Shown here: positions 1 to 64,000 of the stretch, in pieces
Layout of the letters: the number at the start of each line of letters is the position of its first letter
How positions within the stretch are numbered: the stretch's first letter is position 1
From: Ancylobacter gelatini
GTDB taxonomy: Bacteria > Pseudomonadota > Alphaproteobacteria > Rhizobiales > Xanthobacteraceae
Reading direction: 5' to 3'
NCBI RefSeq assembly: GCF_022601675.1
Contig: NZ_JAKVIL010000012.1
Location: 1-64,000 of the forward strand
DNA length: 64,000 nucleotides
Program-made: the position numbers and the translations under genes
The notes under the pieces: model-generated
Told to the model about the DNA's origin: nothing
The model's database searches: none
What the model saw: the letters and a program-made list of their open reading frames with translations, nothing else

Positions 1-58
1 GATCGAGAAAGGGCACCTCGTTGAAGAGCATGGTCAGATTGGCGGCGAAACGGGGCAT
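1..58 (-). CDS. hyi: Hydroxypyruvate isomerase, N-terminal fragment cut by window edge
   Basis: The reverse strand from 58 reads MPRFAANLTMLFNEVPFLD before the window ends. This matches the conserved start of hydroxypyruvate isomerase (RF-ANL-MLF-E--FL). The enzyme interconverts tartronate semialdehyde and hydroxypyruvate after glyoxylate carboligase. An AGGAGCGG ribosome-binding site lies just upstream of the ATG. It follows gcl in the same direction after a spacer of about 200 bp in which I see no gene. Only 19 residues are visible, so the call rests on that motif plus its position next to gcl. Confidence 0.82.
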   Translation of the reverse strand, partial: MPRFAANLTMLFNEVPFLD

Positions 59-259
59 GGACCGCTCCTGAAATGTGTGACGGACAAGGCGGAAAGCCGG
101 GGCGGCGCGACATGGCGCCGTCGCCGGCAGGTCGGGCGTGGAACGACGACGAGTGTGGACCACCTGTCCGTCGTTCGCATGAAACGGCCGCGGAACCAAG
201 CGCGCGCCGATCCGATCCACCTATGACGGCGGAGCGGACGGCGCGCGAGCGGCAGAGCG

Positions 260-2026
<1,767 letters not shown>

Positions 2027-2172
2027 TGCATTCCTCCTGACGCCTGTTGCCGGAGGCGGTGTCGCGCTTCCCCCGAGGCCGAGGCGGCGAGGGCGGGAAG
2101 GCGGCCCGAACATCCGACAGTGCGGCGTGTTGATCTTCTCCCGGTTCCGGTGCCTGCGCCCGTTATTCGGAA

Positions 2173-2271
2173 TTCCGTTGTGCGGTGCAGTGCGTTCATT
2201 CCCGCTGTGCGGGATGAATTTCCGAAATCGCGGCAAACATGCCACGACCGACCCTTTTCCGCAATACGGGA
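2173..2271. promoter_or_regulatory. Three repeated 15-bp boxes in the gcl-iclR divergent promoter
   Basis: Between the divergent gcl and iclR starts lie three related near-palindromes of the form TTCCG-N5-CGGGA: TTCCGTTGTGCGGTG (2173-2187), TCCCGCTGTGCGGGA (2200-2214, flanked by TTCAT/TGAA) and TTCCGCAATACGGGA (2257-2271). A fourth weaker match, TTCCGAAATCGCGGC, starts near 2219. Length, symmetry and placement fit an IclR-family operator. Binding by the adjacent regulator is inferred from position. Confidence 0.6.
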
Positions 2272-2389
2272 TGTATTTCTGATTTGCGAAAAAAAGCCGG
2301 ATGCGTCTTTATGCTGAGAAGCGCCGGGAGACGGGGGATGCCATAACCGTCCGGGGGGCGAATTCGGTTGGGCGAGAGGTGCCACGCGC

Positions 2390-3208
2390 ATGCAGGATGC
2401 CGTCACGACGACCCGCCGCCGCGGCCGTCCCTCCGCTTCGGGGGGCGCGGAAGGTGGCGGAGAGGTGCAGTCGCTCGATCGCGCCATCGCGCTGCTCGAA
2501 GTGCTGGCGCTTTCCGACGGCATGACCCTGAGCGAGGTCGCGCGCCGCGCCGAATTGCCGACTTCCACCGTGCATCGCCTGCTCACCACGCTGGAGCGGC
2601 GCGGGCTGGTGGGGCATGAGGCGGAGACCGGGCACTGGATGGTCGGGCTCGGCCTGTTCCGCATCGGCTCGGCTTACTTGCGCATCCGCAAGCTGCCCGA
2701 GATCGCCCGCGCGCTGATCCGCGAGCTGTCGCACGGCGTCAACGAGACGGTGAACCTGTCGCTGATCGACGGGCCGCATCTGATCTGCGTGGCGCAGGTG
2801 GAGAGCCATGCGGCGGTGCGCGCGTTCTTCCGCATCGGCGGCGACCTGCCGATCCATGCCTCGGGTGGCGGCAAGGCTATCCTCGCGGCGATGAGTGTGG
2901 AAGCGCGCCGCGCCTGGCTCGGCGACGACCAGCTCAAGCGTTTCACCGAGCACACCCATGTCAGCCGCCGCGCGCTTCAGGTCGACCTCGCCTCGATTTC
3001 CGAGCGCGGCTTTTCGATCGACGACGAGGAGCACACGCCGGGCATGCGCTGCGTGGCCGCTGCGGTGCTCGACGAATGGCGCGAGCCGGTCGGCGCGCTG
3101 TCGATTTCCGCCCCCGTGGTCCGCATGCCGCCCGAGCGCATCGCCGATCTCGGCATCCGCGTGCGCGAGGCCGCACAGCGGCTGACGACGCGTTATTCGG
3201 GGCTGTGA
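2390..3208 (+). CDS. IclR-family transcriptional regulator, probable regulator of gcl
   Basis: A 272-aa protein with an N-terminal winged helix-turn-helix (about residues 27-90, including SLDRAIALLEVL and LPTSTVHRLLTTLE) and a C-terminal IclR effector domain. It is divergent from gcl. In E. coli the IclR-family protein AllR represses gcl/hyi and responds to glyoxylate; by family and position this protein probably does the same, possibly as an activator. The N-terminus has an Arg-rich stretch TTRRRGRPS that may contact the minor groove. No canonical Shine-Dalgarno sequence is obvious before the ATG. The effector is inferred. Confidence 0.88.
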   Translation: MQDAVTTTRRRGRPSASGGAEGGGEVQSLDRAIALLEVLALSDGMTLSEVARRAELPTSTVHRLLTTLERRGLVGHEAETGHWMVGLGLFRIGSAYLRIRKLPEIARALIRELSHGVNETVNLSLIDGPHLICVAQVESHAAVRAFFRIGGDLPIHASGGGKAILAAMSVEARRAWLGDDQLKRFTEHTHVSRRALQVDLASISERGFSIDDEEHTPGMRCVAAAVLDEWREPVGALSISAPVVRMPPERIADLGIRVREAAQRLTTRYSGL

Positions 3209-3502
3209 GGGGCGCGTCCCCCGTCTTTCCTTGATGTGGAGATAAACGGCGCAGCGCCGCGTCGGCGCGCGACCGTGCCTGTCGGTGCGCGCCATGCCCG
3301 GCTTGGTGCCTCCGGGCGACGCCGCGTCAGCTTCGGGGCTATCCGGCGTCGCGGCAATTCGTGATCGGCGGCGCCGTGGACATCAAGCACGAACGCGACC
3401 GCGCGGAGTTCTCGGTACACGGACCGGGGCGGTGTCGCTCTGGCGCCGGGGTTTCCAGGCGATACCGTCGCGCCATCAGCCTTGAAAGCAGCACGCCCGA
3501 AC
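3209..3502. other. Intergenic sequence between iclR and frc
   Basis: This lies between the iclR stop and a minus-strand terminator. I see no convincing coding region. The short reading frames here lack ribosome-binding sites and resemble no protein I recognise. Confidence 0.5.
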
Positions 3503-3536
3503 AAAAAAATGCCGGCGCTCGAAAAAGCGCCGGCAT
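3503..3536 (-). terminator. Rho-independent terminator of the frc transcript
   Basis: An 11-bp stem (3509-3519 with 3526-3536, arms ATGCCGGCGCT and AGCGCCGGCAT) with a 6-nt loop. On the minus strand it is followed by a run of seven Ts (As at 3503-3509 on the plus strand). It would end minus-strand transcription coming from the CoA-transferase that stops at 3750. Confidence 0.85.
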
Positions 3537-3749
3537 CAGTCGCCTAGGAGGAACCGAACGTGCCGGAGACTGCCCGGGCCGGGTCTTGCGATCCGGTTGG
3601 AGACAGGCCCCGAAGCGTCCTGCTCCGGGAGGCTCGGGGGCCATGCGGCGGGCCGGGCGATTGCCGCGGCTGGGGCCGGATGGCCGATCCTTTCCGCGTC
3701 GGGCGCGGAAGAGCGGGCGACGCGCGAGGCGCCGCCCGGAAGGTCTGGC

Positions 3750-5000
3750 TCAGACCGCCTTGGCGTCGTGCAGGGCCGAGATTTCTTCCTGCGAGTAGCC
3801 GAGATCGGCGAGCACTTCGTTGGTGTGCTGGCCAAGCAGCGGCGAGGCGGTCACGTTGACCTCGACGTCCGAGAACTTGATCGGCGAGCCGACGGTCAGG
3901 TACTTGCCGAGCTTGGGATGATCGACCTCGACCACGGTGCCGCTGGCGCGCAGCGACGGGTCATTGGCGATTTCCTTCATCGACAGCACCGGCGCGCAGG
4001 GGATGTCGAACTTGCGCAGGATGTCGATGGCCTCGAACTTGGTCTTGTCGGCCAGCCAGCTCTCGATGAAAGCGAAGATGTCGAAGATCTTGTCCTGGCG
4101 GGCTTCGGCGGTGTTGTAGGCCGGATCGTCGATCCACTCCGGCTTGCCGAGAGCCTTACAGATCGGCGCCCAGGCATGGCCCTGAATGGTGAAGTAGATG
4201 TAGGCGTTCGGGTCGGTTTCCCAGCCCTTGCACTTCAGCACCCAGCCCGGCTGACCGCCGCCGCCGGCATTGCCGCCGCGCGGAACCACGTCCGAGAACT
4301 CGCCGTGCGGGTACTGGGGATACTCTTCGAGATAGCCCAGCGCATCGAGGCGCTGCTGGTCGCGCAGCTTCACGCGGCACAGGTTCAGCACCGAATCCTG
4401 CATCGACACGGCGACCTTCTGGCCCTTGCCGGTCTTCACCTTCTGGTGGAGCGCGGTGAGGATGCCGATGGCGAGGTGCATGCCGGTATTGGAATCGCCG
4501 AGCGCGGCGGCCGAAACCGTCGGCGGGCCGTCCCAGAAGCCGGTGGTGGAGGCGGCGCCGCCGGCGCACTGCGCGACGTTCTCGTAGACCTTCAGGTCCT
4601 CATAGGCATGGCCTTCCGAGAAGCCCTTCACCGAGGCGAGGATCATGCCCGGGTTGAGTTCCTGGATGTGCGCCCAGGTGAAGCCCATGCGATCGAGAGC
4701 GCCGGGGCCGAAATTCTCGACCATCACGTCCGACTCTTTGATCAGCTTGGTGAGGACTTCCTTGCCCTGGGGGGTCTTGGTGTCCAGCGTCAGCGAACGC
4801 TTGTTCGAGTTCAGCATGGTGAAATAGAGCGCGTCGGCGTCCTTGACGTGGCGCAGCTGCGAACGGGTGACGTCGCCCGCGCCGGGACGCTCGACCTTGA
4901 TCACGTCGGCGCCGAACCAGGCCAGGAGCTGCGTGCAGGCGGGACCCGCCTGAACGTGCGTGAAGTCGATGATCTTAATACCTTCGAGCGGCTTAGTCAT
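3750..5000 (-). CDS. frc: Formyl-CoA:oxalate CoA-transferase (paralog 1)
   Basis: Class III CoA-transferase (CaiB/BaiF family, 416 aa) that moves CoA from formyl-CoA to oxalate, giving oxalyl-CoA and formate. It closely follows the Oxalobacter formigenes enzyme: the N-terminus is [12 protein letters not shown], the catalytic aspartate is at the same number (D169 in LGDSNTG), Y139 lies in KVYENVAQC, and the flexible glycine loop is intact ([11 protein letters not shown], residues 241-251). It is the last gene of a minus-strand series with oxc and the second CoA-transferase. A terminator follows and a 19-bp palindrome lies upstream, so it may have its own promoter. Confidence 0.95.
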
Positions 5001-5076
5001 CTTGGTCGAATTCCTTTCAAGCGCTCGACTTGTTCACAATACGCTGGCTCTCCCAGCCGTACCGACAAGTCGAAAC

Positions 5077-5095
5077 TTCACCCCGAACGGGTGAA
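5077..5095. promoter_or_regulatory. 19-bp palindrome upstream of frc
   Basis: TTCACCC-CGAAC-GGGTGAA has perfect 7-bp arms around a 5-bp centre and lies about 80 bp upstream of the frc start, between the two CoA-transferase genes. It is a plausible operator for a dimeric regulator; it differs from both the TTCCG-N5-CGGGA boxes and the GGYAT-type motif found elsewhere in the cluster. The regulator is unknown. Confidence 0.4.
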
Positions 5096-5285
5096 AACTC
5101 CACTTCTCCCTACGCCATTCCCACGCACAGGCGGAAATGCCGGCCCGGGCGATGCATGGACCGGAAGCCTTCTCGGCTTCCGGCGCCCGCCTCGGATACA
5201 TGTCCCGCAACCGCGTCCGCACGACGCCGGCCGCGAGCCATTCCTGTGCGGGCGGCGACGCACGGGGCGCCGCCACCCGGAACTC

Positions 5286-6563
5286 TCATTCGGCGGCGAG
5301 CGCCACCGGCGTGCCGACCGCGCCGGACGCCTTGACCTTGGCGATCTCGTCGCTGCTGAGGCCGAGCACGGAGGCGAGGATTTCCTCGGTGTGCTCGCCG
5401 AGCAGCGGCGAGCGCTCGACCGACACGTCATTGTCCGACAGCTTGATCGGGTTGCCGACGGTCAGGTAGGCGCCGCGGGTCGGGTGCTCGACCTCCACCA
5501 GCGTGCCGGTCTCGTAGAGCGAACGCTCCTCGGCGATCTCCTTCATGGAGAGCACCGGCCCGCACGGGATGTCGTACTCGTTGAGGATGTCCATCGCCTC
5601 GAACTTGGTGTGGGCCATGGTCCACGCCTCGATGCGATGGAAGATCTCGTTGAGATGCGGCAGGCGACCGGCCGGGGTCGCGTAGTCGGGATGGGTCTTC
5701 CAGTCCGGCTCGCCGATCACGTCGCAGATCTTCGCCCAGACCGGGGCCTGGGTGATGAAGTAGATATAGGCGTTGGGATCGTGCTCCCAGCCCTTGCACT
5801 TCAGGATGCGGCCGGGCTGGCCGCCGCCGGAATCGTTGCCGGCGCGGGGAACCGCGTCGCCGAACGGGTGGCCTTCGCCGAACTGGCTGTATTCGCGCAG
5901 CGGGCCGCGCTCCAGGCGCTGCTGGTCGCGCATCTTCACGCGGCACAGATTCAGCACCGCGTCCTGCATGGCGCACAGCACCTTCTGGCCGCGGCCGGTC
6001 AGCGTGCGCTGGTACAGCGCGGTGACGATGCCGAGCGCGAGGTGCAGGCCGGTGCCGGAATCGCCGATCTGGGCGGCGGTGACCAGCGGCAGGCCGTCGC
6101 GGAAGCCGGTGGTCGAGGCCGAGCCGCCGGTGCACTGGGCGACGTTCTCATAGACCTTGCAGTCCTCGAAGGGACCGGGGCCGAAGCCCTTGACCGAGGC
6201 AAGGATGATGCGCGGGTTGATCTCCTGGATGCGCTCCCAGGTGAAGCCCATGCGATCGAGGGCGCCCGGCGCGAAATTCTCGACCATCACGTCGCACATC
6301 TTGACCAGATCCTCGAGCACCTTCTTGCCCTCGGGGTTCTTGGTGTCGAGCGTGATGGAACGCTTGTTGGAGTTCAACATCGTGAAATAAAGACTGTCCG
6401 CGTTCGGGACGTCGCGCAGCTGGCCGCGCGTGACGTCGCCTTCGCCCGGACGTTCCACCTTGATCACGTCGGCGCCGAACCAAGCCAGAAGCTGGGTGCA
6501 GGACGGGCCAGACTGAACATGGGTGAAATCGAGGACGCGAACGCCGTCGAGTGCCTTGCCCAT
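5286..6563 (-). CDS. Formyl-CoA:oxalate CoA-transferase paralog 2, altered glycine loop
   Basis: Second CaiB/BaiF-family CoA-transferase, 425 aa, clearly a paralog of the downstream frc (shared [18 protein letters not shown] start). The catalytic aspartate is D168 in IGDSGTG. The tetraglycine loop of Frc reads NDSGGGQP here, so its first Gly is Ser. The protein could be a second Frc of the E. coli YfdW type or could use another acyl-CoA donor such as acetyl- or succinyl-CoA. The ATG at 6563 is chosen over an upstream ATG because GAGAGGAA precedes it and the protein then aligns with frc from residue 1. It lies 212 bp downstream of oxc. Confidence 0.88.
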
Positions 6564-6775
6564 GGGGTTCCTCTCGAGAATGGTTAGCTCGGCTTTGTTT
6601 TTATTGCCGATTGCTGGTGTGACTTCGGAGATCACGGACGGGACGCACGTTTCCCGGCCGCTTCGGGCCCCGCCGGGCCGGGCTGTCGTCCGGCGGAAGG
6701 CGGGGTCCTGGCTGGTGACCCGAGGGGGCCGGCCGGGGCGGATGAGCGCCGGCCGGTACCTGCCTCAGGCAGGCA

Positions 6776-8518
6776 TCACTTCTTCTTGCCGACCACGCTC
6801 TGCGGGTTGAGGCTGCCGATATTGCCGCTCTCGGAGCCGGCGGCCGGATCGATCGCCGCGTTGATGAGGGTCGGCTTGCCGCTGTCCATCGAGGCTTCGA
6901 CGGCGCTGCGCAGTTCGTCCGGGGTGGTGACGTGGTAGCCGACGCCCCCGAAGGCTTCCATCATCTTGTCGTAGCGCGAGTCCGGCACGAACACGGTGGT
7001 CGCGGGATCGCGGCCGGTCGGGTCGACGTCGACGCCGCGGTAGATGCCGTTATTGTTGAAGACCACCACGGTGACCGGCAGGTTGTAGCGGCAGATCGTC
7101 TCCACCTCCATGCCGGAGAAGCCGAAGGCCGAGTCGCCCTCGACCGCCAGGACCGGCTGGCCGGTCTCGACCGCCGCGCCGACCGCGAAGCCCATGCCGA
7201 TGCCCATCACGCCCCAGGTGCCGACGTCCAGGCGCTTGCGCGGCTTGTACATGTCGATGATGCCGCGGGCGAGGTCGAGCGTGTTGGCGCCTTCATTGAC
7301 CAGGATCGCGTCGGGGCGGGCCGCCATCACGTCCTTGAGAACGCCGAGCGCCGAGTGGAAGTCCATCGGGGAGGAGTTCTTCTTCAGGCGGGGCGCCATC
7401 TTGGCGATGTTGGCTTCCTTGCGGGTCTTCAGCGTGCCGACCCAGTCGGCCGGAGCCGCCGGCCAGGAGCTGTCGATACCGGCGTTCAGCGCGGCGATGA
7501 CCGAGCCGATGTCGCCGACCAGCGGAGCGACGATCTCGACGTTCGAGTCCATTTCCTTGGGCTCGATGTCGATCTGGATGAACTTCTTGGAACCGGGCTC
7601 GCCCCAGGTCTTGCCCTTGCCGTGCGACAGCAGCCAGTTCAGGCGGGCGCCGACCAGGACCACGACGTCGGAGTCCTTGAGGGCCACCGAGCGGGCGGCG
7701 CCGGCGGACTGCTCATGGGTGTCGGGCAGCAGGCCCTTGGCCATGGACATCGGCAGGAACGGGATGCCGGTCTTCTCGACGAATTCGCGGATTTCCTCGT
7801 CGGCCTGCGCGTAGGCCGCGCCCTTGCCGAGGATGATCAGCGGCTTCTTGGCGGACTTCAGCACGTCCAGCGCGCGCTTCACGGCGGCGGGGGCGGGGAG
7901 CTGGGCCGGGGCGGCGTCGATGACCTTGACCAGCGACTTCTCGCCTTCGGCCGCATCCATCACCTGCGAGAACAGCTTGGCCGGCAGGTCGAGATAGACG
8001 CCGCCGGGACGGCCCGAGACCGCCGCGCGGATCGCGCGGGCCACGCCGATGCCGATATCGGCGGCGTGCAGCACGCGGAACGCCGCCTTGCACAGCGGCT
8101 TGGCGATGGCGAGCTGGTCCATCTCCTCATAGTCGCCCTGCTGGAGGTCGACGATCTCGCGCTCGGAGGAGCCGGAGATGAGGATCATGGGGAAGCAGTT
8201 GGTGGTGGCGTTCGCCAGCGCGGTCAGGCCGTTGAGGAAGCCGGGCGCGGAAACGGTCAGGCAGATGCCGGGCTTCTTGGTGAGGAAGCCGGCGATCGCG
8301 GCGGCGTTGCCGGCGTTCTGCTCATGGCGGAACGAGATCACCCGGATGCCTTCGGCCTGCGCCATGCGGCCGAGATCGGTGATCGGAATGCCGGGCACGC
8401 CGTAAATGGTATCGATGCCGTTGAGTTTGAGCGCATCGATGACGAGGTGAAAGCCGTCGGTGAGCTCCTGCTCTTCTGCGCCGGCGTTGACGTCGATGAC
8501 TTGTGCGACTGCGGACAT
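6776..8518 (-). CDS. oxc: Oxalyl-CoA decarboxylase
   Basis: ThDP-dependent decarboxylase converting oxalyl-CoA to formyl-CoA and CO2. It is 580 aa. E66 in [13 protein letters not shown] is the conserved ThDP-activating glutamate. The ThDP/Mg motif runs from GDSAFGFSG (461-469) to FNNNG (487-491). The segment [23 protein letters not shown] belongs to the central nucleotide-binding domain typical of this family. The formyl-CoA product is the CoA donor for frc, so both enzymes form a cycle. Upstream, 42 bp away and codirectional, is a GntR regulator, suggesting co-transcription. Confidence 0.96.
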
Positions 8519-8560
8519 CCCGTATTCCCTCCCAATGCAATCCGGCGGGTTTTTGCCGCC

Positions 8561-9307
8561 CTAATCTAAATCTACATGGCTCTCGACGTGCCGGGCCAGC
8601 CGGAGCGTGTGGTCCCGGACCAGCCTTTCGGCACGGTCCGCGTCCCGTGCCTCGAGAGCGAGGATGATCTCCTGATGGTCGGCCGCCGAACGCTGCGCCC
8701 GGTCCATTTCGAAGATCGTGCGATGGCGGATGGCCCGAACATGGAAGAACAGGTTGTCCGTCATCGCGGCGAGCAGAGAGGAGCCGCTCAGCCGGATCAA
8801 GCCCTGGTGGAAGGCGATATTCGCGGAGGAATAGTCGTCGTTCCGTTCACGCTCGATCCGAGAAGTATCGAACTCCTTGTAGTAGGCCCTTAATTCGGCG
8901 ATCGCCTCGTCGCTGGCACGCAGCGTGGCAAGACGGGCCGCCATACTTTCCAGTGCCGCCCAGGCCTCGATCATTTCGATGATCTCGGCCTTGGTGCGGC
9001 GAACCACCAAAATTCCCCGCCGGGGCACGGCGCGGAGCAGGCCTTCCTGCTCCAGCATCGCGACCGCCTCGCGGACGGGCGTCCGGCTTGCGCCCAGACG
9101 CTCCGAAATATCCCGCTCGTCGAGCAGCACCGGCTCGTTGGAGCCGTAGATGTTCATGTTGGTGATAGCTTCCTTGAGGGCGGCGTAGGCCTTGCTCTTG
9201 AAGCTCTCCTTGGCCGGCAGGCGCTCGATGGACAAGCCATGGTCGCCGCTCTGCCAACGCTTATTCAGAACTGCCTTGCTGCTCACACGAATGTCCTCGG
9301 AGGACAT
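8561..9307 (-). CDS. GntR-family (FCD) regulator, paralog 1, next to oxc
   Basis: A 248-aa protein with an N-terminal winged HTH (ISERLGASRTPVREAVAML, then EGLLRAVPRRGILV) and a C-terminal all-helical FCD ligand domain with the usual His/Asp positions (NIAFHQGLIRLSG, DHQEIILALEARD). The start at 9307 (MSSEDIRV) is preferred over one at 9355: GAGGA lies upstream, and the longer form would bury the operator-like site at 9331-9345 in coding sequence. It is paralogous to the GntR gene at 9583. Position just before oxc suggests control of oxalate genes; the ligand may be oxalate, oxalyl-CoA or formyl-CoA (inference). Confidence 0.88.
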   Translation of the reverse strand: MSSEDIRVSSKAVLNKRWQSGDHGLSIERLPAKESFKSKAYAALKEAITNMNIYGSNEPVLLDERDISERLGASRTPVREAVAMLEQEGLLRAVPRRGILVVRRTKAEIIEMIEAWAALESMAARLATLRASDEAIAELRAYYKEFDTSRIERERNDDYSSANIAFHQGLIRLSGSSLLAAMTDNLFFHVRAIRHRTIFEMDRAQRSAADHQEIILALEARDADRAERLVRDHTLRLARHVESHVDLD

Positions 9308-9330
9308 ACCCGCAGGAGTCCTCTGAATTT

Positions 9331-9345
9331 GGCATACCAAATACC
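9331..9345. promoter_or_regulatory. GGYAT-type operator candidate upstream of gntR paralog 1
   Basis: GGCATACCAAATACC has arms GGCAT/ATACC around 5 bp and lies 24 bp upstream of the proposed start at 9307. It matches the site upstream of the second GntR gene (10412) at 12 of 15 positions. In its wider context it shares TTGGCATAC with the site before the second transporter (12384). Confidence 0.6.
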
Positions 9346-9460
9346 AACATGTCAATCGGATATCCCCATAGCCGGGGATGGCGGCGCTCCTTTTTCCCTA
9401 GCGTAACGAGCGGCGGCCCGACCTTTCTGTGAAGGCCTTTTGGCGTGGCTACCATCGTTG

Positions 9461-9475
9461 CGTATGCAATATACC
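9461..9475. promoter_or_regulatory. Weaker GGYAT-type site between the two gntR genes
   Basis: CGTATGCAATATACC; its reverse complement GGTATATTGCATACG has the same GGYAT-N5-ATRC layout as the other sites. It sits in the 275-bp spacer between the two GntR genes. Support is by similarity only. Confidence 0.35.
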
Positions 9476-9582
9476 ACGACATTTTCCGCGTGGCGAGGGC
9501 GCGCGAACAGTTTGATGTCCGCGAGAGCAGAAAGTTCTCGATCCGCTGGCGCGCTACGCGCTCAAATGGCGCGGGCGCTGGC

Positions 9583-10284
9583 TCAGGACGGGAATTTCCC
9601 GTGCTTTTCCACATGGGCGGCGAGGCCCAGAGTGTGCTCGCGCACCAGCCGTTCCGCGAGGTCGGCATCGCGGGCCACCAGTGCGGTGATGATGGCGCGG
9701 TGCTCCTGCAGCGAGCGCTCCGAGCGATTCTCCTGGCGCACCGACACCGCGCGGATGCCGCGGATGTGGATGAACAGGTTCTCGGTCATCTCGCCGATCA
9801 TCGCGCAGCCCGAGAGCCGGATGACGGTCTGGTGGAACCGGATATTGGCGTCGGAATATTCGTTCATATGCTCGGAGGGTGCCCCGCCCTCGAAGTCATG
9901 GAACATGTCGCGCAGGCTGGCGAGGTCGCGCTCGCTCGCGCGGGTGGCGGCAAGGCGGGCGGCCATGCTCTCCAGCGCGGCCCACACGGTGATCATCTCG
10001 ATGATCTCGCGCTTCGACTTGCGGACCACGAAGATTCCGCGCCGGGGAACGGAGCGCACGAAGCCTTCCTGCTCCAGCACGGTGAGCGCTTCCCGGATCG
10101 GGGTGCGGCTCACGCCGAGGTCGGCGGAGAGCTGCCGTTCGTCCAGACGGATCTCGTTGTCCTGGCCATACATGTCCATCTCGGTGATGGCTTTCTTGAT
10201 GGCGTCGTAGGCCAGCGTCCGCAGGCTGGTATTGGCGGCGAGAGGGGCGATGTTGAGGCGGGTCTGGGTATCGGCGGCTTCCAC
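9583..10284 (-). CDS. GntR-family (FCD) regulator, paralog 2
   Basis: A 233-aa regulator with a winged HTH (LSADLGVSRTPIREALTVL, VPRRGIFVVRKSKREIIEM) and an FCD domain (NIRFHQTVIRLSGC, EHRAIITALVARDADLAERL). It is closely similar to the neighbouring regulator at 8561, so the two arose by duplication. The start is GTG at 10284, with GAGGA nine bases upstream. It is divergent from the first OFA transporter (10718), and the 433-bp spacer holds two copies of the shared operator-like motif. Likely roles are autoregulation and control of oxalate uptake. Confidence 0.87.
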   Translation of the reverse strand: MEAADTQTRLNIAPLAANTSLRTLAYDAIKKAITEMDMYGQDNEIRLDERQLSADLGVSRTPIREALTVLEQEGFVRSVPRRGIFVVRKSKREIIEMITVWAALESMAARLAATRASERDLASLRDMFHDFEGGAPSEHMNEYSDANIRFHQTVIRLSGCAMIGEMTENLFIHIRGIRAVSVRQENRSERSLQEHRAIITALVARDADLAERLVREHTLGLAAHVEKHGKFPS

Positions 10285-10411
10285 GGGCGGCGTCCTCGTC
10301 GGTCAGGTGTCTTATTGTTGTTTTGTCTTGTTTTTTCTGTTCCGGCGCGACGGCCGCGAGCCCTTGCCGGTGGGCGCGGGCGGCGGCACGGCACGCCTGA
10401 TTCTCGAATGC

Positions 10412-10426
10412 GGCATTCCAGATGCC
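10412..10426. promoter_or_regulatory. GGYAT-type operator candidate upstream of gntR paralog 2
   Basis: GGCATTCCAGATGCC has perfect arms GGCAT/ATGCC with a 5-bp centre. It lies about 128 bp upstream of the GTG start of the second GntR gene, in the divergent spacer toward the first OFA transporter. It matches the site at 9331 at 12 of 15 positions. Confidence 0.6.
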
Positions 10427-10565
10427 AAGCATTATCTATCGCGCCCCGAATGTCCATTGCGGGCGCTTTTTCGGCCAAACCTCACGCAACGTAAGAAGTG
10501 CCAAAGTATTACGTATGGGAATATGACCCTGCGTAAATACCGTGCTGTGAAAATTTCGCAAGGCT

Positions 10566-10580
10566 GGTATTCATAATATT
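10566..10580. promoter_or_regulatory. GGYAT-type operator candidate upstream of the first OFA transporter
   Basis: GGTATTCATAATATT, followed by GC, lies 138 bp before the transporter start. It matches the site before the second OFA transporter (12384) at 14 of 17 positions including the flank, and shares the GGYATWC half with the GntR-promoter sites. The surrounding 10440-10690 is visibly AT-rich, as promoters in this genome would be. The rest of the 10285-10717 spacer holds no gene I can support. Confidence 0.55.
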
Positions 10581-10717
10581 GCATTCTCGGAAAAATGCCT
10601 TATGCGTTGGGTAATGGCTCCCTCGGTATCTTGCGGAAGCAGGGTGACCGTTAGCGTATTCAACAAAAATAATAGAGCTATTGCGAGCAATTACGTTGGG
10701 AAACGTTCGAGGAAACA

Positions 10718-12022
10718 ATGGAAACTACCGCAGCGGCATCTCTGAATAAGACTCGTTGGCTCCAGCTTGCGTTTGGCGTGATCTGCATGTGCATGATCGC
10801 GAACATGCAGTACGGCTGGACGTTCTTCGTCGGCCCGATGCAGGAACGCCATGGCTGGGATCGCGCGGCGATCCAGGTCGCGTTCTCGATCTTCATCGTC
10901 ACCGAGACCTGGCTGGTGCCGGTCGAGGGCTGGTTCGTGGACAAGTACGGCCCGCGCATCGTCGTGCTGTTCGGCGGCCTGATGTGCGGCCTGGCCTGGG
11001 TGATGAACTCCTATGCCACCACCCTCACCGTGCTCTACATCGCTGCGGCGGTCGGCGGCATCGGCGCCGGCGCGGTGTACGGCACCTGCGTGGGTAACTC
11101 GCTCAAGTGGTTCCCGGACAAGCGCGGCCTGGCGGCCGGCATCACCGCGGCCGGCTTCGGCGCGGGCTCGGCCCTGACCGTGATCCCGATCCAGAACATG
11201 ATCAAGAACCAGGGTTACGAGGCGGCGTTCCTGTATTTCGGCCTCGCCCAGGGTATCGTCATCACCGTGCTGGCCCTGTTCCTCATGGCGCCGAAGAAGG
11301 ACCAGATCGCGGCGGCCGCGAAGAGGGTTGCCGCCAGTGTCGCCCAGTCGGCCCGCGACTTCTCGCCCAAGGAAATGCTGACCACCCCGCTGTTCTGGGT
11401 GATGTACGCCATGTTCGTCATGATGGCCGCCGGCGGCCTGATGGCGACCGCTCAGCTCGGCCCGATCGCCAAGGATTTCGGCATCGCCGACGTTCCCGTC
11501 AGCCTGATCGGCATCACCCTGCCGGCCCTGACCTTCGCTGCCGCCATCGACCGCGTGCTGAACGGCCTCACGCGTCCGTTCTTCGGCTGGGTGTCGGACA
11601 AGATCGGCCGCGAGAACACCATGTTCGTCGCGTTCGCCATCGAGGGCGTCGGCATCTATGCGCTGAGCGTGCTCGGCCACAACCCGGTGCTGTTCGTCAT
11701 CCTCACCGGCCTGGTGTTCTTCGCCTGGGGTGAAATCTACAGCCTGTTCCCCGCCATGTGCGGCGACGCCTTCGGCTCGAAGTTCGCCACCACCAATGCC
11801 GGCCTGCTCTACACCGCCAAGGGCACCGCCGCGATCATCGTGCCGTTCACCAGCATCATCACCACCGTGACGGGCAGCTGGCACGCGGTGTTCGTCTCGG
11901 CCGCCGCGCTCAACATCATCGCCGCGGTCATGGCGCTGGCGATCCTGAAGCCGCTGGCCTCGGCGCATAGCCGCCGCGCCTCGGCCGCCAACAACGCCGC
12001 CAAGGTGATTGCGGCCGAGTAA
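10718..12022 (+). CDS. OFA-family MFS transporter, oxalate/formate antiporter type (1)
   Basis: A 434-aa, 12-TM major facilitator of the oxalate:formate antiporter family. The OxlT substrate-binding charges are conserved: R286 in LNGLTRPFFGW corresponds to OxlT Arg272, and K368 in LLYTAKGTAAI corresponds to Lys355. MFS loop motifs are present (VDKYGPR, KWFPDKRGLA, VSDKIGR). Upstream is an AT-rich leader with a GGYAT-type operator candidate; downstream is a strong terminator at 12051. Import of oxalate in exchange for formate would match the neighbouring frc/oxc pathway. Direction of transport and exact substrate are inferred. Confidence 0.92.
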   Translation: METTAAASLNKTRWLQLAFGVICMCMIANMQYGWTFFVGPMQERHGWDRAAIQVAFSIFIVTETWLVPVEGWFVDKYGPRIVVLFGGLMCGLAWVMNSYATTLTVLYIAAAVGGIGAGAVYGTCVGNSLKWFPDKRGLAAGITAAGFGAGSALTVIPIQNMIKNQGYEAAFLYFGLAQGIVITVLALFLMAPKKDQIAAAAKRVAASVAQSARDFSPKEMLTTPLFWVMYAMFVMMAAGGLMATAQLGPIAKDFGIADVPVSLIGITLPALTFAAAIDRVLNGLTRPFFGWVSDKIGRENTMFVAFAIEGVGIYALSVLGHNPVLFVILTGLVFFAWGEIYSLFPAMCGDAFGSKFATTNAGLLYTAKGTAAIIVPFTSIITTVTGSWHAVFVSAAALNIIAAVMALAILKPLASAHSRRASAANNAAKVIAAE

Positions 12023-12050
12023 TCCGCCCTCAATTTTCCGGGCCTTTTAG

Positions 12051-12080
12051 AAGGGCGCGTCTTCGGACGCGCCCTTTTTC
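12051..12080 (+). terminator. Rho-independent terminator after OFA transporter 1
   Basis: An 11-bp stem, arms AAGGGCGCGTC (12051-12061) and GACGCGCCCTT (12066-12076), with a TTCG tetraloop and a short T tract. It separates the two transporter genes into different transcripts. Confidence 0.88.
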
Positions 12081-12664
12081 GTTCGCGCCTGTGGCAGGGC
12101 GCCGCAGCGCCGTTCAGTTGTGGCAGCGTAATCCGCCCGGTTCCCGACACGGTTCGGCCACCTTCTCAAGTCGTGCCCCATGGTCCCTCGCAATCGAACC
12201 ATGGCAATCGTCGCGGGCTGTTCCTTAGCGTTGCTGATTTTTAATGATCATAAACGGGTTTATAATTAAGGGGAGTCGACTCTATTATCGATATTAATAT
12301 TTGTATTGTCTTATATTGGTGAAGGTTATCCAAGGCGAATGCTTGCATATTCCCGAAATGCGAAGAGTCCATAAAAGGCGATTGGCATACATAATATTGT
12401 CTATTATGATCATCACCATGCGGGTCGGATCCCTCAACCTTGCGTCAGTCGTCGTGCAGCCTGCGCGCGCTGCCGCCGGGACGGTGGGACCGGATCACTG
12501 ATGAACACCCTAAAAGCCGCGCAAGCGGCCGCGGCAGGACGGCGTAGAGCCGGCCTGCGGCCAATAATGTCAAGACGCTGCCGATCCCTGGTCAACGGGG
12601 GCGAGTAGCCGACAAGAACAAGCCGATCCGCGGCGATCATTAATTTTGGAGAGGAGAAACGCCT
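12081..12664 (+). promoter_or_regulatory. Long AT-rich leader of OFA transporter 2
   Basis: A 584-bp stretch without a supported gene. By my count 12241-12420 is about 34% G+C, far below the flanking genes. It contains the operator-like site at 12384. The 66-codon frame at 12301-12501 has no ribosome-binding site and no recognisable domain, so I do not call it. A promoter with a long 5' leader is the simplest reading. Confidence 0.5.
12384..12398. promoter_or_regulatory. GGYAT-type operator candidate upstream of the second OFA transporter
   Basis: GGCATACATAATATT, preceded by TT and followed by GT. It matches the site before the first transporter (10566) at 14 of 17 positions and shares TTGGCATAC with the site before the first GntR gene (9331). 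It lies 267 bp upstream of the transporter start. Confidence 0.55.
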
Positions 12665-13999
12665 GTGAGCGCCTATTCGCAGACGCCGGCGGCCGTGGGG
12701 CCCGGCAAGGATTTTTCGGAAAGCCGTCGCTGGATTCAGCTCGCCGTCGGTGTGGTCTGTATGGTGGCTACGGCCAACATCCAGTACGCCTGGACGCTGT
12801 TCGTGCCTGAAATTCAGGAGACTTTCGGCTGGGAGCGCGCCTCGATCCAGATCGCCTTCACGATCTTCGTGCTGGTGCAGACCTGGCTCGCCCCGATTGA
12901 AGGCTACTTCATCGATAAGCTCGGCCCCCGCTTCATGGTCGCCTTCGGCGCCGTGATGATCGGCACCGCCTGGGTGCTGAACTCGCAGGCCACCACGCTG
13001 TTCGCGTTTTATGTCGCGGCCGCGGTCGGCGGCGTCGGCGTCGGCTGTATCTACGCGACCTGCATCAACAACGCCCTGAAGTGGTTCCCCGATCGCCGCG
13101 GCCTCGCCGTCGGTCTGACCGCGGGCGGCTATGGCGCCGGCTCCGCCGCGACCATCCTGCCGATCGCCGCCATGATCGAGTCCTCGGGCTTCCAGGAGAC
13201 CTTCTTCTTCTTCGGTCTGCTCCAGGGCGGCCTGGCCTTCATCGCGGCGTGGTTCCTGCGCTCGCCGAAGGTTGGCGAAGTGAAGCCCTCCGACAAGCTG
13301 TCGCAGACCCGTCGCGACTACACGCTGAAGGAAGCGCTGAACACCCGCCTGTTCTGGCTGATGCTCCTGATGTTCACCTGCGTCGTCACCGGCGGCATGA
13401 TGGCGGTCGCCCAACTCGGCGTCATCGCGCAGGACCTCGGCGTGAAGGAGTTCAAGGTCAACCTGTACTTCTTCACCATGGCCGCCCTGCCGCTCGCCCT
13501 GATGCTCGACCGCGTCATGAACGGCATCTCGCGTCCGCTCTTCGGCTGGATCTCGGATCATATCGGCCGTGAAAAGACCATGGTCATCGCCTTCTCGCTC
13601 GAAGGCGTCGGCATCATCGCTCTGGGCTATTTCGGTCACAATCCCTGGGCGTTCCTCATCCTCTCGGGCGTCGTGTTCCTGGCCTGGGGTGAAGTCTACT
13701 CGCTGTTCTCGGCGCTGGCGGGCGATGCCTTCGGCACCAAGCACATCGGCAAGATCTACGGCGTGCTCTACACCGCCAAGGGCATCGGCGCGCTGTTCGT
13801 TCCGGTCGGCAACCTGCTGATGGAAGCGACCGGCACCTGGTCGACCGTTCTCTACACCGTCGCTGCCATGGACCTGTTCGCGGCCTTCCTCGCGATCGCC
13901 GTCCTGCCCGGCACGCTGAAGCGGCATGTCGCCAAGTCGATCATCCCATCGGCGCCCGGCGCCGCGGGGGACAAGACGGTGGCTTCGGCCCACGCCTGA
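12665..13999 (+). CDS. OFA-family MFS transporter, oxalate/formate antiporter type (2)
   Basis: A 444-aa paralog of the preceding transporter. OxlT-type charged residues are kept: R290 in MNGISRPLFGW and K372 in VLYTAKGIGAL. MFS loops IDKLGPR, KWFPDRRGLA and ISDHIGR are present. The start is GTG at 12665 behind a strong GGAGAGGAGAAAC site. It has its own leader and is followed by a terminator at 14023. The two copies may differ in affinity or counter-substrate, for example oxalate/formate against oxalate uptake alone; sequence does not decide this. Confidence 0.92.
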   Translation: MSAYSQTPAAVGPGKDFSESRRWIQLAVGVVCMVATANIQYAWTLFVPEIQETFGWERASIQIAFTIFVLVQTWLAPIEGYFIDKLGPRFMVAFGAVMIGTAWVLNSQATTLFAFYVAAAVGGVGVGCIYATCINNALKWFPDRRGLAVGLTAGGYGAGSAATILPIAAMIESSGFQETFFFFGLLQGGLAFIAAWFLRSPKVGEVKPSDKLSQTRRDYTLKEALNTRLFWLMLLMFTCVVTGGMMAVAQLGVIAQDLGVKEFKVNLYFFTMAALPLALMLDRVMNGISRPLFGWISDHIGREKTMVIAFSLEGVGIIALGYFGHNPWAFLILSGVVFLAWGEVYSLFSALAGDAFGTKHIGKIYGVLYTAKGIGALFVPVGNLLMEATGTWSTVLYTVAAMDLFAAFLAIAVLPGTLKRHVAKSIIPSAPGAAGDKTVASAHA

Positions 14000-14022
14000 T
14001 CCAGGCGAGACGTGAATGACGG

Positions 14023-14056
14023 GGCGGGCTTCCTTCGGGGAGCCCGCCTTTTCTTT
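14023..14056 (+). terminator. Rho-independent terminator after OFA transporter 2
   Basis: GGCGGGCT (14023-14030) pairs with AGCCCGCC (14041-14048), extended by three inner pairs around a TTCG loop, and is followed by a TTTTCTTTT tract. It closes the oxalate cluster. Confidence 0.88.
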
Positions 14057-14124
14057 TGGGCAGGGCCATCGGGCGTATCAGAGGCGTTCGTTCAAACCGC
14101 GCTCAAGCCACGCTCAGGCCGCGC

Positions 14125-14568
14125 TCATGCCGCGCTCATCTCGCGCGCAAGCCGCGCCAGAGTGAGCACCTGCGCGCTGGCGGCCGGCCCCACCTCCGCG
14201 AGTTCGGCCGCGCCGAACCAGCGGGTCTCCAGCGCGTCGTCCGCCGCCTCGCCCTCGCCGGATTGCCAGCGGCACAGCACAGCGATCATCGCGAAATGGT
14301 GCGCGAGCCGTCCTTCGGCATCGTGCTCGATGAAGTCCAGCACCGTGACCAGACGCGGCGCGTCGGCGTGGATGCCGGTCTCCTCGTGAAGTTCGCGGAG
14401 CGCGGCGTCGAGATGGCTCTCGCCCACCTCCATGCGTCCGCCGGGAAAGCCCCATAGCCCCTGGTCCGGCGGGTTGGCCCGGCGCACCAGCATCACCTCC
14501 TCGCCCCGGAGCACCAGGGCAAGCACGGCGGGAACGGGGCGCGAGGGGCCGGCAGGCGCGGGGCTCAT
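14125..14568 (-). CDS. NUDIX hydrolase
   Basis: A protein of about 147 aa with a complete Nudix box: GG-x-E-VGES followed by REL-x-EETGI. The family hydrolyses nucleoside diphosphates linked to other moieties; the substrate cannot be read from sequence. Two ATGs lie two codons apart; the second, at 14568, has GGAAGG at correct spacing and is chosen. It lies 19 bp downstream of the class D beta-lactamase in the same direction, so the two are likely co-transcribed. Confidence 0.88.
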   Translation of the reverse strand: MSPAPAGPSRPVPAVLALVLRGEEVMLVRRANPPDQGLWGFPGGRMEVGESHLDAALRELHEETGIHADAPRLVTVLDFIEHDAEGRLAHHFAMIAVLCRWQSGEGEAADDALETRWFGAAELAEVGPAASAQVLTLARLAREMSAA

Positions 14569-14587
14569 CTTCATCCTTCCGGTGGCG

Positions 14588-15439
14588 TCACTTCACGAGC
14601 GAGGGCAGGGCGTCGAGGAAAATGCCGCGCTGCTTCAGCCCCATGCCGTCCTCATAAGGCTCGGTGCCGACATAGAGCCGCGCGAACACGATACGCCGGT
14701 CGTCCTTCTCGCCCCAGCCGACGAACCAGCCGATCGGGCGGTTCCTGTCGCTCTGCCCGTCGGGGCCGTTCAGCCAGGTGCTGCCGGTCTTGCCGTGCAC
14801 GCTCCAGCCGTCGGCGGCGGTGAAGGTCGGGACGATGGCGCGGGTCTTGTCCTGCGCCTGGAACGAGACCGGCAGCGCGTCGGACAGCAGGCGCCGAAGG
14901 AAGCCGGCCTGTTCCTCGGGCGTGATGGCGAGCGAGGAGCCGAGCCAGCTCCGCGTCAGGCCATTGTCCTTTCCGGGGTCGCCGGCCACGTCCTTGTTGC
15001 CGTAGTCGAGGCGGGCGACATAGCTGGCAAAGCGCTCCATGCCGAGCCGCCGCGTGATCTCGCGCGAGTACCACACCACCGAATCGGCTTCCCAGATGGT
15101 GGGATCGACGGTTTTGCGCACCCGCTCGGGCGCGTCGTACTCGGCCTTATAGGGCCAGGCCGGCGTGGTGGCGTCCTTCAGGATCCCGGCATCGAAGCCG
15201 ATCACCGCGAGCGGCACCTTGAAGGTCGAGGCCGGCGCAAAGGCGCGGTCGCAGGTGCCGCTGCGATGCAGCGTGTCGCCGGAGGCGGCATCGAGGATCA
15301 GCGTGCATTCGAGCGGGGTCGCGGGGCTCGCCTCGGCGGTCAGCGGCTGAAGGGCCTGCTGCGCCTGGGCCGGGGTAAGCCCGAGGGTGGCGAGGAAGGC
15401 GAGGGCCGGCAGGTGTTTCCAGTGAAGGGCAGCGGTCAT
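14588..15439 (-). CDS. Class D (OXA-type) beta-lactamase
   Basis: A 283-aa periplasmic serine beta-lactamase with signal peptide ending near PAQAQ (residues 23-27). All class D motifs are present: S71-T-F-K74 (nucleophile and carbamylatable lysine), S120-V-V, Y146-G-N, W165 in RSWLGSSLAI, and K217-T-G with WFVGW after it. GAGAGG precedes the ATG. It hydrolyses penicillins and possibly other beta-lactams; spectrum cannot be told. No mobile element flanks it, so it looks chromosomal and intrinsic. A NUDIX gene follows at 19 bp. Confidence 0.93.
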   Translation of the reverse strand: MTAALHWKHLPALAFLATLGLTPAQAQQALQPLTAEASPATPLECTLILDAASGDTLHRSGTCDRAFAPASTFKVPLAVIGFDAGILKDATTPAWPYKAEYDAPERVRKTVDPTIWEADSVVWYSREITRRLGMERFASYVARLDYGNKDVAGDPGKDNGLTRSWLGSSLAITPEEQAGFLRRLLSDALPVSFQAQDKTRAIVPTFTAADGWSVHGKTGSTWLNGPDGQSDRNRPIGWFVGWGEKDDRRIVFARLYVGTEPYEDGMGLKQRGIFLDALPSLVK

Positions 15440-15531
15440 GTGCGGGCCTCTCTAAAAAATGCTTACGCCTCCTGCCTGCACATTCCGACAATGGCGTGGC
15501 ATCTGCCGTGCCGTCCACCGTTCGGCGCATC

Positions 15532-16137
15532 TCAGCTAAGGCGCGCCAGCCAGACGGTGAGCCCGCCGCATTCCGGGTCCTCGACCCTTTGCGCCAGGAC
15601 AGTGAAGCCGTTCTGCGCAAGCAGGCCTCGGTAGTCCGCCGGGTCGAGGCTGCCATGGTAGAGCGCGTCGCCGCCAAAGCGGCCGATCGCCTCGCCATGG
15701 CCCGGTCCGCTGGTAAACATCAGCGCGGCACCGGGCGCGGCATGGTCGCGGAAGATCCGAAACATCGGGCGTTGATCGTCCGGGGGCAGGTGAAAGAAGC
15801 TGTTCCAGGCCAGCAGGCCATCGAAACGGCGTCCCAGCGCCAGCTGCCTCATGTCGCCCTCGATCCAGCTATGCGTCGGGAGGCGCCGGCGGCACAGGCC
15901 GAGCAGCGTCGGCGAGGCATCGAGCCCGGTCAGCCGGCAGCCTTTATCGATCAGATAGCGCGCCACGGGTTCGCCCGAACCGCAGCCCAGGTCGATAATT
16001 TCCGCCCCCGGTTTCGGCAGCGCCGCGATGAATCGGTCGAGCCAGATCGCCTCCGCCTTGCGGCGGCCGCCAGTCCGGTCCCATTCATGCGCATGGCGCT
16101 CATAGAGCGCGACAACGTCGTCGGCGGGTGAGGTCAT
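15532..16137 (-). CDS. Class I SAM-dependent methyltransferase
   Basis: A 201-aa protein with SAM-binding motif I IIDLGCGSGEPVA, motif II TGLDASP and motif IV GLLAWNSFFHLPP. The fold is that of small-molecule methyltransferases of the Methyltransf_11/25 type; the substrate is unknown. The start MTSPADD at 16137 has GGGAG upstream, and the much longer frame through it overlaps thiC in another frame and is discarded. It lies 59 bp downstream of thiC in the same direction, with a hairpin between them. Confidence 0.85.
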   Translation of the reverse strand: MTSPADDVVALYERHAHEWDRTGGRRKAEAIWLDRFIAALPKPGAEIIDLGCGSGEPVARYLIDKGCRLTGLDASPTLLGLCRRRLPTHSWIEGDMRQLALGRRFDGLLAWNSFFHLPPDDQRPMFRIFRDHAAPGAALMFTSGPGHGEAIGRFGGDALYHGSLDPADYRGLLAQNGFTVLAQRVEDPECGGLTVWLARLS

Positions 16138-16149
16138 CTCGTCTCCCAG

Positions 16150-16182
16150 GGGCGATGCCGGAGCCTTAACCCGGCATCGCCC
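16150..16182 (-). terminator. Stable hairpin between thiC and the methyltransferase
   Basis: A 12-bp stem GGGCGATGCCGG (16150-16161) with CCGGCATCGCCC (16171-16182) and a 9-nt loop. There is no T tract, so this may be an attenuator, an mRNA-processing or stability element, or a Rho-assisted end. Confidence 0.45.
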
Positions 16183-16196
16183 GGCGTGTCGTCCGT

Positions 16197-18243
<2,047 letters not shown>

Positions 18244-18374
18244 GGCGGACTATACGACGAAAGTCGCCGGCGCTGTCAATCCGCTGCCGGCGGCGCTCCC
18301 CCCGCGCCGCGTTTCCTGTAGATTGCTGATTCGAAAAAGCCCGTGATTTTCAGCTCGATCGAACCGGGGATGCG

Positions 18375-19631
18375 ATGCGCAAAAGTCTGATGGCGCGGCT
18401 GGCGGCCGCCGCCTTTTCCACCACCCTCGCCGTTTCCGGCTTCGCGCTGCTGCCGGCTCCCGCCGCCGCGCAGGGCGTGGCGCTCACCAGCTGCGGCAAT
18501 AGCGGGCAGGGCTTTCCCCAATGGCTGGAGCTGTTCAAGCAGCAGGCGGTGGCGCAGGGCGTCTCCCCGCGCGCGGTGTCGGCGGCGCTGGGTGGCATCA
18601 CCTATGACGCCAATGTCGTCGGGGCCGACCGCGGCCAGAAGGTGTTCGGGCAGAGCTTCTTCGAGTTCTCCGACCGCATGGTCGCCAATTACCGCATTCA
18701 GCAGGGCCGCCAGCTCATCCAGAAGAACAAGGCGCTGTTCGACCATATCGAGCAGCAATTCGGCGTGCCCGGCGCGGTGCTGGTGGCGTTCTGGGGGCTG
18801 GAGACCGATTTCGGCGCCTTCATGGGCGACAAGCAGACCATCCGCTCGGTGGCCTCGCTGGCCTGGGATTGCCGCCGCGCCGAGATGTTCCGCACCCAGC
18901 TCATGGCGATCCTGCGCATCGTCGAGCGCGGCGACCTCACCCCGCAGGCCATGCGCGGGCCGTGGGCCGGCGAACTCGGCCAGTTCCAGTTCCTGCCGGA
19001 CCACTATCTGAATTACGGCGTCGATTTCGACGGCGACGGCCGGGTGGACCTGATCCGCTCGACGCCGGACGCCCTGGCCTCGGCCGCCAATTACATCAAG
19101 GCGCTGGGCTGGCAGCGCGGCCAGCCCTGGCTGGAAGAGGTCCGGGTGCCGGCGAACCTGCCGTGGCAGCAGGCCGATCTGTCCATCAAGCTGCCGCGCG
19201 GGCAGTGGGCGGCGTGGGGCGTGGTGCGGGCCGATGGTCGCCCGCTGCCCAACGACCAGCTTCCCGCCTCGGTGTTGCTGCCGATGGGGCGCAACGGCCC
19301 GGCCTTCCTCGTCTATCCGAATTTCGACGTGTTCACCGAGTGGAACAACTCGCTGGTCTACGCCACCTCGGCCGCCTATCTCGCCGCGCGGGTGGCGGGG
19401 GCGGGCCCGTTCAATCGCGGGCAGGGCAAGGCGATCCCGGTGCTGTCGCAATCTCAGGTCATGGAACTGCAACGCCTGCTCAATGCGCGCGGCCACCATG
19501 TCGGGCGGGTTGACGGCATCACCGGCGCGGCGACGCGGCAGGCGGTGAAGGTGGAACAGACCCGGCTCGGCCTGCCGGCCGATTCCTACCCCACGCCCGA
19601 TCTTCTCGCGGCGCTGCGCGCCGGTCGGTAG
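18375..19631 (+). CDS. Lytic murein transglycosylase (MltB-type, GH103) with peptidoglycan-binding domain
   Basis: A 418-aa exported enzyme that cleaves peptidoglycan with formation of 1,6-anhydromuramyl ends. The signal peptide is residues 1 to about 33, ending APAAAQ. The SLT_2 catalytic domain spans roughly 45-330 with catalytic E143 in FWGLETDFGAFMG; other family motifs are GELGQFQFLPDHY and SAANYIKALGWQRG. A C-terminal PG_binding_1 domain (about 355-415) contains MELQRLLNARGHHVGRVDGI. It is divergent from the thiC riboswitch and convergent with the CDF transporter. Confidence 0.93.
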   Translation: MRKSLMARLAAAAFSTTLAVSGFALLPAPAAAQGVALTSCGNSGQGFPQWLELFKQQAVAQGVSPRAVSAALGGITYDANVVGADRGQKVFGQSFFEFSDRMVANYRIQQGRQLIQKNKALFDHIEQQFGVPGAVLVAFWGLETDFGAFMGDKQTIRSVASLAWDCRRAEMFRTQLMAILRIVERGDLTPQAMRGPWAGELGQFQFLPDHYLNYGVDFDGDGRVDLIRSTPDALASAANYIKALGWQRGQPWLEEVRVPANLPWQQADLSIKLPRGQWAAWGVVRADGRPLPNDQLPASVLLPMGRNGPAFLVYPNFDVFTEWNNSLVYATSAAYLAARVAGAGPFNRGQGKAIPVLSQSQVMELQRLLNARGHHVGRVDGITGAATRQAVKVEQTRLGLPADSYPTPDLLAALRAGR

Positions 19632-19651
19632 GCGTCACAGCACCGGCAGGA

Positions 19652-20539
19652 TCACAGCACCGGGATTCCGGCCTGCTTGGCCTTCACCTCGGGCTCGACA
19701 TGGATGTTGACGAGGATGTCGGAGACCTCGGCCTCCAGCGCGTCCTCGATCCGGTCGCAGATGGCGTGCGCCTCGCGCACCGCCATGTCGCCGGGCACCA
19801 CGAGGTGGAAATCCACGAAGGTCATCCGCCCGGCCTGACGGGTGCGCACGTCATGGGCCTCGATGGCGCCGGTCGCCTCCTCGGCGATTCGGGCGCGGAT
19901 GCGTGCCAGCGTCTCGCCCGGCACCGCCTGGTCCATCAGCCCGCCGACGCTTTCCTTCAGCACGCCCCAGCCGGACCACAGGATGTTGAGCGCCACCAGC
20001 CCGGCGAGGATCAGGTCGAGCTTTTCCCATCCGGTCGCGATGGCCAGCACCACGCCGATCAGCACGCCGCCGGAGGACAGCACGTCGGTCAGCAGGTGCT
20101 TGGCGTCGGCCAGCAGGGCGGGGGAGCGGGCGCGGCGCCCCTCGCGGAACAGCACGAGGCACCACACGGCATTGATCACGCCCGCGGCCGCGTTCATGGC
20201 GAGGCCGCGCGGCGAGGCGTCGAGCGGGGAGGGCTCGAACCAGTTCTGGTAAACTTCGCGGAAGATGGTGAGGGCGGCGACCACGATCAGCACGCCCACG
20301 ATCACCGCCGAGAAATATTCCGCCTTGGCATAGCCGTAAGGGTGCGCGGCGTCGGCCGGCTTGGCGCTGACGCGCAGCGCGATCACCGCCGCGATCGAGG
20401 TCGCGACGTTCACCACGCTCTCAAGCGCATCGGAATAGAGCGCGATGCTGCCCGTCAGCACGAAGGCCAGATATTTCAGCGCCAGCACGATGACGCTGAT
20501 GCCGACATTGCCGATCGCAACCCGCTGGGATCGTTCCAT
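19652..20539 (-). CDS. Cation diffusion facilitator family transporter
   Basis: A protein of about 295 aa, inner-membrane divalent metal:proton antiporter of the CDF family. Metal-site motifs are YSDALES in TM2 and DAKHLLTDVLSSG in TM5; a soluble C-terminal domain follows (HDVRTRQAGRMTFVDFHLVVP, VSDILVNIHVEPE). The start MERSQR at 20539 is preferred over one 17 codons upstream because the family begins there. TM5 has a H--D pattern compatible with zinc; iron or manganese cannot be excluded. It is not adjacent to the zinc genes at 39-47 kb. Confidence 0.9.
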   Translation of the reverse strand: MERSQRVAIGNVGISVIVLALKYLAFVLTGSIALYSDALESVVNVATSIAAVIALRVSAKPADAAHPYGYAKAEYFSAVIVGVLIVVAALTIFREVYQNWFEPSPLDASPRGLAMNAAAGVINAVWCLVLFREGRRARSPALLADAKHLLTDVLSSGGVLIGVVLAIATGWEKLDLILAGLVALNILWSGWGVLKESVGGLMDQAVPGETLARIRARIAEEATGAIEAHDVRTRQAGRMTFVDFHLVVPGDMAVREAHAICDRIEDALEAEVSDILVNIHVEPEVKAKQAGIPVL

Positions 20540-20694
20540 CGTCACCCTGCCCCGATAAAACCGATGCCGCCGCCCGTGAGGCAGCGGCAATCGGCATTCG
20601 CTTACGGGGTCGAGCCGCGGAAATCAAGCAGTACCAACGGTTTGCAAGTCATTCGCAGAAGCGTTAGCAGCGCCGCGCGGGCGCGCGGAGCCGC

Positions 20695-21603
20695 TCAGGA
20701 ATGCGCCTGCCGTGGCAGGATCGCGCCGCGATGGCGGATCACCCGCCCGGCCAGCTCATGGCCGGCCTCTGCCGCCGCCACCGGGCTCTGCCCGCCGAGC
20801 CGGGCGGCGAGATAGGCGGCGTTGAAGCTGTCGCCGGCCGCCGTGGTGTCGACCGGCTCGACCGGCGCGGGGATCGGCACGAAATGCGAGGAACCGCCGA
20901 CCGAGACCAGCGCGCCCTCCGGCCCGTTCTTCACCACCACTTCCGGCACGCCGAAGGTGGCGAGCCGTTCGGCGGTGGCGGCGGGCGAGCCGTCGCCCCA
21001 CAGCATGGCCTCGTCGTCGAAGGTCGGCAGCGCGATCGACGAGCGCTTCAGCGCCTGGGCATAGACCGCGCGGGCGCGGCCGACATCGCCCTTCCAGTTG
21101 CGCGGGCGGAAATTGCCGTCGAACACGATGCGCGCCCCGCGCTCGCGCGCGAATTCCAGCGTGGCGAACAGCCGGCCGAGCCCGGCATTGCTGTAGAGCG
21201 AGAGCGTGATGCCGGAGAAATAGATGGTGCCGGCCTCGATGACCGCTTCCGCGATGCCTTCCCACCCCGGCAGCTCGAACAGTTCGCGCGCGGGGGAAGT
21301 GTCGCGCCAATAGGTGAAGCTGCGCTCGCCGCGCGCATCGGTGTCGATCACATAAAGGCCGGGGCTGCGGCCCGCGACGTGCAGAATCTGCCCGGTGCCG
21401 ATGCCCTCGCCCTCGGCCGAGGCGCGGATCGCCTGCGAGAAGCGGTCATCGCCGAGCGCGGTGGCATAGGCGGTCTCGATGCCGGCCCGCGCGAGATAGA
21501 CCGCGGTGTTGAAGGTGTCGCCACCGATCGAGAGCCCGTAGCGCCCATCCGCGCCGCGGGAGAATTCGACCATGACCTCACCGATAGAGATGACCTTGGA
21601 CAT
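20695..21603 (-). CDS. PfkB-family sugar kinase, probable 2-keto-3-deoxygluconate kinase
   Basis: A 302-aa ribokinase-type kinase. It has GE(V)MVEFSRG and IGGDTFNTAVYLAR at the N-terminus, GNFRPRNW in the middle, and the PfkB signature DTTAAGDSFNAAYLA with the catalytic Asp. Pattern and length fit KDG kinase of the Entner-Doudoroff-linked uronate route; another ketose is possible. GGAGGG precedes the ATG at 21603. It follows the LprI-like gene in the same direction after 114 bp. Confidence 0.86.
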   Translation of the reverse strand: MSKVISIGEVMVEFSRGADGRYGLSIGGDTFNTAVYLARAGIETAYATALGDDRFSQAIRASAEGEGIGTGQILHVAGRSPGLYVIDTDARGERSFTYWRDTSPARELFELPGWEGIAEAVIEAGTIYFSGITLSLYSNAGLGRLFATLEFARERGARIVFDGNFRPRNWKGDVGRARAVYAQALKRSSIALPTFDDEAMLWGDGSPAATAERLATFGVPEVVVKNGPEGALVSVGGSSHFVPIPAPVEPVDTTAAGDSFNAAYLAARLGGQSPVAAAEAGHELAGRVIRHRGAILPRQAHS

Positions 21604-21717
21604 GCGCGTCCCTCCGTTTCGAACCGGCGCGCCTCGCACCCCGCGCGAGACTCGCCTCTTTCGCCGCTCGGGGCAAGGCGGGCGGTCCGGCCTGTGTACA
21701 GAGCCGCGCCGGGACGT

Positions 21718-22305
21718 TCAGGGTGAGAGTTCGATGAGGCGCGGCACACCGCCGGAAACCGGCGCCGTTTCGGCGGAATCGGCGGGCGATTCTGGCCGAT
21801 CGGCGCCCTCCGCCAGGGCGGCATCGGGATGGCTCTCCAGCCAGTCTGGCGGCGCCCGGTAGCGCTGCTCGATATCGGCGATACGGCCCTCGTTCAGCGA
21901 GATGACGCAGATCAGCCGCTGCTCCAGCGCGCCGATTCCGCTCACCCGGCCCCCGATCGTCTTCTCGGCGCCGCCCCCTTCATAGGGCGCGATGCTCTGG
22001 CACTCGAAGTCGCGCCAGTGCACGAAACGGCCGTGCGATTCCTCCAGCAGCGCGGTCCAGCGGTTGCGCTGCACCTGCTTGAGCTCAACCCGCGCCGCAA
22101 TCGCCGCCCGTGCGGCGTCGATCGCCCGCTCGAGCCGCCGTTCGCTGGCCTTCTGCGTGCTGCCAAGGCAGTCGAGATAGGCGCGCATCTGCGCCTTCAT
22201 GGTTTCGCACGCGCTGGTGCGCGCCACAGCCGGCAAGGACAGCCCGGCCAGCAGCGCGCAGGCGAGGACGGCACGGGTCGCACGGCATGGAACGTTTTCC
22301 GTCAT
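21718..22305 (-). CDS. Exported LprI-like (DUF1311) protein
   Basis: A protein of about 195 aa with a signal peptide (ACALLAGLSLPAVA) and an N-terminal segment like the LprI/DUF1311 lysozyme-inhibitor family: C-x3-MKAQMRAYLDCLG, a helical region with RW-LLEESHGRFVHWRDFEC, then GG and a further Cys. Function in this family is known only for a few members (lysozyme inhibition). The ATG at 22305 has GAGGGA upstream; an ATG at 22323 overlaps the aminotransferase stop as ATGA and may instead allow translational coupling. The C-terminal 35 residues are Ala/Pro/Asp-rich. Confidence 0.7.
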   Translation of the reverse strand: MTENVPCRATRAVLACALLAGLSLPAVARTSACETMKAQMRAYLDCLGSTQKASERRLERAIDAARAAIAARVELKQVQRNRWTALLEESHGRFVHWRDFECQSIAPYEGGGAEKTIGGRVSGIGALEQRLICVISLNEGRIADIEQRYRAPPDWLESHPDAALAEGADRPESPADSAETAPVSGGVPRLIELSP

Positions 22306-22319
22306 GCCGGTCCGATCCC

Positions 22320-23543
22320 TCATGCCGCGCGTGCGTGCGCAAGGAAATCCGCCATGCGCTCAAGCGCACGCGTGATGTTCTGCGCGGAATTGGCGTAGGA
22401 CAAACGGATGTAACCTTCGCCATGGACACCGAAATCCGGCCCGCCAATAGTGGCGACCCCCGCTTCGTCGAGCAGCGCGCTCGCGAGCTTCTTGGCCGAA
22501 TGCCATCCCGTGCCAGTGACGTTAGGGAAGGCGTAGAACGCGCCCTTCGGCATTGCGCAGGAAATGCCGGGCAGGGCGTTCAGCCCGTCCACCACCAGGG
22601 TCCGGCGCCGGTCGAATTCCGCGACCATCTCGCCCACACACTCCTGCGGACCGGTGAGCGCGGCGAGGGCGCCGAACTGGGCCGGCGCGTTCACGCAGGA
22701 CCAGGCATTCACCGCCAGCTTGCGCATCGGCTCGAACAGCCCGACCGGCCACAGCGACCAGCCGAGCCGCCAGCCGGTCATGGCATAGGTCTTGGACCAA
22801 CCATTGAGCAGGATCAACCGGTCGCGGATCTCCGGATAGGCCAGCAGCGTGGTGTGGGCTTCGCCGTCGAACAGGAACTGGTCGTAAATCTCATCCGAGA
22901 GGATGACGACATGCGGGTGCTTCGCCAATCCCGCCACCAGCGCGTCGATCTCGGCCTTGGGCGTCACGCCGCCGGTGGGGTTGGCGGGCGAGTTGAGGAT
23001 GATGAGCCGGGTGCGCGGAGTGATCAGCGCCAGCGTCTCCTCCGCCGAAAAGCCGAAGCCGTTCTCCTCGCGGATCGGCACCGGCACCGGCTTTGCGCCG
23101 GTGAACTCGATCATCGAGCGATAGATCGGGAAGCCGGGATCGGGATAGAGGATTTCCGCGCCCGGCTCGCCCAGCATCAAAATGGCCGAGAACATCGTGA
23201 CCTTGCCGCCGGGCACGATCACCACGCGGCCGGGATCGATTTCCTCGCCGAAACGGCGGTGCACGTCGGCCGCCACCGCCTCGCGCAGCGGCGCGATACC
23301 GGTGGACGGGGTGTAGCCGTGATGGCCGTCGCGCAGCGCCTTGATGGCGGCCTCGACGATGTGCGGCGGGGTCGGGAAATCCGGCTGGCCGATACCGAGA
23401 TTGACGATATCCCGCCCTTCGGCGGCGAGCGCGGTAGCGCGGGCCAGCACGGCGAAGGCGTTTTCCTCGCCGATACGGTTGAAGGCTTCCACGGGCTGGG
23501 GCCGGAAGCCGGCGGCCGGCGCGATCGTCGCAGTCTGGGTCAT
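22320..23543 (-). CDS. Class I/II PLP-dependent aminotransferase
   Basis: A 407-aa fold-type I aminotransferase. The PLP lysine is in NGWSKTYAMTGWRLGW; other contacts are NLGIGQPDFPTP, YTPSTGIAPLREA, NSPANPTGG and LSDEIYDQFL. It resembles aspartate aminotransferases of the Ib subgroup (AspC/AatA type) but substrate specificity cannot be fixed. The next gene downstream begins at or just after its stop, so the two are probably one transcript. Confidence 0.9.
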   Translation of the reverse strand: MTQTATIAPAAGFRPQPVEAFNRIGEENAFAVLARATALAAEGRDIVNLGIGQPDFPTPPHIVEAAIKALRDGHHGYTPSTGIAPLREAVAADVHRRFGEEIDPGRVVIVPGGKVTMFSAILMLGEPGAEILYPDPGFPIYRSMIEFTGAKPVPVPIREENGFGFSAEETLALITPRTRLIILNSPANPTGGVTPKAEIDALVAGLAKHPHVVILSDEIYDQFLFDGEAHTTLLAYPEIRDRLILLNGWSKTYAMTGWRLGWSLWPVGLFEPMRKLAVNAWSCVNAPAQFGALAALTGPQECVGEMVAEFDRRRTLVVDGLNALPGISCAMPKGAFYAFPNVTGTGWHSAKKLASALLDEAGVATIGGPDFGVHGEGYIRLSYANSAQNITRALERMADFLAHARAA

Positions 23544-23719
23544 GAGCGTCTCTTGGCGTTAGGCGGCGGTCCTGCGCGGGTCAGCCAATGGCCGGGCCTT
23601 GGGGGCCTCCGGTACTTTATTTGTCGGTTCCGCACCGTCGGTTTTGTACTATCTGTCACGCCGCCGGCCGATGCTGCAAGCGGCCGTGCCGGCGGCGGGC
23701 GCAACAAGCGAGTTCTCAA

Positions 23720-24904
23720 ATGACCGCAGTGTCAAGTTTCCTCCCTGTCGGCGCGCCGGTGGACGCGCACGCCGCCCCGCAACCCGCGCGCTCCACCGTG
23801 CTCGCCGGGCGCCATGTCGACATCGTGGCCCTCGACCCGAAGCGCCATGCACGCGATCTGTACGAGCTTTCCCATGGCGAGGATCGCGAGCGGCTCTGGG
23901 CCTATCTCGGCGCCGCGCCCTATCCCGATTTCGCGACGTTCCTGGCCGCCTATGAAGCGGCGGCTGGACGCGAGGACCCGCTGATGTTCGCGATACTCGA
24001 CCGCGCGACCGGCCGGGCGGTGGGGCATGCCACCTATATGCGGATAGACAGCGCCAACCGCGTGATCGAGGTCGGCAACATCCTGTACACGCCAGCGCTG
24101 ATGCGCACGCCGGGCGGCACCGAGGCCATGTATCTGATGGCCCGCCACGTCTTCGAGACGCTGGGCTATCGGCGTTATGAGTGGAAATGCAACGCGCTCA
24201 ACGCCCCCTCGCGCCGCGCGGCGGAGCGCTACGGCTTCACCTTCGAGGGCATCTTCCGGCACCATATGATCGTGAAGGGGCACAATCGCGACACCGCGTG
24301 GTTCTCGATGCTGGAAGAGGAATGGCCCCAGCGCGCGGTGGCGATGGAGGCGTGGCTGGCGCCGGAGAATTTCGACGCCGATGGCCGGCAGCTTGTCTCG
24401 CTCGCCGTGCTCAATGCCGACGCCATCGAGACGCCGACCCATAGCCTGCGCCGCGCCAGCCTTGCCGACCGACCGGCGGTGGAGAAGCTGCAGCGCGCCG
24501 CTTTCGCCCGGAACCGGGAGGTGCTGGGAACCGAGCCGATCCCGCTGCAATGGGAGTACGGGCAGGTGTTCCGCACGCGCGAGGTGTGGGTGCTCGACGA
24601 TGCCGAGGCCGGCGGGGCGTCGGGGGCGCTGGCGGGCGTGCTCATCCTCCAGCCGCGCGCCGACGATCTCTATATCGATAATATCGGCGTCGCCCCGGCC
24701 GCGCAGGGCCGGGGTCTCGGCAATGTCCTGCTCGACGCCGCGGAAACACGCGCCCGCGCACTGGGGAGCCGGCAGATGCGGCTGATCACCGGCGAGAAGC
24801 TGGTGGACAATGTGGACTGGTACCGGCGCAAGGGGTTCGCCATCGAGCGGGTGGAGCAGCTGGCGGACCGGCGCGTGGTGCACATGCTGAAGCTGTGCGG
24901 TTGA
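23720..24904 (+). CDS. Tandem GNAT acetyltransferase (two domains)
   Basis: A 394-aa protein with two acetyltransferase domains. Residues about 30-215 form a RimJ/RimL-type GNAT (GHATYMRIDSANRVIEVGNI, YEWKCNALNAPSRRAAERYGF). Residues about 245-390 form a second, smaller GNAT with an acetyl-CoA loop (IDNIGVAPAAQGRGLGNVLLD). The acceptors are unknown: the first domain type often modifies protein N-termini or amino acids, the second small molecules. The start at 23720 gives MTAVSSFLP; the longer frame upstream lacks a ribosome-binding site. Confidence 0.85.
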   Translation: MTAVSSFLPVGAPVDAHAAPQPARSTVLAGRHVDIVALDPKRHARDLYELSHGEDRERLWAYLGAAPYPDFATFLAAYEAAAGREDPLMFAILDRATGRAVGHATYMRIDSANRVIEVGNILYTPALMRTPGGTEAMYLMARHVFETLGYRRYEWKCNALNAPSRRAAERYGFTFEGIFRHHMIVKGHNRDTAWFSMLEEEWPQRAVAMEAWLAPENFDADGRQLVSLAVLNADAIETPTHSLRRASLADRPAVEKLQRAAFARNREVLGTEPIPLQWEYGQVFRTREVWVLDDAEAGGASGALAGVLILQPRADDLYIDNIGVAPAAQGRGLGNVLLDAAETRARALGSRQMRLITGEKLVDNVDWYRRKGFAIERVEQLADRRVVHMLKLCG

Positions 24905-24996
24905 CGATGCGCAGCGCGCTAAGCCCTTCGCTTTCTTGCACCACGCCGCGAAAGGCTTACATTCGAGCTAACCCTTCTGTTCTGGACTTTTAAACG

Positions 24997-25821
24997 ATGA
25001 CTTATGTGGAAGCGGCGGGTGCCCCGCTGCGCAAGACCGGCCAGATCAAGCTGCACGGGCCGGAAGGCTTCGCGGGCATGCGCCGCGCCGGCCGCCTGGC
25101 CGCCGAGGCGCTGGATCTGGTGCACGAGATGGTGGCGCCCGGCGTCACCACCGGCGCGATCGACGACCTCGTGTTCGAATACGCCATGGACAATGGCGCG
25201 CAGCCGGCGACGCTGATGTATCGCGGCTACCGGCATTCGACCTGCACCTCGATCAATCACGTGGTCTGCCATGGCATTCCCAACGACAAGCCGCTGCGCG
25301 AGGGCGACATCGTGAATGTCGACGTCACGCTGATCGTCGATGGCTGGTATGGCGATTCCAGCCGCATGTACCCGGTCGGCGCCATTCCGCGCCGCGCGGA
25401 GCGCCTGCTCGACGTCACCTACGAATCGCTGATTCGCGGGATCGACGTAATCCGTCCCGGTGCGCATGTCGGCGATATCGGCGCGGCGATTCAGGAATTC
25501 GTCGAGCCGCTTCACATGAGCGTGGTGCGCGATTTCTGCGGCCATGGCGTCGGCCAGCTGTTCCACGATGAGCCGAACATCGTGCATGTCGGGCGGCGGG
25601 GCGAGGGGCCGGAGCTGCTGCCGGGCATGATCTTCACCGTGGAGCCGATGATCAATCTCGGCCGTCCGCATGTGAAGGTGCTCTCCGACGGCTGGACAGC
25701 GGTGACGCGCGACCGTTCGCTCTCCGCGCAGTTCGAGCATTCGGTGGGCGTGACCGAGACCGGCGTCGAAATCTTCACCTTGTCGCCCAAGGGTTATCAC
25801 CGGCCGGTCTTCGCCGCCTGA
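24997..25821 (+). CDS. map: Methionine aminopeptidase, type I
   Basis: A 274-aa cytoplasmic enzyme that removes initiator methionine. Metal ligands are visible in order: D in VNVDVTLIVDGWYGDSSRMY (two Asp), H in CGHGVGQLFHDEP, E in FTVEPMINLG, and E in FEHSVGVTETG. The substrate loop STCTSINHVVCHGIP is typical. A short N-terminal stretch precedes the catalytic fold. radC follows 18 bp downstream in the same direction. Confidence 0.97.
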   Translation: MTYVEAAGAPLRKTGQIKLHGPEGFAGMRRAGRLAAEALDLVHEMVAPGVTTGAIDDLVFEYAMDNGAQPATLMYRGYRHSTCTSINHVVCHGIPNDKPLREGDIVNVDVTLIVDGWYGDSSRMYPVGAIPRRAERLLDVTYESLIRGIDVIRPGAHVGDIGAAIQEFVEPLHMSVVRDFCGHGVGQLFHDEPNIVHVGRRGEGPELLPGMIFTVEPMINLGRPHVKVLSDGWTAVTRDRSLSAQFEHSVGVTETGVEIFTLSPKGYHRPVFAA

Positions 25822-25839
25822 CGCGCCCGAGGAGCCGGC

Positions 25840-26625
25840 ATGACTCGCAAGACCGGGCAGGGCGGAACGGCCGGGCAGGACGCGGCCGCGGGTGGCGACA
25901 CCATTCCGCTGCCGAACGAAGCTGCCGACATGCGGCAGGGGATGGCTGAACCGGCGCCGCATTTCATGGGCCATCGCGAGAGGCTGCGCGAGCGCTTCCG
26001 CAATGCCGGTGGCGAAGCCTTGCCGGATTACGAGCTGCTGGAGCTGGTGCTGTTCCGCGCGGTGCCGCGCGCGGATGTGAAGCCGCTCGCCAAAGGGCTC
26101 ATCGAGCGCTTCGGCTCCTTCGCCGAGGTCGTCGCCGCGCCTCCCAGGCGTCTGGTCGAGGTCAAGGGTGTGGGCGAGGCCATCGTCACCGAACTCAAGC
26201 TGATCGGTGCGGCGGTGGAGCGCGTCACGCGTGGCAAGGTGCGGGCCCGCCCGGTGCTCTCGTCATGGAGCGCGGTGCTGGCGCATTGCCGGGCGGCGAT
26301 GGCCTTCGTGGACCACGAGCAGTTTCGCGTGCTGTTCCTCGACAAGCGCAACCAGCTGATCCTCGACGAGGTGCAGCAGCGCGGCACCGTGGACCATACT
26401 CCGGTCTATCCGCGCGAAGTGGTGAAGCGCGCGCTCGAAGTCTCCGCCAGCGCGATCATTCTGGTCCACAACCACCCGAGCGGTGACCCGACGCCCTCAC
26501 ATGCCGACATCCAGATGACCAAGATCATCATCGATGTCGCCAAGCCGCTGGGCATTGAGGTTCACGACCACATCATCGTCGGCAAGGAAGGCCATGCCAG
26601 CCTCAAGGGGCTGCGGCTGATCTGA
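25840..26625 (+). CDS. radC: RadC-family JAB-domain protein
   Basis: A 261-aa protein with an N-terminal UPF0758 helix-hairpin-helix part ([42 protein letters not shown]) and a C-terminal JAB/MPN metalloprotease-like domain with [14 protein letters not shown]. RadC is widespread; a direct DNA-repair role was withdrawn and its function remains uncertain. CGAGGAG precedes the ATG. It is 18 bp downstream of map and convergent with the AprI/Inh-like gene. Confidence 0.94.
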
Positions 26626-26636
26626 CGCGGTATCCG

Positions 26637-27392
26637 TCAGCGCACGCGTGACAGGAACAGCGGGCGGTTGTCCTCGGGCACCTTGGTGAAGCCGCCTTCC
26701 TCGTTGCTGGCGAAGCGCAGGGCAACGCCGGCGGCTGATTCCAGCACCAGATCGCCGCGCTCGATACGCCAGCGGTCCGGCATGAAGCGGCCGAACAGCA
26801 GGCGGCAACCTCCATCGGGATCGAGCCGGTAGGCTCCCTGCCGCACCGTGGCGTCGGATAGCCGGATCCGGCAGACCGGCCGCCCATAGGCGCGCGCCAC
26901 ATCCCACAGGCCGAACATGTCGTCCGGCCGCGCCTGCTCGACCGGATCGGCGAGCCGCGGATTGACGAGGAAATACACGCCGTCGCGCTCGCGCAGCGCT
27001 TCCCAGGTGCCACCTACGCCTTCGGTGAACTCCGCCACCAGCGAGCCGCGGGCATCATGGAGCCGGATCGCATTGCCCGGCCCCATGCTCCAGCCGGCAA
27101 TATCGGCGCTGAAGGCGATCATCTGCGCGCAGGCGGCGCGATCGAGTGTCGCCTCGTGAATATTGGCCTCGCGGAAATTCGCCGCGTCCGTGTCCCGCGC
27201 GCGCAGATCGCGCGGAGACAGCATAATCGGGCAGGCCCGCATGCCGTCGGCGCTGGCGAGCTGGTAGTCGCCGACCAGATGGGCGTCATCGGTCGCGGAT
27301 GGTTGCGACTGAGCGCTCGCCTGCGGCATGGCAGCGAGCGCCAGCAGGCCCGCAAGGAGCAGCTTCATAGCCGGAAGGACAATTCCGCGCAT
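26637..27392 (-). CDS. Exported AprI/Inh-like protease-inhibitor-fold protein with two repeats
   Basis: A 251-aa protein with a signal peptide (MKLLLAGLLALAAMPQASAQ). Two similar modules follow. The first has GDYQLA-x8-CPIMLS and AGWSMG-x4-IRLHDARG. The second has GLWDVA-x7-CRIRLS, GGC, and DRWRIERGDLVLESAAG ending in GGF. This is the pattern of the AprI/Inh (peptidase inhibitor I38) beta-barrel. No metalloprotease or secretion genes are nearby, so inhibition is not established. An in-frame ATG at 27368 is an alternative start; neither has a clear ribosome-binding site. Confidence 0.7.
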   Translation of the reverse strand: MRGIVLPAMKLLLAGLLALAAMPQASAQSQPSATDDAHLVGDYQLASADGMRACPIMLSPRDLRARDTDAANFREANIHEATLDRAACAQMIAFSADIAGWSMGPGNAIRLHDARGSLVAEFTEGVGGTWEALRERDGVYFLVNPRLADPVEQARPDDMFGLWDVARAYGRPVCRIRLSDATVRQGAYRLDPDGGCRLLFGRFMPDRWRIERGDLVLESAAGVALRFASNEEGGFTKVPEDNRPLFLSRVR

Positions 27393-27470
27393 GAATGTGC
27401 GGCACTTTCACCGTGGAAGATGTTTCCACAGGCTAGCACCGCCCCGATGCGAGGTCACGCCCTACCCGGT

Positions 27471-28460
27471 TCAGGTCGCGGAGCGCGGCGTTTCGGGCAC
27501 CGGTGTCAGTGGTGGCTTGCCGGCCTTCCAGGCGAGGAGGTTGTCGACCACGAGCTGGCCCATGGCGTTGCGCGTCACATGGGTCGCGGAGGCGATGTGC
27601 GGCAGCAGCACCACATTGTCCATGGCGCGCAGCGCCTCCGGCACGTTGGGCTCGTCGGCGAACACGTCGAGCCCGGCGCTCGCGATGGTGCCGTCCTGCA
27701 GCGCCTTGATCAGCGCCGGTTCGTCCACCACCGAGCCGCGTGCGACATTGATCAGCACGCCGTTCGGGCCGAGCGCCGCCAGCACCTGCGCATCGATCAT
27801 GTTCTGCGTCGCCGGCCCGCCGGGCACAATGACGATCAGGGCGTCGACATCGCGCGCCATGGCGATCAGCTCGGGATAATGGGCATAGGCAAGGCCGGGC
27901 ACCGGGCGGCGGCTGTGATAGGCGATCGGGCGGCCGAAGCCTTCAAGCCGCTTGGCAATGGTCTGGCCGATGCGGCCCATGCCGACAATACCGATGGTGC
28001 GGTCGCGCAGCGTCGCGGAGAACGGGAAACTGCCCTTCGGCCATTTGCCCTCGCGTATGAAGCGGTCGGCCTGCGGCACGCGGCGCAGCGTAGCGAGCAG
28101 CAGCGCGACCGAGAGGTCGGCCACCTCGTCGTCGAGCACGCCGGGCGTGTTGGTGATGATGACGCCGCGCGCGGCGGCATCCGCCACGTCGACCGCATCA
28201 TAGCCGACACCAAAATTGGCCACGATCTCCAGCGCCGGCAGCTTCGCCATCAGCGCGCCGGTGACGCGGGTCTTGCCGCCGCTCGTGGAGTTGACGCCGG
28301 TGGCGACCGCGCGGATGCGCGGGCCGAGCTGCGCGAGCAGGCTGTCGGCATCGGGGGCGTCGAGGCGGTGCACGGTGAAATGCTCGGCGAGCTGCGCCTC
28401 GATCATTGGCATCATCGGGCCGGTCTGCAGCAGGTCGGGGCGGTTCTCGGCATCACTCAT
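27471..28460 (-). CDS. D-isomer 2-hydroxyacid dehydrogenase (glyoxylate/hydroxypyruvate reductase-like)
   Basis: A 329-aa NAD(P)-dependent dehydrogenase. The Rossmann motif is GIVGMGRIGQTIAKRL; the catalytic residues are R in NVARGSVVDE, E in DVFADEPNVP and H in LLPHIAS. The dinucleotide-specificity region reads YHSRRPV; the SRR suggests NADPH preference. The family member most similar in pattern is GhrB/GRHPR, reducing glyoxylate or hydroxypyruvate, which would fit the gcl/hyi chemistry although it lies 25 kb away. GAGGGAA precedes the ATG. Confidence 0.88.
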   Translation of the reverse strand: MSDAENRPDLLQTGPMMPMIEAQLAEHFTVHRLDAPDADSLLAQLGPRIRAVATGVNSTSGGKTRVTGALMAKLPALEIVANFGVGYDAVDVADAAARGVIITNTPGVLDDEVADLSVALLLATLRRVPQADRFIREGKWPKGSFPFSATLRDRTIGIVGMGRIGQTIAKRLEGFGRPIAYHSRRPVPGLAYAHYPELIAMARDVDALIVIVPGGPATQNMIDAQVLAALGPNGVLINVARGSVVDEPALIKALQDGTIASAGLDVFADEPNVPEALRAMDNVVLLPHIASATHVTRNAMGQLVVDNLLAWKAGKPPLTPVPETPRSAT

Positions 28461-28567
28461 CGGCGTTATTCCCTCTGGTACGGGCGGCTTTCCGGTCAGG
28501 CGCGGGAAGCCGCTTGCGCGGCTATTCGTCACCAAAGCCGGGACGGTTTCAAGCACCCGGAGGTGGC

Positions 28568-29476
28568 TCACTCGCCGAGATTGGCTTCCAGCGACTGGGT
28601 GGCGTGTCGCACATGCTCGCGCCACAGCAGGTACAGCCCCGAGCAGATGACGATGCCGGCACCGATCAGCGTGGGCGTGTCGGGCGTCTGGTGGAAAATC
28701 AGCCAACCCGACAGCATCATCCAGATCATCTGTGTGTAGAGGAAGGGCGAGAGCACGGCCGCCGGAGCGCGGCGGTGAGCCATGACCACCAGCAGATGGC
28801 CGAGCCCGCCGAAGATGCCCAGCAGCGACATGCCGCCGATGACGAACGCCTCGTCCGGCACCGACCAGAACCAGGGAAGCGGCACGGTGAGCACTGCGGT
28901 GCCGACGAAGGAGGTGTAGAACATCGTGGTCGCGGTGGAATCGGTCGCCGCCAGCATGCGCGTCGAGATGTTGTAGAACGCATAGCACAGCGCCCCGCCG
29001 AGCGAGGCCAGCACCGCCGGGTGCAGGCCCTGCGTGCTCGGCTGCACGATGATCAATATGCCGGCAAAGCCGACCATGATCGCGAGCCAGCGATGCACCC
29101 CGATCCACTCGCCCAGCAACGGGCCGGCGAAGAGTGCGACCAGGAACGGCGTCGAGAAGGTGATCGACATGGTCTGGTCGAGCTGCAGATACTGCAGCGC
29201 GAAGAAGTTGCCGAGCGTCGTGCCCACCAGCAGCAGCGAGCGCGTAACCTGAAGCCCGAGCCGCCGCGTGCGCCAGAAGCCCGGTGTCGACCACGGATTC
29301 AGCACCAGGAAGGACAGCACGAACTGCCCGGCATAGCGCGCCCAGGCGATCTCCAGCGGATGCACCGTGTTGTTCAGCCACTTCACCGTGGTGTCGAGCA
29401 TGGTGAACAGCACGAAGGCCACGCAGATCAGCCCGATGCCTGTCAGCCGCGTCCGGGAATCGTTCGAATCGGGCAT
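28568..29476 (-). CDS. EamA/DMT-family inner-membrane transporter
   Basis: A protein of about 302 aa with ten predicted membrane segments arranged as two EamA repeats (first ending near LLGEWIGVHRW, second near WLIFHQTPDTPTLIGAGIVI). The family exports or imports small metabolites; the substrate is unknown. Start choice is uncertain: ATG at 29476 is preferred, with a TTG at 29512 as alternative; neither has a strong ribosome-binding site. It lies upstream of the 2-hydroxyacid dehydrogenase in the same direction, 107 bp away. Confidence 0.84.
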   Translation of the reverse strand: MPDSNDSRTRLTGIGLICVAFVLFTMLDTTVKWLNNTVHPLEIAWARYAGQFVLSFLVLNPWSTPGFWRTRRLGLQVTRSLLLVGTTLGNFFALQYLQLDQTMSITFSTPFLVALFAGPLLGEWIGVHRWLAIMVGFAGILIIVQPSTQGLHPAVLASLGGALCYAFYNISTRMLAATDSTATTMFYTSFVGTAVLTVPLPWFWSVPDEAFVIGGMSLLGIFGGLGHLLVVMAHRRAPAAVLSPFLYTQMIWMMLSGWLIFHQTPDTPTLIGAGIVICSGLYLLWREHVRHATQSLEANLGE

Positions 29477-29735
29477 GCGACCCGGCGAGGCGCCGGAAGA
29501 GGCGGGCTTCAAGGCGCTACTCGTCGGCTCGAGGGCAGGCGTGGGACATTCGGCGTCAGGCGCGCTGGCGAGATCCGTCGCCAGCAGTCCTCATGGAGGA
29601 TTAGGCGCGCCGCGCCGGCTCCACAAGCGCGTGGAATGGGAAATCAGGATGAGAAGCAGATTTTATCGATCGAGTGTTTCCATCCGATCACGCGATGGAT
29701 GCCGGGGCGGCGTGCCGGGGCGGTTGGCCCGCGCC

Positions 29736-30224
29736 TCAGCTCCCGTCTTCCGGGCCGTCCGGCTCGTCATCGGGTTCGGAATCGGCTGCGCCGAGCTGGA
29801 TCGAGAGGTTCTTCTCCAGCCGGCGCAGTAATTTACGCAGGCGCTTGCGATCCTTGCCGTCCAGTCCCGCGATCATCTGGTCTTCCAGCGAATCGCGGAT
29901 GGCGTCGATCGCCCCGGCGCGTGAGCGGCCTTCCTCGGTGAGATGCACCCGCACCAGCCGGGCGTCGCCGTCCGAGGCGCGGCGCTCCAGCAGCCCCTGC
30001 GCGGAGAGCCGGCCCACGGTCTTGGAGGCGGTGGGCGGGCGTACCCTGAGCGCATCGGCAAGCTCGGTCATGGTGCGGCCGTCGGCTTCCACCAGCAGCT
30101 TGAGCACCGTCTCCTGACCGGGAAACAGGCCGATCTCCGTCAGACGCCGCGCTGCCAGCGCACGCTGGAGCCTGGCCGCATGGTGCAGCCGGTTGCCTAT
30201 GCTCTTTTCGAAGCCGTCCTTCAT
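29736..30224 (-). CDS. MarR-family transcriptional regulator
   Basis: A 162-aa winged-helix regulator (LFPGQETVLKLLVEADGRTMTELADALRV, PPTASKTVGRLSAQGLLERR, then the wing SDGDARLVRVHLTEEGR). The C-terminal tail is acidic (DSEPDDEPDGPED). The start at 30224 has GGAG upstream. An 18-bp palindrome sits 24 bp before the ATG and is the likely autoregulatory operator. It follows the catabolic operon in the same direction after 116 bp but has its own promoter region, so control of that operon is only possible, not shown. Confidence 0.88.
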   Translation of the reverse strand: MKDGFEKSIGNRLHHAARLQRALAARRLTEIGLFPGQETVLKLLVEADGRTMTELADALRVRPPTASKTVGRLSAQGLLERRASDGDARLVRVHLTEEGRSRAGAIDAIRDSLEDQMIAGLDGKDRKRLRKLLRRLEKNLSIQLGAADSEPDDEPDGPEDGS

Positions 30225-30247
30225 GGGGGACTCCGTACGACGCGCGA

Positions 30248-30265
30248 TCGCAACAACTATTTGTT
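30248..30265. promoter_or_regulatory. Palindromic operator candidate of the MarR gene
   Basis: GCAACAA-CTAT-TTGTTGC is a perfect 7-bp inverted repeat with a 4-bp centre. It is placed where the marR promoter must lie, so MarR self-binding is the simplest reading. Confidence 0.6.
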
Positions 30266-30340
30266 GCAACAGAAACGGTATGTCGTGACAGGAGCATGGC
30301 TGCAATCTGCTTCGCCGTCAAAATTATCAGTGAGGCGACG

Positions 30341-30937
30341 TTATTTTGTGCGTAGGCGCGAAAAGCGCGTCTCGACCCGCGCAAGGAACCCCGCGCGACG
30401 CGAAGGGCTCGCCGAATCCATGCTGTGCAGCGCCATCCATAGCCGGCGCGCGCGCGGATGCACGATCTCGCCGACGCCGGAGAGCAGGATACGCCGGCCG
30501 GGCTGCCCCATCCACAGCCACCACAGCCAGGGGGAGCCGAGCGTGGACACCGCGGCGAGTACGCGGATGTTGGTGAGCCGGCGTTCCAGCATGCGCAGCG
30601 GGCCGGGCATGCCGAAGGTCTCATGGGGCACCAGCACCCGGTCGAGCCAGCCCTTCAGCATGGCGGGCGGGCCGTACCACCAGGTCGGGTAGACGAAGAC
30701 CAGCCCCTCGGCGCGCCTCAGCCGCACCAGTTCGTCGGCCACGGGCGCGATATTGCTGCCCTCGCTGTGATAGGCGCGGCGCTCCGCTTCGCTCATCACC
30801 GGGTTGAAGCCCGCGTCGTAAAGGTCGAGCAGTTCGGCCTCGTGGCCGGCGCGCGCCAGCCCGCGCAGCACGGCGTCGCGCACCGCCGCGCCGAAGCTGT
30901 CCGGGACCGGGTGGCAATAGACGACGAGTACGCGCAT
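30341..30937 (-). CDS. NAD(P)H:quinone-type oxidoreductase, flavodoxin fold
   Basis: A 198-aa flavoprotein of the NQO1/KefF/MdaB family. It has VVYCHPVPDSFGAAVRDAV at the N-terminus (FMN/FAD phosphate loop) and FVYPTWWYGPPAMLKGWLDRV, the family hallmark. AGGAGG precedes the ATG at 30937. It is the last gene of the six-gene minus-strand set, 19 bp after the FAD-linked oxidoreductase, and could recycle or accept electrons from it (inference). The electron acceptor is unknown. Confidence 0.87.
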   Translation of the reverse strand: MRVLVVYCHPVPDSFGAAVRDAVLRGLARAGHEAELLDLYDAGFNPVMSEAERRAYHSEGSNIAPVADELVRLRRAEGLVFVYPTWWYGPPAMLKGWLDRVLVPHETFGMPGPLRMLERRLTNIRVLAAVSTLGSPWLWWLWMGQPGRRILLSGVGEIVHPRARRLWMALHSMDSASPSRRAGFLARVETRFSRLRTK

Positions 30938-30956
30938 GGCGGCTGGCCTCCTGAAC

Positions 30957-32372
30957 CTAGTCCTTGAGCCCGGCAAACAGATAGGTGCGCCCGCTGCCGA
31001 AGTCGAAATCCGGGTGGTCCCAGGCAATCATTTTTCCCGGATTAAGCAGGCCGGCGGGATCGGCGTCGCGCTTGAAGGCGAGATGGGTGGCGTCGGTCTG
31101 CTTCATGCCGCCTTCCTCCAGCGTGTAGCGGTGCGGATTGAAAATCGGCGCGCCCATGGTCTCGTGCAGCGCCACGATTTCCTCCAGCCGGGCCTCGGTG
31201 GAATAGCGCACCAGCGGCAGGCCGAAGCAGGTCACCTTGCCGTCGAAGCGCACGAATTCCAGATGCGCCGGCACTTCGTCGCCGAGTGCGGCGTGGATCC
31301 GTGCCACGAGGTCGAGCTGGTTCGGGAATGGGTAGAGCACCTGCAGATAGGTGATCGACGGATCGATGCGGAGCGCGCGCAGCGTGGTGTGGTTCCAGGT
31401 GAGTTCGTAGAGCGGGGGCAGGCCCTTAGCCTCCTCCGGCGCGAGTTGATCCGAGCGCAGCAGCACTTGCCCGCCATGACGGGCAGTGAAGGCGTCAAAC
31501 GCCGCCAGCGCCATCGGGGCAATGGTGGCGAGCACCACATGCCTGCCGTCCGGCAGATATGTGCGGTGGCGCAGGAAATAGGTCTGCGGGATGGGCGCGG
31601 CGATCACCGAGAGCAGCTTCTTCAGGATCGCATCCTGCTCGCCGAGCGCGTTGGCATAGGCGGCCGCCGCGCCGAACTCCTCGAAGCCGACGATGATGTC
31701 CACCCACTCATAGCGCGGGGCCAGTGGCACCTCGGCGGAAAGGATGATGCCGTTGGTGCCATAGGCATGAGCGACCTTTGAGACCTCATCACCGGTAAGC
31801 TCCAGCACGCGTGGCTCGGCCTCCATGGTGGCGATGGTGAGGGCGATGATGTTGCCGAGGTCGCGCAGCCCGCCCCAGGTGATGGAGCCGACCCCGCCCG
31901 AGCCGCCGGCGATGAAGCCGCCGAGGCTCGCCGTGCGATAGGTCGAGGGGTGCAGCCGCAATTCCTGCCCGCTGGCCGCGCAGGCGATATCGATGTCGGC
32001 GAGGATGGCGCCGGCTTGCGCCCGCACCCGACCGGGACCGATCTCCAGCACCTTGTCGAGGCCGGAGAGGTCCAGCACAATCCCGCCCGCCAGCGGCATG
32101 GCCTGCCCGTAATTGCCGGTGCCGGCACCGCGCGGGGTGACCGGGATGCGCAGGGCGTAGCAGGCGCGCAGGATGTCCAGCACCTCGTCCTCGCTTGTGG
32201 CGAAGGCGACGAGGTCGGCGCTCACCGCGTCGAGCTGGCGCTTGAGTGTCGGCGAGTACCAGTAGAAATCGCGGCTCTTCTGGCGCACCAGCGCGGGATT
32301 GTCCTCGAAGCGGATGCCGGGCAGGCGGGCGCGTAGCGCGGCGAGGTCGTAGCGGGCTTCAGGCGCCATCAT
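30957..32372 (-). CDS. FAD-binding oxidoreductase (GlcD/PCMH-type)
   Basis: A 471-aa flavoprotein with a PCMH-type FAD-binding half (IPVTPRGAGTGNYGQA, then LGGFIAGGSGGVGSITWGGLRDLG) and a C-terminal FAD-linked oxidase half ending DPAGLLNPGKMIAW. The family oxidises hydroxyacids such as glycolate or lactate, or phenols. Its start overlaps the deaminase stop by 14 bp, showing translational coupling. The substrate is probably the product of the preceding amidohydrolase pathway, but this is inferred from position. Confidence 0.86.
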   Translation of the reverse strand: MMAPEARYDLAALRARLPGIRFEDNPALVRQKSRDFYWYSPTLKRQLDAVSADLVAFATSEDEVLDILRACYALRIPVTPRGAGTGNYGQAMPLAGGIVLDLSGLDKVLEIGPGRVRAQAGAILADIDIACAASGQELRLHPSTYRTASLGGFIAGGSGGVGSITWGGLRDLGNIIALTIATMEAEPRVLELTGDEVSKVAHAYGTNGIILSAEVPLAPRYEWVDIIVGFEEFGAAAAYANALGEQDAILKKLLSVIAAPIPQTYFLRHRTYLPDGRHVVLATIAPMALAAFDAFTARHGGQVLLRSDQLAPEEAKGLPPLYELTWNHTTLRALRIDPSITYLQVLYPFPNQLDLVARIHAALGDEVPAHLEFVRFDGKVTCFGLPLVRYSTEARLEEIVALHETMGAPIFNPHRYTLEEGGMKQTDATHLAFKRDADPAGLLNPGKMIAWDHPDFDFGSGRTYLFAGLKD

Positions 32373-33696
32373 AGCCTCCCATCAGATCGTCGAGCTCGGC
32401 ATGGTCCGGCGGCGCGGTGTCGATGGTCCGACCGGCGCGCAGGACGAGGCGGTCCGCCTGCGGGCGGGAGAGGAATTCGTTGAGGCTGCGGGCGCGGAAA
32501 ATGGACAGATCGGCGCGCCGGTCCGGCGCAATCAGCCCGAGGCGGTCGAGGCCGAGGACCTTCGCCGGCGCGCGGGTCACAACGGCCGGCCAGCCGGCAA
32601 TGGGGTGGTCGAGATGCGCGATGCGGGTGGCCTCGCGATAGACCTCGATCAGGTCGAGATCGCCATAGGCAAAGAACGGGTCGCGGACATTGTCGCTGGC
32701 CACCATCACGCGGATGCCGCGTGCCGCCATTTCGTGCAGCAGCGTGACGCCGCGCCAGCGCGGGGTACGCCCTCGCGTTCGGTCCATAAGATAAAGATTG
32801 CACATGGGCAGCGAGACCACGGCGATGTTCGCCCGCGCCACGGCATCGAGCGTGCGGTCGATGGCGGCCTCGTCCTGCCGGGCCAGCGAGCAGCAATGAC
32901 CGACCAGAATGCGCCCGGCGAAGCGTCGCCGGTTCGCGACCGCCGCGATGCGAGCGAGCGAACGGGCGCGGGGGTCGGCGCTCTCGTCGACATGGAAGTC
33001 GAGATCCAGGCCGAAGCGCTCGGCGGCGTCGAACAGCCGCTCCAGCCCGGCATCGAGATGCGGGCCCATATAGGTCACCGCGCCGAGCACTCCGCCGTGA
33101 TGGCGCACGGCGGCGAGCATCGGCTCGAACTCGGCATCGTCCAGCACCAGGTCGATCGGCGTGAGGCTGACCGCCTGAAGCGCGATGCGGTCGGCCCATT
33201 CCGCGCGCAATTCGTCGAAGACCGGCCAGGAGATCGCGGTCTGCGGGCCGACGGAATCGAGATGGGTGCGGATCGCCACCGTGCCGTGCGCATAGGCGCA
33301 GCGCAGGCCGAATTCCATGCGCCGGCGCACATCCTGCGCGTTCCAGTTGGCGCGGCGATCGCCATCGGCCGCCCGCACCGCGCCCTGGAAACTCCCATCG
33401 GGATTGGGCGCGCGCGGCCAGATGAAGCCCTTGTCGAGATGGGTGTGGGCGTCGATCAGCCCCGGCAAAGCGAGCGCGCCGGCCATGGAGAGGCGGGGCA
33501 GGTCGGCATCGAGGGTGCCAGTCGCGACGACGCGGGAAACCCCACCCTCCGAGATCGCGAGATCGAGCGCGACCAGCCCTTCGGCATCCGGCGCCGCCTC
33601 AAGCTCCGGCACCAGACAGGCCGGCGCGCGCAGGCCGGTCAGCGCGTAATGCCGGGGCGGGTGGGCGAGGTCGACGCTGGCATGGTCGGGGTTCAT
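32359..33696 (-). CDS. Cytosine-deaminase-type amidohydrolase
   Basis: A 445-aa metal-dependent hydrolase of the CodA branch. Metal ligands match CodA: H84-T-H86 in DAHTHLDKGF, H in DFHVDESAD (with the adjacent catalytic Glu), H in VGHCCSL, and D in ASDNVRDPFFAYGDL. CodA-type enzymes deaminate cytosine and some members act on creatinine or other cyclic amidines. Given a creatininase-fold gene in the divergent unit, a non-cytosine heterocycle seems likely (inference). It starts 5 bp after the ABC permease stop. Confidence 0.86.
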   Translation of the reverse strand: MNPDHASVDLAHPPRHYALTGLRAPACLVPELEAAPDAEGLVALDLAISEGGVSRVVATGTLDADLPRLSMAGALALPGLIDAHTHLDKGFIWPRAPNPDGSFQGAVRAADGDRRANWNAQDVRRRMEFGLRCAYAHGTVAIRTHLDSVGPQTAISWPVFDELRAEWADRIALQAVSLTPIDLVLDDAEFEPMLAAVRHHGGVLGAVTYMGPHLDAGLERLFDAAERFGLDLDFHVDESADPRARSLARIAAVANRRRFAGRILVGHCCSLARQDEAAIDRTLDAVARANIAVVSLPMCNLYLMDRTRGRTPRWRGVTLLHEMAARGIRVMVASDNVRDPFFAYGDLDLIEVYREATRIAHLDHPIAGWPAVVTRAPAKVLGLDRLGLIAPDRRADLSIFRARSLNEFLSRPQADRLVLRAGRTIDTAPPDHAELDDLMGGYDGA

Positions 33697-33701
33697 GGGT
33701 T

Positions 33702-34499
33702 TCAGCGGTTCGATTGCAGGGCGCTCTCGTGCCAGCGCCGCAAAAGCAGCCAGGAGACGAGGCTGAGCGCGGCATAGATCAGGATGCCCGCCAGCGATAT
33801 CAGCAACAGCGCCGCGAACATGCGCGGAATGTTCAGCCGATAGCCGGATTCCACGATGCGGAAGGCAAGGCCCGAGCCCTGGCCCGCCGAGCCGGCCGCG
33901 ATCTCGCCGACCACCGCGCCGATCAGCGCCAGCCCGCCAGCGATGCGCGCGCCGCCGAGGAAATAGGGCAGGGCGGTCGGCAGGCGCAGTTGCAGCAGCG
34001 TCTGCAACCGGCTGGCGCCCGACAGCGCGAACAGGTCGCGCAAATTCGGGTCTACAGAGTTCAGCCCGAGCGTGGTGTTGGACAGGATCGGGAAGAAGGC
34101 GACGATGAAGGCGCACATCAGCACGGCGGTGTCGGTGGACAGGTAGATGAGCATCAGGGGCGCGATGGCGATGATCGGCGTCACCTGAAGGATCACCGCG
34201 ATCGGGAACAGCGAGAACTCGACGATGCGCGCGCTGGCGAACACCAGTGCCAGCGCCACCCCGCCGACGATGGCGACGAGCAGCGCCAGCGCCGTGGTCT
34301 TCAACGTCACCAGCATGGAGGCGAGCAGCACGGCGTGGTCGGCGATCAGGGTCTCGATCACGCGCGAGGGCGCCGGCAGAATATAGGCCGGCAGGTCATT
34401 GAGCCGGACCACCGCCTCCCAGGCAAGGATGACGGCTGCCATCACCGCGATCGGGAGAAGCCAGCGGAACGGCGAATTCTCGATACCCCTCGCGCGCAT
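33702..34499 (-). CDS. ABC transporter permease (SsuC/TauC/ThiX type)
   Basis: A 265-aa inner-membrane permease with about six membrane segments of the BPD_transp_1 type. It has PAYILPAPSRVIETL near the N-terminus and the cytoplasmic coupling loop around NLRDLFALSGASRLQTLLQLRLPTALPY. It partners the ATPase 16 bp upstream and the binding protein. The ATG at 34499 follows GAGGGCGAGG; the longer frame upstream overlaps the ATPase and is not used. Confidence 0.9.
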   Translation of the reverse strand: MRARGIENSPFRWLLPIAVMAAVILAWEAVVRLNDLPAYILPAPSRVIETLIADHAVLLASMLVTLKTTALALLVAIVGGVALALVFASARIVEFSLFPIAVILQVTPIIAIAPLMLIYLSTDTAVLMCAFIVAFFPILSNTTLGLNSVDPNLRDLFALSGASRLQTLLQLRLPTALPYFLGGARIAGGLALIGAVVGEIAAGSAGQGSGLAFRIVESGYRLNIPRMFAALLLISLAGILIYAALSLVSWLLLRRWHESALQSNR

Positions 34500-34515
34500 G
34501 GCCTCGCCCTCGCCT

Positions 34516-35364
34516 TCAGCCGGCCCGTGGGACGGGCGAGAGGGACTCGCCCGCTTCCATGGCGCGGGCCAGCGCGAGCGAGGTGTCGCGGCACAGGCCG
34601 GCATATTCGGGCGAGGTGCGGAACGCCTCGTCGCGCGGCTGGTTGGGGTCGATGTCGAGTGCGGCCGAGACCTGTCCCGGCCGGGCGCGGAACACAAGGA
34701 TGCGGGTCGACAGGAACACCGATTCGAACACCGAATGGGTGACGAAGACGATGGTGCAGTTCAGCCGGCGCCACACCTCAAGAAGATCGTTGTTCAGCTT
34801 GAAGCGGGTGATTTCGTCGAGCGCGGCGAAAGGCTCGTCCATCAGCAGCAGGCGCGGCTTCGTCACCAGCGCGCGGGCGATGGAGACGCGCATCTTCATG
34901 CCGCCGGACAATTCGCGCGGATAGGCGTCGCGGAAACCGGCAAGCCCGACCATTTCCAGCGCTTCCTCGATGGCCGGAGCGGCCGCGCGGCGCGACTGGC
35001 CTGCGAGCTTGAGCGGCAGATGGACATTGCCGAACACGCTGGCCCAGGGCATCAGCGTCGGCTCCTGGAAAACGAAGCCGATGGAATGCGGCTCGCGCTC
35101 CTTCTCGTTCCACACCAGCCGTCCGGCGGTGGGCTCCGACAGGCCGGCGATGAGCCGCAGCGCGGTGGACTTGCCGCAGCCGGAAGGGCCGAGCAGCGAG
35201 AGAAACTCGCCCTGCCGCACCTCCATGTCCAGCCCCTTGAGGGCGGTCACGGCGTTGGCAAAGCGCTTCTCGACGGCTTCGAGCCGCAGGAGCGGGGCGG
35301 GCGGGGTGTCGACCACGGCGGTCACGGCCAAGCCGCGCGGCGGGACGGGCGAACCCGCCGTCAC
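34516..35364 (-). CDS. ABC transporter ATP-binding protein (SsuB/TauB/ThiZ type)
   Basis: A 282-aa ATPase with Walker A GPSGCGKST, Q-loop FVFQEPTLMPW, signature RELSGGMKMRVSIARAL (SGGMK in place of SGGQ, common in this subfamily), Walker B LLLMDEPFAALDE and H-loop VTHSVFES. The start is GTG at 35364, overlapping the binding-protein stop as GTGA, so the two are translationally coupled. It energises uptake of the substrate bound by the neighbouring NMT1-type protein. Confidence 0.93.
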   Translation of the reverse strand: MTAGSPVPPRGLAVTAVVDTPPAPLLRLEAVEKRFANAVTALKGLDMEVRQGEFLSLLGPSGCGKSTALRLIAGLSEPTAGRLVWNEKEREPHSIGFVFQEPTLMPWASVFGNVHLPLKLAGQSRRAAAPAIEEALEMVGLAGFRDAYPRELSGGMKMRVSIARALVTKPRLLLMDEPFAALDEITRFKLNNDLLEVWRRLNCTIVFVTHSVFESVFLSTRILVFRARPGQVSAALDIDPNQPRDEAFRTSPEYAGLCRDTSLALARAMEAGESLSPVPRAG

Positions 35365-36374
35365 TTCGGCCCCAGTTCCTTGCCGACGCCCTTGTTCACG
35401 AAGGCGGTGGTGTAGGATTTCTTGTAGTCGATATCCGACTGCACAACCTTGGCGTGGACCATCTTGTCGTAGAAGCTCTTGATCTTGGCGTCGGTCATCG
35501 CGCCGATGCCGAGTGTCTTCGCATCCCCGGAATCGACGATGCCGTATTCCTTCATCTTGGCGATGGAGAAGGCGATCATCTCGTCGGTCATCTCGGGGTT
35601 GTCTTTCTTGATCAGCTCATTGGCGGCGGCGTTGTCGCCGTAGAGATAATTGTACCAGCCGAGGATCGAGGCATCGACGAAGCGCTGCACCAGCTCGGGA
35701 TTCTGGTTCACCAACTCGCTGCGGGTCTCGATGGTGGTGGAATAGGTGTCGAAGCCGAAATCGGCCAGCAGGAACAGGCTCGGCTTGAAGCCGCCCTGCT
35801 TCTCGATCGCCAGCGGCTCGGAGGTGACATAGCCCTGCATGGCGCTGTTCTTGTCGGCGAGGAACGGCGCGGCGTTGAAGGTGTAGGGCTTTACCTGCTT
35901 TTCGCTGAAGCCGTAATCGGCGACGAGCCACTGATAGTAGCTGGCCAGCCCCTCCTTGGAGATGAACAGCGTCTTGTTCTTGAGCTGCTCGAAGCTGGTG
36001 ACGTCGGGATGGGCGATCAGGACCTGCGGCTCCTTCTGGAACAGCGCCGCGACAATGATGGTCGGGATGCCTTCCACCACCGAGGAGAAGGCCTGAAGCA
36101 TGTTGGCGCCCATGTAGAAATCGATCTTGCCGACCGGCAGCAGCAGCCGGTTATTGGCCTGCGGTCCGCCGGGGACGATGGTGACGTCCAGCCCGTATTT
36201 GGCATAGGTGCCGTCCGCCACCGCCTGGTAGAAGCCGCCATGCTCGGCCTGGGCCACCCAGTTTGTGCCGAAGGTCACCTTGTCGGCGGCGCGCGCGGAA
36301 GGAGCCGCGAGGGCGGCGGTTGCGAGCGCGGCAAGCGCGACAATGGCGGAACGCAGGCGCGGCGCGTAGCGCAT
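35361..36374 (-). CDS. ABC transporter substrate-binding protein, NMT1/THI5-like
   Basis: A 337-aa periplasmic binding protein. The signal peptide ends near APSARA (residues 24-29). The mature part begins DKVTFGTNWVAQAEHGGFYQ, the pattern of NMT1/SsuA/ThiY proteins that bind pyrimidines, sulfonates or related compounds. GGGAGAA precedes the ATG at 36374. It is the first gene of the minus-strand set. No TPP riboswitch lies before it, which argues against a thiamine-precursor role and for a catabolic one. Confidence 0.88.
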   Translation of the reverse strand: MRYAPRLRSAIVALAALATAALAAPSARAADKVTFGTNWVAQAEHGGFYQAVADGTYAKYGLDVTIVPGGPQANNRLLLPVGKIDFYMGANMLQAFSSVVEGIPTIIVAALFQKEPQVLIAHPDVTSFEQLKNKTLFISKEGLASYYQWLVADYGFSEKQVKPYTFNAAPFLADKNSAMQGYVTSEPLAIEKQGGFKPSLFLLADFGFDTYSTTIETRSELVNQNPELVQRFVDASILGWYNYLYGDNAAANELIKKDNPEMTDEMIAFSIAKMKEYGIVDSGDAKTLGIGAMTDAKIKSFYDKMVHAKVVQSDIDYKKSYTTAFVNKGVGKELGPK

Positions 36375-36426
36375 CGAAATTCTCCCGATGGAGCGTGGCT
36401 GTGGCACGCAGTGTAGAGCGGTTCGT

Positions 36427-36455
36427 GCAGCGAATAAATCGCTGCGTTGCAGCGA
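36427..36455. promoter_or_regulatory. GCAGCGA half-site cluster in the divergent promoter
   Basis: GCAGCGA-ATAAA-TCGCTGC (36427-36445) is a perfect 7-bp inverted repeat with a 5-bp centre; a third copy, GCAGCGA, follows at 36449-36455. The group sits between the divergent binding-protein and ridA-like genes, so one regulator could control both arms. No regulator gene lies next to it. Confidence 0.55.
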
Positions 36456-36578
36456 AAGTGCCCGGTTTTCAATCAATTGCCGTTCAGTTTGGCCGCCATT
36501 GGCGCGACGGTCGGTCGCGGCCCGTCCCGCGATGGCGGCGGCGCTTGCGCGCAAAGCCGGGGCGCCTAAGCTGCCGGT

Positions 36579-36968
36579 ATGCTCCGCCATCTGCTCCCCG
36601 CCCTCATCCGCCACCCCTTCGCGCGCTACAGCCACGCGGTCGAGGTGCCGGCCGGCGCCCGGCTGCTGCTGGTCTCCGGCCAGCTCGGCATCAGCGCGCA
36701 GGACGAGATTCCCGACAGCGCTGAGGCGCAGGCCGATATCTGCTTCCGCGCCATCGCCGCCTGCCTCGCGGAGGCCGGCATGAGCGCGGCCGATGTGGTG
36801 CGGATCAACGCCTATGTCACCGACCGTGCGCACATGGCCGGCTACATGGCCGCGCGTGACCGCTTCACCGTCGATCCGCCGCCTGCCTCGACGCTGATGA
36901 TCGTTTCCGGCTTCACGCGGCCCGACTTCAAGGTCGAGGTCGAAGCGTTGGCGGCGAAGGCGGGCTAG
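36579..36968 (+). CDS. RidA-family (YjgF/YER057c/UK114) protein
   Basis: A 129-aa protein of the RidA superfamily (FARYSHAVEVPAGARLLLVSGQLG, DICFRAIAACLAEAGMSAADVVRINAYVTD, PPPASTLMIVSGF, FKVEVEALA). RidA proper hydrolyses reactive enamines/imines. The usual Arg of the active-site R-LP motif is not evident (FTRPDFKVEVEALA), so it may belong to an Rid2-7 subgroup tied to catabolic operons. It leads the plus-strand arm opposite the ABC importer. The ribosome-binding site is weak. Confidence 0.85.
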   Translation: MLRHLLPALIRHPFARYSHAVEVPAGARLLLVSGQLGISAQDEIPDSAEAQADICFRAIAACLAEAGMSAADVVRINAYVTDRAHMAGYMAARDRFTVDPPPASTLMIVSGFTRPDFKVEVEALAAKAG

Positions 36969-37056
36969 GCAGCGGGCTCAGTCCGCCGGTGGGAGTTGGG
37001 CGCGGGCGCGTTCCTTGCTAGAACGCGCGCCAGTGCAGCAGCCGGACCTTGACGCC

Positions 37057-37875
37057 ATGCCCCCCAAACGTTTCTGGACCGAACTCGCCTGGACCGATTT
37101 CGCGGCCGGCGATACGCAGAACTGGATCGCCGTGCTGCCGGTCTCGGCGGTGGAGCAGCACGGGCCGCATCTGCCGGTCGGCGTCGATGCCTATATCGGG
37201 CAGGGTTATCTCGACGAGGTGATGAAGCTCCTGCCGGACGGCAGCCCCGCCGTCTTCCTTCCGATGCAGGCGATCGGCAAGTCCAATGAGCACCTGTTCT
37301 TTCCCGGCACCCTGACCCTTTCCGCCGAGACCATCATCCGCCTGTGGACCGAGATCGGCGAGAGCGTGCACCGCGCCGGCGTGCGCAAGCTGGTGATGGT
37401 GAACTCACATGGCGGCAATGTGCCGATCCTCGACATCGTGGCCCGCGACCTGCGCGCGCGGCTCGGCATGCTGGCGGTCACTGCATCGTGGCATCGCTTT
37501 GGCTACCCGGAAGGGCTGTTCACCAATACCGAGCGCCAGCACGGCATCCATGCCGGCGGGGTGGAGACCTCGCTGATGTTGGCCTTCCGGCCGGACACGG
37601 TGAAGGATGACGAGATTGCGGATTTTCCGCCGGTGACGCTGGCGATGGAGCAGGAATTCTCGTTCTTGCGCGCCGGCTCCCCGGCCGGCTTTGGATGGAT
37701 GTCGCAGGATATCCAGCCGAGCGGGGCGATGGGCGACGCCGCGCAGGCGAGCCCTGAGAAGGGCGCGGCCTGTGCGCTCTATGGCGCGCGCGCCTTTGTC
37801 GAACTGCTGGCCGATGTCCAGAAATTCGACCTGTCCCGCCTCGCGGCCGGGCCGCTGGGCGGAGGAGCCCGCTAG
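37057..37875 (+). CDS. Creatininase-family amidohydrolase
   Basis: A 272-aa protein of the creatininase fold. Metal ligands appear as E33-x-H35 in VEQHGPHLP, D44 in VGVDAYIG, H118 in NSHGGN and E170 in HAGGVETS. The family contains creatinine amidohydrolase, FAPy deformylase (ArfB) and MftE, so the exact reaction is open; hydrolysis of a cyclic amide or formamide is expected. The start MPPKRFW at 37057 fits the family; an in-frame upstream start at 37015 is possible. The stop TAG abuts the next ATG. Confidence 0.87.
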   Translation: MPPKRFWTELAWTDFAAGDTQNWIAVLPVSAVEQHGPHLPVGVDAYIGQGYLDEVMKLLPDGSPAVFLPMQAIGKSNEHLFFPGTLTLSAETIIRLWTEIGESVHRAGVRKLVMVNSHGGNVPILDIVARDLRARLGMLAVTASWHRFGYPEGLFTNTERQHGIHAGGVETSLMLAFRPDTVKDDEIADFPPVTLAMEQEFSFLRAGSPAGFGWMSQDIQPSGAMGDAAQASPEKGAACALYGARAFVELLADVQKFDLSRLAAGPLGGGAR

Positions 37876-38901
37876 ATGGACCACGCCCCGCTCCCCGATC
37901 TGCGCCTCACCCTTGACGAGGCCGCCGATTATGCCGCCCGCGTGCTGGAGCGCTTCGGCGCCAATGCGGCGAACGCGGCCTCGACCGCCCGCGCCCTGGT
38001 GGCGGCGGAGGCCGACGGGCTCGGCGGCCACGGCTTCACCCGGCTGCCGAGCTACTCCGCCATGGTGGCGAGCGGCAAGATCGACGGCCACGCCGTGCCG
38101 CGCGCCTGGCGCGCCGCGCCGGCCGTGCTGGCGGTCGATGCCGGCAATGGCTTTGCCTATCCCGCGCTCGATCTCGGCCTGCCGCAGCTGGAGGCGATCG
38201 CGCGCGAGGCCGGGATCGGGCTGATGGCGGTGCGCCGCTCCAGCCATTTCGGCGTTGCCGGCCAGCCGGTGGAAAAGCTCGCCGAGCGCGGCCTCGTGGC
38301 GCTGGCCTTCACCAATGCCCCGGCGTCCATCGCCCCGGCGGGCGGGCGCCGCGCCGTGTTCGGTACCAATCCGCTCGCCTTCGCCACCCCGCTCCGCGGT
38401 CGCCCGCCCGCGGTGGTCGACCTGTCGGTTTCCAAGGTGGCGCGCGGGCCGATCCTTGCCGCGGCGCAGCGCGGGGAGCCGATACCGGAAGGCTGGGCGC
38501 TCGACGGTGAGGGCAACCCGACCACCGACGCCAAGGCGGGTCTTGCCGGAACCATGGTGCCGATGGGCGAGGCCAAGGGCACGGCGCTGGCCTTCATCAT
38601 CGAGGTGATGGCCGCGGCGATCACCGCCTCGACCTTCGCGGCCGACATGCCGAGCCTGTTCGACGGCGAGGGGCCGCCGGCGGCGATCGGCCATGTCGTG
38701 ATCGCCATCGACCCGACGCGACTGGCGGGAGCGGCCTATCTCGACCATCTGGAGCGGCTGGCCGCGCTGATCGAGAACGAGCCCGGCGCCCGGCTTCCCG
38801 GCACGCGGCGCGTCGCCAACCGGGCGAGGGCGGCGCGCGAGGGCGTCGTCGTGGTCGCGAGCCTGCGCAAGGCGCTGGCGCATATCGGCTTTGCCGGCTG
38901 A
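37876..38901 (+). CDS. Malate/L-lactate/ureidoglycolate dehydrogenase family (Ldh_2) oxidoreductase
   Basis: A 341-aa NAD(P)-dependent dehydrogenase of the Ldh_2 family, which lacks a Rossmann fold. It has ADGLGGHGFTRLPSYSAMVASG, the catalytic His in RRSSHFGVAG, and FGTNPLAFATP for nucleotide binding. Members include ureidoglycolate (AllD), sulfolactate (ComC), delta1-piperideine-2-carboxylate and malate dehydrogenases. Ribosome-binding sequence GGAGGAG lies inside the preceding gene. In this context oxidation of a hydroxyacid or reduction of a cyclic imino acid is plausible. Confidence 0.87.
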   Translation: MDHAPLPDLRLTLDEAADYAARVLERFGANAANAASTARALVAAEADGLGGHGFTRLPSYSAMVASGKIDGHAVPRAWRAAPAVLAVDAGNGFAYPALDLGLPQLEAIAREAGIGLMAVRRSSHFGVAGQPVEKLAERGLVALAFTNAPASIAPAGGRRAVFGTNPLAFATPLRGRPPAVVDLSVSKVARGPILAAAQRGEPIPEGWALDGEGNPTTDAKAGLAGTMVPMGEAKGTALAFIIEVMAAAITASTFAADMPSLFDGEGPPAAIGHVVIAIDPTRLAGAAYLDHLERLAALIENEPGARLPGTRRVANRARAAREGVVVVASLRKALAHIGFAG

Positions 38902-38909
38902 ATAAGCGA

Positions 38910-38936
38910 AAGGCCCGGAGCGCGGCTCCGGGCCTT
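38910..38936. terminator. Hairpin between convergent ldh2-like and ppa genes
   Basis: A 12-bp perfect stem AAGGCCCGGAGC (38910-38921) with GCTCCGGGCCTT (38925-38936) and a 3-nt loop. There is no long T tract on either side. Its position between two convergent stops suggests it serves both strands. Confidence 0.65.
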
Positions 38937-38965
38937 CGTCCAGAACGTCGCGCGGGGCGCTGCGC

Positions 38966-39493
38966 TCACTTCTTGTGGGCGGCGAGGCCGGTCCGGATGA
39001 TTTCATGGGCGCGCGAGGCATCGGCCCAGCCCTTGATCGTCACGGTCTTGCCCTTCTCCAGATCCTTGTAGCGGCTGAAGAAATGGCCGATCTGCTCGAT
39101 GATCAGCTCCGGCAGGTCGACCGCATTCTTCACCGACTTGTAGATCGGGTAGACGCTGTCGGCCGGCACGGCGAGGATCTTCTCGTCGCCGCCCTTCTCG
39201 TCGGTCATTTCCAGTACGCCGACCGGGCGGCAGGCGATCACCGAGCCCGCCACCAGCGGGAAGGGGGTGATGACCAGCACGTCGAGCGGGTCGCCGTCAT
39301 CGCCGAGCGTGTTCGGGATGAAGCCGTAATTGGCCGGGTAGAACATCGGCGTGTGCAGGAAGCGGTCGACGAACAGCGCGCCGGATTCCTTGTCGATTTC
39401 GTATTTCACCGGCGGGCCGCCGGCCGGGATCTCGATGACAGCGTGAACTTCTTCCGGCGGATTCGGTCCGGCCGAGATGCGGGAAAGGTCCAT
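38966..39493 (-). CDS. ppa: Inorganic pyrophosphatase
   Basis: A 175-aa family I soluble pyrophosphatase, hydrolysing PPi to two phosphates. It has the signature [11 protein letters not shown] with metal-binding Asp residues, plus [22 protein letters not shown] and [20 protein letters not shown] lies 8 bp before the ATG. It stands alone, convergent with the Ldh_2 gene, and is divergent from the zinc operon. Confidence 0.97.
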
Positions 39494-39633
39494 AAAACAG
39501 GCTCCAGATCGAACAGGCCGGGCACGCCGGCTAAAAGCGCTTCCCTATAGGTCGCCACGCGCGCGGCGTCGAGACCGGGAAGAACCCTCATTTCGGCGAA
39601 GAGCCTGCCGGGAAGGCGTTTCGGTTGGGCACC

Positions 39634-39648
39634 TGATACAACATATCA
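39634..39648. promoter_or_regulatory. Zur-box candidate A upstream of the znu operon
   Basis: TGATACAACATATCA is a pseudo-palindrome (TGATA/TATCA). It is the exact reverse complement of the second box at 39669 and resembles AT-rich Zur sites of alphaproteobacteria. The two boxes are 35 bp apart. Confidence 0.7.
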
Positions 39649-39668
39649 TTCTGCTGGACGGGATGAAT

Positions 39669-39683
39669 TGATATGTTGTATCA
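39669..39683. promoter_or_regulatory. Zur-box candidate B upstream of the znu operon
   Basis: TGATATGTTGTATCA, extended to TTGATA-TGTTG-TATCAA, lies 21 bp before the start of the His-rich gene, overlapping the expected core promoter or leader. Binding of Zur-Zn there would block transcription. Confidence 0.72.
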
Positions 39684-39704
39684 ATCCGCCCAACGGAGAT
39701 GTTC

Positions 39705-40031
39705 ATGTCGCCTTCGCCTGCCGCTTCCGCTGTGTTGTCCCCGCTGTCGCCCGGCGAGGCGCGCGCCCATGCTCATGGTCATGACCATGACCATGAGCAC
39801 CCTCACGGTGAAGCGGTCGCGCCGCGGCACGATTCCACGCCGTCGCATTCCCACGCGCATTCGCATTCCCATGCCCATTCCCACGCGCCCGGCGAGCACC
39901 ACCCGCCCGCGCGGCCGGCGCCCTCGCTGCTGCGCCTCTCGGTGTGGCAACGGCTCGGCATCGCGCTGCCGCTGGCCGGGCTGCTCTGGGCGGCGACGGC
40001 CCTTGTGGTGTGGGGGGGGGCCTCATCATGA
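39705..40031 (+). CDS. His-rich single-pass membrane protein leading the znu operon
   Basis: A 108-aa protein. Residues 22-66 hold 17 histidines in His-Asp/Glu/Gly and Ser-His/Ala-His runs, a likely zinc-binding segment. Residues about 82-105 (LGIALPLAGLLWAATALVVWGG) form one membrane helix, and the protein ends four residues after it. CGGAG precedes the ATG at 39705. Its stop overlaps the znuC start as ATGA. Position under two Zur boxes and before znuCBA points to zinc buffering or delivery. I recognise no named family. Confidence 0.85.
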   Translation: MSPSPAASAVLSPLSPGEARAHAHGHDHDHEHPHGEAVAPRHDSTPSHSHAHSHSHAHSHAPGEHHPPARPAPSLLRLSVWQRLGIALPLAGLLWAATALVVWGGASS

Positions 40032-40786
40032 ACCTTCTCACCTTTCGCGACCTGACGCTCGGCTATGACCGCCATCCCGCCGTGCACCATCTCGGTGGCG
40101 CGGTGGCCGACGGCGACCTGCTCGCGGTGTGCGGGCCGAACGGGGCGGGCAAGTCGACCCTGCTGAAGGCGATCGCCGGCGTGCTCTCGCCGCTCTCCGG
40201 CGCGATTCTGGGCGCGCTGCCGCGCCGCGACATCGCCTATCTGCCGCAGGCAGCCGAACTGGACCGCTCCTTCCCGATCGACGTCTATGATCTGGTCGCC
40301 ATGGGCCTGTGGCGGCGTACCGGCCTGTTCGGCGGCGTGTCCCGGGCCGACCGCACGCGCATCGCCGACGCCATCGCGGCGGTGGGGCTCGCCGGCTTCG
40401 AGGCACGGCCCATCGGCACGCTGTCCGGCGGCCAGATGCAGCGCGCCCTGTTCGCGCGGCTGCTGCTTCAGGATGCGCGGCTGATCCTGCTGGATGAACC
40501 CTTCACCGCGGTCGATGCCGGCACCAGCGCGGACCTGCTCGCCCTGATCCAGCGCTGGCACAGCGAGGGCCGCACCGTGGTCGCGGTGCTGCACGACATG
40601 GATCTGGTGCGCCACCATTTTCCGCGCACGCTGCTGCTCGCCCGCGAGGAAGTGGCGTGGTGCGACACGCGCGAAGCGTTGACGCCGGAAAATCTGAGCC
40701 GCGCCCGGCGCATGTGCGAGGCGTGGGACGAGAGGGCGGAGGCCTGCGCGGCGCCGAAGTTCCACGGGACCGGGGTGGCGGCATGA
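40028..40786 (+). CDS. znuC: Zinc ABC transporter ATP-binding protein
   Basis: A 252-aa ATPase of the ZnuC/metal type: Walker A GPNGAGKST, Q-loop YLPQAAELDRSFPIDVYDLV (the LPQ and FPxTVxDxV pattern of metal ABC ATPases), signature TLSGGQMQRALFARLL, Walker B LILLDEPFTAVD and H-loop VLHDMDLVRHHF. It overlaps both neighbours by ATGA, so the first four genes are translationally coupled. Confidence 0.94.
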   Translation: MNLLTFRDLTLGYDRHPAVHHLGGAVADGDLLAVCGPNGAGKSTLLKAIAGVLSPLSGAILGALPRRDIAYLPQAAELDRSFPIDVYDLVAMGLWRRTGLFGGVSRADRTRIADAIAAVGLAGFEARPIGTLSGGQMQRALFARLLLQDARLILLDEPFTAVDAGTSADLLALIQRWHSEGRTVVAVLHDMDLVRHHFPRTLLLAREEVAWCDTREALTPENLSRARRMCEAWDERAEACAAPKFHGTGVAA

Positions 40787-41655
40787 ATCCGTATGATCTC
40801 CTGATCGCGCCCTTCGCCGAGTTCGATTTCATGCGCCGCGCGCTGGTGGGCGTCATCGCGCTCGGGCTCGGTGCCGGGCCGGTCGGGGTGCTGATGATGC
40901 TGCGCCGCATGAGCCTGGCCGGCGACGCCATGGCGCACGCCATCCTGCCCGGCGCGGCGGTGGGCTTCCTCGCCGCCGGGCTGAACCTCTGGGCCATGAC
41001 GGTGGGCGGGCTGGTGGCCGGCTTCGCGGTGGCGCTCGGCGCCGGCGCGATCGCCCGCGCCACGCAGATGAAGGAGGACGCGGCGCTGGCGGCGTTCTAC
41101 CTGATCTCGCTGGCGCTCGGCGTGCTGCTGGTGTCGCTGCGCGGCTCCAATGTCGACCTCCTGCACGTGCTGTTCGGCACGGTGCTGGCGCTGGACGACG
41201 CGACGCTGCTGCTCATCGTCTCGATTTCCTCGCTCTCGCTGATGGTACTCGCCGTGCTGTGGCGGCCTTTGGTGCTGGAGAGCGTCGATCCCGGCTTCCT
41301 GCGCTCGGTGAGCGCGGCGGGGGCGCCGACGCATCTGGTGTTCCTGGCGCTGGTGGTGCTGAACCTGGTGGGCGGCTTCCACGCGCTCGGCACGCTGCTC
41401 GCGGTCGGGCTGATGATGCTGCCGGCCGCCACCGCCCGGTTCTGGGCGCGCGATCTCACCGGCATGGTCGTCCTGTCGGTGCTCACCGCCTGCGCCTCCG
41501 GCGTGGTCGGCCTGCTGGTTTCCTATCACGCCGGGGTGCCCTCGGGCCCGGCGATCATCCTCGTTGCCGGCGGCGCCTATGCGCTGTCGGTGCTGATCGG
41601 GCCGGTCGGCGGGCTGTTGCTCCGCCTCGTGCCGCGCCGCCATCTCGAAGCCTGA
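40783..41655 (+). CDS. znuB: Zinc ABC transporter permease
   Basis: A 290-aa ABC-3 family permease with about eight membrane segments (begins FDFMRRALVGVIALGLGAGPVG; contains MRRMSLAGDAMAHAILPGAAVGF, a family signature). Its ATG overlaps the znuC stop. It forms the channel for zinc delivered by ZnuA. A longer in-frame form starting inside znuC lacks support. Confidence 0.93.
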   Translation: MNPYDLLIAPFAEFDFMRRALVGVIALGLGAGPVGVLMMLRRMSLAGDAMAHAILPGAAVGFLAAGLNLWAMTVGGLVAGFAVALGAGAIARATQMKEDAALAAFYLISLALGVLLVSLRGSNVDLLHVLFGTVLALDDATLLLIVSISSLSLMVLAVLWRPLVLESVDPGFLRSVSAAGAPTHLVFLALVVLNLVGGFHALGTLLAVGLMMLPAATARFWARDLTGMVVLSVLTACASGVVGLLVSYHAGVPSGPAIILVAGGAYALSVLIGPVGGLLLRLVPRRHLEA

Positions 41656-41669
41656 AGGAGCTTATCCCC

Positions 41670-42716
41670 ATGCTCACCCGCCGTTCCCTCGCCGGTGCCG
41701 TCCTCGCGCTCGGCCTGACCGCGCTGGCCGTTCCCGCAAATGCCCAGCAGGACAAGCTGCCGGTCGTCGCTTCCTTCTCCATCCTCGGCGATCTCGTGAA
41801 GAACGTCGGCGGCGACCGCGTGGCGGTGACCACGCTGGTCGGGCCGGACGGCGACGCCCATGTGTTCCAGCCCGCCCCGGCGGATGCCAAGACGGTCGCG
41901 GCCGCCAAGCTGGTCTTCGTCAACGGCCTCGGCTTCGAGGGCTGGCTGGACCGGCTGGTGAAGGCCTCCGGCACGAAAGCGGAGGTGGTGGTCGCCACTA
42001 CCGGCATCAAGCCGCTGGCGTTCGAGGAGGAAGAGGAGGGGCACGCCCATGGGCACGACGATCATGCAAAGCACGACGATCATGCAAAGCATGACGATCA
42101 CGCCAAGCATGACGATCACGCCAAGCATGACGATCACGCCAAGGGCGAGGATCACGCCGCGCACGACCATGATGGCCACGATCACGGCCCGACCGATCCC
42201 CATGCCTGGCAGTCCATTGCCAACGCCAAGGTCTACGTCGCCAATATCCGCGATGGTCTGATCGCCGCCGATCCGGCCGGCAAGGCGGAGTATGAGGCCA
42301 ATGCGGCGGCCTATACCGCCAAGCTCGACGCGCTGGAGACACAGGTGAAGGCGGCGGTGGCGGCAATCCCCGAGGCGCGCCGCCGCATCATCACCTCGCA
42401 TGACGCCTTCGGCTATTTCGGCGACGCCTATCATGTCGAGTTCATCGCGCCGCAGGGCGTCTCGACCGAGGCGGAAGCGTCGGCCAAGGATGTCGCCCGC
42501 ATCATCCGCCAGATCAAGGCCGAGAAAGTGCCGGCGGTGTTCGTCGAGAACATCTCCGATCCGCGTCTCGTCAAGCGCATCTCGCAGGAGACCGGCGCCA
42601 AGATCGGCGGCACGCTGTATTCCGACGCGCTCTCCGATGACAAAGGCCCGGCGAGCACCTACATCGACATGATGCAGAACAACATCCGCCAGCTGTCCGC
42701 GGCGCTGTCCAGCTGA
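41670..42716 (+). CDS. znuA: Zinc ABC transporter substrate-binding protein with His-Asp repeat loop
   Basis: A 348-aa cluster A-I binding protein. The signal peptide ends at PANAQ (residues 22-26). H64 in GDAHVFQPAP is the first zinc ligand; further ligands are in TSHDAFGYF and the C-terminal YSDAL region. Residues about 121-173 are a charged loop with five HDDHAK repeats, as in other zinc-specific ZnuA proteins but unusually regular. GAAGGAG precedes the ATG. It is 14 bp after znuB. Confidence 0.95.
   Translation: MLTRRSLAGAVLALGLTALAVPANAQQDKLPVVASFSILGDLVKNVGGDRVAVTTLVGPDGDAHVFQPAPADAKTVAAAKLVFVNGLGFEGWLDRLVKASGTKAEVVVATTGIKPLAFEEEEEGHAHGHDDHAKHDDHAKHDDHAKHDDHAKHDDHAKGEDHAAHDHDGHDHGPTDPHAWQSIANAKVYVANIRDGLIAADPAGKAEYEANAAAYTAKLDALETQVKAAVAAIPEARRRIITSHDAFGYFGDAYHVEFIAPQGVSTEAEASAKDVARIIRQIKAEKVPAVFVENISDPRLVKRISQETGAKIGGTLYSDALSDDKGPASTYIDMMQNNIRQLSAALSS
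42054..42143 (+). repeat. Five tandem 18-bp repeats in znuA
   Basis: Five in-frame 18-bp units encode H-D-D-H-A-K. Units 1 and 2 use CAC-GAC-GAT-CAT-GCA-AAG; units 3 to 5 use CAT-GAC-GAT-CAC-GCC-AAG. This shows two rounds of recent duplication. The repeat forms the His-rich zinc loop, and its copy number may vary between strains. Confidence 0.92.
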
Positions 42717-42747
42717 GGACGATCCGGCGGATCGCCATTCCTGTTCG

Positions 42748-42817
42748 TGGCCGGGCGTGTCCCGGCCATTCATGACTTTCGCCGCAAGGCGTGGATGCCC
42801 GGGTCACGCTCGGGCAT
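42748..42817. repeat. Intergenic palindromic repeat of alphaproteobacterial type
   Basis: Two short hairpins in the spacer after znuA: TGGCCGGG/CCCGGCCA (42748-42755 with 42761-42768) and ATGCCCG/CGGGCAT (42795-42801 with 42811-42817). Elements reading gtggccgggN-ccggcca and gatgcccgggtc-cgggcatgac are dispersed between genes in many Hyphomicrobiales. It may act as a transcript-end or stability element. Confidence 0.6.
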
Positions 42818-42844
42818 GACGTCGTTAAAGGACCGAGGTTTCCC

Positions 42845-43819
42845 ATGGCTGAGGCCGAGACCACCAAGATTCCCGTCACCGTGCTCACCGGCTATCTGGG
42901 CGCGGGCAAGACCACGCTGCTCAACCGCATCCTCTCCGAACCGCACGGCAAGAAATTCGCCGTGGTCGTCAACGAGTTCGGCGAGATCGGCATCGACAAC
43001 GACCTCGTGGTCGGCGCCGATGAGGAAGTGTTCGAGATGAACAACGGCTGCATCTGCTGCACCGTGCGCGGCGACCTGATCCGCATCATCGACGGCCTGC
43101 TCAAGCGCAAGGACGGCTTCGACGGCATCATCGTCGAGACCACCGGCCTCGCCGATCCCGCCCCGGTCGCGCAGACCTTCTTCGTCGACGAGACCGTGGG
43201 CGCCAAGACCACGCTTGACGCGGTGGTTACCGTCGCCGACGCCAAATGGCTGAAGGAGCGGCTGAAGGATGCGCCCGAGGCCAAGAACCAGATCGCCTTC
43301 GCCGACGTCATCCTGCTCAACAAGACCGACCTCGTGTCGGAGACCGAGCTCAAGGACGTCGAGATGCGCATCCGCGCCATCAACCCGTTCGCCCGCATCC
43401 ACCGCACCCAGCGTTCGGACATCGCGATCGACAAGGTGCTCGGGCAGGGCGCCTTCGACCTCGACCGCATCACGGCGATCGATCCCGACTTCCTCGAAGG
43501 CGGCCACAAGCATTTCCACGACGAGGACATGCGTTCGGTGTCGTTCTCGTCCGACAAGCCGCTGGACCCGGACAAGTTCTTTCCGTGGATTCAGGAGCTG
43601 ACCCAGCGCGAGGGGCCGAACATCCTGCGCTCCAAGGGCATTCTGGCGTTCAAGGACGATCCGGACCGCTTCGTGTTCCAGGGCGTGCACATGATCCTCG
43701 ACGGCGACCACCAGCGCCCGTGGAAGGCGGACGAACCCAAGACCAGCCGCATCGTCTTCATCGGGCGCCAGCTCGACGACAAGGCGCTGCATGCCGGTTT
43801 CCTGTCCTGCGTGGCGTGA
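42845..43819 (+). CDS. COG0523-family GTPase (CobW-like zinc metallochaperone)
   Basis: A 324-aa G3E GTPase. It has GYLGAGKTT (16-24), the metal-binding C69-I-C71-C72 motif in NNGCICCTVRGDL, ETTGLADP, NKTD in LLNKTDL, and a His-rich switch GGHKHFHDEDM. A CobW C-terminal domain follows. Location directly after znuCBA points to the zinc-transfer branch (ZNG1/YeiR type) rather than cobalamin synthesis. Because the intergenic repeat separates it from znuA, it may have a separate promoter. Confidence 0.92.
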   Translation: MAEAETTKIPVTVLTGYLGAGKTTLLNRILSEPHGKKFAVVVNEFGEIGIDNDLVVGADEEVFEMNNGCICCTVRGDLIRIIDGLLKRKDGFDGIIVETTGLADPAPVAQTFFVDETVGAKTTLDAVVTVADAKWLKERLKDAPEAKNQIAFADVILLNKTDLVSETELKDVEMRIRAINPFARIHRTQRSDIAIDKVLGQGAFDLDRITAIDPDFLEGGHKHFHDEDMRSVSFSSDKPLDPDKFFPWIQELTQREGPNILRSKGILAFKDDPDRFVFQGVHMILDGDHQRPWKADEPKTSRIVFIGRQLDDKALHAGFLSCVA

Positions 43820-43831
43820 TGCCCGCCGCTC

Positions 43832-43861
43832 CGACCTCTCCGGCTCGACCCGGGGAGGTCG
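43832..43861 (+). terminator. Hairpin after the COG0523 gene
   Basis: GACCTC pairs with GAGGTC (43833-43838 with 43855-43860), extended inward by a T-G wobble and CCGG/CCGG around a 6-nt loop. No T tract follows. It may be a Rho-assisted end or an mRNA-stability element. Confidence 0.45.
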
Positions 43862-43971
43862 CCTACCGCGCCGCCGTGTCTGCGCTCACCCTCCGTGATC
43901 GTCACCTCACGCGTGACGCGGCAGCGGAATTGGGCTAACCCGGCTGACGCTGCAACGACGCCGAAAGTGCC

Positions 43972-44976
43972 ATGGCCTCCTCCCCGACCACTGCCGCCAC
44001 CCCGTCCTCGCTGACCTCCAGGCTGCGCCCGTTCGATTTCGGCGGGGCGGTGGTTGGTATCCGGTTCCTGGGGGCGAACGCCGCCTTCGTGCTGGGCGAG
44101 GGTGACATCGTGCTGGCGGGCGAGAGCGAGACCCGCGTCACCGCGCATAAGGGATCGGTGCTCTCGGTCTCCGGCGATGCGCGGCGCGTGCTCACCGGCG
44201 GCGATGACGGCCGGGTGGTGGCGACGCGCGGCGACGGCTCCGTCGAGACGCTGTTCGAGCAGAAGGGGCGCTGGATCGATCATGTGGCGGCCGCGCCGGA
44301 CGGCTCCTTCGCCTATTCTCACGGCAAGACCGCGTATTTCCAGCCGGCCAAGGGCGTGGTGAAGTCAGTGGAGGTGCCCTCGACCGTCGGAGGGCTCGCC
44401 TTCGCCCCCAAGGGCACGCGGCTCGCCATCGCTCATTATGGCGGCGCCTCGCTGTGGTTTCCCAATGCGGTCGCCAAGCCCCAGATACTGGAATGGAAGG
44501 GTTCGCATCGCGGCGTGATCTGGCACCCGGAAGCGCGCTTCGTGGTCACCACCATGCAGGAGCCCGCGCTCCATGGCTGGCGGCTGCCGGATGGGCAGCA
44601 CATGCGCATGTCCGGCTATCCCTCGCGGGTGCGGACCATGGAGTTCACTCCGGGCGGTCGCTTCCTCGCCACCTCCGGCTCGACCGAGGCCATTCTCTGG
44701 CCCTTCGCCAGCAAGGAAGGCCCGATGGGCAAGCAGCCGACCATGCTGGCGCCGCGCGATGTGCGGGTCTCGGCGGTGGCCACCCATCCCAAGGAGGAGG
44801 TGGTTGCTGTCGGCTATGAAGATGGGCTGGCGCTGATGGTGCGCATCGCCGACGGGGCGGAAATCCTCGTGCGCGCGCCGGCCGGAGCGCCGGTCTCCGC
44901 GCTGGCATGGCGGGCCGATGGCGGCGCGCTGGCGATCGGAGCCGAAGACGGCAAGGCCGGCCTGCTGGTGCTCTGA
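43972..44976 (+). CDS. WD40-repeat beta-propeller protein
   Basis: A 334-aa protein with about seven WD40-like blades, each with GGDDGRV-, SGSTEAILW- or GYEDGLAL-type turns. There is no signal peptide and no enzymatic motif; it is probably a cytoplasmic protein-interaction scaffold. In Hyphomicrobiales this gene usually follows the CobW-type zinc GTPase, so a shared role in zinc handling is likely but unproven. The ribosome-binding site is weak. Confidence 0.82.
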   Translation: MASSPTTAATPSSLTSRLRPFDFGGAVVGIRFLGANAAFVLGEGDIVLAGESETRVTAHKGSVLSVSGDARRVLTGGDDGRVVATRGDGSVETLFEQKGRWIDHVAAAPDGSFAYSHGKTAYFQPAKGVVKSVEVPSTVGGLAFAPKGTRLAIAHYGGASLWFPNAVAKPQILEWKGSHRGVIWHPEARFVVTTMQEPALHGWRLPDGQHMRMSGYPSRVRTMEFTPGGRFLATSGSTEAILWPFASKEGPMGKQPTMLAPRDVRVSAVATHPKEEVVAVGYEDGLALMVRIADGAEILVRAPAGAPVSALAWRADGGALAIGAEDGKAGLLVL

Positions 44977-45087
44977 GCCGGCTATGGCTTCGGCCGCACA
45001 TGTCGATGGCATGACCTAAATGGGACTATTGCCCCCCGACCCGATCGACTAGGGTCGGACGTACCGCTTCTCAAAAGGGTATTCGCC

Positions 45088-45828
45088 ATGAAGATCGAGG
45101 ACGTGCGCGCCAAAGCCTATTCGATGCCGCTGACCAGTCCGTCTTATCCCCGGGGACCCTATCGCTTCTTCAATCGCGAATTCCTGGTGATCACCTACCG
45201 GACCGACCCGGCCGCGCTGGCCAAGGTGGTGCCGGAGCCGCTGAAGGTGGTCGACCCGATCGTCAAATATGAGTTCATCCGCATGCCGGATTCCACCGGC
45301 TTCGGCGACTACACCGAGACCGGGCAGGTGATCCCGGTCGAGTTCAACGGCGTGAAGGGCGGTTACGTCCACTCCATGTATCTAGACGACGAGGCGCCGA
45401 CCGCCGGCGGGCGGGAGCTGTGGGGCTTCCCCAAGAAGATCGCCAAGCCCAAGCTGCAGGTGGAGAGCGACACGCTGGTCGGCACTCTGCATTACGGCAG
45501 CGTGCTCTGCACCAGCGCCACCATGGGCTACAAATACGAGGCGCTCGACCTCGACGCCCTGCACAAATCGCTGCTGGCCCCGAACTGGATGCTGAAGATC
45601 ATCCCCCATGTCGACGGCTCGGCGCGGGTGCTGGAACTGGTCGAGTATTATCTGGAGGACCTCGTGGTGAAGGAGGCCTGGACCGGCCCGGCCGCGATCG
45701 GCCTGTTTCCGCATGCGCTGTGCACGGTATCCCAGCTTCCGGTGCTGGAAGTGATTTCGGCCGCGCATTTCCGCACCGATCTCACGCTCGGCCTCGGCAA
45801 GGTGGTCTACGACTATCTGAAGGAATGA
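45088..45828 (+). CDS. adc: Acetoacetate decarboxylase
   Basis: A 246-aa enzyme converting acetoacetate to acetone and CO2 through a lysine Schiff base. The catalytic region [12 protein letters not shown] holds K116-K117, matching the paired lysines (nucleophile and pKa-lowering neighbour) of the clostridial enzyme. The N-terminal [22 protein letters not shown] is also conserved. AAGGG precedes the ATG. It may drain acetoacetate from polyhydroxybutyrate turnover, given bdhA 7.5 kb away (inference). Confidence 0.93.
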
Positions 45829-45895
45829 GCGGGCGCCTGGGCTTGTCCTCCGGCCCGGCCGCGGGCCGTCCGGGGTGACAGGCCGCAGGGCTGAG

Positions 45896-46852
45896 CTATC
45901 CCAAAGCCAGCCGTTCGCTCGCCATGAAGCCGAACAGCAAAGCGACGCCAAAGGCGGTGAGCGCCAGCGCGCTCGCCAGCTCGACGCCGCGCAGCAGCAC
46001 CCCGGCGCCCGCGCCCGGCCGGTTGGCGGCGAGGCGGACCGCCAGATGCTTGGCGAACACCGCGATCGCCGCGATCGCGCTCACGGTAAGCGCGGTGCCG
46101 AGCCCCATCAGAAGGGTCGAGGCCGCGCCGACCCAGAAGATGCCCTGCGCCAGCGAGAATACCAGCACCAGGATCGCCCCGGTGCAGGGCCGCAGCCCCA
46201 CCGAGAGCACCGCCATCGCCCAGTCGCGCCAGCCATTGCGCTTCGGCAGGTCGGACGGGTCCGGCATATGCCCGTGGCCATCCTCGCAGCCGCAGTCCGG
46301 GGTGTGGACATGGGCGGCCGTCCCCCGCCATGCGGTGATCAGCGCGCGCGCCTTGAGAAAGCTCAGCCGGGCGCCAAGCACCACCAGCAGCCCGTAGGCG
46401 GCGATCTCGATGGTGTTCACCGCCAGGCTCATGGTCGCGGCCGTGGTGCCGAGCACCGCCGCGAACAGGCCGGCGATGACGATCGCGGTCATGGACTGCG
46501 CGAGCGCGCTGGCGAAGGCGAGGCCGACGCCACGCTTCCACGTCGCCTCATTGGCCAGCAGATAGGAGGAGATGACCGCCTTGCCATGGCCGGGGCCGGC
46601 GGCGTGGAACACGCCATAGGCGAAGGAGATTGCGCCGAGCAGGTACAGCGCGTCGCCGTCTGCCTTGGCCTGCCGCACCGCGCCGGTCAGCAGCCGGTAG
46701 AACTCCGCCTGCTTGGCGAGGATGAAGCCCGAGATCCCGCCCGGCTCCGTCGGGGCTGCGCCGATGCCGAACGGGCTGGCCTGCGCCAGTGCCGGATGGG
46801 CGAGCGCCGCGCCGAGCAGCGCCAGCGCGAGGGCGGCCAGCGCGCGGTTCAA
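45896..46852 (-). CDS. NicO/RcnA-family metal transporter
   Basis: A 318-aa inner-membrane protein with a signal-like N-terminus (ending HPALAQ) and six or more membrane segments. Family motifs are FHAAGPGHGKAVISSYLL and VGLRPCTGAILVLVFS. A cytoplasmic His/Cys loop (HVHTPDCGCEDGHGHMP) could bind metal. Relatives transport Ni/Co; some alphaproteobacterial members paired with DUF1007 may handle other metals including zinc. Its ATG overlaps the upstream DUF1007 stop as ATGA, so they are coupled. Confidence 0.88.
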   Translation of the reverse strand: MNRALAALALALLGAALAHPALAQASPFGIGAAPTEPGGISGFILAKQAEFYRLLTGAVRQAKADGDALYLLGAISFAYGVFHAAGPGHGKAVISSYLLANEATWKRGVGLAFASALAQSMTAIVIAGLFAAVLGTTAATMSLAVNTIEIAAYGLLVVLGARLSFLKARALITAWRGTAAHVHTPDCGCEDGHGHMPDPSDLPKRNGWRDWAMAVLSVGLRPCTGAILVLVFSLAQGIFWVGAASTLLMGLGTALTVSAIAAIAVFAKHLAVRLAANRPGAGAGVLLRGVELASALALTAFGVALLFGFMASERLALG

Positions 46853-47499
46853 GAGCAGGTCACCGTGACCCGATTGGCGAATTGCGAGCCGAATTCCGAG
46901 GTCGAGGTCAGCGCGCTGAAGAAGCTCTCGCTCAGCGTGGTGGTCTGGCCGACGGCGGGGTCGGGCCGGTGCAGCGTCAACGCGCAGTCCTGCGCATTGC
47001 CGGCCAGCGTGATCGGGGCCTCGTCGGCGAGCTGGAAGGCGACGAAATAGGTCGGGTCGTAGACATCCAGCGTCAGCGCGCCCTTTTTCGGCTGGGGGGT
47101 CGCGAAGGGCAGGGTGAAATGCAGCGTCAGCGATTTGCCGTCATAGGTCAGCGTGTAGTCGTCGGCCGGCGGCAGGAACGCGACATCGGTCTTTCCCCGC
47201 TTGGCATAGGTGAAATAGTCGAACTCCTTGAGGGAATCGATGTTCACCTTGGCGAGGTCCTTCAGCGTCTCGTCGCTCGGCGAGCCGTCCGCCTTGGTCG
47301 GCAGGCCCTGCAGCGCGAAGGAGGAGAACGCCTCGTCGAAGGTCCAGTTGTGGCGCACGCCCTTGAGGGTGCCATCCGGCGCGTAGTCGAGCTCGGAGCG
47401 CACCTCGACCCAGACATGGGGATGGGCGGCCGCGGGGACCACAAGAGCGAGGAGGGCAAGCCCGCAGGCAAGGCACGCCGCGAAGAGCCGGTTGATCAA
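46849..47499 (-). CDS. DUF1007 family exported protein
   Basis: A 216-aa protein with a signal peptide (ALLALVVPAAA) and the family start AHPHVWVEVRSEL, a His-rich mature N-terminus that may bind metal. A beta-rich domain follows (YDPTYFVAFQLAD). DUF1007 is the usual partner of NicO-type transporters, perhaps as a periplasmic metal-binding subunit. It is first in a two-gene operon. No Zur-like box is evident in the 236 bp before it toward the divergent ATP-grasp gene. Confidence 0.86.
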   Translation of the reverse strand: MINRLFAACLACGLALLALVVPAAAHPHVWVEVRSELDYAPDGTLKGVRHNWTFDEAFSSFALQGLPTKADGSPSDETLKDLAKVNIDSLKEFDYFTYAKRGKTDVAFLPPADDYTLTYDGKSLTLHFTLPFATPQPKKGALTLDVYDPTYFVAFQLADEAPITLAGNAQDCALTLHRPDPAVGQTTTLSESFFSALTSTSEFGSQFANRVTVTCS

Positions 47500-47735
47500 G
47501 GGCTGGTACCTTCCAAGGGGGATTCGTTCCTCATACGTGGCGCAGGAGTTCGACCGAATGGTGACGCGCTGCGCTTCAGCTGTTCATGCCGATGTGAAAG
47601 CCGCAAGCGAGACCTGGAGGGCGCTCCTGCGCCAAAGCAAGGCGATTTACCGCCGGAGTGGAAGGTGTTCTCCAGGACAACCCGCAAAAAACAGTCCAGA
47701 CTGACGTTGGTGGCAAAGTTGTGGGCGGGGATGGC

Positions 47736-48650
47736 ATGGTGATGGCCGGCACTTTCGCTGATCTGTCCGGCAGGATCGCCGGCATCTTCGGCTCCAAGCC
47801 CAGGCCAACCCGCATCGTCATCTTCGGCATCCATTCCGGCGACTGGATGCTTGCTCTCCGCCCGGACGCCCCGGTGTGGCGGCGGGTGCCCGGCATTGTC
47901 GAGGTGGCGGTCGTTCCCGACGATGACGCGGCGTCGATACCGCAGCCGAAGCAGGGCTTGCGCACCATCCTGCTGCCGCTGATGGAAGCCCATCTTATGG
48001 TGTGCCCGCGGCACCAGCATCATGGGCTGCTGCCGGACCTGCAGGCCGTGAAGGTGCTCGACCACAAGGCCGCGTTCTCCGGCTATTCGCAGGCGCAGGG
48101 GCTCACCGCCCTTTGTCCTGTCGCCTATCCGACAGCCGACCATGCGACATTCCCCTGCATGCTGAAGCGCTGCGACCTGAATGGCGGCGCTGGAATCGAG
48201 GTCGCCGATTCCCGCGAGCAGCTCGACGCCCTGCTCGCAATGGACCCGTGGCGGGGGCAGGAGGTCGTGCTGCAATCCTATGAAGGCGCGCGCCAGCAGA
48301 TCGTCACGCACATGGTCTGCCTCGATGGCAGGATCCTATCCCACGCCTCGTTCATGCACATTCTGCCGGAAGGCGAGCGGGTGCGCCGCTGGTCGACGCA
48401 GGTGCAATCGGTCCCCTATCGCCCGAGCCGGCACGTGCTGCGGACGCTGCAACGTTTCCTCGCGCCGCTGCGGTTCAGTGGCCCATGCAATGCCAATTAC
48501 ATCGTGCGCGGCGATCAGAGCATCTGCGTCTTCGAGTTCAACCCGCGCCTTGGCGGCTCGCTCATGGTCCCCCAGCATGTCGAGACGCTGGCAATGATTC
48601 TGCGGGCGGTCATCGATCATGCGCGCCCGCTGCGCGCAACGTCCGCATAG
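47736..48650 (+). CDS. ATP-grasp domain protein of unknown substrate
   Basis: A protein of about 304 aa. The second half has ATP-grasp features: CMLKRCDLNGGAGIEV (nucleotide lysine and glycine loop), VVLQSYEGARQQIVTHMV, and the Mg-binding FEFNPRLGGSLMVPQ. The N-terminal half (IVIFGIHSGDWMLALRPDAP) resembles a Rossmann-like pre-ATP domain. It probably ligates a carboxylate to an amine or thiol. The start is uncertain: ATG at 47736 is chosen, ATG at 47742 and GTG at 47658 are alternatives. No biosynthetic partners lie beside it. Confidence 0.72.
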   Translation: MVMAGTFADLSGRIAGIFGSKPRPTRIVIFGIHSGDWMLALRPDAPVWRRVPGIVEVAVVPDDDAASIPQPKQGLRTILLPLMEAHLMVCPRHQHHGLLPDLQAVKVLDHKAAFSGYSQAQGLTALCPVAYPTADHATFPCMLKRCDLNGGAGIEVADSREQLDALLAMDPWRGQEVVLQSYEGARQQIVTHMVCLDGRILSHASFMHILPEGERVRRWSTQVQSVPYRPSRHVLRTLQRFLAPLRFSGPCNANYIVRGDQSICVFEFNPRLGGSLMVPQHVETLAMILRAVIDHARPLRATSA

Positions 48651-48660
48651 CGGGCGGTCG

Positions 48661-48690
48661 AAAACGAAGAAAGGCGCCTCGCGGGCGCCT
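48661..48690 (-). terminator. Rho-independent terminator of asd
   Basis: Stem AGGCGCC (48672-48678) with GGCGCCT (48684-48690). On the minus strand it is followed by a T-rich tract (TTCTTCGTTTT). It lies 38 bp past the asd stop and is convergent with the ATP-grasp gene. Confidence 0.75.
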
Positions 48691-48727
48691 CTCCGTATTC
48701 TCAGTCTCAGACAATAGAAACCAGCGC

Positions 48728-49762
48728 TCACGCCGCCTTCTGCTTGGGCGCCAGCAGCTTGCGGTTGACCAGCACTTCCGCGATCTGCACCGCGTTCAGC
48801 GCCGCGCCCTTGCGCAAATTGTCCGAGACGCACCAGAAGGCGAGGCCGTTCTCGACGGTCGCATCCTCGCGGATGCGTGAGATGTAGGTCGCGTCCTCGC
48901 CGGCCGCCTCATAGGGCGTGATGTAGCCGCCGGGCTCGCGCTTGTCGACGACCAGGATGCCCGGCGCGTTGCGCAGCGCCGAGGTGGCTTCCTCGACCGT
49001 GATCGGCTTCTCGAACTCGACGTTGACCGATTCCGCATGCGAGACGAACACCGGCACGCGCACCGCGGTGCAGGTCAGCTTGATCTTCGGATCGAGGATC
49101 TTCTTGGTCTCGGCCATCACCTTCCATTCTTCCTTGGTGTAGCCGTCTTCCATGAAGACATCGATGTGCGGGATCACGTTGAACGCGATCCGCTTCGGGA
49201 ACTTCTTGGCCTCGACCGGATCGGAGACGAACACGGCGCGGGTCTGCGAGAACAGTTCGTCCATCGCATCCTTGCCGGCGCCGGAGACCGACTGATAGGT
49301 CGAGATGACCACGCGCTTGATGGTCGCGAGATCGTGCAGCGGCTTCAGCGCTACCACGAGCTGGGCGGTCGAGCAGTTCGGGTTGGCGATGATGTACTTC
49401 TTCACGAAGCCCTTCACCGCGTCAGCGTTCACTTCCGGCACGATCAGCGGCACGTCGGCGTCATAGCGCCACGCGGAAGAGTTATCGATGACCACGCAGC
49501 CCTGCGCGCCGATCTTGGGCGACCATTCCTTGGACACGTCGCCGCCGGCCGACATCAGGCAGATGTCGGTGTCGGAGAAATCGTAGTTCTCCAGGGCTTT
49601 GCACTTGAGGGTCTTGTCGCCGAACGACACTTCCGTCCCGACCGAACGGCGGGAGGCGAGCGCGACCACCTCGTCGGCGGGAAAGCCCCGCTCGGAGAGG
49701 ATGTCGAGCATTTCACGGCCCACATTACCTGTGGCACCGACGACGGCGACCTTGTAGCCCAT
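48728..49762 (-). CDS. asd: Aspartate-semialdehyde dehydrogenase
   Basis: A 344-aa NADPH-dependent enzyme reducing aspartyl phosphate to aspartate semialdehyde for lysine, threonine, methionine and diaminopimelate. The Rossmann motif is VVGATGNVGREML, the active-site cysteine is C130 in NPNCSTAQ, and HAESVNVEFE carries the conserved His. CAGGAGAAA precedes the ATG at 49762. It is a single gene with its own terminator. Confidence 0.97.
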   Translation of the reverse strand: MGYKVAVVGATGNVGREMLDILSERGFPADEVVALASRRSVGTEVSFGDKTLKCKALENYDFSDTDICLMSAGGDVSKEWSPKIGAQGCVVIDNSSAWRYDADVPLIVPEVNADAVKGFVKKYIIANPNCSTAQLVVALKPLHDLATIKRVVISTYQSVSGAGKDAMDELFSQTRAVFVSDPVEAKKFPKRIAFNVIPHIDVFMEDGYTKEEWKVMAETKKILDPKIKLTCTAVRVPVFVSHAESVNVEFEKPITVEEATSALRNAPGILVVDKREPGGYITPYEAAGEDATYISRIREDATVENGLAFWCVSDNLRKGAALNAVQIAEVLVNRKLLAPKQKAA

Positions 49763-49927
49763 CACAGTTTCTCCTGAAGGCCCTGCCATTCACAGGCTCG
49801 GGCGAGCGCGGGCTTTTACGCCGAAAGGTGGAGAAGGGCAAGGATGGCGCGCCTGCCAGGGTTGCCCCGCCCTCGGCATCCTCGCGCAGCTTGACGCCCG
49901 GCGCTGGATGGGTCCTACGGATACGCC

Positions 49928-50518
49928 ATGGATTCCTTTTCGCAGATCGCCGCCGTCGTCTCGATCATCATCGGGCTGGGCATGACCCGGCTGCTGTCGG
50001 GCGGCATCGTGCTGTTCCGCGGCCGGCATCGCTCGCGGGTGGACTGGATCCCGCTGGTCTGGGCCGGCATCCTCTTCCTCGTCATCGTGCAGTTCTGGTG
50101 GTCGGTGAACCACATCCCGCCCGGCTTCAGCGGCTGGAGCATCGAGTCGGTGGTGGCGCTCTCGCTGCTCACCTGCCTGCTGTTCGTCTCGGCGGCGCTG
50201 TTGCTGCCGCAGTCCGAGGCCGATCAGGCGACCGATCTCGCTCAGTTCTTCGAGAATGAGGGCCGATGGTCGCTGCTGTTTTTCGCGCTCTACAATCTGG
50301 CGACCATCGCCGCGAACGGGTTCTTCTTCGGTGCGGATGTGCGCCAGCTCTGGGCGGCGCTCTCGCTGGTCGAGGTGGCGCTGCCGCTCGTCGCGTTCTT
50401 CAGCCCCACCCGGCGGGTGCGCGCGATCACCACGCTTGGCGCGGCGGTGGTGTTCGTGGCGATCCTCGTGCTGTTCACCGACGCCCGCTTCGATGCCACC
50501 CTGCGCATGGGGTTCTAA
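49928..50518 (+). CDS. Multi-pass membrane protein of unknown function
   Basis: A 196-aa protein with about six hydrophobic segments (for example AAVVSIIIGLGMTRLLSGG, DWIPLVWAGILFLVIVQFWW, TTLGAAVVFVAILVLFT). It matches a type common in Sphingomonads and Rhizobia annotated only as hypothetical; I cannot name a function. It stands alone, divergent from asd and convergent with ispG. Confidence 0.7.
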   Translation: MDSFSQIAAVVSIIIGLGMTRLLSGGIVLFRGRHRSRVDWIPLVWAGILFLVIVQFWWSVNHIPPGFSGWSIESVVALSLLTCLLFVSAALLLPQSEADQATDLAQFFENEGRWSLLFFALYNLATIAANGFFFGADVRQLWAALSLVEVALPLVAFFSPTRRVRAITTLGAAVVFVAILVLFTDARFDATLRMGF

Positions 50519-50530
50519 CGCGGGGGCGCC

Positions 50531-51835
50531 TCACTCCGCCGCGTCGACGCCCGCCGGCTTGCCCACGCCGAAACGCTTCGCCACATAATCCTCGACGATC
50601 TTCTTGAAATCGTCGCGCAGGCTCGCGCCCCGCAGCGTGTGCGCCTTCTTGCCGTCGATATAGACCGGGGCGGTGGGGAACTCGCCGGTGCCGGGCAGCG
50701 AGATGCCGATATCGGCGTGCTTGCTCTCGCCCGGCCCGTTCACGATGCAGCCCATCACCGCGACATTGAGCGTCTCGACGCCGGGATAGTGCTTCTTCCA
50801 TTCCGGCATCGAGGTGCGGATGAAGTCCTGCACCTCGAAGGCCAGTTCCTGGAAGGTGGTGGAGGTGGTGCGCCCGCAGCCGGGGCAGGCGGCAACCAGC
50901 GGCACGAAGGTGCGCAGGCCCATGGTCTGCAGCATTTCCTGCGCCACCGTCACCTCGCGGGTGCGGTCGCCGTTCGGCTCGGGGGTGAGCGAGACGCGGA
51001 TGGTGTCGCCGATGCCCTGCTGGAGCAGAACGCCCATGGCCGCCGTCGAGGCGACGATGCCCTTGGAGCCCATCCCGGCCTCGGTGAGCCCGAGATGCAG
51101 CGCGTAATTCGAGCGCCGCGCCATCTCGGCATAGACCGTGATCAGGTCCTGCACCGCCGAGACCTTGGCGGAGAGGATGATCTTGTCGCGGGGCAGGCCG
51201 ATGTCTTCCGCCAGCGCCGCCGACATCAGCGCCGAGCGCACCAGTGCCTCGCGCGTCACGGCGCGGGCCTCGGCCGGGCGCGGCAGACGCGCATTCTCGT
51301 CCATCAGCCGGGTCAGCATGTCACCGTCGAGAGAACCCCAGTTGGCGCCGATGCGCACCGGCTTGCCATGCTTGATGGCCAACTCGACGATGGTGGTGAA
51401 ATGCCGGTCGCGCTTCTCGCCGAAGCCGACATTGCCGGGGTTGATGCGATATTTGTCGAGCGCGGCGGCGCAGTCCGGGAAATTCGCCAGCAGCAGATGG
51501 CCATTATAGTGGAAGTCGCCGACGATCGGGGTCTCTAGCCCCATCTTGAGCAGGCGCTCCTTGATCTCCGGCACCGCGGCGGCCGACTCGTCGCGATCCA
51601 CCGTGATGCGCACGACTTCGGAGCCGGCGCGGGCCAGCGCGGCGATCTGCCGGGCGGTGCCGGCGGCGTCCGCCGTATCGGTATTGGTCATGGACTGCAC
51701 CACGACCGGGGCGCCGCCGCCGACCGTGACCGAGCCGACCTTCACTGCGACCGTGTCACGGCGCGCGGCGGGTCCGGCAGCCTCCAGCTCCGGGGCGACG
51801 ACGGGGGCGGTCGAAAGGGTGGACGCGACGTTCAT
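50531..51835 (-). CDS. ispG: 4-hydroxy-3-methylbut-2-enyl diphosphate synthase (flavodoxin)
   Basis: A 434-aa [4Fe-4S] enzyme of the MEP isoprenoid pathway, converting MEcPP to HMBPP. Cluster cysteines are in ACPGCGRTT and [10 protein letters not shown]. The N-terminal TIM barrel shows [13 protein letters not shown] and [11 protein letters not shown]. The start MNVAST at 51835 is preferred to one seven codons upstream on family alignment; both lack a strong ribosome-binding site. It follows the zur gene in the same direction after 57 bp. Confidence 0.96.
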
Positions 51836-51892
51836 GGGCGCGGGGCTCCGGGGCAACGACCGCCATCGGGTTAGGCCGGCGGCGCGGCGGCG

Positions 51893-52456
51893 TCAACCGG
51901 CGTCGGTGCTCGCGCCTTGCCGCACCAGCGCGGCCTCGCAGCGCGCGCAGGTGCCGGCGATCTCGATCACCGGCGTGCGGGGCGTGAAGCCGGCGGCCCG
52001 CGTCGCCCAGGCGAGATCTCGGCCCACGGCATGGGAGGCGACCTCGGAGGTGAGCCCGCAGCGCTCGCAGATCAGGAACACGATCACGTCATCGCGGCCA
52101 TGCGCCCGCCCGCACGCCATGAAGGCGTTGCGGCTCTCGATGCGGTGGGCGAGCCCTTCGGCGACCAGGAAGTCCAGTGCGCGATAGACCGACATCGGCG
52201 CCGGCTTGTCGCCGCTCGCCCCGAGCCGCTCCACCAGCTCATAGGCGCCGAGCGGCACATGGCTGTCGGCCAGAGCTTCCAGAACCCGCCGACGCAGCGG
52301 CGTCAAGCGCGCGCCGCGCTCCTCGCAGCTCGCCTGCGCCCGCGCCAGCGCGTCGGAGACGCAGGCGCTGTGGTCGTGGTCGTGATGACCGTGGTCATCA
52401 GTTCCGTGGTGGTGGGACTGGTGCCCGCGGGTCTCGTGGTCGGCGGAGGGGTTCAT
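51893..52456 (-). CDS. zur: Fur-family zinc uptake regulator with His-rich N-terminus
   Basis: A 187-aa Fur-family protein. The DNA-binding part is LTPLRRRVLEALADSHVPLGAYELVERL with VYRALDFLVAEGLAHRIES. Zinc sites include the structural pairs C-x2-C in ICERCG and CARC plus FMACGRAHGRDDV. Residues 1-30 hold ten histidines, an addition to the normal Zur length. The zinc assignment rests on the Zur-type spacing and on the znu operon 12 kb away bearing two Zur-like boxes. The ATG at 52456 has GGAG at a rather long spacing. Confidence 0.86.
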   Translation of the reverse strand: MNPSADHETRGHQSHHHGTDDHGHHDHDHSACVSDALARAQASCEERGARLTPLRRRVLEALADSHVPLGAYELVERLGASGDKPAPMSVYRALDFLVAEGLAHRIESRNAFMACGRAHGRDDVIVFLICERCGLTSEVASHAVGRDLAWATRAAGFTPRTPVIEIAGTCARCEAALVRQGASTDAG

Positions 52457-52657
52457 ACGACAATCGTACTCCAGCACTGGAAAACCGGAAACCATGGATG
52501 CACAAGGACGATAGGCAATTGGTCTGCGGGCGACGTTTGGCCTTTGCAGCCCGGGTCGTCGTGCTACCCTGCCGGTATGTAGGAAGTCACACGGCACAAT
52601 GCGACCGCGCGAGCGCGGCGGATGCCGTTCAGTCAGGTCAGTTCAGGAGCGCCTTCT

Positions 52658-53437
52658 ATGCTTAAGGGAAAGAACGCCGTCGTCACCGGCTCCACCAGCG
52701 GTATCGGCCTCGCCATCGCCCGCGCACTGGCGGCCGAAGGCGTGAACGTCACCCTGAACGGCTTCGGCGATGCCGCCGCGATCGAGAAGGAACGGGCCGG
52801 CATCGAGAGCGAGTTCGGCGTCAAGGCGATCTATTCCGCTGCCGACCTGACCAAGGGCTCGGAATGCGCGGCGCTGGTGAAGTTCGCGGAGGACACGCTC
52901 GGTTCGGTCGACATCCTGGTGAACAATGCCGGCGTGCAGCACGTCTCGCCTGTCGAGGATTTCCCGGACGACAAGTGGGACCTCATCATCGCGCTGAACC
53001 TCTCGGCCGCTTTCCACGCCATCAAGGCCGCCGTGCCGGGCATGAAGGCGCGCAAATGGGGCCGCATCATCAACACCGCCTCGGCCCATGCGCTGGTCGC
53101 CTCGCCCTTCAAGTCGGCTTACGTTTCCGCCAAGCACGGCATTGCGGGCCTGACCAAGACCGTGGCGCTGGAGACCGCGACCTTCGGCATCACCGTGAAC
53201 GCGATCTGCCCCGGCTATGTCTGGACCCCGCTGGTCGAGAAGCAGATTCCCGACACCGCCAAGGCGCGCGGCATCAGCGAGCAGGAGGTGAAGGAATTCC
53301 TGCTGGCCGAACAGCCGACGAAGGAATTCGTCACGGTCGACCAGGTGGCGGCGCTGGCCGTGTTCTTGGCGGGTGACGCCGCCCGCTCCATCACCGGCTC
53401 GCTGCAGCAGATCGATGGCGGCTGGGTCGCCGAGTGA
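52658..53437 (+). CDS. bdhA: 3-hydroxybutyrate dehydrogenase
   Basis: A 259-aa short-chain dehydrogenase oxidising D-3-hydroxybutyrate to acetoacetate with NAD+. It has TGSTSGIGLAIA, NNAGVQHVSPVEDFP, catalytic S/Y/K in NTASAHALVASPFKSAYVSAKHG, and the C-terminal QQIDGGWVAE typical of BdhA (PHB cycle). AGGAG precedes the ATG at 52658. Its stop region overlaps the patatin gene start as GTGA, so the two genes are coupled, consistent with polyhydroxybutyrate breakdown. Confidence 0.95.
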   Translation: MLKGKNAVVTGSTSGIGLAIARALAAEGVNVTLNGFGDAAAIEKERAGIESEFGVKAIYSAADLTKGSECAALVKFAEDTLGSVDILVNNAGVQHVSPVEDFPDDKWDLIIALNLSAAFHAIKAAVPGMKARKWGRIINTASAHALVASPFKSAYVSAKHGIAGLTKTVALETATFGITVNAICPGYVWTPLVEKQIPDTAKARGISEQEVKEFLLAEQPTKEFVTVDQVAALAVFLAGDAARSITGSLQQIDGGWVAE

Positions 53438-54945
53438 GCGCACAGGAGGACGACGACGTGGTCGAACGCCCGAAGCCGACCCGAGGCGCCGCAAAGGCCG
53501 GCACCAAGGCCCGCACGCCCCGCAGCGCCTCCTCCGCCCCGAAGAGCGGCGCGATCACGGCCGAGACAGCCGCGACTGAGGCTGCGAAGACCGACGACAT
53601 GTCGGCTTCGGCCGCCAAAGCTGCGTCCGCGCCCAAGCCGGCGGTGAAAACGACCGCCAGGGCAACTGCAAAGCCGGCTCGCAACGCCGCGGCAAAAGTC
53701 GCGGCCAAAGTCACCGCAAAGCCGGAGACGGCTTCGGCTCCGGTGGAGTCGGCGCCTCCCAAGGAGATGCCGCCCGCAGCCTCGCCGGCCGATGTCTCGC
53801 CCGAGACGCTGGCCGGCGCCCTCGCGCCCAACGGCCCGACCGGGGCTGCGGCGGTCAAGCGCGAACAGGACGTCCCGGAGGCGGTGAAGGTGGCGCGCCG
53901 GCGCGGTGGCACCAATCTCAAGCCGCTCAACCTCGCGCTTCAGGGCGGCGGCGCGCATGGCGCCTTCACCTGGGGCGTGCTGGACCGTCTGCTGGAGGAC
54001 GGGCGCATCGTCATCGAAGGCATTTCCGGCACCAGTGCCGGGGCGATGAACGCGGCGGTGCTGGCCTCGGGGCTGGCGCGGGACGGCAATGAAGGCGGGC
54101 GCGAGGCGCTTACCAATTACTGGCGAGCCGTTTCCAAGGACGGGCGCACCAGCCCGCTCCAGCGCACCCTGCTCGACCGGCTGCTCGGCAACTGGTCGCT
54201 CAACATGAATCCGAGCTACATCGCCTTCGACGTGATGAGCCGGTTCCTGTCGCCTTACGACTTCAATCCGCTGAACATCAATCCGCTGATGGACCTCATC
54301 GAGGAGCATGTGGATTTCGACGCGGTGCAGTCCTGCTCGCACGTCCATGTCTTCGTCAGCGCCACCAATGTGCACACCGGCAAGGCGCGGGTGTTCTCCA
54401 AGAAGGAACTGACGCCGGCCGCGATCATGGCTTCGGCCTGCCTGCCCTTCATGTTCCAGGCGGTGGAGATCGACGACGTGCCCTATTGGGATGGCGGCTA
54501 CATGGGCAACCCGGCCATGTTCCCATTCTACGACGCGGTGAAGACCGACGACATATTGCTGGTGCAGATCAACCCGATCATCCGCCGCGAGACGCCCAAG
54601 ACCGCGCGGGACATCAACAACCGGATGAACGAGATCACCTTCAACGCCTCGCTGCTCGCCCAGCTCCGCGCGGCGGATTTCGTCACGCGCCTGCTCAATC
54701 AGGGCAAGCTGGCCGAGAAGGGCAATGGCATCGACGGCTACCGAAATCTGCGCATGCACCGCATCGACGGCGCCGAGAAGCTGGTGGCGCTCGACGCCTC
54801 CACCAAGATGAACGCCGAGTGGGAATTCCTGCAATTCCTGCGTGATATCGGCCGCGAATCCGCCGAGACCTTCCTCGAAAAACATTTCGACGATATCGGC
54901 GTGCGCTCGACGCTCGACGTTCATGAGGAGCTCGCCCGGAGCTGA
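53434..54945 (+). CDS. Patatin-like phospholipase with Ala/Lys-rich N-terminal extension
   Basis: A 503-aa protein. Residues 1 to about 155 are low-complexity Ala/Lys/Pro/Thr, like histone H1 or AlgP tails. The patatin domain follows: oxyanion loop LALQGGGAHGAF (167-178), nucleophile S201 in GTSAG and catalytic Asp in WDGGYMGNP. The C-terminal part resembles DUF3734. The GTG start overlaps the bdhA stop. Patatins next to bdhA are common in PHB-forming alphaproteobacteria and may act as granule-associated depolymerase or lipase (inference). Confidence 0.88.
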   Translation: MSAQEDDDVVERPKPTRGAAKAGTKARTPRSASSAPKSGAITAETAATEAAKTDDMSASAAKAASAPKPAVKTTARATAKPARNAAAKVAAKVTAKPETASAPVESAPPKEMPPAASPADVSPETLAGALAPNGPTGAAAVKREQDVPEAVKVARRRGGTNLKPLNLALQGGGAHGAFTWGVLDRLLEDGRIVIEGISGTSAGAMNAAVLASGLARDGNEGGREALTNYWRAVSKDGRTSPLQRTLLDRLLGNWSLNMNPSYIAFDVMSRFLSPYDFNPLNINPLMDLIEEHVDFDAVQSCSHVHVFVSATNVHTGKARVFSKKELTPAAIMASACLPFMFQAVEIDDVPYWDGGYMGNPAMFPFYDAVKTDDILLVQINPIIRRETPKTARDINNRMNEITFNASLLAQLRAADFVTRLLNQGKLAEKGNGIDGYRNLRMHRIDGAEKLVALDASTKMNAEWEFLQFLRDIGRESAETFLEKHFDDIGVRSTLDVHEELARS

Positions 54946-55008
54946 GCGGGGTGAGGGAGGCGTTCTCGCCTCTCGACGTGCCCGCGTCTTTGTGGTGAGA
55001 AGCGCGGC

Positions 55009-55788
55009 ATGGAACAGGGTCCCGCCGCGTCCGACATCGTTTCCGCCACCGTCTCCGCTCCCGCCGGCATCGCCGCGCGGGTGCTGCATCGCGACGGGAT
55101 GATGCTGGTGATCGACAAACCGCCCGGCCTTCCGGTCCACAAGGGGCCGAAGGGCGGCGAGACGCTGGCCGACCATCTCGACGCGCTGCGCTTCGGCCTG
55201 CCCAATGCGCCCGAGCTGGCGCACCGGCTCGACAAGGACACCTCCGGCTGCCTCGTGCTCGGCCGCCACCGCAAGGCGCTGGCCGATCTCGGGCGCGCCT
55301 TCGCCGACGGCACGGTGGGCAAGACCTATGTAGCCGTGGTGCGCGGCGTGCCGGCGCAGCCGCGCGGGCGCATCGAACTGCGGCTTGCCAAGCGCTCGCC
55401 CCATCGCGGCTGGTGGATGGCGGTCGACCCCTCGGGGCAGGAGGCGATCAGCGAGTGGCAGGTGCTGGCGGCCGGCGAGGGGCTTGCGGTGCTCGCGCTG
55501 TCGCCGCTAACCGGGCGCACGCACCAGCTTCGCGTCCATCTCGACGCCATCGGCCATCCGATCCTCGGCGATCAGATCTATGGCGGCGCCTCGCGCCTGC
55601 CGGGTGGGCCGATCCTGCATCTGCATTCCCGCCGCGTGGTGCTGCCGGGCCGGAAGGGGCGCGAGCCGATCGACGTGCGCGCGCCGCTCCCCGCCCATAT
55701 GCGGGCGACGCTCGAGAGCGCCGGCTTCGAGGCTGCGAGCATCGAGGCGCTGGCGGACGCGGCGGTTTTCTCGCGCCGCGCGGGTTAG
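55009..55788 (+). CDS. RluA-family pseudouridine synthase
   Basis: A 259-aa RNA pseudouridine synthase. The catalytic aspartate is D75 in AHRLDKDTSGCLVLG; other motifs are LVIDKPPGLPVHKG, KTYVAVVRG and LTGRTHQLRVHLDAIGHPILGD. No S4 domain is present, so the tRNA/rRNA target resembles the RluA/TruC group. It ends one base before the convergent glucokinase stop. Confidence 0.92.
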   Translation: MEQGPAASDIVSATVSAPAGIAARVLHRDGMMLVIDKPPGLPVHKGPKGGETLADHLDALRFGLPNAPELAHRLDKDTSGCLVLGRHRKALADLGRAFADGTVGKTYVAVVRGVPAQPRGRIELRLAKRSPHRGWWMAVDPSGQEAISEWQVLAAGEGLAVLALSPLTGRTHQLRVHLDAIGHPILGDQIYGGASRLPGGPILHLHSRRVVLPGRKGREPIDVRAPLPAHMRATLESAGFEAASIEALADAAVFSRRAG

Positions 55789-55789
55789 C

Positions 55790-56761
55790 TCAGACCAGAT
55801 GCAGGCCGGGCTTCAGCCCCGTCGCCAGCCGTGCCGCGATCTGGCCGCAGCCGATCAACCCGGGCGTCGCGTGGGTGATAATGTGGATCGGCATCGCCGC
55901 GAGGCGCGGCTGGTGCGGGGGGTGATCCTCGAACATCTCGCGAAAATCCGAGCCGGCGAAGAACGGCTCCAGTGCCGCCGAGACACCGCCGGCGAGAAAT
56001 ACGCCGCCGCGGGCATTGATGGCGAGCGCGAGGTCGCCGGCAATGCGGCCGAACAGGCGCAGGAAGATGCGGCAGGTCTCCAGCGCCTCCGCGTCATGGC
56101 GCGTGGCGGCGGCGATCACCTCTTCCGGTGACAGCTTCTCGCCGGAAAAAATGTAATGGATGCGCGCCAGCCCCGAGCCGGACAGCGCGTGCTCCACCAC
56201 CGGCGTGCCGAGATCGCGCACCAGATGAGCGAGCAGGCGGGCCTCCTCCGAATTCACGGCGCCGAGCCGCATGCGCCCACCCTCGCCGGTGATCGCCTGG
56301 GTACGCCGGCCGATGGTGAGAAGCCCGGCGACGCCGAAGCCAGTGCCGGGGCCGCAGATCAGCATCGGCCCCTTCGGCACGGCGCGGCCGGTGCCGACCG
56401 GCACCAGATCGTCCGCGGTGAGCGCCGGCACGCCATAGGCGAGCGCCTCGAAATCATTGACCGCCTCCAGCTTCTGCCAGCCGAAATGCCGGCGCATGAC
56501 CCGCTTGGAGAAGGCCCAGTCGCGATTGGTGAGCTTCACGCCATCGCCGTCCACCGGCCCGGCCACGGCGAGCACCGCGCCGCCAATCGCCGGGCGCGTG
56601 CCGGCGGGGCGGGCGGCGATGTCGGCCTCGATCAGCGCCTCGAAGCCGGCGAAATCGTCATTGCGATGGATGCGGATATCGGCGGGAACGCCGTCCTTGC
56701 CGACCAAAGCGAGGCGGGAGGAGGTTCCGCCAATGTCGGCGATCAGGATCAGATGCGGCAT
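55790..56761 (-). CDS. glk: Glucokinase
   Basis: A 323-aa ATP-dependent kinase of the bacterial glucokinase (Glk) family. The phosphate loop is ADIGGTSSRLAL, the sugar region is LTNRDWAFS and AVNDFEALAYG with the catalytic Asp, and the adenosine loop is FLAGGVSAAL. GPGTGFGVAGL and GEGGRM are Glk-specific. CAGGAA precedes the ATG. It stands alone, divergent from rsmB. Confidence 0.93.
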   Translation of the reverse strand: MPHLILIADIGGTSSRLALVGKDGVPADIRIHRNDDFAGFEALIEADIAARPAGTRPAIGGAVLAVAGPVDGDGVKLTNRDWAFSKRVMRRHFGWQKLEAVNDFEALAYGVPALTADDLVPVGTGRAVPKGPMLICGPGTGFGVAGLLTIGRRTQAITGEGGRMRLGAVNSEEARLLAHLVRDLGTPVVEHALSGSGLARIHYIFSGEKLSPEEVIAAATRHDAEALETCRIFLRLFGRIAGDLALAINARGGVFLAGGVSAALEPFFAGSDFREMFEDHPPHQPRLAAMPIHIITHATPGLIGCGQIAARLATGLKPGLHLV

Positions 56762-56935
56762 GAAATTCCTGCACAGTACGAGCGAAGCACGACGACATGA
56801 TTGGAGCCAATCTGGCCCTCATAGACAAGCCCCGAAGCCGGAACAGGTTGCAGCGAAGCGGTTTCATGCAACGCCTTCTTGCCCCGGCTTCATGGCGAGG
56901 TTGCGTTCGCGCGCCGGCAAGCCTAGTTCCTCCCC

Positions 56936-58309
56936 ATGACCGATGCACCGCGACGCCCGTCCAAATCCCGCCCGTCCAAACCCGCTTCTGCCGCCCCGGG
57001 CCGAACGCCTCCCGACCTGCCGGGCCTGTCGGCGCGGCGCGCGGCGGTGGACGCTGTTCTGGCGGTGCTGGAGAGCGGCCGGCCGCTGGAAGAGAGCCTC
57101 GATCGCCTCACGCGGGAGCTGGAGGAGCGCGACCGCGCGCTGGCGCGGATGATCGCCGCGACCGTGCTGCGGCGGCTCGGCACGCTGCGCGCCCTGCTGC
57201 GCGCGGTGATGGAGCGCCCGCTGGCCGAGCGCGCGCGGCGCGCCGAGATCATCCTGCTGGCCGGCGCCGCGCAGATCCTGATGATGGACGTGCCCGACCA
57301 CGCCGCGGTCGCCACCAGCGTCAGCCTTGCGGGCGAGGTTGCCGCGACCGCCGGCTTCAAGGGCCTGATCAACGCCGTGCTGCGCCGGATCGCGCGCGAG
57401 GGAGCCGCCGCGCTTGCCGCGCTGCCCGAGCCGCCGCTGGACCTGCCGCTGTGGATGGTCGAGGGCTGGAGCGCCGCCTATGGCGCGGACGAGGCGATGC
57501 GAATCGCGCAGGCGCTCGGCACCGAGGCGCCGCTGGACATCACCGTGAAATCCGACCCGCAAGGGTGGGCGGAGCGGCTCGGCGGCCGTCTGCTGCCGAC
57601 CGGAAGCATCCGCCTGTCGGAGGCCGGCAATGTCACGGCGCTGCCGGGCTTCGACGAAGGCGCGTGGTGGGTGCAGGACGCCGCCGCCGCGCTGCCGGCG
57701 CGGCTGATCCATGCCCGGTCGGGCATGAGCGTGGCCGATATGTGCGCCGCGCCGGGCGGCAAGACCGCCCAGCTCGCCAATGCCGGGGCCGTTGTGACGG
57801 CGGTGGACCGCTCCGGCTCCCGGCTGAAGCGGCTGCGGCAGAACCTCGCCCGGCTCGGCCTTGAAGCGACCATCGTCGAGGCTGACGCGGCCTCCTGGGA
57901 GGGCGGGCCGTTCGACGCCATCCTGATCGACGCCCCCTGTTCGGCCACCGGCACCATACGCCGCCACCCGGACGTCGCCTGGACCAAGGGGCCGGGCGAC
58001 ATTGCCAGCCTCAAGGCGCTCCAGTCGCGCCTGCTGCGCCACGCCGCCAACCTTTTGAAGCCGGGCGGCATCCTGGTCTATTCCACCTGCTCGCTGGAGC
58101 CGGAGGAGGGCGAGAAGCAGATCGAATCGCTGCTCGCCTCCCGCGCCGACCTGTCGCGCGATCCGGTTCGCCCCGGCGAATGCGGCATCGCCCCCGAATG
58201 GATCAACGCGGCGGGCGAAGTGCGCACGCTGCCGGTCCACCTGCCGGACCCCGACCCGCGCCTTTCCGGGCTCGACGGCTTCTTCGCGGCCCGGCTGCGC
58301 CGCGCGTGA
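56936..58309 (+). CDS. rsmB: 16S rRNA (cytosine-967-C5) methyltransferase RsmB
   Basis: A 457-aa m5C RNA methyltransferase. The N-terminal NusB-like domain spans about residues 35-165 (ARRAAVDAVLAVL). The Rossmann domain carries CAAPGGKTAQLA, DRSGSRLKRL, DAPCSATGTIRRHPD (PC motif) and STCSLEPEEGE (TC motif, second catalytic Cys). A basic N-terminal tail precedes. The order rsmB, heparinase-like, purH is conserved in Hyphomicrobiales. Confidence 0.93.
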   Translation: MTDAPRRPSKSRPSKPASAAPGRTPPDLPGLSARRAAVDAVLAVLESGRPLEESLDRLTRELEERDRALARMIAATVLRRLGTLRALLRAVMERPLAERARRAEIILLAGAAQILMMDVPDHAAVATSVSLAGEVAATAGFKGLINAVLRRIAREGAAALAALPEPPLDLPLWMVEGWSAAYGADEAMRIAQALGTEAPLDITVKSDPQGWAERLGGRLLPTGSIRLSEAGNVTALPGFDEGAWWVQDAAAALPARLIHARSGMSVADMCAAPGGKTAQLANAGAVVTAVDRSGSRLKRLRQNLARLGLEATIVEADAASWEGGPFDAILIDAPCSATGTIRRHPDVAWTKGPGDIASLKALQSRLLRHAANLLKPGGILVYSTCSLEPEEGEKQIESLLASRADLSRDPVRPGECGIAPEWINAAGEVRTLPVHLPDPDPRLSGLDGFFAARLRRA

Positions 58310-58434
58310 GCGAGAGTACCCGGGACAACCCGCCCTCGCCGGCGGGACGGCTGGACGTGCGTTCCCGCTTGGCTAAGCTGGTGGCATGGGGACGCCCGCG
58401 CGACACACGCCCGGAAACAGGGGATAAGCCACTG

Positions 58435-60153
58435 ATGGCCCGCGATTTCTACGCGGATCGTGCGCGTGTCGCGCGATTCGCGACGGATTTCGGCTGGCGC
58501 CGCCTTTGCGTGCGCGCGATGCGCCATCCGTTGGTTCGCTGGTTCACGCCGCCGGTCTCGGTGCCCTCGCGCCTGCTGTTCGCCCCGCATGATCTGCGCA
58601 CCGGCGATCCCACCCGCGCGCACGAATTCTATGCCGGCCGCTTCGCCTTCGCCGGCAAGGTGGTGACCACCGACGGCGCCTCGCCATTCGAGATGGATCC
58701 CCCCTCGCGCGAATGGGCGGAGGAGCTGATGAGCTTTTCCTGGCTGCGCCATCTTCAGGCCGCGGGCACGCCGATCGCGCGGGCCAATGCGCGGGCGCTG
58801 GTCGGCGACTGGATTGCCGCCCGGGCGCATCTCGATCCCGCCGCCGCCGCGCCCGATGTCGCCGCGCGCCGGGTGATCAGCTGGCTGACGCAGGCGCCGC
58901 TGATTCTCCAGTCGGCCGACGCCATCTTTCATCGCCGCTTCCTGCGCAGCCTCGCCGCGCAGGTGCGCTATGTGCGCAGCGTCCAGCGCTATGCCCGCGA
59001 CGGGCGGCCGCGCCTGCTCTGCGCGCTGGCGCTGTGCTTTGCCGGCCTGTGCATGGCCGACCAGCCGCGCCTGCTGCGCTCCGGCCAGCGCCGGCTGGTG
59101 GAGGAACTGGAACGGCAGGTGCTGGCCGATGGCGGGCATGTCGGGCGCGATCCCGGCGCGCTGATCGAGCTGCTGCTCGACCTGCTGCCGCTGCGCCAGA
59201 GCTTCGCGGTGCGCCATCTGCCGCCGCCGCCGGCACTGCTCAACGCCATCGACCGCATGATGCCGATGCTGCGCTTCTTCCGCCATGTCGACGGCTCCTT
59301 CGCGCATTTCAACGGCATGGGGCCGACCCCGGCGGACTGGCTCGCCACCGTGCTCGCCTATGACGATGCGCGCGGCCGGCCGCTGTCGAACGCGCCCTAT
59401 TCCGGCTATCAGCGCATGGAAGCCGGCGGCACGGTGCTGATCGCCGATACCGGCGCGCCGCCGCCGATCCCGGTCAGCCACGAGGCCCATGCCGGCTGCC
59501 TGTCCTTCGAACTGTCGAGCGGGCGCAACCGGCTGGTGGTCAATTGCGGCATGCCCGCCACGGGGCGCGAGGGCTGGCGCGCCACCGCCCGGCAGACCGC
59601 TGCCCATTCCACGGCCGTGATCGAGGAGGCATCCTCGTGCCGTTTCGTCGCCGGAGGGCTGATGAAGCGCATATGCGGCACGCCGGTACTGGAAGGCCCG
59701 GCGGATCTGCGCATCGACCGCGCCCTGCGCGGCGGGGCCGATGTGCTGCTGGCGAGCCATGACGGCTATGCGCGGCGCTTCGGCGTGGTGCACCAGCGCT
59801 CCTGGCGGCTTTCTCCCGATGGCGGGCGGCTCGATGGCGAGGATCTGTTCCGGGTGGCGCAGGGCGAGGAATTCGCCAGCGACCAGCACGAGGGCTACGC
59901 CATACGTTTCCATCTGCACCCGCTGGTGCGCCCCGCGCGCGCGGCGGACGGGCACACCGTGCTGCTGCATTTGCCGGATGGCGACGACTGGGCGTTCACC
60001 GCCCCGGAGGCCGCGGTCAGCATCGAGGAGAGCATCATGCTTGCGGCCAATGGCGGCGCGCGGCGGACCGAGCAGCTTGTCATCGTCGGGCACGCCCGCC
60101 AGACGCCGCGCGTCTCCTGGACCTTCATGCGGGTGCAGGGCCTCACGGGCTAG
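58435..60153 (+). CDS. Heparinase II/III-like protein
   Basis: A 572-aa protein with an N-terminal alpha/alpha toroid (RTGDPTRAHEFYAGRFAFAGK, FSWLRHL) and a C-terminal heparinase II/III beta-sandwich (AHAGCLSFELSSGRNRLVVNCG, AAHSTAVIEE, HEGYAIRFHLHP). The true substrate is unknown; no signal peptide is evident, so it may not be a secreted lyase. Start choice: ATG at 58435; a GTG at 58306 would overlap the rsmB stop as GTGA and add 43 residues, so coupling is possible. Confidence 0.83.
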   Translation: MARDFYADRARVARFATDFGWRRLCVRAMRHPLVRWFTPPVSVPSRLLFAPHDLRTGDPTRAHEFYAGRFAFAGKVVTTDGASPFEMDPPSREWAEELMSFSWLRHLQAAGTPIARANARALVGDWIAARAHLDPAAAAPDVAARRVISWLTQAPLILQSADAIFHRRFLRSLAAQVRYVRSVQRYARDGRPRLLCALALCFAGLCMADQPRLLRSGQRRLVEELERQVLADGGHVGRDPGALIELLLDLLPLRQSFAVRHLPPPPALLNAIDRMMPMLRFFRHVDGSFAHFNGMGPTPADWLATVLAYDDARGRPLSNAPYSGYQRMEAGGTVLIADTGAPPPIPVSHEAHAGCLSFELSSGRNRLVVNCGMPATGREGWRATARQTAAHSTAVIEEASSCRFVAGGLMKRICGTPVLEGPADLRIDRALRGGADVLLASHDGYARRFGVVHQRSWRLSPDGGRLDGEDLFRVAQGEEFASDQHEGYAIRFHLHPLVRPARAADGHTVLLHLPDGDDWAFTAPEAAVSIEESIMLAANGGARRTEQLVIVGHARQTPRVSWTFMRVQGLTG

Positions 60154-60264
60154 GCGGGAGGCCGTGCGCGTGGTTTGCCGGGCTGCATTGCCGCGCGGGA
60201 CGGTTCACGCGGGGGCGTGGACGTGGTACGCGGCCTCAATCCCGCAACAGACCCGGCCGCATCC

Positions 60265-61869
60265 ATGTCCACCGACGCTACTGCCCCCGATATCCGCCCC
60301 ATCGCTCGCGCCCTGCTGTCGGTTTCCGACAAGACCGGGCTGGTGCCGTTCGCGCAGGCGCTCGCCGCCCATGGGGTGGAGCTGGTCTCCACCGGCGGCA
60401 CCCGCAAGGTACTGGCCGAGGCCGGGCTGAGCGTGCGCGACGTCTCCGACCTCACCGGCTTTCCCGAGATGATGGACGGACGGGTGAAGACCCTGCACCC
60501 CAACGTCCATGGCGGTATCCTCGCCATCCGCGCCGATGCCGGCCATTGCGCCTCGATGGACGCCCACGGCATCGTGCCGATCGATCTGGTGGTGGTGAAT
60601 CTCTACCCGTTCGAGGAGACGGTGGCGCGCGGCGCGGGTTTCGACGAATGCGTCGAGAACATCGATATCGGCGGCCCGGCGATGATCCGCGCCGCCGCCA
60701 AAAATCATCACGACGTCACGGTGGTGGTCGATCCTTCCGCCTATGAGACCGTGCTGACCGAGATCAGCACGCTGGGCGGCACCACCGGCATCACCCGCCG
60801 CAGGCTGGCGCAGGCGGCCTATGCCCGCACCGCCTCCTATGACGGGGCGATCGCGAGCTGGTTCGCGAGCGTGGAGGGCGACGCCGCCCCGGCCGGCCGG
60901 GTGTTCGGCGGCCGCCTCGCCGAGGCGCTGCGCTATGGCGAGAACCCGCATCAGGAAGCCGCCTTCTATATTGGCGGCACGGCGCGCGCGGGTGTGGCCA
61001 CCGCGCGCCAGCTTCAGGGCAAGGCGCTGTCCTACAACAACCTCAACGACACCGACGCCGCCTTCGAGGCGGTGTCCGAGTTCGACCCGACCCGGGCGCC
61101 GGCAGTGGTGATCGTCAAGCACGCCAATCCCTGCGGCGTGGCGGAAGGGTCGACACTGGTCGAGGCGTACCGCAAGGCGCTGGCCTGCGATCCGACCTCC
61201 GCCTTCGGCGGCATCGTGGCGCTGAACCGCACGCTGGACGCGGAGGCCGCCCGCGCCATCGTGGAAATCTTCACCGAGGTGATCGTCGCCCCGGACGCGA
61301 CCGACGAGGCGATCGAGATCGTCGGCTCGAAGAAAAACCTGCGCCTGCTGGTCACCGGCGCCCTGCCGAACCCGCGCGCGGGCGGGCTTGCCGTCAAGTC
61401 GCTGGCCGGCGGCCTCTTGGTGCAGTCGCGCGACAATGCCGTGGTAGACGACATGGAACTCAAGGTCGTGACCAAGCGGGCGCCGACCAATTCCGAACTC
61501 GCCGACATGGCCTTCGCCTTCCGCGTCGCCAAGCATGTGAAGTCGAACGCCATCGTCTATGCGAAGGACCTCGCCACGGTCGGCATCGGCGCCGGGCAGA
61601 TGAGCCGGGTCGATTCGGCCCGCATCGCCGCGCGCAAGGCGCTGGACGCCGCCGAGGCGGCCGGCCTTGCCGAGCCGCTGACCAAGGGCTGCGTGGTGGC
61701 CTCCGACGCCTTCTTTCCGTTCGCCGACGGGCTGATCACCGCCATCGAGGCCGGCGCCACCGCCGTGATCCAGCCGGGCGGCTCGATCCGCGACGCCGAT
61801 GTGATCGCGGCGGCGGATGCGGCCGGCATCGCCATGGTCTTCACCGGGGTGCGCCACTTCCGGCATTGA
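60265..61869 (+). CDS. purH: Bifunctional AICAR transformylase / IMP cyclohydrolase
   Basis: A 534-aa enzyme for the last two steps of purine synthesis. The N-terminal MGS-like IMP cyclohydrolase domain has [19 protein letters not shown] and [16 protein letters not shown]. The C-terminal formyltransferase has RYGENPHQ and the catalytic KH in VKHANPCG. The start [10 protein letters not shown] at 60265 is chosen because the upstream frame lacks family similarity. A strong bidirectional terminator follows. Confidence 0.97.
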
Positions 61870-61890
61870 GGCGGTTGCTTCTCGGCCAAT

Positions 61891-61921
61891 AAAAAAGCGG
61901 GGCAAGGTGCCCCGCTTTTTC
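61891..61921. terminator. Bidirectional rho-independent terminator between purH and ompW
   Basis: Stem AGCGGGGCA (61896-61904) with TGCCCCGCT (61908-61916), loop AGG, preceded by A6 and followed by T5. It can terminate both convergent transcripts. Confidence 0.92.
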
Positions 61922-61956
61922 GTGTCCGGTATCTGGCGCGATCGAAAGCGGCGCGA

Positions 61957-62655
61957 TCAGAAGCGATACGTCACGCCCACGCCGATCAGCCACGGGTTGA
62001 GGTCGGCCTTGCCGTTCAGGGCGGCGCCGGCGACGTCGATGTCGAAATCCGGCTCCAGGAAGATCTTCTTCACGTCGACGTTGAAGCCCCAGTGCTCGTC
62101 GATCATGTAGTCGAAGCCGGCCTGCAGCGCGAAGCCCCAGGCGCCCTTGACGTCGATGTCGGTGGCGGCGCCTTTGGCGGACTGGTCGAAGAAGAAGGTG
62201 TAGTTCACACCGGCGCCGACATAGGGCTTGAACGCGCCGAAATCGGTGAAGTGGTACTGCAGGGTCAGGGTCGGGGGCAGCAGCCACACCTCGCCGACCT
62301 TGCCGAGCGCGTCGATCGTGCCGGCGCCGCTGATGTCGTGCGGCGTCACGGCGAGAATGAGTTCGGCCGCCCAGTTCTTGGTGAAGTAGTAGGTGATGTC
62401 GAGTTCCGGCACCACGGCATCGGAATAATCGAGGTCCGAGCCCGGGATCTGGTCCACCGAGCCGCTATCGGTCGGCATGACGTAGAGCGCGCGGACGCGA
62501 ATCTGCCAGGGGCTCTGCTCCTCGACCACCGGGATCACCGGCGCCTTGTAGACCGGCGTCGACACGTCGGCAGCGCCCGCCGCGTGAAGGCCGCCAGACG
62601 TGGCGAGAGCCGCCACGGCGGCCAGGCTGGAAATCGCGAAACGATGCATCGACAT
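61957..62655 (-). CDS. ompW: OmpW-family outer-membrane protein
   Basis: A 232-aa precursor with a signal peptide ([15 protein letters not shown]) and an eight-stranded beta-barrel. It has [64 protein letters not shown], and the terminal aromatic F in VGVTYRF. OmpW forms a narrow hydrophobic channel. AGGGG precedes the ATG. An FNR-type box lies 84 bp upstream, consistent with oxygen control seen for ompW in enterobacteria. Confidence 0.93.
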
Positions 62656-62738
62656 GAAGCAACCCCTTTGAATCCCCCGGGCCGGATGCGTGTCATCGGG
62701 CCGCCACGCATTCCTCGCGCCATCGACCTCACGCGGGA

Positions 62739-62752
62739 TTGATCCACGTCAA
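62739..62752. promoter_or_regulatory. FNR/FixK-type box upstream of ompW
   Basis: TTGATCCACGTCAA matches the alphaproteobacterial Fnr/FixK consensus TTGAT-N4-RTCAA. It sits 84 bp before the ompW start in the 326-bp spacer shared with the divergent glutamate dehydrogenase, so it may affect either. The rest of the spacer shows no gene. Confidence 0.7.
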
Positions 62753-62981
62753 CGGCGTGCGCGTGCGCCGCGCCGTGTGACCATCCGGCAACAATCGCGC
62801 GGGGCGTGTTGTCATTCGGCTGAGGGGTATAAGCTGCAACCATAGGCCCGGCCGATCCATGAAGGCCAAGAGGCTGCCGCCGTGTTCTGGCAGGCCGGAA
62901 ACATGTCCGGCGCCGGGACCGGACGGCGCGAGTGATTCGAGCATGTTGCCGTCGGGGCATGCTCCAAGGGAGGTGCAGATC

Positions 62982-64000
62982 ATGGGTGTCGAAGGTTTCC
63001 TCGCCAGCGAGGACGAACGCGTTGCGCGCCAGCTTGTCGAGCAGGCCGACCTGATCCTTCAGGCGGTGGACGACGAGGTTCCTGTGCAGTTCGCCAGCCG
63101 CCTGTTCGGGCGCGCGGTGGCCGAGGATGTGCGGCTCTACACGCCTCATGAACTGGTCGCGCTGGCGCGCCTCGCCTTCGACGACCTGAAGCAGCGCCGC
63201 CCCGGCGGCGCCGATATCCGCCTGCACCAGCCGGCCGCCGTCGAAGGCGGCGAGCGGCTGGCAAGCGTCACCGTGGTCGAGATCGTCAATGACGACATGC
63301 CGTTCCTGCTCGATTCGGTCACGGCGGCTCTGAACGCGCGCGGTCTCACCGCCTCGCTGGTGGTGCATCCGATTCTGGCCGTGGAGCGCGACGGGGACGG
63401 CGTGCTGCAGGGCGTCGCCGCGCCGGGCGAGAAGCTGGCGGGCCGGATGCGGCGCGAGAGCCTCATTCACATCCACGTCCCGCGCGTCGAGGACGCGGCG
63501 GAGCGCGACGCGCTGGTCGCCGAACTCGGGGCCGTGCTCGGGCAGGTGCGCTCGGCGGTCCATGCGTGGCAGCCGATGATGAAGGAAGTGGCCGCCGCCG
63601 TCACTGAACTTCGCGAGGCGCCCGCCACCGTGCCGCGCGAGGAGGTCGAGGAGGCCGTCGCCTTTCTGGAATGGCTGCTGGACGGCAATTTCACCTTTCT
63701 CGGCTCGCGCAATTACGACGTGGCGGAAGCTGCCGCCGGCCGCCCGAGCCTTGCCAGTTTCCGCCGCCGCATGACCGACGCGCTCGGCCTCTTGTCGGAT
63801 TCGGACATGCGGCTGTTCCGCCCGCCGGTCGATGACAGCGAGGCGGTGAGCGCCGACCTGACCCAGGTTCTCGCCGCGCCGAGCCCGCTCATCGTCACCA
63901 AGTCGCGCACGCTGTCGCTGGTGCACCGGCGGACCTGGATGGATGTGGTGGTGGTGAAGCGCTACGATTCCGAGGGCCGGGTGCGCGGCGGGCTGTGCAT
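62982..64000 (+). CDS. NAD-specific glutamate dehydrogenase, large type, N-terminal part
   Basis: 339 codons are visible before the window ends. The sequence matches the N-terminus of the about 1,600-aa NAD-GDH family: MPFLLDSVTAALNARGL, then LIHIHVPRV, EEAVAFLEWLLDGNFTFLGSRNYD. The enzyme oxidatively deaminates glutamate to 2-oxoglutarate in catabolism. GGGAGG lies 8 bp before the ATG. The catalytic domain is outside the window. Confidence 0.9.
   Translation, partial: MGVEGFLASEDERVARQLVEQADLILQAVDDEVPVQFASRLFGRAVAEDVRLYTPHELVALARLAFDDLKQRRPGGADIRLHQPAAVEGGERLASVTVVEIVNDDMPFLLDSVTAALNARGLTASLVVHPILAVERDGDGVLQGVAAPGEKLAGRMRRESLIHIHVPRVEDAAERDALVAELGAVLGQVRSAVHAWQPMMKEVAAAVTELREAPATVPREEVEEAVAFLEWLLDGNFTFLGSRNYDVAEAAAGRPSLASFRRRMTDALGLLSDSDMRLFRPPVDDSEAVSADLTQVLAAPSPLIVTKSRTLSLVHRRTWMDVVVVKRYDSEGRVRGGLC

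Follow-up and report, generated by a model that had tools for sequence, protein, structure and literature searches.

The oxalate locus of Ancylobacter gelatini contains a set of sites that are, with a probability of about 70%, operators through which FCD-domain GntR regulators (R1, R2 and R3) control an oxalate regulon. By covering promoters, these regulators would keep both the uptake and the catabolism of oxalate low. The core motif, as read from sequence, is the dyad TGGYAT-N5-ATRCCA. Site sequences, their conservation, their link to oxalate genes in many genomes and their overlap with promoter-like sequences were seen directly. The features concerned lie in the following order within the window, i.e., the whole 64-kb stretch of DNA that was analysed.

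3750..5000, minus strand: second frc (TIGR03253 over cut-off)
5286..6635, minus strand: frc, formyl-CoA transferase (TIGR03253 over cut-off)
6776..8518, minus strand: oxc, oxalyl-CoA decarboxylase (TIGR03254 over cut-off)
8561..9307, minus strand: R1, FCD-type GntR regulator (Pfam GntR and FCD), start deduced from relatives
9330..9346, no strand assigned: site A, TGGCATACCAAATACCA, a dyad that fits TGGYAT-N5-ATRCCA perfectly and lies 23 bp ahead of the likely R1 ATG (site 9331 of the earlier note on this DNA)
9350..9355, minus strand: TTGACA hexamer, -35-like, for R1-oxc-frc, adjoining site A
9462..9476, minus strand: site A2, TGGTATATTGCATAC (previously a fifth copy, at 9461)
9583..10284, minus strand: R2, FCD-type GntR regulator (Pfam GntR and FCD)
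10411..10427, no strand assigned: CGGCATTCCAGATGCCA before R2, private to the window genome
10565..10588, plus strand: site B before oxlT1, usual form in relatives TGGTATGCAAAATTTTGCATAACC, decayed in the window genome
10718..12022, plus strand: oxlT1 (T1), oxalate/formate antiporter (TIGR04259, 671 bits, cut-off 335)
12382..12400, plus strand: site C before oxlT2, TTGGCATACATAATATTGT, identical in 29/29 genomes
12382..12410, plus strand: promoter-like TTGGCA-17-TATGAT overlapping site C (TTGGCA-17-TANNNT in 29/29)
12665..13999, plus strand: oxlT2 (T2), oxalate/formate antiporter (TIGR04259, 581 bits, cut-off 335)

The earlier note had described four 15-mers, at 9331, 10412, 10566 and 12384, which all lie on the plus strand and match GGYATWC-N2-RATRYY without mismatch, as claimed. 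A recount also confirmed that the two regulator sites (9331 and 10412) agree at 12 of 15 positions and that 9331 and 12384 have TTGGCATAC in common; the two transporter 15-mers (10566 and 12384) are equal at 13 of 15 positions. The pattern was derived from these same four sites, and their fit to it is therefore circular. Motif scans were pattern searches, and orthologous spacers were compared by alignment. When up to two mismatches are allowed, the 64-kb window gives 35 matches versus 21.6 ± 5.3 in shuffled sequences, two of 100 shuffles reaching 35. Exact matches in the window genome number 11, four of them within the 3-kb stretch of these sites, and the reversed control gives one. Neither the genome scan nor the comparison of orthologous promoters, both proposed as checks, is at odds with a shared motif for three of the four sites, 10412 excepted. 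Two further places, upstream of a solute-binding protein gene (L003) and between two genes judged by eye to be TerC-like (L005), are matched in the window genome alone among the 30 genus genomes and were set aside, as was another candidate (L004), whose match falls within an open reading frame.

Comparison of orthologous promoters was based on 29 of the 30 genus genomes. G021 (91% complete, 8% contaminated, no close R1) was left out of this set and kept in the 30-genome counts (panE2, tctCBA and the L003/L005 places). Site A is identical in all 29 Ancylobacter loci, with a mean column identity of 1.00 (rank 2 of 322 15-bp windows), and the neighbouring hexamer is TTGACA in 27 genomes and TTGACG in the remaining two. 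Since site A precedes R1-oxc-frc, which is probably one operon, it would mainly mark a catabolic promoter. The fifth copy, described as weaker, is strongly conserved: TGGTAT-N5-ATA is found at A2 in 29/29 genomes and the exact 15-mer in 22/29 (mean identity 0.975, rank 8/322). Site C has a mean identity of 1.00 over the 15-bp window at 12384 (rank 1/652), part of which may be accounted for by promoter constraint. The 15-bp window of site B (10566) reaches 0.97 in 29 genomes (rank 6/470). Neither B nor C has a clean second box. In relatives, site B is a near-perfect palindrome, despite the "asymmetric" label given to 10566.

The site before R2 behaves differently from these conserved promoter sites. 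Its mean identity over the 29 syntenic loci is only 0.444 (rank 437 of 470 windows), and none of 28 relatives has the motif at this position with at most one mismatch; in a single relative (G023), the same half of the spacer contains a match with one mismatch at another place. The dyad fit at 11 of 12 positions has a 0.35% chance for that spacer in first-order Markov simulation, and the site overlaps a promoter-like -35, so that it may serve a private, if uncertain, function in the window genome. The proposal that duplicated FCD regulators control themselves and both transporters is sustained as regards a shared operator-like motif linking them to both transporters, whereas control of R2 by the motif is unproven, since 10412 is not conserved.

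Both regulators exceed the curated Pfam cut-offs (GntR 27 bits, FCD 24.3), with 41.8 and 82.4 bits for R1 and 45.7 and 95.8 bits for R2, and belong by domain content to the FCD (FadR) subfamily. They are 55% identical. R1, R2 and R3 have the recognition helix SRTPxREA in common and emerge as old lineages in a midpoint-rooted tree of 55 sequences, which were drawn from 25 loci elsewhere and from 10 of the 29 Ancylobacter genomes (L119 forms a long, unsure branch).

The regulon seems to extend further than first proposed, and would reach panE2 and tctCBA-R3. A scan of 30 Ancylobacter genomes for TGGYATN5ATRCCA found at least 103 dyads versus two in the reversed control, 79 of which, counted from retrieved stretches, are at site A (29), before panE2 (30) and 3' of mtkB (20). 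The panE2 dyad is identical in 30/30 genomes and precedes a panE2-like gene of the oxalyl-CoA reductase family, whose product belongs to the 2-dehydropantoate 2-reductase family. The dyad 3' of mtkB, present in 20 of 29 genomes (the G021 stretch lacks mtkB), has no evident promoter role. Similar boxes precede the unlinked tctCBA-R3 cluster, and promoter-like sequence overlaps the sites at R1, oxlT2 and panE2. Among 147 promoter pieces, selected for the presence of sites, facing box pairs occur 62 times at N5 and at no other spacing from 0 to 16; same-strand pairs number 31, 23 and 4 at spacings 1, 8 and 15, and back-to-back pairs 16 in total. In four whole genomes, N5 accounts for 15 of 34 facing pairs over 17 spacings, versus 13 across all spacings in the control.

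Beyond the genus, 82 of 110 dyad matches in 198 family genomes lie 320–1553 bp upstream of oxc, versus none in the reversed control; 13 others are far from oxc and 15 are in genomes without detected oxc, three of which were examined (G056, G068 and G147). The 14 motif-matching genomes without an oxc position are absent from the oxc search matches among these 198 genomes, oxc positions having been recorded for motif-matching genomes and some others, fewer than all 141 that carry the gene. Across several lineages the same site accompanies genes with linked functions, and it is rare elsewhere, but most oxc-bearing family genomes lack the exact 17-mer, which is near oxc in only 51. In Methylobacterium, the dyad adjoins the regulator gene in 10/10 genomes, but the one near the second frc lies as far as 700–820 bp from it, which speaks against the regulon.

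The following mechanism can be proposed. A regulator dimer would read two facing TGGYAT boxes across 5 bp, or variant operators whose second box is degenerate or farther off. Without inducer, it would sit on or beside the promoters of R1-oxc-frc (A and A2), oxlT1 (B) and oxlT2 (C) and, outside the window, on those of panE2 and tctCBA-R3. An oxalate-derived ligand, such as oxalate or oxalyl-CoA, would release it. That R1, R2 and R3 bind these sites and repress is an inference, as are the nature of the ligand, the operon and the assignment of paralogs to sites.

The sites might instead be conserved core-promoter elements, TTGGCA-like -35s with AT-rich spacers common to oxalate genes. Site C indeed also forms the -35 of the region's best promoter-like match, and A2 overlaps the -10 of another (9496-9468). 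This explanation looks nevertheless improbable: the 19 bp of C and the 17 bp of A are invariant throughout, spacers included, the panE2 dyad sits downstream of a CTTGAC hexamer and not inside it, and N5-spaced box pairs recur beside oxalate genes across families. Binding of another transcription factor is an unlikely explanation too. Binding by the FCD regulators is a prediction, and the dyads at panE2, 3' of mtkB and at G000:C10:390092, a perfect one in the window genome (12 kb examined there contain none of the oxalate, tct or R genes), are far from any R gene. Against this, the dyad adjoins an R-type gene in the ten Methylobacterium genomes and in the family loci examined, and the FCD regulator NanR is known to have TGGTAT boxes, its operators being direct repeats of TGGTATAW (PMC4494728).

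It had also been suggested that a symmetric form before regulators and an asymmetric form before transporters separate the targets of the two paralogs. Two forms do exist and R1 and R2 differ in sequence, but this claim is not supported. The two are old paralogs with the same helix, TGGCATACCAAATACCA occurs both where the regulator is R1-type (L114 and L116) and where it is R2-type (Methylobacterium), both forms are seen in Methylobacterium although 9/10 genomes have one close homologue, 10412 lacks conservation and site B is palindromic in relatives; separate targets are thus very doubtful.

Operators read by FCD regulators, the reading retained here, can be compared with known systems. FadR-subfamily members combine FCD and GntR domains, as here, with palindromic boxes near TKGT/ACMA, and PMC4494728 mentions additional half-sites at a distance of 7-12 nt. 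Site A contains TGGCATACCA and is readable as this element plus one further ATACCA box, like such extra half-sites; the panE2 dyads (30/30) and several 3'-mtkB dyads retain the outer N5 boxes only. The same passages give 2-3 nt between GT and AC in this subfamily, whereas here the outer boxes are 5 bp apart, with 9 nt from GT to AC and a spacer varying by site. NanR (structures 6on4, 6wfq and 6wg7) has a similar half-site, TGGTAT(A), and R1 and R2 match its model weakly; their scores (63.2 and 68.8 bits) are far under the cut-off of 260, which leaves them outside NanR, the boxes are mostly facing and the targets are oxalate genes.

As for panE2, the nearest known proteins are the oxalyl-CoA reductase PanE2 of Methylobacterium extorquens (PMC8411744) and ApbA2 of Cupriavidus necator (PMC7486775). 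The Ancylobacter panE2-like product belongs to the same protein family and would occupy the same pathway node, its function being putative. The available passages of both papers name no regulator or operator. Unlike the Ancylobacter gene, the Methylobacterium homologue has no dyad within 1 kb (0/10 genomes). Among the open-licence PubMed Central titles and abstracts examined, none concerns a GntR regulator of oxc, frc or oxlT or an operator of these genes, and none is on point for oxalate with GntR or TTT. The words "regulator", "GntR" and "tricarboxylate" do not occur in the available text of the oxalate pathway survey PMC12927642, and that of PMC5987411 names GntR in lists of regulator families only.

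A broader, tentative extension is that the oxalate regulon spans at least Xanthobacteraceae and Methylobacterium. Its three ancient FCD paralogs might use a single operator code with a wider geometry, in which TGGYAT boxes face each other 5 bp apart, and it might also take in tctCBA, the tripartite tricarboxylate transporter adjoining R3, as a hitherto unrecognised route of oxalate uptake in addition to OxlT. Bacterial oxalate breakdown contributes to soil carbonate formation and to gut oxalate removal. If true, this regulon identifies its regulators by name and its sites exactly, predicts member genes that can be tested directly (oxc, frc, two oxlT, panE2-mtkAB and tctCBA), and adds a TTT-class transporter as a candidate for oxalate import.

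The oxalate locus of Ancylobacter gelatini (genome G000; 4.3 Mb, 20 contigs) combines degradation genes, antiporter genes and two FCD-type GntR regulators. Profile searches place both antiporters, T1 (oxlT1) and T2 (oxlT2), in TIGR04259 (oxalate/formate antiporter), oxalyl-CoA decarboxylase (oxc) in TIGR03254 and both copies of formyl-CoA transferase (frc) in TIGR03253, while GntR and FCD domains are present in R1 and in R2. A third regulator of this type, R3, lies elsewhere in the genome.

Window, - strand: frc, frc, oxc, R1, R2
Window, + strand: antiporters T1, T2
Contig C16, 84500-100500 (L105; also loci L149-L177 and L179): tctCBA-R3, a tripartite tricarboxylate transporter (TTT) with the third FCD regulator

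The order frc-oxc-R1-R2 / T1-T2 is kept in all 29 genomes with a close R1, out of 30 genus genomes. Since R1 and oxc run in the same direction at short gaps (roughly 45-80 bp in 22/29 genomes, 210-280 bp in 7), oxc and frc are probably driven by the promoter upstream of R1 as well.

An earlier note had proposed that one repeated operator-like motif before both regulators and both antiporters defines a regulon. This idea is well supported, and the regulon appears to extend further than proposed, to panE2, tctCBA and other lineages. The four 15-mers were located exactly where described; as their pattern had been derived from the sites themselves, further tests did not rest on that pattern alone. 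Three spacers were aligned across the 29 syntenic genomes, and sharp footprints appeared amid variable sequence. Site A, before R1-oxc-frc (TGGCATACCAAATACCA, 9330-9346), and site C, before T2 (TTGGCATACATAATATTGT, 12382-12400), are invariant (29/29 each). Mean identity reaches 0.97 at site B, before T1, and 0.975 at A2, the weaker fifth copy near 9461. In the relatives, site B usually reads TGGTATGCAAAATTTTGCATAACC, a near-perfect palindrome; the window genome has a decayed version of it. Other conserved blocks exist too: a few windows per spacer, some near gene starts, rank equal to or higher than the footprints. Conservation holds for A, B, C and A2, and the site at 10412, before R2, is doubtful, with a mean identity of 0.444 (rank 437 of 470 windows, 29 loci). 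It may be a private operator, because it matches the dyad TGGYAT-N5-ATRCCA at 11/12 positions, for which the simulated chance in its spacer is 0.35%. Nearby, at 10425-10455, an R2 promoter block resembling ATCGTATAACACATACAGAATGTCCAT is kept in many relatives and decayed in the window genome.

The element common to the sites is this dyad, found 103 times in the 30 genus genomes against 2 with a reversed control. Among 147 promoter pieces selected for holding sites, facing boxes occur 62 times at spacing 5 and never at any other spacing from 0 to 16. In these pieces, 31 same-strand pairs have spacing 1, formed by the two ATACCA boxes of site A, with 23 more at spacing 8 and 4 at spacing 15; the 16 back-to-back pairs are spread over spacings 2, 4, 10 and 11. 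Four whole, unselected genomes contain 34 pairs over 17 spacings, 15 of them at spacing 5; the control gives 13 matches for all spacings together. Sites B and C retain the left box with a degenerate right side, and site B is better written TGGTAT-N12-ATAACC. In PMC4494728, GT and AC of FadR-subfamily operators are separated by 2-3 nt and NanR operators are direct TGGTATAW repeats; extra half-sites at 7-12 nt from the centre are also described. Site A can be read as a canonical TGGCATACCA with one more box or as a wide dyad, and it is the wide dyad that the panE2 site and several 3'-mtkB sites favour. The sites would make up a new regulon of an already known FCD/GntR kind, with an operator spacing that may be unusual.

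Promoter-like elements, which as consensus matches are no proof on their own, coincide with the sites: TTGACA adjoins site A in 27/29 genomes (TTGACG in the remaining two), the -10 of a promoter-like match lies partly within A2, TTGGCA-17-TANNNT overlaps site C in 29/29, and CTTGAC lies upstream of the panE2 dyad in 30/30. A protein bound at these sites would most simply block transcription.

The original pattern also matches TGGCATACAAAATACCA (G000:C2:181527), 45-57 bp upstream of the 2-dehydropantoate-2-reductase-family gene panE2, and this dyad is identical in 30/30 genomes. A fumarylacetoacetate-hydrolase-family gene and two succinate/malate-CoA-ligase-type genes follow. PMC8411744 describes the characterisation of M. 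extorquens PanE2, a putative oxalyl-CoA reductase. The distance between panE2 and the oxc promoter is ~11 kb in relatives such as G017; in G000, panE2 sits at a contig end (C2). Another dyad (C2:177152-177168, in L231) is found 3' of mtkB in 20/29 genomes, between apparently convergent genes; its boxes are constant and its spacer varies.

The tctCBA-R3 set was found in 30/30 genus genomes. R3 is 52% identical to R1, and several boxes of the dyad type are arrayed in the promoter of tctC. Pattern TTGGYATACNTAATA matches 44 times in the 30 genomes, the control never. T2 accounts for 30 of these matches and the region upstream of tctC for 11; of the other 3, two are private to G000 and one lies 3' of mtkB in G029. 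In other genera, tct genes lie within or adjoining oxalate clusters. Outside Ancylobacter, 14 loci were read, 13 from the family and one from the order. Close tct genes are near frc in L111, L114, L115, L118 and L213, four of these with oxc too; in L119 their only such neighbour is an R1-like gene, and L112 gives weak matches only. These findings link a TTT transporter to oxalate, and tctCBA is a candidate oxalate importer.

In the family Xanthobacteraceae, TGGYATRCCARATRCCA has 110 matches in 66 of 198 genomes (reversed control 0), of which 82 (51 genomes) are 320-1553 bp upstream of oxc, 13 far away and 15 in 14 genomes without detected oxc. In the three of these 14 genomes that were read (L213, L214, L219), the match is beside an R1-like gene and frc. 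The exact 17-mer is absent from most of the 141 oxc-bearing family genomes. Close TGGYATRCCARATRCCA pairs are 80-82 bp apart in 31/32 cases, as if distance were selected. In Methylobacterium, TGGCATACCAAATACCA stands beside the regulator in 10/10 genomes; in four loci read, a second frc has a copy 700-820 bp upstream of it, in one case with an intervening open frame. A further dyad precedes the T1-like gene by about 115-150 bp in 2/3 loci holding it. The panE2-like gene there is 47-50% identical, with no dyad within 1 kb (0/10 genomes).

The further proposal, that two site forms separate the targets of the paralogs, is unsupported. In the tree, Ancylobacter R2 groups with Methylobacterium regulators and some from Xanthobacteraceae, R1 with those from oxalate loci of other genera, and R3 with the tct-linked L115; on this topology, the duplication predates the genus. 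SRTPxREA is common to all 12 sequences aligned. In Methylobacterium loci both forms occur, the A-type dyad and, before T1, TGGTATRCANAAT-type sites, and in 9/10 of these genomes just one homologue reaches 45% identity, so different forms do not have to mean different regulators. It appears more likely that the paralogs overlap in binding.

A few other copies were seen. A perfect dyad, TGGCATACCAGATGCCA, lies at G000:C10:390092-390108 (L215); the 12 kb read there contains none of the oxalate, tct and R genes. Copies of TTGGTATACRTAATA are upstream of a solute-binding protein gene (L003:1501-1515) and between two TerC-like genes (L005:1501-1515); no other of the 30 genus genomes has a match at either place. 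A 24-bp near-palindrome beginning TGGTATACAGAATTC and resembling site B (L302:3907-3930 on G000:C1; L303-L305) is present in 4/4 genomes searched, flanked by pyruvate-carboxylase-like and pyruvate-kinase-like genes (named by eye; order read in L302 and L303).
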